Assembly (NCBI GenBank): GCA_017481325.1
Contig: JAFUPG010000025.1
Coordinates: 1 to 28,226, forward strand
Source of the DNA: Oscillospiraceae bacterium
GTDB lineage: Bacteria; Bacillota_A; Clostridia; Oscillospirales; Oscillospiraceae
Length of the DNA stretch: 28,226 nt
Direction of reading: 5' to 3'
In this document: in pieces, positions 1 through 28,226 of the stretch
Numbering within the stretch: position 1 is the first letter of the stretch
Layout: the number at the start of each line of letters is the position of its first letter
Position numbers and translations under genes: made by a program
The notes under the pieces: generated by a model
Databases searched by the model: none
Told to the model about the DNA's origin: nothing
The model's input: the letters and a program-made list of their open reading frames with translations, nothing else

Positions 1-3000
1 TCGCCGTTGTTGGAGTCCAGCTCGACAGTGACACCCAGCACCTTGATATACGTGGAGGAGGTGTTGTCGTTGGTCACATCCAGATCGATGGTGAAATTAT
101 TCAGATCGCTCAGCAGACCCTTCCAGACTCTGCCGTTGACGGTCTGATCATAGGTCACAGAGAGATTTGCCTCATCCGTTGCTGTCCAACCGCTGAAGTC
201 CTCGGAATCGGACTCCCAGCCGAAGTCGCCGGGGTTCTTCAGGACTTCCACTTCCGTCTCGGGTTCGGTGACGGCCAGATCGGCAAAGGTGACGGTACCG
301 GCGTAGATGCCCAGTTCCACGTTCTCACTGCTCTCGGAAGGGCTCAGAGTGTACTCTGCCTTGGTGGTCTTACCGTTGGTGACGATGGTCACGGCAATGT
401 CGTCGCCATTGACACGGGTCAGGTAGACCTGCGCATTAAGATTTTCCGCAGCGATCCAATCCCGGAACGTGCCGTTAAGCTTCACACCCAGCTGTGCGCC
501 GTTGCCGTTTCGGGCATCCAGTTCCAGGGTCTGGCCCAGCAGCTTGATATAGGCGGAGCTCTCGGTCAGAGCACTGAAATCTGCATAAACAGTGAAGTTA
601 TTCTGATCCTCTACCAGACCCTTCCAGATGCGGTGGTTGCCGGTGGTATCGGCGTAAACTGCGGTGATGTCCGTGCCGTCCAGGCTGGTCCAGCCGCTGA
701 AATCCTTGCTGCCGCCGATCTCGTCGGTATCCCAGCCGAAATTGTCAACGGTCTGCGCCTCCACACCGGTTACGGCGATGTCGGAGAAGTAAGCAGCGGC
801 ATTGACATCATAGACACCCAGGATCAGATTGCTGTTTTCGGCATCGATCACACTCTTGGTGAAGGTGACGGGGGTGGGATTGCCCTTGCCCTGGAGCTTT
901 ACGCTCAAATCGCCACCGTCGGCACGGGCGATGGTCACATAGCAGACCTGATTCTCGGCCGCAAACCAGCTCCAGCTCTCCCGATCAAAGATCTGAGAGC
1001 CGCTGCCACGCTCGCAGTTCAGCTCAATCGCCTGACCGAAAAGCTCGATATAGGCACGCTTCTCCCCTACCTTGGCCTCCAGCGTCACGGTAAAGTTCTC
1101 GGGGTCCTCGATGAGATCCTTCCAGATCCGCTTGCTGTCCGTGCCGGTGTAGGCAACATACATGGTGCGGCCGTCTTCGGTAACAGACCAGTTGGTATAA
1201 TTGTTGTCATCGGTGTTCCAAGCGAAGTCCGCAGGGGTCTTGGTGGCATCAAAGACCAGATTGTCATATTCAACCAAGCCGGATTCTACGGCATCCAGGG
1301 CGGTCTTGGCAGCCTTCCAGGCAGCAAGAATCTCGTCCACCGTAGCGCAGGCGTTGATGATCGCCTTCTGTTCTTCGATTACGTTCTGCACAATTTCCCA
1401 CTGCTCGGCGGAATAATCGCCGATATCCTTATAATTATCCAAATACTTGCAGGCAGCAGCTCTGTACTGCAGCACATCCAGATTCTCGCCCACGCAGGTC
1501 AATTCCAGATGGTCAATGCCCACATAGTAAGCGGGAGAGGCTGCGTTCTTGCCGATGACGACCAGTTTCAGGGTGTAAGTCCCGGCTGTCAGATAGATGG
1601 TTCCGCAATCCACAGAAGCCACATTCATCTCGCCGTAGCTATCCACGCTGCAGAGCTTGGTCTCGCCCAGATAGACATCATATGCGCCGTAGTCGGGGCA
1701 GATGGTATAGGCGAAACTGACTTCGTACTCGCAATCGTAAGGAACCTCAATAGAGATCTCCAGTTCCTGACCTACGGCAGTGGGACACCAGAACAGGTGT
1801 GCCGCACGGCTCCAGGCTGTGCCGCAGCCCTGACCGATGGGGGCTTCCGGAGAGGTATAGCCGATTACCTGAGCCACCATATCAGCGCCCTCGTAAAGCA
1901 GGCTGTCAATGGAGTCGATCTCCAGTTCCTCTTCATAAGTCGTTGCCAGGATGGTGTCGATCTCAGCCTTGGCTTCTGCCAGCAGCTGTGCTACTTCCTC
2001 GGCGGTTGCGGCCTGACAGATAGCGACCTTGGCGACTGCCACGGCACGGAGGATATGCGCCTCCTGATCGCTGTCGGCGGACTCATAAGCGGCCTCGGCA
2101 TAGGCTTCCAGTTCGGCCTTGGCAGCTTCTTTTTCCTCCGCAAAGAGGTCGGAGTTGTCGGGGATAGGATCATCGCCGGGTTCTTCCTCTGCTACATTGT
2201 CGATGACACCGTCGAAGCGCAGGTAGTCGATGCCCATGAGAGTGCCCCAGGCAGCATCGTTTTTGCCCACGCAGGTGAAGGTCAGAGTGTGCTCTCCGGC
2301 AGTCAGCTCGATGCCCTCGATGACGGAGTTCTCTACCTTAATCACGGTGGAGAAGAAGTCCAGCACATCGCCCACCTTGTTGCCGTCCACATAGACTTCA
2401 TACTGACCAAAGTCACCGGCGCAGGTCTTGGCCACGGTGAGATCATAGGTGGCGGTCTGGGGAACGGTGATGGTATAAGTTGCGCTCTCGCCTACGGCAG
2501 GTCTCCAGAAGAGGTGGCTGCCGTCGTCGGAAATGGCAGGATCCAGGCCCTGATCGTGAGGCGCTTCGGTGGAGGTGTAGCTCTCCAGCACACGCAGCAG
2601 GTCGGCAGAGCCACGGTAGTAAGAGGACACATCCTGAGAAATGGGCTCGTCGGTAGAGATGCCGTTCATGGTGATATAGTCCAGGCCGAAGACAACGCCC
2701 GAGGAGGCATCGTTCTTGCCGGTACACTTAAAGCTCAGGACATGGGCGCCTTGCAGGACGGGGACATCTGTCAGAATGACCTTGCTTACGGCGAGGGAGG
2801 CGGAGTAGCCGTCCAGTTCGCCGATCTTCGTGCCGTCCAGAAGAATATCATACTTGCCGAAATCACCGAAGCAGGTATGGGCGATCTCGAAATCATAATA
2901 GCCGTTCTCGGGCGCCTCCACAGTAAAGCCCAGCTCATCGCCCACGGCAGGTGCCCAGAACAGGTGGCTGCCATCGTCAGAGATAGTTGCATCCAAGCCC

Positions 3001-6000
3001 TGATCCACAGGGCCACCGGAGGTGGTGTAGGAGCTGATCATGCCCAGCAGTTGGGAAGAGCCCTTGAAATACTGGCTGAATTCCTCCGGCACAAAGGGCT
3101 TGTCACCGATAACACCGTCGAAGCGCAGGTAGTCGATGCCCATGAGAGTGCCCCAGGCGGTATCGTTTTTGCCCACGCAGGTGAAGGTCAAAGTGTGCTC
3201 TCCGGCGTTGAGCTCCAGATCGTGGATCACAGAGGGTGTCACAGTTACTGCACCGTTGAAGAAGTCCAGAGTTCCGACTACTGTGCCGTCCACTGAGACA
3301 TCGAACTTACCGAAGTCGCCGGCGCAGGTCTTGCCTACAGTCAAATCATAGGTGGTAGTCTGGGGAACAGTAACGGTGAAGCTCAAGGATGTGCCCTGTG
3401 CGGCGGTGTACCAGAACAGATGGCTGCCGTCATCGGAGCCGTTGGCCATATCCACACCCTGATCGATGGGAGCTTCTGTAGAGGTATATTCCGTCATGGC
3501 ACGGAGCAGGTCTGCGGAACCTCTATAGTAAGCGGAAACATCCTGATAGAGGCTGTCAGCTGTCGTCTCGCCCTTCAGGGAGATATAGTCGATGCCCAAA
3601 ACCGTACCCACAGAGGCATCGTTCTTGCTCACGCAGCGCAGGGAAAGGGTATGTTCACCCTTTAAGATGGGAACATCTTCGATGGTAGCGGTTTTAACCG
3701 CAAGGGTTGTGCTGTAGGCATCATAGGTCTCACCGATCTTCACGCCGTCCAGCAGAAGCTCGAACTTGCCGAAGTCCGTAAAGCAGGTATAGGCAGCGGT
3801 GAGGTCATAGTAGCCGTTTTCGGGAACGCTGAAGGAGAAGTGCGCAGTATCGCCTACCCCAGACAGCCAGAACATATGGCTGCCGTTATCAGAGATGGCA
3901 GGATCCAGCCCCTGATCGACGGGGGCATTGGCTGCCTGATAGCCGCTGAGCATGGCCAGCAGATCAACAGAACCGCCAAAGTACTGTTCTACTGTTTCCG
4001 GTTCAAAGGTAATATCAGAAGTAGAGATGAATTCCAAATAGTGCAGACCTAAAATATAGCCTGCAGAGCTGTAATTCTTGCCGGTACAGACGACTTTCAG
4101 GATATGCTCGCCCTTGGTGACGGTGCGGGTATCCAGCACCACATTGGTCTGATCCAGAGAGGGAGCAAAGAAATCCTCCTCGTCCAGGAGCTCGCCGTCC
4201 AGGTAGAAGGCATAGGTGCCATAGTCATAGGCATGGGTCTTGCTGAGGACGATCTGATATTCATCGGTCTCCGGCAGCTCCAGCAGGAACTCCATGTACT
4301 TATCCTTGGAGGTGGGTGTCCAGAAGAGCTGAACATCGCCAAACCACTCATAGGTATCGTGGACATTGATCATGCCCTGGAGTACGGGCTCGACAGCAGT
4401 ATTATCAGCGATCTTGCGGCTGATCAGATAAGCGCCGGGATAGAAGGTCGTTTCGCCGGTGAGGATGTCGTTATTGAAAATACGCTCCTCCGCCGTGGGG
4501 CAGACAGCCACATGGTTTCCGCTGGTCTCCTTGGTCAGATAGAAGAAGGTGGTTGCGGCATAGGAGGCGGATTCCTCATTGTAGTATTTCTCAATGTTGG
4601 CATCGAAGGACTCATGGAAGCAGATGCTGTCTAAGAGGTGAATGCGGTAGTTCATCTTGTCGCCGTGCATCTGTACCTGATAGTCGCCTGTCCAGATGTC
4701 ATCATCGTTGATGGGCTGGCCGCAGTAGGCAAAGTCGAACTGACCGGAGTCACACCAGGCATAGCAGAAATAGTCCTCAGAGCCTGTGCCGAACCAGGTG
4801 GGCATCTTCTCGCCGTCGATAAAGAATTTCTCGTCGCCTTCGCCCCACCAGATACGGTCAATGATCTGATAAATGTGAAGGTTGGTACCGACAAAGCGTC
4901 CCTCGCCCTCTACGTAAAGCATATGGGCATCGGGCCAGCGGTCGTCGTAGCGGGTATAGCTGCGCTGCCAGTTGGCATGGAAACGGGTCAGACCGTTGGC
5001 TTGCTCGTCGGTAAGAGCCTCTTCTTTAAAGGTGGCATCCACCTGACGGGCGGTAGCAGAATTGTTGGTCAGGGTGATCTTTGCGGCATTGAAGGGCATA
5101 TACCACTGAGAATACATCACCTGATCGGCAGTCGTGCCAAAGGCCACTGCATCCCATTCGTTCTGATACAGGCCGTAGACATTTCCGTAAAAATCCGCCA
5201 CGGGAAGGCTGACCGCCGGGGTCTGGGCATCGTCCCAGTACATATTGATAACCCACTGTGTCAGGGAGGTCTGGTCGTCAAAATTCTCCCGGGGAATATC
5301 AATCTTCATGGTAGTTGCGGAAATGGCACCGGCAGTGGCGCTTTCATAAAGGGTCACCGTCTCACCGGGTTGTACCGTATCGGAATAAATTGTTTCGCCA
5401 TAGGGCACGGTCTCATCCTTCAGTGCAGCGTTGGCCTCTGCCAGTGCAGCATGGTTTTCCTCGCTCATGGGCCAGGTGAAGGACTCCACAGAGGCGCCAT
5501 CCTCCAGATCGTAGTAGCCTACAATATAATACATTGAGTCCCGCTCCTTCAGGTCTACCTCCACAATGCAGGATTCATTATAAGGAATGGGTACAAAGAG
5601 ATTACTGGCGCCCTGGTAGCCATCCTCAAAGCCGGACATATTGACATAGTTGGTCTTGAAGCTCAGCTCGTCATACCGGGAGAAATAGGAGCCACGGACA
5701 AAGTCGATCACAGTGGTATCCACCACCAATTCGCCGTCAATCCAGATATGCATGTTGATCTCCCAGTCCTGACCGATCCAGATGCGGTTCAGATAACCGG
5801 GGCCTTCCAGATTTGCCAGCATGCGATAGCCGTTATCGGGATTGATGCCGGGGTAGCCGGTCATATCCAGATTGCTGTCGCCCCAATACTCATAGAGGCC
5901 GGTCTCTTCATTGTAGGTGGAGGCAGGGTCACGGGATGTTACCTGCTTGCCTCCCTCCCCTGCCTTGGGGGGTGTGGCCAGGTAGCTCATGTCGTAGGTA

Positions 6001-6149
6001 CGCCGCACAATGTCTTTGTAGGAATAATATGTACCTTCTGACGCTGCGGCGCTCTCATTTTCGTCCGTATCTGTGGCAAAAGCCGCTATCGGAAGCAGGC
6101 TAAGCATCAGACACAACACCAAAATAATGCTTAAAAGACGCTTTTTCAT
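1..6149 (-). CDS. Giant secreted multi-modular GH172 (DUF2961) glycoside hydrolase, 3' end outside window
   Basis: At least 2049 codons are open from ATG 6149 to the window edge. AAGGAGG precedes the start by about 7 bases and the N terminus is a signal peptide (MKKRLLSII... to AFA, about residue 26). Residues ~45-560 read as GH172/DUF2961: EEGLYEYWGD-like region, NLEGPGYLNRIW, IWWGEGDEKFF and FGTGSEDYF. Glu437 and Glu458 lie 21 residues apart, the spacing I recall for the catalytic pair of characterised GH172 fructofuranosidases. Six ~145-residue beta modules follow (about 570-1320 and 1408-1552), most with DQG-x-SHLFW near the start and GKN-x-GxxxGxDY at the end. Charged helical segments lie near 1320-1406 and 1552-1620, then three LamG-like repeats (about 1620, 1796 and 1966 onward), the last cut off. 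The family acts on fructofuranose or related glycans; the substrate here is unknown. The modules are probably carbohydrate-binding (inference). A wall anchor may lie beyond the edge. Confidence 0.9.
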   Translation of the reverse strand, partial: MKKRLLSIILVLCLMLSLLPIAAFATDTDENESAAASEGTYYSYKDIVRRTYDMSYLATPPKAGEGGKQVTSRDPASTYNEETGLYEYWGDSNLDMTGYPGINPDNGYRMLANLEGPGYLNRIWIGQDWEINMHIWIDGELVVDTTVIDFVRGSYFSRYDELSFKTNYVNMSGFEDGYQGASNLFVPIPYNESCIVEVDLKERDSMYYIVGYYDLEDGASVESFTWPMSEENHAALAEANAALKDETVPYGETIYSDTVQPGETVTLYESATAGAISATTMKIDIPRENFDDQTSLTQWVINMYWDDAQTPAVSLPVADFYGNVYGLYQNEWDAVAFGTTADQVMYSQWYMPFNAAKITLTNNSATARQVDATFKEEALTDEQANGLTRFHANWQRSYTRYDDRWPDAHMLYVEGEGRFVGTNLHIYQIIDRIWWGEGDEKFFIDGEKMPTWFGTGSEDYFCYAWCDSGQFDFAYCGQPINDDDIWTGDYQVQMHGDKMNYRIHLLDSICFHESFDANIEKYYNEESASYAATTFFYLTKETSGNHVAVCPTAEERIFNNDILTGETTFYPGAYLISRKIADNTAVEPVLQGMINVHDTYEWFGDVQLFWTPTSKDKYMEFLLELPETDEYQIVLSKTHAYDYGTYAFYLDGELLDEEDFFAPSLDQTNVVLDTRTVTKGEHILKVVCTGKNYSSAGYILGLHYLEFISTSDITFEPETVEQYFGGSVDLLAMLSGYQAANAPVDQGLDPAISDNGSHMFWLSGVGDTAHFSFSVPENGYYDLTAAYTCFTDFGKFELLLDGVKIGETYDAYSTTLAVKTATIEDVPILKGEHTLSLRCVSKNDASVGTVLGIDYISLKGETTADSLYQDVSAYYRGSADLLRAMTEYTSTEAPIDQGVDMANGSDDGSHLFWYTAAQGTSLSFTVTVPQTTTYDLTVGKTCAGDFGKFDVSVDGTVVGTLDFFNGAVTVTPSVIHDLELNAGEHTLTFTCVGKNDTAWGTLMGIDYLRFDGVIGDKPFVPEEFSQYFKGSSQLLGMISSYTTSGGPVDQGLDATISDDGSHLFWAPAVGDELGFTVEAPENGYYDFEIAHTCFGDFGKYDILLDGTKIGELDGYSASLAVSKVILTDVPVLQGAHVLSFKCTGKNDASSGVVFGLDYITMNGISTDEPISQDVSSYYRGSADLLRVLESYTSTEAPHDQGLDPAISDDGSHLFWRPAVGESATYTITVPQTATYDLTVAKTCAGDFGQYEVYVDGNKVGDVLDFFSTVIKVENSVIEGIELTAGEHTLTFTCVGKNDAAWGTLMGIDYLRFDGVIDNVAEEEPGDDPIPDNSDLFAEEKEAAKAELEAYAEAAYESADSDQEAHILRAVAVAKVAICQAATAEEVAQLLAEAKAEIDTILATTYEEELEIDSIDSLLYEGADMVAQVIGYTSPEAPIGQGCGTAWSRAAHLFWCPTAVGQELEISIEVPYDCEYEVSFAYTICPDYGAYDVYLGETKLCSVDSYGEMNVASVDCGTIYLTAGTYTLKLVVIGKNAASPAYYVGIDHLELTCVGENLDVLQYRAAACKYLDNYKDIGDYSAEQWEIVQNVIEEQKAIINACATVDEILAAWKAAKTALDAVESGLVEYDNLVFDATKTPADFAWNTDDNNYTNWSVTEDGRTMYVAYTGTDSKRIWKDLIEDPENFTVTLEAKVGEKRAYIELFGQAIELNCERGSGSQIFDRESWSWFAAENQVCYVTIARADGGDLSVKLQGKGNPTPVTFTKSVIDAENSNLILGVYDVNAAAYFSDIAVTGVEAQTVDNFGWDTDEIGGSKDFSGWTSLDGTDITAVYADTTGNHRIWKGLVEDQNNFTVYADFSALTESSAYIKLLGQTLELDARNGNGAQLGVKLNGTFRDWIAAENLNAQVYLTRVNGDDIAVTIVTNGKTTKAEYTLSPSESSENVELGIYAGTVTFADLAVTEPETEVEVLKNPGDFGWESDSEDFSGWTATDEANLSVTYDQTVNGRVWKGLLSDLNNFTIDLDVTNDNTSSTYIKVLGVTVELDSNNG
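2206..2300. repeat. Internal direct repeat of the GH172 gene (partner at 3112-3206)
   Basis: This ~95-bp stretch encodes the end of beta module 5 (GKNDAAWGTLMGIDYLRF) and matches 3112-3206, the end of module 3, with about three differences. Module 2 most resembles module 4, and module 3 most resembles module 5, which suggests that a two-module unit was duplicated. Confidence 0.85.
3112..3206. repeat. Internal direct repeat of the GH172 gene (partner at 2206-2300)
   Basis: This is the second copy of the ~95-bp repeat, encoding the end of beta module 3. It lies about 906 bp from its partner, consistent with duplication of a two-module (roughly 300-residue) block. Confidence 0.85.
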
Positions 6150-6195
6150 TGATTTTCCTCCTTTTTTTTGATTCGCACTTTTATGATTTATGGGA

Positions 6196-6235
6196 TTTTG
6201 TACAAAAACAAGCTTCCACAAACCAACTTTGTCAA
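6196..6235 (-). promoter_or_regulatory. Candidate promoter/operator region of the GH172 gene
   Basis: On the minus strand a perfect TTGACA (6235-6230) is followed 17-18 bases on only by a poor -10 (CTTGTT/TTGTTT). A 12-bp perfect palindrome, TTTTGTACAAAA, covers 6196-6207. A good -35 with a weak -10 next to a divergent AraC-type gene fits an activator-dependent promoter, but this is inference. Confidence 0.35.
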
Positions 6236-6254
6236 GCAATTTGATTATATCATC

Positions 6255-6283
6255 TTGACAGAGCCGGTACAATGTCGTATACT
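6255..6283 (+). promoter_or_regulatory. Sigma-A promoter of the AraC-family gene
   Basis: TTGACA (6255-6260), a 17-bp spacer and TATACT (6278-6283) form a near-consensus promoter. The start would be near 6290, giving a ~35-base leader to ATG 6325. Confidence 0.8.
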
Positions 6284-6324
6284 ATCGATATTGTCCATTA
6301 TTTTCCTGTTTTCGGAGGCATACG

Positions 6325-7107
6325 ATGCAAGTACGAAATATCTTCTACGACAGAATTGACACCGCCCCTTCTCTCTGCCTTGGCAGTGACAAATACCACA
6401 CCCTCGCCATGATCCGAAATCCGGCCTCTTATCTTTGGGATGGAGGCCGGGAGAGCTCCGAAAAGGATGCCGTGGTCTTTCTCCTGCCGGGGCAACAGAT
6501 CGAAATTGTGCGAAGTAGTGAGAGCTTCGTCTATGAGCTGGTGGAGTTTATCCCGGAAAACTGGGAGTGTGATATTCCGGCATCTCTGCGTTTACCCGCA
6601 CCGGTCAATTTCCCCTCTGCGGTAATTCATCTCTCTGCCTCGGTTAAATTGATGTATGATACCTTCTATTCGGCAGATAATTTTCGACTGGAGAAGATCT
6701 GCCACTACGTGATGCTGGTACTTTACGGCTGTGCGGATGGAGATGTACGAATCCAAAACGCATCAAAGCAGGAGTTGCTGCAGCACAAGCTACGGCGGCT
6801 GCGTGCCATGCTCTCGGACTACCCTACCAAAAGCTGGAGCATCGGAGAGGGTGCAAGGATCGTGGGACTCAGCATTTCACGCTTTGCGGCTGTGTACAAG
6901 AAGCAGTTTGGGCTCACCTTTATGCAGGATGTCATCAAGGCGAGAATCCGCCATAGTCGGACATTGTTATTAACCACGGATCTATCCGTAGAGCAAATCG
7001 CTTCGGAGCTGGGATACAATACCGTAAAGCTCTTTTATCTTCAATTTAAAAATGAAATGGGACGAACTCCGGCGGAATACCGAAAATTCAATGTGCAGGC
7101 GATCTGA
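6325..7107 (+). CDS. AraC-family transcriptional regulator
   Basis: This 260-residue protein starts at ATG 6325 with GGAGG six bases upstream. The C-terminal ~85 residues carry the double helix-turn-helix of the AraC/XylS family: SIGEGARIVGLSISRFAAVYKKQFG, then SVEQIASELGYNTVKLFYLQFK and the closing GRTPAEYR. The N-terminal ~160 residues resemble the effector-binding cupin half (for example VVFLLPGQQIEIV), too diverged to name a ligand. It is divergent from the GH172 gene across 175 bp, so it is probably the local regulator, sensing a sugar released or imported after hydrolysis (inference). Its own promoter is strong and a terminator follows at once, so it is monocistronic. No transporter gene is visible here. 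Confidence 0.9.
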   Translation: MQVRNIFYDRIDTAPSLCLGSDKYHTLAMIRNPASYLWDGGRESSEKDAVVFLLPGQQIEIVRSSESFVYELVEFIPENWECDIPASLRLPAPVNFPSAVIHLSASVKLMYDTFYSADNFRLEKICHYVMLVLYGCADGDVRIQNASKQELLQHKLRRLRAMLSDYPTKSWSIGEGARIVGLSISRFAAVYKKQFGLTFMQDVIKARIRHSRTLLLTTDLSVEQIASELGYNTVKLFYLQFKNEMGRTPAEYRKFNVQAI

Positions 7108-7113
7108 GTTCTC

Positions 7114-7145
7114 AGGCAGGCCATTTACATGGCCTGCCTTTTTTT
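7114..7145 (+). terminator. Rho-independent terminator after the AraC-family gene
   Basis: A 10-bp perfect stem (AGGCAGGCCA / TGGCCTGCCT) with a 6-base loop is followed by seven T, starting 6 bases after the stop codon. Confidence 0.9.
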
Positions 7146-7229
7146 GCATACTGTCTTGCGGCGGGTGGCGGCTTTCTGTCCGGTATGATTTGGGGGCTTG
7201 GCTGCATATAGTATCCGGGAGGTGTTTTG

Positions 7230-8786
7230 ATGAGAAAAACCTCGATTTTTCGGAGTGCTTTGCTGTTGACGGGCAGCGATCTGCTGCTGCGGCTCATGGG
7301 TATCGGCTTTAACGCTTTTCTGGCCCATCGCATGGGGGCAGAGGGGCTGGGGCTGCTGCAGCTGATCTCCTCTGTGGGCTTTTTTGCCCTGATCGTCGGC
7401 TCCTCCGGGGTGCGGGTGGCCGCCATGTGCCTGACGGCGGAGGAATTCGGCAAGGGAGATCCGGTGGGCGCCTATGCCGCTGTCAGAGCCTGCCTGAAAT
7501 ACGGTCTGTGTGTCAGCCTCTCTGTGGGAGGGCTGCTGTTTTTCCTTGCGCCTGTGGTGGCGAAGGTGCTTCTGGGCTCCGGTGCCGCCGTTGTTCCGCT
7601 GCGGATCATGGCGGTGTTTCTCCCCTGTTCCTGCCTCTGCGGTGTGATGACGGGCTATTTTACCGCCTGTGGGGAGGTTCGCCGCACGGTGGCAGTGCAG
7701 ATCGCTGAGCGGCTGTTTTCCATGGTTTTTACAGCCGTTGTCCTGCTTCATGGGGCAGCAGACAGCACGGATGCCGCTTGCTGCACGGTTTTGCTGGGCA
7801 GTTCTCTGGGTTCGGCATTGGAATTTTTCCTGCTGTATCTGCTTTTTCGGCGGCGTACCCGTCCCCTTCGCCGTGAAAAGCGTCCGAAAATGGGACAGCG
7901 GCTGAAAAAGCTCTGCATTCCCCTGGCGCTCAACGACTATCTGCGTGCCGGCTTGAATACGGCAGAGCAGCTGCTGATCCCCTTTGGATTGGCTCGGTTC
8001 GGCGCTTCCGCCGGAAGCGCTCTGGCGGCGCACGGCACCATCCACGGCATGGTGTTTCCCGTTTTGATGTTTCCGGCGGCCATTTTGTTTTCCCTTTCCG
8101 ATCTGCTGGTGCCGGAGCTGGCACGAAGCCGTGCCGAAGGCTGCAGCAGCCGAATTCGTGGTTTGGCCGACCGCTGTCTGCGGCTCACCTGGCTCTATGG
8201 CTGCGCTGTGGGCGGTTTTCTCTTCTGCTGCGCCCGTCCTCTGGGCCTGTTGATCTACGGAAGCCGGGAGGCAGGCCGTTATTTGCAGATTTTTGCCCCT
8301 ATGGCGCTGATGCTCTATCTGGATGCCATTGCCGACGGTATGCTCAAGGGGCTGTCTCAGCAGCTCAGCTGCGTGCGCTACAACACTTTGACCTCCCTGA
8401 TGGACGTGGGGCTGCTCTTTTTCCTGCTGCCCCGTTGGGGGATCGGTGGCTACATCTTCAGCTTTGCCCTGACCCACGGGATCAATTTGCTGCTGAGCCT
8501 GCGGCGGTTGCTGAAGATTTCCCGTTACCGTCTGCGCCTCGGTGAATTGGGAAAGGGGCTTGTGTGCCTGCTCCTTGCGCTGAGCGCAGCGCAGCTGTTG
8601 CCCGGGCAGGCGGCGCCACGGGAAGCGCTTCTGGGACGGGGCGGATTTTTTCTCTGCCTCCTGTTGGGACTTTACCTCCTGTGGGATGCGGTGTCAGCGC
8701 AGGATCTGCGCTGGTTTCGTGGGGTTCTGTTTCCGAAAAAAGATCCGCCGGAGCAGGAGCGAAAGCTCCCGTTCCGACGGAGATGA
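7230..8786 (+). CDS. SpoVB/MurJ-like polysaccharide (lipid-linked sugar) flippase
   Basis: I chose ATG 7230 (518 residues) because GGGAGG lies 7 bases upstream; an in-frame TTG at 7227 is too close. The protein is almost entirely hydrophobic, with about 12-14 membrane segments. The N terminus (RSALLLTGSDLLLRLMGIGFNAFLAHRMGAEGLGLLQL) is the opening helix pair of the polysaccharide-synthesis/MATE-like export family that includes SpoVB and MurJ. Its length equals that of Bacillus subtilis SpoVB as I recall it. Such proteins flip undecaprenyl-linked precursors across the membrane, in sporulators often for spore cortex. The assignment to SpoVB rather than a capsule flippase is not certain. It is a single gene converging with the methyltransferase gene with one base between stops; its last codons also encode the opposite operon's terminator. 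Confidence 0.85.
   Translation: MRKTSIFRSALLLTGSDLLLRLMGIGFNAFLAHRMGAEGLGLLQLISSVGFFALIVGSSGVRVAAMCLTAEEFGKGDPVGAYAAVRACLKYGLCVSLSVGGLLFFLAPVVAKVLLGSGAAVVPLRIMAVFLPCSCLCGVMTGYFTACGEVRRTVAVQIAERLFSMVFTAVVLLHGAADSTDAACCTVLLGSSLGSALEFFLLYLLFRRRTRPLRREKRPKMGQRLKKLCIPLALNDYLRAGLNTAEQLLIPFGLARFGASAGSALAAHGTIHGMVFPVLMFPAAILFSLSDLLVPELARSRAEGCSSRIRGLADRCLRLTWLYGCAVGGFLFCCARPLGLLIYGSREAGRYLQIFAPMALMLYLDAIADGMLKGLSQQLSCVRYNTLTSLMDVGLLFFLLPRWGIGGYIFSFALTHGINLLLSLRRLLKISRYRLRLGELGKGLVCLLLALSAAQLLPGQAAPREALLGRGGFFLCLLLGLYLLWDAVSAQDLRWFRGVLFPKKDPPEQERKLPFRRR
8736..8780 (-). terminator. Rho-independent terminator of the minus-strand operon, inside the flippase coding region
   Basis: On the minus strand a 16-bp stem (arms 8780-8765 and 8760-8745; one mismatch, two G-U pairs) with a TTTC loop is followed by ATC and six T (8741-8736). 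It lies just past the methyltransferase stop at 8788 and within the last codons of the convergent flippase gene. Confidence 0.75.
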
Positions 8787-8787
8787 T

Positions 8788-9660
8788 TTACTTTCGAAGC
8801 TGATGCAAAGCGGCAATGAAAGAGGGTTCTGTGCCGCAGCAGCCGCCGATCACATCGGCGCCCAGCCGGATCAGCTGCTCCATATGGCGGGCAAATTCCG
8901 GCGCTGTCATGGAATAAACCGCCTCGCCGCTGTCACTGATCTCCGGCATGCCTGCATTGGGCTTGACCAACAGGGGGATGGTGGTGGCGGCTTTCATATT
9001 GCGCACCAGGGCATGGAGCTGTTCCGGGCCGCAGGAGCAGTTGATGCCTGCGGCAGAGGCGCCCATGGCGCTGAAGGTCTGAACAGCCTCTACGCAGTCG
9101 CCGCCAAAATAGGCTTTGCCGTCTGCCTGCACCGTGAGGCTGCACATCACCGGCAGCTGGCAGAGGCTCTGCGCCGCCTCCAGGGCAACGGCAGTCTCGT
9201 CCACGCTGAGCATGGTCTCTATGACCAGCAGATCTACCCCGGCCTCCAGCAGCGCCGTGATCTGCTCTTCGTAAATGGAGAAGAGCTCGCTGTAGGACAT
9301 ACGTCCGATGGGCACCATGGGCTCGCCGGTGGTAGTCAGGTCGCCTGCCACCATAGCTTTGCCCCGGGCAGCTTCCCGGCTGAGAGAGACCAGGCTGCGG
9401 TTTAACTCTGCCACCTGCCGCTCCAGGCCGTGGCGGCGAAGGGAGTAACGGTTGGCAGAAAAGGTGGGGGCATAGAGAATATCCGAACCGGCCTCCACAT
9501 AGCTGCGCTGCAGAGAGAGCAGCGCCTCGGGATGATCGCTGACCCATTGCTCCGTGCAGACCCCCCGGGGCATGCCACGCTTCATGAGATTGGAGCCGGT
9601 AGCGCCGTCCAGCAGCAAAAAGCCTCGGGCGCAACGGGCTGCGAATTCCTGTTTTGTCAT
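8788..9660 (-). CDS. Stand-alone homocysteine S-methyltransferase domain protein (MetH N-terminal type)
   Basis: This 290-residue protein starts at ATG 9660, which overlaps the preceding stop codon (ATGA) and has GGAGG seven bases upstream. It consists only of the zinc-dependent homocysteine-binding barrel: LLLDGATGSNL at the N terminus, then Cys208 in GINCSCGP and Cys274-Cys275 in GGCCGT, the expected zinc ligands. The family moves a methyl group from methylfolate-cobalamin or S-methyl donors to homocysteine, giving methionine. Cobalamin and folate domains are absent, so it needs partners encoded elsewhere or uses another methyl donor. It is the last gene of the carboxypeptidase-glycosylase operon, an unexpected place; function in methionine synthesis is inferred from the family only. 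Confidence 0.87.
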   Translation of the reverse strand: MTKQEFAARCARGFLLLDGATGSNLMKRGMPRGVCTEQWVSDHPEALLSLQRSYVEAGSDILYAPTFSANRYSLRRHGLERQVAELNRSLVSLSREAARGKAMVAGDLTTTGEPMVPIGRMSYSELFSIYEEQITALLEAGVDLLVIETMLSVDETAVALEAAQSLCQLPVMCSLTVQADGKAYFGGDCVEAVQTFSAMGASAAGINCSCGPEQLHALVRNMKAATTIPLLVKPNAGMPEISDSGEAVYSMTAPEFARHMEQLIRLGADVIGGCCGTEPSFIAALHQLRK

Positions 9661-10232
9661 GGCTTTACCTCCGGCATGCAATCCAGGGCAATGGCCATTT
9701 TGCGGAGCAGAAGCAGATCGGAAAAGGTCTCCGGCCGCTTGTTCAGGTCACGCAAAAGGGCGGAGGGGTGGTACATGGCCATATACTGCACCCCGTCCTT
9801 GTCGAACCAGGTGCCATGCTCTCTGGTGATGCGAAAATCCTCCTTGATCAGCCGCTGGGCGGCAATTCTGCCCAGGCAGACAATGATCTTCGGTTGGATG
9901 AGCTCCAGCTGTTTTTTCAGATATCCGATGCAGGCTTCCTGCTCCTGAGGCAGCGGATCACGGTTGTGAGGTGGGCGGCATTTGACGATATTGGCAATGT
10001 AACAATTATATCTGTTCAAATCGATAATGTTGAGCATCTCATCCAGGAGCTTTCCCGCAGCGCCTACAAAAGGCTCACCGCTGAGATCCTCCTGCTGCCC
10101 GGGGCCCTCGCCCACAAAGACAATGTCCGCATGGATGTTTCCCACGCCGAAAACTGCGCTGATCCGCTCCCGGCACAGGGGGCAGGCGGTGCAATCCAGG
10201 CATTGGTTGCGCAGGCGCTCCATCTCAGTCAT
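9657..10232 (-). CDS. Family 4 uracil-DNA glycosylase with iron-sulfur cluster
   Basis: The start is ATG 10232 (191 residues), with AAGGAGGAG six bases upstream; it overlaps the end of the carboxypeptidase gene by 8 bp. The motifs are those of UDGa enzymes: VFVGEGPGQQED (motif A, residues ~38-49), the CLG segment and HPSALLR near the C terminus. Cys11 and Cys14 (CLDC), Cys85 (VKCRPP) and Cys101 (EACIGYL) match the usual four [4Fe-4S] ligands. The enzyme removes uracil from DNA to start base excision repair in the cytoplasm. An in-frame ATG further upstream (10295) would extend into the previous gene with no better ribosome site. Confidence 0.93.
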   Translation of the reverse strand: MTEMERLRNQCLDCTACPLCRERISAVFGVGNIHADIVFVGEGPGQQEDLSGEPFVGAAGKLLDEMLNIIDLNRYNCYIANIVKCRPPHNRDPLPQEQEACIGYLKKQLELIQPKIIVCLGRIAAQRLIKEDFRITREHGTWFDKDGVQYMAMYHPSALLRDLNKRPETFSDLLLLRKMAIALDCMPEVKP

Positions 10233-11694
10233 AGGTTCTCCTCCTTGTGGCATTGCGGCGGCGGCGCTTTGCACGCTTTTTGGCACGGCGCACATTGACC
10301 GCCCGGATGATCAGCAGAATAATCACCAGCAAAAGCACCAGGGCAAAGGGGATGGTCAGATACCAGTAGTGCATCAGATCCGACCAGATGCCGCTGTCCC
10401 CTTCTTCGGTAACGGCATCCACCTGGGCCACCTGATGGCCTCCCACAGAATTGAGAGTGACCAGATCCGCACTGGTCAGGGGGATATTGTCATAGTAGGC
10501 GGTGACCACGCCCACCTTCTGTCCCTCTTCCACGGGAGCCTGAAGGACACTGCCGCCGGTATAGTCCAGGCGGAGACTGATCAGGGCGGGGTCATAGTCT
10601 ACAGGCAGAAGCACTTCCTTGCTCTCGGCGGCATGCACCAGCACCCGGTTGGACAGGCCGTTGGACACCTCGCACTGCTCCAGCATGGCAAGGTCGGAGA
10701 GCACCTGCACAAAGTCATACTTGCGGAATCCGAAGTTAAAGAGGTCAATGGTCTCCAGAAAACGCATATCCAGCGGCCTGCTCTCGGCATCGTAGAGGGT
10801 TTCGCAGCCGCAGACCACCGTGAGATAGGCCATCTCACCATTGGAGCAGGTGGAGATCAGGCAGCCGCCGGCAGGGGTGGTGAAGCCGGTCTTGATGCCC
10901 TGGGCATTTTCGTAGTAGTAGCGGTCGGTTTCGTGGGTGGAGGTCAGGTGGTTGGTGGTGCGCAGATAGCGCTCCTCGGACTTGTTGGTGGTAGGCACGG
11001 TGTGCTCCACGGTGGTGGAGAACTCACGGAACTGCAGATTCTGCCAGGCCCAGCAGGCCAAAATGGCCAGATCGTGGGCGGTGGTGTAGTGGTCATCATC
11101 GTGGAGGCCGTGGGTGTTGGCGAAGTGGGTATTCTTCATGCCGATCTCGGCGGCCTTGCTGTTCATGGCATTGACAAAGCTGTCGATACTGCCGGAGATA
11201 TACTCGGCAATGACATTGCAGCCCTCGTTGGCAGAGGAGATCATAATGCAGTACAGCAGCTCACGCAGGGTGATCTCCTCCCCCTCCAGAAGGCCGACGG
11301 TACTGCCGTAGATGTTCAGATTCTGCAGCGCTGTATCAGAGACCGTCAGGACATCATCCAGATTGCCGTGCTCCAGCGCCAGCATGCAGGTCATGATCTT
11401 GGTCAGCGAGGCAGGATAGAGCTTTTTATCCATGTCCTGGGCGAAGACGATGGTATTGGTATTGAGCTCCACCAGCACCGCCGCCTTGGCAAGGGCCTTG
11501 TAGGTGGTGGGGAAGATGGACTCCTTCAGCGGTTCGGGCTTGCCGAAGCTGCTGGGCAGATCTTCCGGCGTTGTTACCTCTTCGGTGGCCTCCGTGGACT
11601 CGGTGACTTCTTCGGTCTCCGCAAAACAGGGCGTGATCAGGCTCAGCAGGAGCAGGAACGCCAGCAAAACAGTTAGAAAACGGTATTTTTTCAT
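10225..11694 (-). CDS. D-alanyl-D-alanine carboxypeptidase (DacF/PBP5 type, S11 peptidase)
   Basis: This 489-residue protein begins with a signal peptide (MKKYRFLTVLLAFLLLLSLITPCFA), followed by a Glu/Thr-rich linker. The three penicillin-binding motifs are present: Ser96-Leu-Thr-Lys99, Ser154-Ala-Asn156 and Lys268-Thr-Gly270. A beta-rich domain follows, then one membrane helix (YLTIPFALVLLLVIILLII) and a strongly basic tail. It trims the terminal D-Ala from peptidoglycan stem peptides outside the cell; the anchor is a true transmembrane helix rather than the usual amphipathic one. It is first in a coupled operon with the glycosylase and methyltransferase. In Bacillus, dacF directly precedes spoIIA; here a DD-carboxypeptidase lies ~4.5 kb from spoIIAA and on the opposite strand. 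Confidence 0.93.
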   Translation of the reverse strand: MKKYRFLTVLLAFLLLLSLITPCFAETEEVTESTEATEEVTTPEDLPSSFGKPEPLKESIFPTTYKALAKAAVLVELNTNTIVFAQDMDKKLYPASLTKIMTCMLALEHGNLDDVLTVSDTALQNLNIYGSTVGLLEGEEITLRELLYCIMISSANEGCNVIAEYISGSIDSFVNAMNSKAAEIGMKNTHFANTHGLHDDDHYTTAHDLAILACWAWQNLQFREFSTTVEHTVPTTNKSEERYLRTTNHLTSTHETDRYYYENAQGIKTGFTTPAGGCLISTCSNGEMAYLTVVCGCETLYDAESRPLDMRFLETIDLFNFGFRKYDFVQVLSDLAMLEQCEVSNGLSNRVLVHAAESKEVLLPVDYDPALISLRLDYTGGSVLQAPVEEGQKVGVVTAYYDNIPLTSADLVTLNSVGGHQVAQVDAVTEEGDSGIWSDLMHYWYLTIPFALVLLLVIILLIIRAVNVRRAKKRAKRRRRNATRRRTYD

Positions 11695-11723
11695 AAATAT
11701 CCCCCGAAACGCCCCGGTTTATG

Positions 11724-11753
11724 TTGCCGCAGGCGACAAATGTGTGGTATAAT
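11724..11753 (+). promoter_or_regulatory. Extended -10 promoter of the ComEA-like operon
   Basis: TATAAT (11748-11753) is preceded by TGG, forming an extended -10. A partial -35 (TTGCCG, 11724-11729) lies 18 bp upstream. The start would be near 11760, giving a ~58-base leader. Confidence 0.65.
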
Positions 11754-11767
11754 ATAGCTTAGCTTCT

Positions 11768-11795
11768 ATTATACCAAAAATCACGTTGATGTCAA
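11768..11795 (-). promoter_or_regulatory. Strong promoter of the carboxypeptidase operon, facing the opposite promoter
   Basis: On the minus strand TTGACA (11795-11790), a 16-bp spacer ending in TGG and TATAAT (11773-11768) form a near-consensus promoter. The start near 11761 practically coincides with that of the plus-strand promoter, so the two face each other. The two -10 boxes form a 9-bp inverted repeat (GGTATAATA 11746-11754, TATTATACC 11767-11775). Confidence 0.8.
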
Positions 11796-11818
11796 CGCAC
11801 TTGCAGAGGAAAAAGAAG

Positions 11819-12691
11819 ATGAAAGAAATCAAAGGAAGTGCCGTTTTGATCATACTGACCCTGGCGCTGTGCTGCTTTTTCGGCGGATTCCTGCTGGGGA
11901 ACATCGGCGGAGACCGGGCGGAGATCTCCACCCAGCAGTCGCTGACCACCACAGCCTCTACCCTGGACTCCCGGGACAGCGCTGAGGACGACGAAAGCAA
12001 CATTTTCCCCATTAACATCAACACCGCCGATCTCTACATGCTGATGGAACTGCCCGAAATTGGCGAGGTCTTCGCCCAGCGGATCATTGACTACCGGGAG
12101 CAGACAGGTCCCTTCCTCAGCATTGAGGAGATCATGATGGTCAAGGGTATCGGCGAGGGGCGCTTTGAGGAGCTGAAACACTACATCACAGTGGGCGATG
12201 TGCCCGCACCCCAGACAGAGCCTCCCACCGGCGGAGAGGATGCAGCTGCGCTGATCAACATTAACACCGCAGAGAAAGAAGAACTGATGAGCCTCCCCGG
12301 GATCGGCGAGACCTACGCAGAGCAGATCATTGCCTACCGGGAGGAACAGGGGCCTTTCACCTCCATTGAGGAGATCATGAAGGTCAGCGGCATTGGGGAA
12401 AGCCGGTTTGAGAGTCTGAAGGGGCTGATCACCGTGGGCGATGTTGCCCCCACAGAAACACAAAACAAAGAGGACGAGTCCACAGGCTTCCCCGTAAACA
12501 TCAACACCGCCGACCTGGAGACCCTCATGACTTTGCCCGGGATCGGCGAGACCTACGCTCAACGGATCATCGACTACCGGGAAGAAAACGGCGTTTTTTC
12601 CTCCATTGAAGAAATTATGGAAGTCAGTGGCATCAGTGAAAGCCGTTTTGAGAAAATCAAGGACTATATTACCGTGGAGGATACTGAATGA
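11819..12691 (+). CDS. Membrane-anchored ComEA-like protein with three helix-hairpin-helix repeats
   Basis: The best start is ATG 11819 (290 residues), with GAGG nine bases upstream; in-frame starts at 11786/11789 lack such a site and lie in the promoter region. Residues ~6-28 form one membrane helix (AVLIILTLALCCFFGGFLLG), then a short acidic linker. Three copies of a ~75-residue unit follow, each reading ININTAD, LM-x-LPxIGE, QRIIDYRE, SIEEIM-x-V-x-GIGE-x-RFE and YITV. This is the ComEA-type DNA-binding fold. ComEA normally has one copy and binds incoming DNA at the cell surface during competence. Here no other competence gene is nearby and the gene is coupled (ATGA overlap) to a two-component system, so DNA uptake is only a guess. 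Confidence 0.85.
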   Translation: MKEIKGSAVLIILTLALCCFFGGFLLGNIGGDRAEISTQQSLTTTASTLDSRDSAEDDESNIFPININTADLYMLMELPEIGEVFAQRIIDYREQTGPFLSIEEIMMVKGIGEGRFEELKHYITVGDVPAPQTEPPTGGEDAAALININTAEKEELMSLPGIGETYAEQIIAYREEQGPFTSIEEIMKVSGIGESRFESLKGLITVGDVAPTETQNKEDESTGFPVNINTADLETLMTLPGIGETYAQRIIDYREENGVFSSIEEIMEVSGISESRFEKIKDYITVEDTE

Positions 12692-13362
12692 AAATTCTGG
12701 TTGTTGACGACGAGCCCCTGCTGGTCAAGGGCATTAAATTTAATCTGCAGAACGATGGCTACGAGGTCATTACCGGCTCCAACGGCGCTGAGGCCATTGA
12801 GCTGGCACGGGACCCCGACATCGGTCTCATTGTGCTGGACGTGATGATGCCGGAGGTGGACGGTCTGGAGGCCTGCCGCCGAATTCGGGAATTTTCCGAC
12901 GTTCCGGTGATCATGCTCACCGCCCGTACCGATGACATGGACAAGCTGCTGGGCTTTGAACAGGGTGCGGACGATTATCTCACCAAGCCCTTCAACATTC
13001 TGGAGCTGAAGGCCAGGATCCGTGCGCTGCTGCGGCGGAGCGGCAAACGGGAGACCAAGCAGAGCCGCATTACCGTGGGTGCCATTACCCTGGACTCCTC
13101 GGAGCGGAATGTGTACAAAAACGGCATTCCGGCGGATCTCACCGCCAGAGAGTTTGACGTGGTGGAGCTGCTGATGCGCAATCCCAACCGGGTCTACTCC
13201 AGAGACAGTCTGCTGGATCTGATCTGGGCCTATGAGTACCGCAGTGACATCCGCACGGTGGACGTGCATATCCGCCGGATCCGTGAAAAACTGGAAACCG
13301 TTCCGGCCGAGCCGGAGTACTTTATGACAAAATGGGGAGTTGGGTACTATTTCAAAGCGTAA
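12688..13362 (+). CDS. OmpR/PhoB-family response regulator
   Basis: This 224-residue protein starts at ATG 12688 overlapping the preceding stop (ATGA), with GGAGG seven bases upstream. The receiver domain (1-118) has the acidic pair Asp7-Asp8, the phospho-acceptor Asp51 (IVLDVMMPEVDG), Thr78 and Lys100 (TKPF). The C-terminal winged helix (about 125-224) has the usual LTAREFDVVELLM, DVHIRRIREKLE and TKWGVGYYF. It is a transcription factor phosphorylated by the kinase encoded next. Its targets cannot be read from sequence; autoregulation of the operon is plausible. Confidence 0.95.
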   Translation: MKILVVDDEPLLVKGIKFNLQNDGYEVITGSNGAEAIELARDPDIGLIVLDVMMPEVDGLEACRRIREFSDVPVIMLTARTDDMDKLLGFEQGADDYLTKPFNILELKARIRALLRRSGKRETKQSRITVGAITLDSSERNVYKNGIPADLTAREFDVVELLMRNPNRVYSRDSLLDLIWAYEYRSDIRTVDVHIRRIREKLETVPAEPEYFMTKWGVGYYFKA

Positions 13363-13375
13363 AAGATGGCTGTCC

Positions 13376-14782
13376 ATGCTGCCTGCCAGCTCACAGCTGC
13401 GCAATGCCATCATCTACATTCTGATCATTGGCATTGCCCTCTTTTTCCTGAATATTTATGCCTCCGGCAAGCTGCGCAGCATGGTCTTCAGTTCCCAGGA
13501 ACGGGCGCTGAGTGACAAAGCGCAGCTGATTTCCGCTGCCCTTTTGCAGGCAGATACCCTGACCGCCTCCGCTATTGAGAGCAGCATCAACGCCTCGGAG
13601 GAGCTGTCTGCCACCCGCAGTGTGGTCACCGACGGCGGCGGCTTTGCCCTCTATGATTCGCTGGAGATCGGCAATGCCGAGGGCAAACTGCTGCTCTTCC
13701 CCGAGATCGTCACCGCAGCCCAGGGAAATCAGGTGGTCTACAGCCGCTTTGCCGACGGTGCCATCGAGACCCGTGCCGCCATTCCTCTAATGCGAAACGG
13801 CCAAGTGCTGGGCGTGGTGTACCTGATGCAGTACGACACCGATCTGGGCGCTCTGATCACGGCTCTGGAGACCAATATTCTGCGCATTTCCGTCGGCTTG
13901 GAGCTGGCGATCATTCTGGTTGCCATGCTCCTCTCCGGTGCTTTCTCCCTGCGGCTGCGCAAGATCCTCTATTCCATCCGTGCCATGCGTGACGGCGACT
14001 ACAGCCAAAAGCTGGACGTTCGGGGCCACGACGAGCTGGCGAAGCTGGGACGGGAGTTTAACACCCTGTCCGACCGTCTGGAGGAATCGGAGCAGCGGCG
14101 GCGGCAGTTCGTCTCTGATGCCTCTCACGAATTGAAGACGCCTTTGGCCTCTATTAAGCTGCTGTCGGACTCCATTTTGCAAAATGAGATGGATCTGCAA
14201 ACCCAGCGGGAGTTCATCGGTGACATTGGCAGAGAGGCCGACCGTCTGGGTCGTCTGTCCCAAAAGCTGCTGGCGCTGACCAAGCTGGACAGCAATCTGG
14301 AGGACGAACGGGAGATCATCGATGCCGCTCCCACGGTGGAAAAGGTGATCCGTATGCTGCGGCCGCTGGCAGAGCTCCGCAATATCACCATCACCCAGGA
14401 GCTGCAGCCCTGCGGTGTGATGACCGTGGAGGACGACCTTTATCAGATCGTATTTAATCTGGTGGAAAATGCCATTAAGTACAACAAGGACGGCGGTTCG
14501 GTGGAGGTGCGGCTGCTGCGGCAGGAGGCGGATCTTCTGCTCACCGTCTCCGACACCGGCGCAGGCATTCCTGCCGATGCCATGGAGCATATTTTCGACC
14601 GCTTCTACCGTGTGGACAAGGCACGCAGCCGTGCCGCCGGCGGTGCCGGATTGGGTCTTTCCATCGTCTCCGACATGGTGAAGCGCAACTACGGCACGGT
14701 GCAGGTGCGCCCCGGAGAGCGCTGCGGCACGGTGTTCACCGTTACCTTCCCGATTTTTGAGATCTCGGAGGAGCTGCCATGA
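13376..14782 (+). CDS. Sensor histidine kinase, partner of the upstream response regulator
   Basis: ATG 13376 gives 468 residues. An alternative TTG at 13340 would add twelve residues (GTISKRKRWLS) and overlap the regulator gene, but its GGGGAG directly abuts the start codon; the start is uncertain. Order: membrane helix ~10-32, an extracytoplasmic sensor of ~140 residues, second helix ~174-196, HAMP linker (LRKILYSIRAMRDGDYSQKL), HisKA with His251 (SDASHELKTPLAS), and the ATPase domain with N box NLVENAIKYN, G1 DTGAGIP and G2 GGAGLGLSIV. All catalytic elements are present. The sensor part is of no class I can name. The downstream lipoprotein is translationally coupled and might take part in sensing (inference). 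Confidence 0.92.
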   Translation: MLPASSQLRNAIIYILIIGIALFFLNIYASGKLRSMVFSSQERALSDKAQLISAALLQADTLTASAIESSINASEELSATRSVVTDGGGFALYDSLEIGNAEGKLLLFPEIVTAAQGNQVVYSRFADGAIETRAAIPLMRNGQVLGVVYLMQYDTDLGALITALETNILRISVGLELAIILVAMLLSGAFSLRLRKILYSIRAMRDGDYSQKLDVRGHDELAKLGREFNTLSDRLEESEQRRRQFVSDASHELKTPLASIKLLSDSILQNEMDLQTQREFIGDIGREADRLGRLSQKLLALTKLDSNLEDEREIIDAAPTVEKVIRMLRPLAELRNITITQELQPCGVMTVEDDLYQIVFNLVENAIKYNKDGGSVEVRLLRQEADLLLTVSDTGAGIPADAMEHIFDRFYRVDKARSRAAGGAGLGLSIVSDMVKRNYGTVQVRPGERCGTVFTVTFPIFEISEELP

Positions 14783-16077
14783 AAAAGAAACTGCTTTGCC
14801 TGCTCCTGGCTCTGCTCCTGTTTCTTGCTGCCTGTCAGCGGACAACACCGGAGCCTGCGCCATCTTTCTATTTCTACTATCCCCGGCAGGAGGTCTCCTA
14901 TGACGGTGGCACAGCGCTGCTGTCCCAGGGTACACACATCGACCCCAACAGCATTGAGCCAAAACACCTGATGACCCACTATCTCTCCGCAGCGCTGCCG
15001 GAGGGCGCTCTTCCCGTCCTTCCCGATGGCTGGTATTTGTCCGACACCCGCACAGAAGGCGACTCCGTCCACCTGATTTTTGTGGGCGCTCCCGTTTCCG
15101 CTGCCCAAAGCTCCATGACCTGCGTCTGTCTGGCGCAGACCCTGGTGCAGCTTCCCTCCGTGCGAAGTGTCAGTATTTCTATCCCGGGCAACAGCGAACC
15201 CGTGACCCTCACCGCCAAGGCCATTCTCCTGTCGGATACCGGCATGCTCCCCCAGGAGGAGCAGGTAGTGCTCTACTTCCCCGATGCCCAGCGGCGCTAT
15301 CTGGTGGCGCAGAGCGTCTCCATCAGCGAGGCGGAAAGTCAGGATAAGCCGACTTTCATTCTGTCCCGGCTTTTAGAGCAGTCCGACAACAGCGGCATTC
15401 CCAGCGGAACGAGGCTGCTGTCCGTTGCTGTGGAAAACGGGATCTGCACCGTGGATCTCTCCTCGGAGTTTGCGCAAAAGGGCTTTGCGGATTTTGCCTC
15501 GGAGCGTTTGGCGGTTTATTCCATTGTGAACTCCCTGACGGAGCTGCCGGAGATCAGCACCGTTGACCTCTGGGTCTCCGGTGCGCCCCTGGAACGGCTG
15601 GGCTATCTGGATCTCAGCAGTGGCCTGGCCCGGGATACCCGTCTGCTGTCCACTGCCCTGGGCGAGGACCGTCTGGATATTGAGCTGTACCCCGCCGCTC
15701 AGGACACCGGGCTTTTGGCTCCCATCCCCTATGTGCTGGAGCTGGAGGACGGCGACTCCACTGCGGATCGGCTGATCGCTGCCCTGATCGCCTACGAGGG
15801 AAGCAACGGGCTGGTCAACTGCATCCCCCAGGGCACCAAGCTGCTGTCCGTTCGAATGGAAGGCAGCACCTGCGTGCTGGACTTTACCGGTGAATTCCTG
15901 GCAGGCTGTCATGACATCAGCGAGGAGATGCTGGCCGTCCGTTCGGTGATCGCCACCGTCTGCCAGCTGCCGGAGATCTCCGCTGTGGAAATTCTGGTGG
16001 AGGGCATTGAGCCGGATTATCGTGATCCTGCGCTGGCTCGTCTTCGTATGCCGGCGGATGCCTGGTTTGTGGACTGA
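14779..16077 (+). CDS. GerMN-domain lipoprotein
   Basis: This 432-residue protein starts at ATG 14779 overlapping the kinase stop (ATGA), with GGAGGAG upstream. The N terminus is a lipoprotein signal with lipobox LAAC (Cys19). Two clear GerMN domains follow: about 203-272 (IPSGTRLLSVAVENGICTVDLSSEF, then YSIVNSLTELPEISTVDLWV) and about 332-412 (IPQGTKLLSVRMEGSTCVLDFTGEF, then ATVCQLPEISAVEILVEG). Residues ~66-138 look like a degenerate third copy (LAQTLVQLPSVRSVSI). GerM of sporulators is a lipoprotein needed for engulfment and germination; the family is also found in proteins of two-component loci such as LpqB/MtrAB, so a kinase-modulating role is equally possible. It is the last gene of this operon. 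Confidence 0.88.
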   Translation: MKKKLLCLLLALLLFLAACQRTTPEPAPSFYFYYPRQEVSYDGGTALLSQGTHIDPNSIEPKHLMTHYLSAALPEGALPVLPDGWYLSDTRTEGDSVHLIFVGAPVSAAQSSMTCVCLAQTLVQLPSVRSVSISIPGNSEPVTLTAKAILLSDTGMLPQEEQVVLYFPDAQRRYLVAQSVSISEAESQDKPTFILSRLLEQSDNSGIPSGTRLLSVAVENGICTVDLSSEFAQKGFADFASERLAVYSIVNSLTELPEISTVDLWVSGAPLERLGYLDLSSGLARDTRLLSTALGEDRLDIELYPAAQDTGLLAPIPYVLELEDGDSTADRLIAALIAYEGSNGLVNCIPQGTKLLSVRMEGSTCVLDFTGEFLAGCHDISEEMLAVRSVIATVCQLPEISAVEILVEGIEPDYRDPALARLRMPADAWFVD

Positions 16078-16100
16078 AAATTTTGCTCCCTTCCCTTTCT

Positions 16101-16134
16101 TTCGACAGCCTGCGCAAAAAATGCATCGTATAAT
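16101..16134 (+). promoter_or_regulatory. Candidate Spo0A-activated promoter of the sigma-F operon
   Basis: TTCGACA (16101-16107) is the reverse complement of the core Spo0A box TGTCGAA. TATAAT follows at 16129-16134, a 21-bp gap, like the long spacing of Spo0A-activated sigma-A promoters such as spoIIG. No convincing sigma-H pair is visible, although Bacillus spoIIA uses sigma-H. The start would be near 16141. Confidence 0.55.
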
Positions 16135-16172
16135 GAACGCATATGGTGAATTCCATATGCGTTCATTTTTTT
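16132..16172 (+). terminator. Terminator of the kinase/GerMN operon with the spoIIA -10 in its left arm
   Basis: A perfect 15-bp stem (16132-16146 and 16153-16167) with a 6-base loop is followed by seven T (16166-16172). The last bases of TATAAT form the first bases of the stem. RNA started near 16141 would carry only the inner 6 bp, so the hairpin should stop read-through from upstream but not transcription from the spoIIA promoter (inference). Confidence 0.85.
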
Positions 16173-16186
16173 GCGAGGAGGAGCCT

Positions 16187-16507
16187 ATGAAATTGACAAG
16201 TTATGTGCAGGACAGGCAGTTGACCGTGGCGCTGACCGGAGAGATCGACCACCACCGGGCAAGGCAGATCATGGCGCAGATCACAGAGAAAATCGACTGT
16301 TTCCTGCCCCTGCGCTGCATCTTAGATTTTCAGGACGTACGGTTTATGGATTCCAGCGGCATTGCGGTGGTTCTGCATACCCTCAGGCAGATGCGTGCGC
16401 TGCAGGGCAAGCTGATCCTGCAGAACATTCCGCCCCAGCCATACAAAGTGCTGCACGCCGCCGGCATTGAAAAAATCACAGATATCAAGGAGGAGTGTAT
16501 CCCATGA
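16187..16507 (+). CDS. spoIIAA: Anti-sigma-F factor antagonist SpoIIAA (STAS domain)
   Basis: This 106-residue protein starts at ATG 16187 with AGGAGGAG five bases upstream. It is a single STAS domain with the signature RFMDSSGIAVVLHTL; Ser56-Ser57 holds the serine that SpoIIAB phosphorylates and SpoIIE dephosphorylates. Unphosphorylated SpoIIAA binds SpoIIAB and frees sigma-F in the forespore. Length and gene order match the family exactly. Its stop overlaps the next start (ATGA), coupling translation of the two partners. Confidence 0.95.
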   Translation: MKLTSYVQDRQLTVALTGEIDHHRARQIMAQITEKIDCFLPLRCILDFQDVRFMDSSGIAVVLHTLRQMRALQGKLILQNIPPQPYKVLHAAGIEKITDIKEECIP

Positions 16508-16944
16508 AAGGCGAAAACTACATGCAGCTGGAATTTCCCAGCAAATCTGCCAACGAGGCCTTTGCAAGAGCGGCGGTCAGCTGCTTTGCATCCCAGCTAG
16601 ACCCCACCCTGGATGAGCTGGGCGATATCAAAACCGCCGTCTCCGAGGCGGTGACCAATTGCATTGTCCATGCCTACCCGGATCAGATCGGCACGGTCAT
16701 TGTCAAGGCCAGGATCCTGCCGGAGCACGTGCTGGACATCACCGTAAAGGACCGTGGCTGCGGCATTGCCGACATCGAACAGGCACGCAAACCCATGTTC
16801 ACCACCGGCGGCGAGGAGCGCAGCGGCATGGGCATCACCATTATGGAGAGTTTCATGACGGAATTTCGGATCACATCCACCCCCGGCAAGGGCACTACGG
16901 TACATATGAAGCGTAAGATCGTCTGCCGTGGGGGTAAGAAATGA
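16504..16944 (+). CDS. spoIIAB: Anti-sigma-F factor and serine kinase SpoIIAB
   Basis: This 146-residue protein starts at ATG 16504 (MKGENYMQLEF, like the Bacillus start MKNEMHLQF). The GHKL ATPase motifs are N box EAVTNCIVHAY, G1 DRGCGIAD and the ATP-lid/G2 region GGEERSGMGITIM. It binds sigma-F and keeps it inactive, and phosphorylates SpoIIAA. Length equals that of the Bacillus protein. It overlaps both neighbours by 4 bp, as expected for proteins whose stoichiometry matters. Confidence 0.95.
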   Translation: MKGENYMQLEFPSKSANEAFARAAVSCFASQLDPTLDELGDIKTAVSEAVTNCIVHAYPDQIGTVIVKARILPEHVLDITVKDRGCGIADIEQARKPMFTTGGEERSGMGITIMESFMTEFRITSTPGKGTTVHMKRKIVCRGGKK

Positions 16945-17645
16945 TCCCCGAGCAGGAGGCGCTGCTGCTGCGAGCCAAGGAGGGCGACCGGGAGGCCGGC
17001 GAGACTCTGCTGTTGGAGAACAACGGGCTGATCTGGTCCATTGTGCGGCGCTACTTCGGCCGGGGCGTGGATGCGGATGACCTGTACCAACTGGGCTGTC
17101 TGGGCTTTTTGAAGGCGCTGGAGGGCTTTGATCCTGCCTTTGGAACCCAGTTTTCCACCTATGCCGTGCCGAAAATTGCCGGTGAGATCCGCCGTTTTCT
17201 CCGGGATGACGGCACGGTCAAGGTCAGCCGCAGTCTGAAGGAGCGCTCCGCCAAGATCAAGGCCGCACGGCAGCGGCTTATGGGGGCATTGGGACGGGAG
17301 CCCACGGTGCAGGAGCTGAGTCTGGAGACCGGTCTGGAGCCGGAGGAGATCGCCTGCGCCGAAACCGCCACCACCGCCACGGAATCCATTCAAAAGCGCA
17401 GCAGCGAGGACGGCTTCGCCCTGGAGGATGTACTGACAGACGGAGAAATGGAGGAGAATATTGTGGAACGAATCGCTCTGCAGGAGGCCATCTCCTGCCT
17501 GAACGAACGGGAGCAAATGGTGATCAAGCTGCGGTTTTTCCACGGTCTGACCCAGGACAAGACCGCCAAAATTCTGGGGGTCTCCCAGGTGCAGATCTCA
17601 CGCATTGAGAAAAAGGCGCTGGCGGCTCTGAGAAATTTCATTTAA
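16941..17645 (+). CDS. sigF: RNA polymerase sigma-F factor, forespore-specific
   Basis: This 234-residue protein starts at ATG 16941 overlapping the spoIIAB stop. Region 2 (DADDLYQLGCLGFLKALEGFDPAFGTQFSTYAVPKIAGEIRRFLRDDG) and the start of region 3 (TVKVSRSLKE) are typical of the SigF/SigG/SigB group, and region 4 ends in LTQDKTAKILGVSQVQISRIEKKAL. It follows spoIIAA and spoIIAB, which makes sigma-F rather than sigma-G the clear call. It directs the first forespore genes. It is a little shorter than the Bacillus protein. No clear hairpin terminator lies between it and the tRNA promoter, so some read-through into the tRNA unit is possible. Confidence 0.95.
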   Translation: MIPEQEALLLRAKEGDREAGETLLLENNGLIWSIVRRYFGRGVDADDLYQLGCLGFLKALEGFDPAFGTQFSTYAVPKIAGEIRRFLRDDGTVKVSRSLKERSAKIKAARQRLMGALGREPTVQELSLETGLEPEEIACAETATTATESIQKRSSEDGFALEDVLTDGEMEENIVERIALQEAISCLNEREQMVIKLRFFHGLTQDKTAKILGVSQVQISRIEKKALAALRNFI

Positions 17646-17668
17646 TATCCCCAAAAGAGAATTTTTCC

Positions 17669-17697
17669 TTGACTTTATTGGGAAAATACAGTAGAAT
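17669..17697 (+). promoter_or_regulatory. Promoter of the tRNA-Thr gene
   Basis: TTGACT (17669-17674), a 17-bp spacer and TAGAAT (17692-17697) form a good sigma-A promoter. The start would be near 17704, 23 bases before the tRNA. Confidence 0.8.
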
Positions 17698-17726
17698 ATA
17701 TCCTGCGAATTGAGAAATCCGCTTGC

Positions 17727-17802
17727 GCTACTGTGGCTCAGCAGGTAGAGCAGCTGATTCGTAATCAGCAGGTCGCCGGTTCGAGTCCGGCCAGTAGCTC
17801 CA
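17727..17802 (+). tRNA. tRNA-Thr (anticodon CGT), CCA encoded
   Basis: The 76 bases fold into a complete cloverleaf: acceptor GCTACTG/CAGTAGC, D stem GCTC/GAGC, anticodon stem GCTGA/TCAGC with loop TTCGTAA (anticodon CGT, codon ACG), and T arm GCCGG-TTCGAGT-CCGGC. Discriminator T and CCA are encoded. It has its own promoter and terminator. Confidence 0.97.
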
Positions 17803-17804
17803 TG

Positions 17805-17840
17805 AAAAACGACAAGTTTCGACAGAAACTTGTCGTTTTT
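17805..17840 (+). terminator. Terminator of the tRNA-Thr unit
   Basis: A perfect 16-bp stem (17805-17820 and 17825-17840) with loop GACA has an A-run on the left and a T-run on the right, so it can act in both directions. A hairpin array begins directly after the T-run. Confidence 0.9.
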
Positions 17841-18020
17841 CAATGATATCCGTTCCTTACAGAACGGATGATATACCCTGCGGGCATGATATCTGCTTCG
17901 CAGATGATATACGCTTTGCGTATGAAGGAACGGATATTATATCATGCTTGCGAAGCAAGTATATCATGCGGCGAATGCCGTATATCATATTGCGCAAGCA
18001 ATATATCATTAAAGAACCGC
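17841..18020. repeat. Hairpin array, copy 1
   Basis: About 180 bp of consecutive small hairpins with 3-6-base loops, for example CCGTTC/GAACGG, ATCTGC/GCAGAT, ATACGC/GCGTAT, CTTGC/GCAAG and ATTGC/GCAAT. ATGATAT(A) spacers separate them in the left half and TATATCAT in the right half. GATATCCGTTCCTT at the left can also pair with AAGGAACGGATAT in the middle. No plausible gene is present; short ORFs here are by-products of the repeats. Confidence 0.9.
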
Positions 18021-18315
18021 CAGCGCCACCCGAGGGATTGCCCCGGGTGGCGCTGCTTAGTATGCCAAAAAGTATCGTAGTATAAAATGTCATTGCGAGG
18101 AGGCATTTATGCCGACGTGGCAATCCGTACTCCTATTCGCACTGCCTCAGGAGATCGGCGCTGCCATAAAAGGGGGAGCGGATTGCCACGGCTCACTCTG
18201 TGAGCCTCGCAATGACAGTTGTAATAGATAGTACCCATTTCTGTTCAAAAAGTCTGCTTATTTGTGGATTTTCATAACAGTGACAAGGTTTTTCGACAGT
18301 CTCAGCGCCACCCGG
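18021..18315. repeat. MITE-like element, copy 1, right end truncated
   Basis: It begins with a 35-base GC-rich hairpin (18021-18055, CAGCGCCACCCG/CGGGTGGCGCTG). An inverted-repeat core follows (18088-18217) with 13-bp ends TGTCATTGCGAGG/CCTCGCAATGACA and inner arms CGTGGCAATCC/GGATTGCCACG, then an AT-rich tail. The closing hairpin survives only as its first ~13 bases (18303-18315). No transposase or coding signal is seen. Confidence 0.8.
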
Positions 18316-18324
18316 AGCTCCGGA

Positions 18325-18356
18325 AAAAAGCACTTGCTTCGGCAAGTGCTTTTTTC
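18325..18356. terminator. Bidirectional terminator hairpin next to array copy 2
   Basis: A perfect 14-bp stem AAAAAAGCACTTGC/GCAAGTGCTTTTTT with a TTCG loop. In the minus direction it is the first strong terminator after the 1636-residue SLH protein gene, placing array copy 2 in that gene's 3' untranslated region. Confidence 0.85.
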
Positions 18357-18539
18357 AATGATATCCGTTCCTTGGGGAACGGGTGATATATGTTCCATAT
18401 GATATCCACCTTCGGTGGGTGATATATGCCCTCGGCATATGAAGGAACGGATATTATATCATGCTTGCCAAAGGCAAGTATATCATGCGGCGAATGCCGT
18501 ATATCATATTGCGTAAGCAATATATCATTAAAAAACTAC
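18357..18539. repeat. Hairpin array, copy 2
   Basis: It has the same layout as copy 1, but several stems have different sequences that still pair: ATATG/CATAT and CCACC/GGTGG in the left half, ATATGCC/GGCATAT, and CTTGCC/GGCAAG in the right half. Spacers and the outer CCGTTCCTT/AAGGAACGG are unchanged. Confidence 0.9.
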
Positions 18540-18851
18540 CAGCGCCACCCGAGGGTTTTCCCGGGTGGCGCTGCTTAGTATGCTAAAAAGTATCGTAGTA
18601 TAAAATGTCATTGCGAGGAGGCATTTATGCCGACGTGGCAATCCGTTTCCCCCGGCAGTTCCGATCATCTAAGGTAGTGCTAAAAGGAGGACGGATTGCC
18701 ACGGCTCACTCTGTGAGCCTCGCAATGACAGTTGTAAATGGATCGTACCCATTTCTGTTCAAAAAGTCTGCTTATTTATGGATTATCATAACAGTGACAA
18801 GTTTTTTCGACAGTCTCAGCGACACCCGGGGCAATCCCTCGGGTGGCGCTG
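18540..18851. repeat. MITE-like element, copy 2, complete
   Basis: A GC-rich hairpin (18540-18573) and its near-exact inverted counterpart (18817-18851) bound a core with inverted ends TGTCATTGCGAGG/CCTCGCAATGACA (18606-18730). The interior and tail match copy 1 closely. The paralogous site at 25606-25639 has one hairpin and no interior. Confidence 0.8.
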
Positions 18852-18866
18852 TTTGTCTATTAATCC

Positions 18867-19310
18867 CTATTCTACCACATTCTGAATGAAGCGCATCAGG
18901 ATCGTGGCGACCTGGGCTCTGGTGGCGTTGCCCTGGGGTTCCAGGTAGACCTTGCCGCCGGCGGCGGAGCCGGTGACCAGGCCGGTCTTTACCGCCCAGG
19001 ACAGGGCTTCTATGGCATAGCCGCTGACCTTATTGGCATCGGGGAAGGTGGTAATGTCGGCAACATCGGAGGTATCGATGCCGATGGACTTGCAGTAGCG
19101 GTACAGGATCACCGCCAGCTGCTCACGGGTGATCTGTCCGTCGGGGTTGAAGCGGCCGCCGCCGATGCCGGTGACGATGCCGTTCTCCGCCGCCCAGGCC
19201 ACCGCCTGGGTATACCAGACGTTGGATGGCACATCGGTAAAGCTGTTGCTCCCCTCCACCGGCTGGCCTGCGTAGCGCCACAGCACTGTGACCAGCATGG
19301 CTCTGGTCAT
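18867..19310. repeat. 444-bp SLH-coding direct repeat (partner 25673-26116)
   Basis: Aligned by eye without gaps, this block differs from 25673-26116 at about 25 positions, eight of them clustered around codons for the SLH2/SLH3 junction. Outside it the two genes are unrelated, except for the start of SLH1. Confidence 0.9.
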
Positions 19311-22300
19311 AGAGCCCTCCGGCTGGAAGCTGGTGGTGCTCATGCCGTTCATAAGGCCGTGGGAGATCACATAGTCAATACCGGCATGAGACCAGACCCC
19401 TGCAGGGGGCATGTCGGTGAAGTTTCTGCCGGGACAGCTGCTGCCGCCGTCACAGGGCGTGTTGTCTTCTACAGGATCATCGGGATCATCGGGATCGTCA
19501 GGATCGTCGGGATCGTCAGGCGTCTCGCCCAGGGCTGCATTCACGGAGGTAAAAGCGCTGTCATTGGCGCTGTTGTCGTCCTGGGTCTCCAGGGTGATGA
19601 AGTAGACCGTATCCAATTCGGGGGCTACGGCAAAGGATACACCCTGCAAGCCCAAGGCCTCCAGCTTTTCGATGGTCATAGTCTCGACCACTTCGCCCTC
19701 GGCGCTGCCCTTGCGGAGGGAGAGGGTGATGTTTTCCCGGGCATTGTAGCTGCGGTTGACAATGCTGCCGTAGATCACCGCATTGCCGTCGGCACGGTAG
19801 CCCCAGGAAAGGCTCTCCACCGCCAGGTCGTTCCAGTTCAGAGACTGAACGGTCTCGTTGTCCTCGGGATTCAGCTCCTCTGCCTCCAGGGGTGTCAGGC
19901 GGATGGTGATCTCCCTGGGCTTGGTGGCGCTGGGAATGGGCATGGCGCAGGAGAAGGTGATGCTCTGGCCGGGGGCTACGGGCGCCTGTTCCAGATGCTC
20001 CACGGTATAGCCGGTGGTGTTGTCGATGAGTTCTACCTTAATGCCTGCGGCGGTCTCATTTCCGGAGTTGGTGACGGCAAGATCAAAGACCTGATCCTTG
20101 CCGCTGACATAGCAGGAGGCATCCGTATCGGCATAGAGCAGCTGAAGATCCACGCCGTTTTCAACGCTGAGTACCTGCAGGCAGCCTTCGCCGTAGGGGT
20201 TTTCCGTATTTTCGGGGTCAACGGACTTGGTGCAGATGGCAATGTGGAGCTTGCCGCTCTTATCCAGGGCAGCGGAATAGTCATAAATATGCACTGTGCC
20301 GTCGGTCAGCGCCACGGGAGCGCTCCAGACGCCGTCCTGATTCCAGGAGGCATAGAGGGTGGTATACAGGCCGTTTTCGGCGGTGAAGAGGATGGCCTTG
20401 TTCTCCACCAGTTGGAAGACGGGAGACAGGGCAACCTCGCCGGATTCCAGGATCACCTGGCCGTCGGCATAGATCTTGCCGTCGGCATACCAGTAGAGCA
20501 CGCCGTTGCGGTAGCAGAGGTTGGACTCCGCTACCTCATTATCCGTCAGCTGCACGCCGTCCACGAAGATCTCCACGTCCTCGGAGGTGTAGATATCGCC
20601 GTCCGTATCCATGGCCCAGGCGATACGGGCCTTGCCGTTCAGCGTATCGGCCGTGAGGCCGGTGATCATGCCCAGATCGCTGTAGGCGACGGTGGGGCTG
20701 TTCCACATACCGGCAAAACCGGAGGTTGCAGTATAGATCACATTGCCCTCGGGGCTGAACCAGTCGCCGTTGGCATTGCCCTGCCAGATCACCGTCTGAC
20801 TACCGCTCATGGGTGTCGTGCCGGAGGTATCCACGATCACCGGCTGATAGCCCAGAGTGCCGAAGCCGGACACAGAAAAAGGAAGACCGCCATAAGTTCC
20901 GTCAGAGGAGAGCTTGCCTGCCATAATACGGGTGGAGGCATCGGCCAGAGTGCTGCCCTCGGAGAGGGTATCGATCTCCGTCCAGGTCACATAGCCGTCA
21001 TTGACCGAGGCAAAAGCATCCACCGTGCCGTTATCACAGAAAAGCGCAGGCTCGCTCCAGCTGCTGCCGTCGTAGGTAGTGACATAGAGCTGCTGGCCGT
21101 TGGCATCGGTAAATTCGGGATTCTGCGCCACATACAAGAGAGCCAGCTTGCCATTGGACAGGCGCAGCAGCTGGGGATCGGCGCTGTCGGACAGGCCGCT
21201 GAGCAGGACAGCATTGCCATTTTTGGTGCTGCGGTGCCAGGTGCTTTGGGTGGGTGTCTGCAAGGTGTAGGCGGAGCTGTCGTAGAAGTCCGGAGTTGCT
21301 GTGGGATTCTGGGTGTTCTTCGTGTTTCCGGTTTCTGGATATTCGAAGATAATCTCGTCATAAATCGGTGGGAATTCCGGTTTTACCTCGAAAATCGCAA
21401 CATTTCCCTTAATATAGGTTCGCAGCGTCTGGCGACCTACGATATAATCCGTGGTATCCTCATGGATCTCCCAGGTGGTGGTCATGGTGCCCTCCAGGCC
21501 GCCGCTGATGGACAGCGCATCCTTAATGCCCACGCCCAGACCGCCGTTTACCACGGTTTTCCACTCCAGCTCCTTCTCGGGCGTGAAGGCTTTTGCGTCG
21601 GGGTTCACCGACACATTGCCCTGGAAGGACAGGGTGGAGTCCAGGTCGATCTCAAAGAACAGCGGAACCGTACCCACGGCAAAGGGAACACCGTAGCTAA
21701 AGCCACCGTGACCGCTGAGAATATATCCACCGTCAATGAAGATGATCTCGCCCTTGGAGTTCAGGTAGCCCTCAGCGAAGCCCATCACATCAAAGCCTGC
21801 GGAAACAACAAAGGAGCCTTTTCCCTTGCCGACGGGCAGATTGTTCTTGTTCATGAAATCCTGGAGTTCCCGATAGCCCTTGGCTGCATCGACCACACCG
21901 GTTTTCACCTTGTTCATGATGTTTTTGATGCCCAGCACCAGCTGCTTGGGCTTCATACGGCCGCTGCTGTTATCCCAGTCGGACTGTATGCCCATGAGGA
22001 CATAGACCTTTCCGTTCTCGATGGAGCATTTTATCTGGAAGGGAGACCAGATTCCCAGCTTTACCTCTGTGCCTGCCAGAATGGGGCCGGCCTCCTCGCC
22101 CAGGGTAAAGCCAAAACCGCCGCCAAAGCTGAATTCATAGCCCTCCAGCTGCTCCGGCAGGAAGGTATCCACCTTCAATTTCAGGGGGAGACGGACGGTA
22201 TCGCCCTCTTCGTCAATGGCGATCACATCAATGGTCTCGGAAACGTCGAAGCAGTCGCTCCAGGTAACACGGGCAACGCCGTCGGACAGATCTACCTCCT

Positions 22301-23777
22301 TAGCCCCCTGGCGGAGAACCAGCGTTTTGCAGCTGCTTTCGCCCCAGTAGACCTCTGCACGTACCAGCTGGGTGCCGGAGTTCATAAGATCCACCTTGTA
22401 TTCCTTGTGGAGCACATCCACAGAATCGATCCAGACCGCACAGACAGCCGGGAAATCGGATTCCTGCTCCAGGTAGACCTCCGGAGAATCCTCCAGGAAG
22501 GAGCCCCGAACAGAACGGGTCACATAGCCATCCAGGCTGATGGTGGCGCCGCTTCTGGGATAGGGTATGGTGACCTGGCCGTTTTCATCGGTTTTGAACT
22601 TCTGACCGGCGACTTCTACGGTGGCGCCCTCGCTGAGCACATAACGGGGATCGATCACCTGTGCGGCAGACTGATTCTGATAGACCGTCAAATTCAGATG
22701 GGTGGGGTGCTGGCGGTAGATATCGCCCTCGGTGTACTCCTCCCGATCCAGCACCATGGGGTCGATGGTCATGCGGTAGGGGTCCTCATAAGTGCCCTGA
22801 CCCGTGAGGCTCTCAATATAATTCATGGAAATGTTGCAGGCCGGACGGATATGGATAGACTCATCCGCAAATTTATAGGCCGGGCTGTGCATATTGTCGT
22901 AAGCGGTGTTATAGTAGGACTCCTTGCCGGAATAATTCTGGTACATGCCGAACCAGAGATACTGGAGTCCTGCATTAAAGAAGAACAGGGGCGCATCCCG
23001 GAGCCAGTAATCACCGCTTGCCCAGTGAGAATCCACACATTCGCCGGACATCCACATCTGCTCCACATACAAGTTGTACTGCTCTGAACTGAGGAGGAAC
23101 ATATAGTCCTCGGTCACCACATGGGCATAGCCGGCATCCACCAGCTTATAGGCATTCTCGGCATTGGCGCCGTAGTCCTTGAAGTAGGGTGTCCAGGCAT
23201 TGCCAATATGGGCGGGGTCTGTATGGGCAACCAGCGTATTATGTACCGTGGGATTGATCAGCGCAACCTCTTCCTCCAGGAAGTTATCCTGATTCAAAAA
23301 GCCTTCGTAATGCGCATAAGAAGGCGATACATTTTGGGTTGCGGAATCGATGCTGCCACCCACACCGCCGTATAGTCCGGAGTAATCGAAGCAAGTATCC
23401 GTATACTCCACGTCCTCCGCACCGGTGTTGAGGAATTGGCGGACATCACTGGTTCGCCAGGAGGAGGAGCCGTATTTTACCTGCCAGCCGGCGCCGGTAC
23501 GGGTATAGGTGTTCGTGCTGGCATCGAACTCACCCTGAAGGAAGGGGGTAATGCAGAACAGCAGCGCCTCGCCGTCGTCGGTCTCGCAGACATACCAGAC
23601 CAGCTCGGTGCCCTCATAGCTGCCGAAATAGACATAGTTGCCCATTTCCAGCGTATCACCGTAAATATCGCTCCAGGTTTCGCCCATGTCCTCGTCCGCA
23701 GCGGAGACAAAAGGCAGGCAGGACAGAAGCAGCGAAAGCATCAAAAGAACAGAAATCAGTTTTCTTCCGAATTTCAT
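18867..23777 (-). CDS. Large SLH-anchored secreted protein with DUF6273-like and CARDB-like domains
   Basis: This 1636-residue protein starts at ATG 23777 after GAGGG. A signal peptide (residues 1-26, ending VSA) leads into a DUF6273-like domain (~30-330: DVRQFLN, SGDYWLRD, IRPACNI), a family of unknown function common in gut Clostridia surface proteins. A long beta-rich middle and stretches resembling beta-propeller blades (~900-1230: LRLSNGKLALLYVAQNP, GKLHIAICTKS) follow, then a CARDB-like adhesion fold (~1240-1330) and an Asp-Pro-rich linker (repeated DDP). Three SLH domains (from ~1453, 1513 and 1575) end the protein. SLH domains bind pyruvylated wall polymers, so the protein is displayed on the cell surface. 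Ligand or enzyme activity cannot be told. The last 444 bp are nearly the same as those of the SLH gene at 25673. Confidence 0.92.
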   Translation of the reverse strand: MKFGRKLISVLLMLSLLLSCLPFVSAADEDMGETWSDIYGDTLEMGNYVYFGSYEGTELVWYVCETDDGEALLFCITPFLQGEFDASTNTYTRTGAGWQVKYGSSSWRTSDVRQFLNTGAEDVEYTDTCFDYSGLYGGVGGSIDSATQNVSPSYAHYEGFLNQDNFLEEEVALINPTVHNTLVAHTDPAHIGNAWTPYFKDYGANAENAYKLVDAGYAHVVTEDYMFLLSSEQYNLYVEQMWMSGECVDSHWASGDYWLRDAPLFFFNAGLQYLWFGMYQNYSGKESYYNTAYDNMHSPAYKFADESIHIRPACNISMNYIESLTGQGTYEDPYRMTIDPMVLDREEYTEGDIYRQHPTHLNLTVYQNQSAAQVIDPRYVLSEGATVEVAGQKFKTDENGQVTIPYPRSGATISLDGYVTRSVRGSFLEDSPEVYLEQESDFPAVCAVWIDSVDVLHKEYKVDLMNSGTQLVRAEVYWGESSCKTLVLRQGAKEVDLSDGVARVTWSDCFDVSETIDVIAIDEEGDTVRLPLKLKVDTFLPEQLEGYEFSFGGGFGFTLGEEAGPILAGTEVKLGIWSPFQIKCSIENGKVYVLMGIQSDWDNSSGRMKPKQLVLGIKNIMNKVKTGVVDAAKGYRELQDFMNKNNLPVGKGKGSFVVSAGFDVMGFAEGYLNSKGEIIFIDGGYILSGHGGFSYGVPFAVGTVPLFFEIDLDSTLSFQGNVSVNPDAKAFTPEKELEWKTVVNGGLGVGIKDALSISGGLEGTMTTTWEIHEDTTDYIVGRQTLRTYIKGNVAIFEVKPEFPPIYDEIIFEYPETGNTKNTQNPTATPDFYDSSAYTLQTPTQSTWHRSTKNGNAVLLSGLSDSADPQLLRLSNGKLALLYVAQNPEFTDANGQQLYVTTYDGSSWSEPALFCDNGTVDAFASVNDGYVTWTEIDTLSEGSTLADASTRIMAGKLSSDGTYGGLPFSVSGFGTLGYQPVIVDTSGTTPMSGSQTVIWQGNANGDWFSPEGNVIYTATSGFAGMWNSPTVAYSDLGMITGLTADTLNGKARIAWAMDTDGDIYTSEDVEIFVDGVQLTDNEVAESNLCYRNGVLYWYADGKIYADGQVILESGEVALSPVFQLVENKAILFTAENGLYTTLYASWNQDGVWSAPVALTDGTVHIYDYSAALDKSGKLHIAICTKSVDPENTENPYGEGCLQVLSVENGVDLQLLYADTDASCYVSGKDQVFDLAVTNSGNETAAGIKVELIDNTTGYTVEHLEQAPVAPGQSITFSCAMPIPSATKPREITIRLTPLEAEELNPEDNETVQSLNWNDLAVESLSWGYRADGNAVIYGSIVNRSYNARENITLSLRKGSAEGEVVETMTIEKLEALGLQGVSFAVAPELDTVYFITLETQDDNSANDSAFTSVNAALGETPDDPDDPDDPDDPDDPVEDNTPCDGGSSCPGRNFTDMPPAGVWSHAGIDYVISHGLMNGMSTTSFQPEGSMTRAMLVTVLWRYAGQPVEGSNSFTDVPSNVWYTQAVAWAAENGIVTGIGGGRFNPDGQITREQLAVILYRYCKSIGIDTSDVADITTFPDANKVSGYAIEALSWAVKTGLVTGSAAGGKVYLEPQGNATRAQVATILMRFIQNVVE

Positions 23778-23809
23778 AGGTTTCCCTCTCTTTCCAATAT
23801 GCTACTGTC

Positions 23810-23838
23810 AGTATACCAAAATTGGGAAATCAAGTCAA
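23810..23838 (-). promoter_or_regulatory. Promoter of the 1636-residue SLH protein gene
   Basis: On the minus strand TTGACT (23838-23833), a 17-bp spacer ending in TTTTGG and TATACT (23815-23810) form a near-consensus promoter. The -35 contains the stop codon (TGA) of the upstream ATPase gene. Confidence 0.85.
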
Positions 23839-24722
23839 GGACGGCTTGCCCCGTGGGAAAGATAATTTCGCTCCGGCAGCGTTTTTTCACGGAGGAGCTT
23901 GTCGCCCTTCTCCCGGAACCGGCGGCTGCGGAGTTCTCGCACGTGTTGATCGTTGACCACCACAGGGATGCAGCGCTCCAGCACCCGGTCGAAAATGCGC
24001 CGGTCATTGAGGTCTGTGGTGTTTTTCAGCTGGTCAATGTGGATATTGGTGGTATAGATGGTGGGGCGGCCGCTGCGGTAACGGCTGTCGATGACGCTGA
24101 AAATCTGCTCTCTGGCATACTCCGAGCTGCGCTCCATGCCCAGATCATCGATGATCAGAAGCTCAAAGGCGCAGAGCCCGTCGATGAAGCGGTTATTCTC
24201 TCCGCTGCGCAGACCGCTGAGCTGATTCAAAATACGGGAACAATTGGTCATCATCACCCGAACACCCCTGTCTAAAAGGGCGTTGGCAATGCAGCCCGCC
24301 AGGAAGCTCTTACCTGTGCCGACGCTGCCCCAGAACAGCAGCCCGATGCCCTCTTTGTAAAACTCCTCCCAATGGCGCACATAGTTCCGGGCACGGCTCA
24401 TGGCCTCCGGGTTGTAGCCCAGATCCGTCTCAAAGGTCTGCTTGCGAAGGCTGGGATTGGGCAGACCGATGGAGCGGTTGCGGTCGATTTCCAGACGGAA
24501 ACGGCGTGCTTTCTCCTCCTCTTCCTCCTGACGCAGCCGCTCCTGCTGGCATTGGCAGGTACAGCGTGGCAGCATCAGATTTCCGCCGATGACAACCTTG
24601 CATTGACGGGGCGTATGACAAATCTTGCAATAGATCAGACCGCTGACAGGATCCAAATACTCACCCATCTGAGGCTGAAGGATCGCAGGTGGGACAGAAA
24701 CAGCTTGAAAAATCTTCTCCAT
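23835..24722 (-). CDS. DnaC/IstB-type AAA+ ATPase (putative helicase loader)
   Basis: This 295-residue protein starts at ATG 24722 with GGAGAG upstream. The N terminus has a cysteine cluster that may bind zinc (YCKICHTP, then RCTCQCQ), followed by a Glu/Arg-rich coil. The AAA+ domain has Walker A GSVGTGKS (~residues 130-140), Walker B LLIIDDLG, sensor YTTNI and an arginine finger region DRVLERC. DnaC/DnaI proteins load the replicative helicase; IstB relatives serve transposases. The neighbour is a RepA_N-type protein with iteron-like repeats between, and no transposase is present, so helicase loading at a plasmid- or ICE-like origin is the better reading. The C-terminal tail is basic and unconserved to my eye. 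Confidence 0.88.
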   Translation of the reverse strand: MEKIFQAVSVPPAILQPQMGEYLDPVSGLIYCKICHTPRQCKVVIGGNLMLPRCTCQCQQERLRQEEEEEKARRFRLEIDRNRSIGLPNPSLRKQTFETDLGYNPEAMSRARNYVRHWEEFYKEGIGLLFWGSVGTGKSFLAGCIANALLDRGVRVMMTNCSRILNQLSGLRSGENNRFIDGLCAFELLIIDDLGMERSSEYAREQIFSVIDSRYRSGRPTIYTTNIHIDQLKNTTDLNDRRIFDRVLERCIPVVVNDQHVRELRSRRFREKGDKLLREKTLPERNYLSHGASRP

Positions 24723-24772
24723 AAAAAATCTCTCCTTTTAATTCTTCTTTTTAATTCTATATATTTAATTAG
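24723..24772. other. AT-rich stretch between iteron-like repeats and ATPase gene
   Basis: About 50 bp, almost only A and T (TTTAATTC repeats, TATATATTTAATTA), lies between the ATPase start and the repeats. Iterons next to an AT-rich stretch is the layout of a DNA-unwinding element at many replication origins; here this is inference. Confidence 0.4.
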
Positions 24773-24882
24773 GTGATCGTTTTCGATTACTCAAGAGTGA
24801 TCATTTTCGATTACTCAAGAGTGATCATTTTCGATTACTCAAGAGTGATCGTTTTCGATTACTCAAGAGTGATCGTTTTCGA
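24773..24882. repeat. 24-bp iteron-like tandem repeats (4.6 copies), candidate replication origin
   Basis: Four full units (24773, 24797, 24821, 24845) and a 14-base partial one share GTGATC(G/A)TTTTCGATTACTCAAGA; only one position varies among the full units (G or A). Each repeat junction is an imperfect palindrome, GATTACTC-AA-GAGTGATC. They lie between the RepA_N-like and DnaC-like genes. No CRISPR-type spacers are present. Confidence 0.9.
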
Positions 24883-24886
24883 GCAG

Positions 24887-25321
24887 TCACAGGGTGGGAA
24901 TTCCGTAGCCATAGGTGCTGAAGCGGGAGCTGCTCTTTTTCTCACGGGTTTTGGGGCTGTCCCTTAAGGATGCAGCGGAGTCTACGGGGATTCGCAGGAA
25001 GATCTTCAAGGGTTTCCCCTGTCCCTGGCGCTGCTTGCGGATCAGGTTGGCCGCCTCCAGATCATCCAGGCCCCTTCTGACCACGACTTTGCTCCGTCCG
25101 GTAACCGCCGCCAGCTCCTCGGCGGTGTAGTAGACAAAGGCGCAGCCGTCCGGATCCTGCCACCTGGGATCGTTGACGGAGAGCCGCCCTCGTTCCAGCA
25201 GGAGGATGTACAGCAGCTTTGCCGTATCACTGAGCTTCTCCTTCAGCAAGAAGCGTGGATAGGCCAGGTAGGCAGGAAACACCCCGTCCCCCCGCAGCGC
25301 TCTGGTCTCATAATCATACAT
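24887..25321 (-). CDS. RepA_N-type replication initiator, N-terminal domain only
   Basis: This 144-residue protein starts at ATG 25321 with AGAGGTGAT upstream. Residues ~15-115 match the RepA_N winged-helix domain of plasmid and conjugative-element initiators: FPAYLAYPRFLLKE, LSDTAKLLYILLLERGRLS, YYTAEELAAVTGRS and IRKQRQGQGKPLKIFLRI. RepA_N proteins normally run to 250 residues or more; here only a basic, low-complexity tail (REKKSSSRFSTYGYG) follows, so the C-terminal domain is missing. The stop lies at the edge of the iteron-like repeats. It probably binds these repeats and recruits the ATPase encoded after them (inference). Confidence 0.8.
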   Translation of the reverse strand: MYDYETRALRGDGVFPAYLAYPRFLLKEKLSDTAKLLYILLLERGRLSVNDPRWQDPDGCAFVYYTAEELAAVTGRSKVVVRRGLDDLEAANLIRKQRQGQGKPLKIFLRIPVDSAASLRDSPKTREKKSSSRFSTYGYGIPTL

Positions 25322-25350
25322 TTGGGATCACCTCTGATTCTTTTTTGCTC

Positions 25351-25380
25351 AGCATAGCACAAAGGAAAGAAAAAGTGGAA
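25351..25380 (-). promoter_or_regulatory. Possible promoter of the RepA_N-like gene
   Basis: On the minus strand TTCCAC (25380-25375), 18 bp and TATGCT (25356-25351) preceded by TGC form a moderate extended -10 promoter, 30 bases before the start codon. Confidence 0.4.
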
Positions 25381-25389
25381 TCCCCCCAT

Positions 25390-25423
25390 AAAAAAGAACT
25401 TCACGGGAGTGAAGTCCTTTTTT
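25390..25423. terminator. Bidirectional terminator hairpin next to array copy 3
   Basis: A 15-bp stem with one mismatch (25390-25404 and 25409-25423), loop GGGA, has six A at the left and six T at the right. In the minus direction it ends transcription of the 532-residue SLH gene before the RepA_N-like gene. Confidence 0.8.
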
Positions 25424-25639
25424 CAATGATATCCGTTCCTTGGGGAACGGGTGATATATGTTCCATATGATATCCACCTTCGGTGGGTGATATATGCTTT
25501 GCATATGAAGGAACGGATATTATATCATGCTTGCCAAAGGCAAGTATATCATGCGGCGAATGCCGTATATCATATTGCGTAAGCAATATATCATTAAAGA
25601 ACCGCCAGCGCCACCCGAGGGGTTTCCCGGGTGGCGCTG
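25424..25639. repeat. Hairpin array, copy 3, with GC-rich closing hairpin
   Basis: It is nearly identical to copy 2, with one stem shortened (ATATGC-TTT-GCATAT). It ends in the GC-rich hairpin 25606-25639 and then joins the SLH 3' flank directly, without the MITE-like interior found after copy 2. Confidence 0.9.
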
Positions 25640-25672
25640 TTTGTCTTTTATTCCTTATTTTACCAAAATCCC

Positions 25673-26116
25673 CTATTCTACCACATTCTGAATGAAGCGC
25701 ATGAGGATGGTGGCAACCTGGGCTCTGGTGGCGTTGCCCTGGGGTTCCAGGTAGACCTTGCCGCCGGCGGCGGAGCCGGTGACCAGGCCGGTCTTTACCG
25801 CCCAGGACAGGGCTTCTATGGCATAGCCGCTGACCTGATTGGCATCGGGGAAGGTGGTGATGTCGGCAACATCGGAGGTATCGATGCCGATGGACTTGCA
25901 GTAGCGGTAGAGGATCACTGCCAGCTGCTCACGGCTCAGGCTGCCTTCGGGGTTGAAGCGGCCGCCGCCGATACCGGTGACGATGCCGTTCTCCGCCGCC
26001 CAGTCCACCGCCTGGGTATACCAGACGTTAGAGGGCACATCGGTGAAGCTGTTGCTCCCCTCTACCGGCTGGCCTGCATAGCGCCAGAGAACGGTGACCA
26101 GCATGGCTCTGGTCAT
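25673..26116. repeat. 444-bp SLH-coding direct repeat (partner 18867-19310)
   Basis: This is the second copy of the SLH-coding block, in the same orientation and about 6.8 kb away. With the adjoining hairpin array it forms a roughly 0.7-kb homology region able to support recombination. Confidence 0.9.
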
Positions 26117-27271
26117 GGGTGCATCGGGAGCAAATTGATTGTCCCCCACCCCCTTCATCAGGCCGTGGAGCACTGCGTAATCCACCGCAGAGGCATACCA
26201 GACATTCTCCGGCACGTCGTCAAAGGGCGGCGCCCACAGCGCCGTGGGGTAGCCGTGCCAGAGGGGACTTGTCCAGCCCTGTGCATCGGGCGCATAGTAA
26301 AGGGTCAGTCCCGGCAGAGGCACGTAGCCGCCGGGGGCATCGTTGTCAAAGGCGTGCTCGCCCAGGGTGGGGGCATCGCCGTAAAAACGAATTTGGGTCA
26401 GGCTGTCGCAATCGGCAAAGGCATAGCTGCCGATGCTGCGGAGATTCTTGCCAATGCTTACTTCCTCCAGTGCGCCGCAGAAGGCGAAGGCCTTGTCTCC
26501 GATGTGCTGAACACCGCTGCCGATCTCCAGGAATTTCAAGGCGGCGCAATACCGGAAGGCGGCATTTTCGATGGTCAGTACAGCATCGGGAATCGAGAGC
26601 TGCTCTAAATTGGTGCAGTAGTAAAAGCTCTCGGCACCGATGTTGCGCAGGTTCTCGGGAAGCGTGATCCCGGTCAGGGCGGTGCAGCCGTAAAAGGCGC
26701 CTCCGGCGATCACACGGGTTTTTTCGGGCAATTCCACTGCGCCCTTGAGGCTCGTCTTGGCTGCAAGCAGCACAGAATCCGCATAAAGGAGGTCATTTTC
26801 CCAATTTTTCTCTCTGCGGAGATAGGCGGCGCCCCAGAAGGCATCTCTGCCCACGGAGCGGATCTCGCCGCCGAAGGTGATTTCTTCCAGATTGGTGCAA
26901 TCGAAAAAGGCCCGGTCTTCGATGGTGAGCAGGCTGTCGGGGAAGCTCAGAGCGCCCAGGCCGTAGCAGTAGGCGAAGCTCATATCACCGATCCGCTCCA
27001 GCCCCTCGGAGAAGCTCACGCTACGGAGATTTTCGCAATAGTCGAAGGCAAGATCTCCGATGGCGCTCACCGGGATGCCCTGAATTTCTGCCGGGATGTC
27101 TGCCGCTGTCACAGCGTGGTCACAATCGACGATGGTTCCGCTGTGGGGGTCAAAATACAGATTTCCGCCCTCCACGGGGTAGCTCAGCCGCTCCTGTGCG
27201 CTGACCGAAAGGGGGCATAGGGTAATCAGAAGGGCAACAGCAAGACCCAGCAAAAGAAATCGTACTCTCAT
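25673..27271 (-). CDS. SLH-anchored surface protein with BspA-like leucine-rich repeats
   Basis: The start is ATG 27271 (532 residues), with GGGGAGG eight bases upstream; an in-frame upstream extension to 27331 would cover the promoter. The signal peptide (MRVRFLLLGLAVALLITLCPLSVSA) is followed by LRR_5/BspA-type repeats (~50-330), each of the form IG-x-x-AFxxCxxLxxVxxxxxLxxI. SLH domains begin near 350 (FDDVPENVWYASAVDYAVLHGLMKG), 409 and 471. BspA-like repeats often mediate binding to host or matrix proteins; the SLH domains hold the protein at the wall. The 3' end shares a near-identical 444-bp block with the gene at 18867. It is monocistronic, with its own promoter and a terminator beyond the hairpin array. 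Confidence 0.93.
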   Translation of the reverse strand: MRVRFLLLGLAVALLITLCPLSVSAQERLSYPVEGGNLYFDPHSGTIVDCDHAVTAADIPAEIQGIPVSAIGDLAFDYCENLRSVSFSEGLERIGDMSFAYCYGLGALSFPDSLLTIEDRAFFDCTNLEEITFGGEIRSVGRDAFWGAAYLRREKNWENDLLYADSVLLAAKTSLKGAVELPEKTRVIAGGAFYGCTALTGITLPENLRNIGAESFYYCTNLEQLSIPDAVLTIENAAFRYCAALKFLEIGSGVQHIGDKAFAFCGALEEVSIGKNLRSIGSYAFADCDSLTQIRFYGDAPTLGEHAFDNDAPGGYVPLPGLTLYYAPDAQGWTSPLWHGYPTALWAPPFDDVPENVWYASAVDYAVLHGLMKGVGDNQFAPDAPMTRAMLVTVLWRYAGQPVEGSNSFTDVPSNVWYTQAVDWAAENGIVTGIGGGRFNPEGSLSREQLAVILYRYCKSIGIDTSDVADITTFPDANQVSGYAIEALSWAVKTGLVTGSAAGGKVYLEPQGNATRAQVATILMRFIQNVVE

Positions 27272-27302
27272 TTGGTGACCTCCCCTCCGTTTTGTCTGCT
27301 TT

Positions 27303-27331
27303 AGTATACCAAATCCAGAGGAGCAAGTCAA
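27303..27331 (-). promoter_or_regulatory. Promoter of the 532-residue SLH protein gene
   Basis: On the minus strand TTGACT (27331-27326), a 17-bp spacer ending in TTTGG and TATACT (27308-27303) closely match the promoter of the other SLH gene. The -35 again contains the stop codon of the upstream reading frame. Confidence 0.85.
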
Positions 27332-27531
27332 GCCAGGGGGTAGAGGGTCTGATCCAGATAAATAGCGGATACTTCCGCAGGATCAACCATGCGGGACAGG
27401 GAGAAGAGACTCCACTGGGCGGCCTCCTCGTAATAATCCCGTGTCAGATAGGAATTGTTGAAGGGGATCTTCGTGCCGTCCCTCAGGACAACGCCCCATT
27501 CCTGCGCTCCCTTCGCCACATCTGCGAAGTC
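27328..27531 (-). pseudogene. 3' remnant of an anti-sigma (DUF4179-like) gene
   Basis: About 65 codons remain open, reading AKGAQEWGVVLRDGTKIPF, EEAAQWSLFSLSRMVDPAEV and SAIYLDQTLYPLA before the stop. The pattern of a dosage-like GTxIPF strand, then WSLFxLxRxxDPxEVxxIYxxxTxYPL, is that of the C terminus of DUF4179/RsgI-like anti-sigma proteins. There is no credible start with a ribosome site (a GTG at 27519 only), and the frame runs into the repeat that begins at 27533, so the rest of the gene has been lost or displaced by that element. Family assignment is from memory. Confidence 0.5.
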
Positions 27532-27532
27532 T

Positions 27533-27976
27533 CCCGTATTAGGAGGATTTTTAGGCTATGAGCAAGGTTTCATATTACGCAATGTCATTTCGAGGAGCGT
27601 AGCGACGTGGCTGCGCAGCTGTCAGCGACGAAGGAGCGCTACAGATGGGTTGTACCCCTTGCGGGTGCAATCTGTATTCTTAAAGCCTCCGTTTTGCACC
27701 AAATTCCCAGATATTCGAAACATTTAGAGAGCGGATTGCCACGTCGGCATAAATGTCTCCTCGCAATGACATGGCTTTTCGGTAGCCTCTGCGTCTATCG
27801 GCAATGCGGTTCTTGGTGGTGCATCCAACAGTTCGATAAACAGAAATTTTTCGGTCTGTTTTGGAACTAATAACTAAGAGCTAAGGAATGAAACCGAGGT
27901 GTGCCTTCGGCACGGATTTGGAATGTTTCGCCCGTCAAACAGAAATTTGTCGAACTGTTGGATGTAGCCAAAGCCG
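27533..27976. repeat. 444-bp tandem element, copy A, with CATTGCGAGG-type inverted repeat
   Basis: It opens with CCCGTAT..GGAGGA..TTAGGCTATGAG. An inverted repeat follows (27583-27771; TGTCATTTCGAGG/CCTCGCAATGACA, inner GGATTGCCACGTC). A second, imperfect inverted pair (CCAACAGTTCGA near 27826, TCGAACTGTTGG near 27949) closes the unit. No coding region is convincing across 27540-28226. Confidence 0.8.
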
Positions 27977-28226
27977 CCCGTATCGGGAGGAATTTCAGGC
28001 TATGAGTAAGGCATCAAATTACGCATTGTCATTGCGAGGCCACCTGTGGCCGTGGCAATCTGTATTCTTAAAACCTCCGTTTTGTACCAAATTCCCACAT
28101 ATTCGAAACATTTAGAGAACAGATTGCCACGTCGGGCTTACGCCCTCCTCGCAATGACAGGGCATTTCGGCAGCCTCTGCCTCTATTGGCAATGAGGTTT
28201 TGGGCGGAAGCAAACAGTTCGAGAAA
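27977..28226. repeat. Tandem element, copy B, cut by the window edge
   Basis: It repeats copy A with an offset of 444 bp, including the opening motif and the inverted repeat (28027-28159). The inner part is shorter than in copy A. The tail (CAGCCTCTGCCTCTATTGGCAATGAGG) still matches copy A where the window ends. Confidence 0.75.

Follow-up and report, generated by a model that had tools for sequence, protein, structure and literature searches.

Three arrays of hairpins in the window

The window, i.e., the whole stretch of 28,226 nucleotides that was analysed, contains three copies of an array of short hairpins, two of them at a site described in an earlier note made from the sequence alone and a third one further downstream (Table 1). 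The latter had escaped the earlier note, as had the tRNA gene and the terminator on the left side and the promoter found on the right side in relatives. Array 1 is built of four left linkers with four hairpins, a centre and four right linkers with three hairpins. Arrays 2 and 3 lack a tRNA gene like the tRNA-Thr gene upstream of array 1, but are equally preceded by a terminator-like hairpin. All stem pairs quoted in the note are present (CCC/GGG versus ATATG/CATAT, ATCTGC/GCAGAT versus CCACC/GGTGG and CTTGC/GCAAG versus CTTGCC/GGCAAG), as is the outer CCGTTCCTT/AAGGAACGG pair. The triple TATATCAT spacing occurs six times in the window versus zero times in 100 shuffles, and single-strand folding yielded z values of –5.9 for array 1 (as RNA) and –6.4 for array 2 (as DNA). 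In the RNA fold of array 1, several left linkers pair with right ones, resulting in a ladder with hairpins on both sides.

Table 1. Coordinates of the arrays, their parts and the features preceding them in the window.
Feature	Position	Strand	Basis
tRNA-Thr (anticodon CGT) gene, directly upstream of array 1	17727–17799	+	Rfam RF00005, 71.8 bits
h0, tRNA terminator-like hairpin, perfect 18 bp, A run/T run	17803–17842	+	Inverted repeat I4, 100% complementary
Array 1, full mirrored element	17841–18009	+	Gut-1 match 17841–17915, 51.9 bits
Array 1, hairpin 1 (CCGTTCC..GAACGG)	17850–17867	+	Alignment; position derived from the alignment row of array 1
Array 1, hairpin 2 (CCC/GGG), including linker bases pairing beneath	17873–17887	+	Alignment, structure count
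Array 1, hairpin 3 (ATCTGC/GCAGAT)	17891–17905	+	Alignment, structure count
Array 1, hairpin 4 (ATACGC/GCGTAT)	17909–17923	+	Alignment, structure count
Array 1, centre AAGGAACGGATAT, complementary to the 5' arm of hairpin 1	17925–17937	+	Inverted repeat I6
Array 1, hairpin 5 (CTTGC/GCAAG)	17946–17960	+	Alignment, structure count
Array 1, hairpin 6	17968–17981	+	Alignment, structure count
Array 1, hairpin 7	17988–18003	+	Alignment, structure count
Terminator-like hairpin preceding array 2	18323–18356	+	Inverted repeat I15, 100% complementary
Array 2, second full element	18356–18528	+	Gut-1 match 18356–18450, 57.6 bits
Terminator-like hairpin preceding array 3	25390–25425	+	Read from sequence
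Array 3, third full element	25424–25594	+	Gut-1 match 25424–25498, 58.1 bits

Since all three copies exceed the gathering threshold (50 bits) of the Rfam family Gut-1 (RF01706), the earlier statement that no named family has this design was wrong. Gut-1 was first described from human-gut metagenomes and, in the available part of that report, is rated “RNA? Y” and listed for the human gut only (Weinberg et al., 2010; PMC2864571). The Gut-1 model spans the left half of the element only; on the minus strand, it also recognises the right halves of arrays 1 and 2, with low scores (27.6 and 30.1 bits, the latter at 18475–18544), and some opposite-strand halves in relatives exceed the threshold. Six array genomes contain 9–79 Gut-1 matches each (E 0.001, both strands). 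The right ends in the window read ATATCATTA and are devoid of the TTGA end seen in other copies, and no PF05635-type protein is encoded in the window. The window copies are array-only derivatives or members of an element family that includes Gut-1.

Regarding the surroundings, arrays 1 and 2 both lie within a tandem duplication of about 515 bp (17836–18330 and 18351–18850), in which a CAGCGCCACCCG hairpin is also found, along with a palindrome of the form TGTCATTGCGAGG...CCTCGCAATGACA. The arrays adjoin the 3' ends of the genes of two S-layer-homology proteins (18867–23777 and 25673–27331, minus strand) of 1636 and 552 amino acids, the shorter of which has BspA-type leucine-rich repeats. Between the two array sites sits a gene with a RepA_N match (144 amino acids) beside a gene for an IstB/DnaC-like ATPase (295 amino acids), the pair covering 23835–25321 on the minus strand. 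Array 1 (17838–18012) had no blastn match among 72,556 plasmid and 50,697 phage records, and a loose scan of viral contigs for the triple TATATCAT returned 44 stretches, which by eye were of low complexity or unrelated and in no case contained the array. A sigma-factor/tRNA search found no close relative of the window in the group of the array genome G002 (best long match about 74% identity).

Mirrored anatomy and covariation of the stems

Further copies were collected from genome contigs by a search pattern composed of the end of the centre (GATAT) and the first three right linkers, which matched at least 114 stretches; 122 copies, including the three of the window, were analysed. Among the matches listed (80 stretches), the hosts are MAGs labelled as Clostridia, Oscillospiraceae or related groups, many of them from the ruminant gut. 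The left end was recognisable in 106 of the 122 copies, and in 83 of these 106 the span from ATGATAT to the last TATATCAT detected is 165–174 bp. The element of about 170 bp comprises four linkers (ATGATATA) alternating with hairpins, a centre and four reverse-complement linkers with hairpins: in the left half, CAATGATAT is followed by hairpins 1–4, each separated from the next by a linker, and by the centre AAGGAACGGATAT, after which come the TATATCAT linkers of the right half with hairpins 5–7 between them. Many copies end with ATATCATTG and feature terminal inverted repeats (CAATGATAT.../...ATATCATTG) of the MITE type. In two copies (L095 and L106), the TATATCAT right half is joined to a left half of another kind, whose hairpins come with CTTCATTA linkers, and in L073 the region of hairpin 4 holds a second, nested hairpin, giving an element of 200 bp.

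Because the first three right linkers and the preceding GATAT were prescribed by the search pattern, their invariance is built in, and linker conservation is to be read only from the linkers on the left and the last one on the right; these, as well as the stems, were not constrained by the pattern. In an alignment of 50 sequences, three of them from the window, the left linkers are conserved in sequence, and so is the centre AAGGAACGGATAT, whose GATAT end is part of the pattern. The earlier suggestion that pairing rather than sequence is conserved is supported for the stems, the left linkers being conserved in sequence.

For the stems, the seven-hairpin structure of this alignment comprises 44 base pairs and 2131 cells, of which 96.6% pair. 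Changes on both sides occurred at 19 of the 44 base pairs, in 178 cells. Neither the paired fraction nor the number of double-changed pairs or double-changed cells was reached by any of 500 shuffles, and one of the 500 attained the number of further pair types. Sliding the partner by 1–3 columns left at most 49.2% of the cells paired and at most 41 double-changed, a control which favours the drawn structure because it was drawn on the same alignment. In an alignment-free test, each 5' arm was compared with its own partner and with the partners of other copies at those positions at which the copies have different 5' arms; this test is informative for hairpins 1 and 3 and the right half, while hairpins 2 and 4 are covered by the alignment test. 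For hairpin 3 (13-nt class), the own partner matched at 0.965 versus 0.019 for that of another copy, and for the right-half hairpins at 0.64–1.00 versus 0.00–0.18. The result was not significant for hairpin 1 in the 18-nt class and R2 of the right half in the 11-nt class (141 and 140 of 500 permutations, respectively). The two arms of a stem hence change together in the 50 copies as had been described for the window, with 178 double-changed cells unmatched in 500 shuffles.

Loops are most often of the type TNC/TNNC in the left half and GNA/GNNA in the right half, i.e., reverse complements of each other; UNCG loops on the left, which had been taken as a sign of RNA, were dropped in view of these counts. 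Mismatches in the stems, read on the plus strand, amount to 5 G–T versus 7 A–C in the left half and 19 G–T versus 6 A–C in the right half. The G–T excess on the right is as expected of a folded plus strand, and the left half is without such excess. Mirrored loops and the absence of a mismatch bias on the left point to symmetry at the DNA level, although an RNA reading is still compatible with them.

Stable-RNA terminators, promoter-like sequences and PF05635 genes at the flanks

Among the 111 copies with at least 300 nt of upstream sequence, 62 have a tRNA gene upstream on the same strand (with fewer than 250 nt between the end of the tRNA and the centre), and 55 of the 57 tRNA-linked copies with a measured left end start 30–46 nt after the tRNA. 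These tRNAs are of 31 kinds, tRNA-Thr(cgt) as in the window being the commonest (7/62), and a tRNA gene on the opposite strand was found within 400 nt of none of the collected copies. A tmRNA gene lies upstream in 2 of 18 non-tRNA loci scanned with Rfam. Further, a T run of at least four precedes the element within 12 nt in 88 of 104 copies, and the upstream 52-mer has an MFE of –12 kcal/mol or lower in 101 of 104 copies versus 21 of 87 control windows. The hairpin h0 was at one point regarded as part of the element; this was dropped since such hairpins are also seen behind other tRNAs at orthologous sites that carry no array, which identifies the h0-type hairpin as the tRNA's own terminator. 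At L265 and L273, inserts with a sequence resembling a reversed tRNA T arm (GGACTCGAAC...) were noted by eye between the conserved genes for tRNA-Arg and tRNA-His.

The occupancy of such sites is patchy. In the genus-level group of G002, 3 of 24 tRNA-His orthologues are occupied (G002 included, with three linker types) and 21 are empty; in the group of G001, the same holds for 2 of 11 tRNA-Leu(tag) orthologues (G001 included, two types), with 9 empty. This amounts to 30 empty sites out of 35 in a comparison made between species of about 70% identity, not strains, with one short row dropped per set. At the five occupied sites, the array starts directly after the terminator-like hairpin. This presence/absence polymorphism is a further MITE-type feature, here at the interspecies level. 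The junctions lie in T-rich terminator tracts with no clean target duplication by eye, and neither a mobilising enzyme nor a target duplication nor an excised form was found. Of the three readings offered in the earlier note, a structured RNA 3' element, a REP-like array and a mobile DNA, the last one fits best, because orthologous tRNA 3' sites are occupied in only 3/24 and 2/11 cases.

On the right side, 48 of 120 copies end with TTGA and 72 are without it. Read as a –35 element, this TTGA is followed in 35 of the 48 copies by a –10 element of 5/6 matches or better at a distance of 15–20 nt, in 30 of them at exactly 17 nt; the same TATAAT-like box is present in 5 of the 72 copies without the TTGA end and in 5.4% of 3930 control windows. 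The array is in these copies fused to a promoter-like sequence. Fifteen of 94 downstream ORFs form one BLAST cluster, with one member (L149) on the opposite strand, and 79 fall outside of it. One cluster member was scanned and matched PF05635 (23S_rRNA_IVP) and TIGR02436 (four helix bundle protein) with 83.4 and 91.1 bits; its only strong match by sequence to a solved structure is 2rld, one entry with five chains.

TIGR02436 was found in 25 of 25 array genomes versus 0 of 14 controls, 13 of the 25 having been chosen for a gene beside the array; it is also present in the 12 genomes chosen without regard to gene adjacency, in G004 as a fragment only. In the phylum, 52 of 299 genomes score above the family cut-off, G002 among them. 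We further inspected the context of 75 distinct genes for which 450 nt or more of upstream sequence was available; 48 of these genes were found independently of the array pattern. A tRNA gene on the same strand lies within 450 nt upstream of 47 of the 75 genes and of 27 of the 48 independent ones (at L149 it is on the opposite strand). An array match lies upstream of 40 of the 75, including about seven weak ones (<30 bits) and two in opposite orientation (L149 and L247), and of 14 of the 48 found without the array pattern. Upstream of other subfamilies, the same layout was recognised by eye with other linkers, e.g., GTGATG, ATGATG, GTGAAG, ATGAAGC, TGAAATA, TGAATTG and more; no linker was detected upstream of 10 of the 75 genes, and several others show low-complexity (inverted) repeats only.

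This variety of linkers allowed a comparison with the proteins, for which 46 genes with at least 3 + 3 linkers were assigned to motif classes of our own choosing, ten of these being singletons. Protein identity was 0.819 within versus 0.495 between linker classes (0 of 1000 permutations), and the nearest neighbour belonged to the same class for 35 of the 46 genes, under 70% identity for 13 of 46. Linker class follows protein subfamily among closer relatives, and this relation weakens at distance. As array and gene are physically linked, the correspondence could also reflect co-inheritance; a protein–linker code draws support only from the correspondence combined with the conserved left linkers versus the free stems. 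The PF05635 genes of the other linker classes have a promoter in 16 of 35 rows versus 206 of 1300 shuffles (drawn from all linker-bearing rows), with the –35 element within 2 nt of the last right linker in 8 of 35.

Genes situated behind the PF05635 gene or the array encode, among others, methyltransferase, NUDIX, GNAT, histidine phosphatase, nucleotidyltransferase, HAD, DMP19, DUF4288 and tRNA-synthetase domain proteins; 7 of 20 such neighbours tested had no Pfam match. Units also occur in tandem, as at L159 with the order tRNA-Arg, array, ORF, ORF, array, ORF, ORF, array.

A phylum-wide search gave a further set of 30 PF05635 genes (L309–L338), its best-scoring loci, which have no tRNA gene within up to 500 nt upstream. 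Strong short-period repeats stand just upstream of 19 of these 30 genes versus 74 of 1200 same-locus control windows, in a rather lenient test with controls farther from the gene, a wider set of periods and lower thresholds. Under the stricter threshold (99th percentile), 5 of the 30 genes pass, because some control windows hold repeats too. The repeats, which are degenerate, have a period of 7 at 18 of the 19 repeat-bearing genes, and since 58 of the 74 passing control windows share this period, it is not confined to the gene start. Three of the 30 genes (L322, L330 and L338) lie in what we take, by eye, to be 23S insertions.

A possible selfish element and its relation to known systems

Taken as a whole, we regard it as an even chance that the arrays are the cis-acting part of a selfish, cassette-like element residing behind stable-RNA terminators, whose linkers are read by a cognate four-helix-bundle protein. 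Such an element would insert directly after the terminator hairpin of tRNA and tmRNA genes, which presupposes active mobility and an enzyme for it. The eight heptamer-like linkers, four forward and four inverted, would represent its sequence-specific part and most likely serve as binding sites of the cognate PF05635 protein (23S IVP/S23, Avd-like). The hairpins could be structural spacers, which need only to pair and bring the linkers together, and left and right linkers may pair as well to form a ladder of four-way junctions. In complete elements, the last linker overlaps the –35 element of a consensus promoter that precedes the gene for the four-helix-bundle protein, an overlap that would allow autoregulation. 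Sometimes a small further gene follows, and the neighbours listed above might represent cargo; whole units can stack in tandem behind one tRNA gene.

Several other explanations have to be weighed against this. The array could be a structured RNA, which is produced by read-through from the tRNA operon and acts as sRNA or 3' element. Stems pairing with double changes, the common strand of array and tRNA, the G–T excess in the right half and the rating of Gut-1 as certainly RNA (“Y”) in the available part of Weinberg et al. (2010; PMC2864571) are in favour of this option, which we nonetheless consider unlikely: left-half mismatches are unbiased, the loops that prevail in one half are the reverse complements of those in the other, and in copies ending at a –35 box a downstream promoter would leave the array untranscribed. 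What speaks in particular against the structured RNA 3' element of the earlier note is that a T run precedes the start of the array and that the halves of the array match the Gut-1 model in opposite orientation. The location between a tRNA or tmRNA terminator and a promoter-like sequence would also suit a transcription boundary of the host, i.e., an insulator behind very active stable-RNA genes, which e.g., absorbs supercoils or stops read-through. Such a role appears quite improbable given that most of the orthologous tRNA sites inspected lack the array, that the same site holds different linker types in different species and that the linker class tracks the linked protein gene; moreover, no tRNA gene lies upstream of arrays 2 and 3 in the window.

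Two further options concern the origin of the palindromes. Template switching at replication could correct short palindromes and thereby produce stem covariation without any selection for pairing, in line with near-perfect palindromes of free sequence and with the DNA-like symmetry of the loops. We hold this for very improbable, as it leaves the conserved left linkers, the mirrored layout in several linker classes and the position behind tRNA genes unexplained. Lowest of all we rank, as hardly probable, the option that a Y1 (RAYT) transposase acting on folded single strands has spread a repeat of the REP/BIME type. It would agree with palindromic copies being scattered over intergenic DNA and with Y1_Tnp (PF01797) being present in 13 of 25 array genomes; however, only four genomes have matches stronger than 1e-15, 12 of the 25 have no match (the MAGs may be incomplete), none of five scanned window proteins is Y1_Tnp, and relatives have PF05635 instead. 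With Y1_Tnp in only 13 of 25 genomes and PF05635 as the linked protein, the search for a REP-associated transposase speaks against the REP-like array of the earlier note.

The selfish-element reading can be extended to the protein family as such. Here, we hypothesize that each PF05635 subfamily has its own linker, which in the arrays of this gut lineage alternates with hairpins of free sequence in a mirrored arrangement. Orphan PF05635/S23 proteins could accordingly be sequence-specific rings on heptamer linkers and would constitute, together with their cargo, a new class of selfish elements at stable-RNA terminators; we put this forward tentatively, as a possibility that is less probable than not. 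A ring on tandem heptamers is suggested by the period-7 repeats, the heptameric tandem repeats that precede the S23p gene in the Coxiella IVS, the toroidal homopentamer of a Xanthomonas relative (both according to the available text of PMC4990558, the latter as cited there) and the resemblance of PF05635 to Avd described in the accessible part of PMC10053308. If true, this would account for Gut-1, IVS and arrays together. The binding of TRAP to RNA repeats is in principle a comparable mode.

Such a system would join an Rfam “sRNA” and the 23S IVP/S23 family of unknown function into one testable and probably mobile unit, and would predict a protein–linker code. It would also imply that an element with the same symmetry on either strand of the DNA can show strong stem covariation, which is usually taken to prove a functional RNA. 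Should the cassettes move, they might provide a route of gene transfer in gut Clostridia. No description of such a system or route was found in the literature searched, which comprised few subscription papers and no preprints.

Compared with known systems, the element shares with Gut-1 the three linked hairpins and the conserved linkers, but differs from the Gut-1 model by the added inverted half, the frequent tRNA upstream and, in some copies, the promoter-like end and the PF05635 gene. The linker of the window is TGATATA in contrast to the Gut-1 consensus TGAAAT, a class also found at L168, L190 and L124. With REP/BIME sequences, the arrays have in common the dispersed intergenic palindromes; their architecture differs from the REP/BIME hallmarks, and unlike in RAYT systems there is no consistent Y1 transposase. 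The accessory protein Avd of DGRs is a point of contact on the protein side, since PF05635 is described as resembling it; a reverse transcriptase was not among the genes noticed beside the arrays. The 23S rRNA IVS with S23/IVP, e.g., of Coxiella, likewise combines the same protein family with adjacent short repeats. However, these IVS reside inside the 23S rRNA, whereas the Rfam scan of the window yielded no rRNA at gathering score and array 1 follows tRNA-Thr: the elements described here are located behind tRNA or tmRNA genes, and their linkers are separated by hairpins and mirrored.
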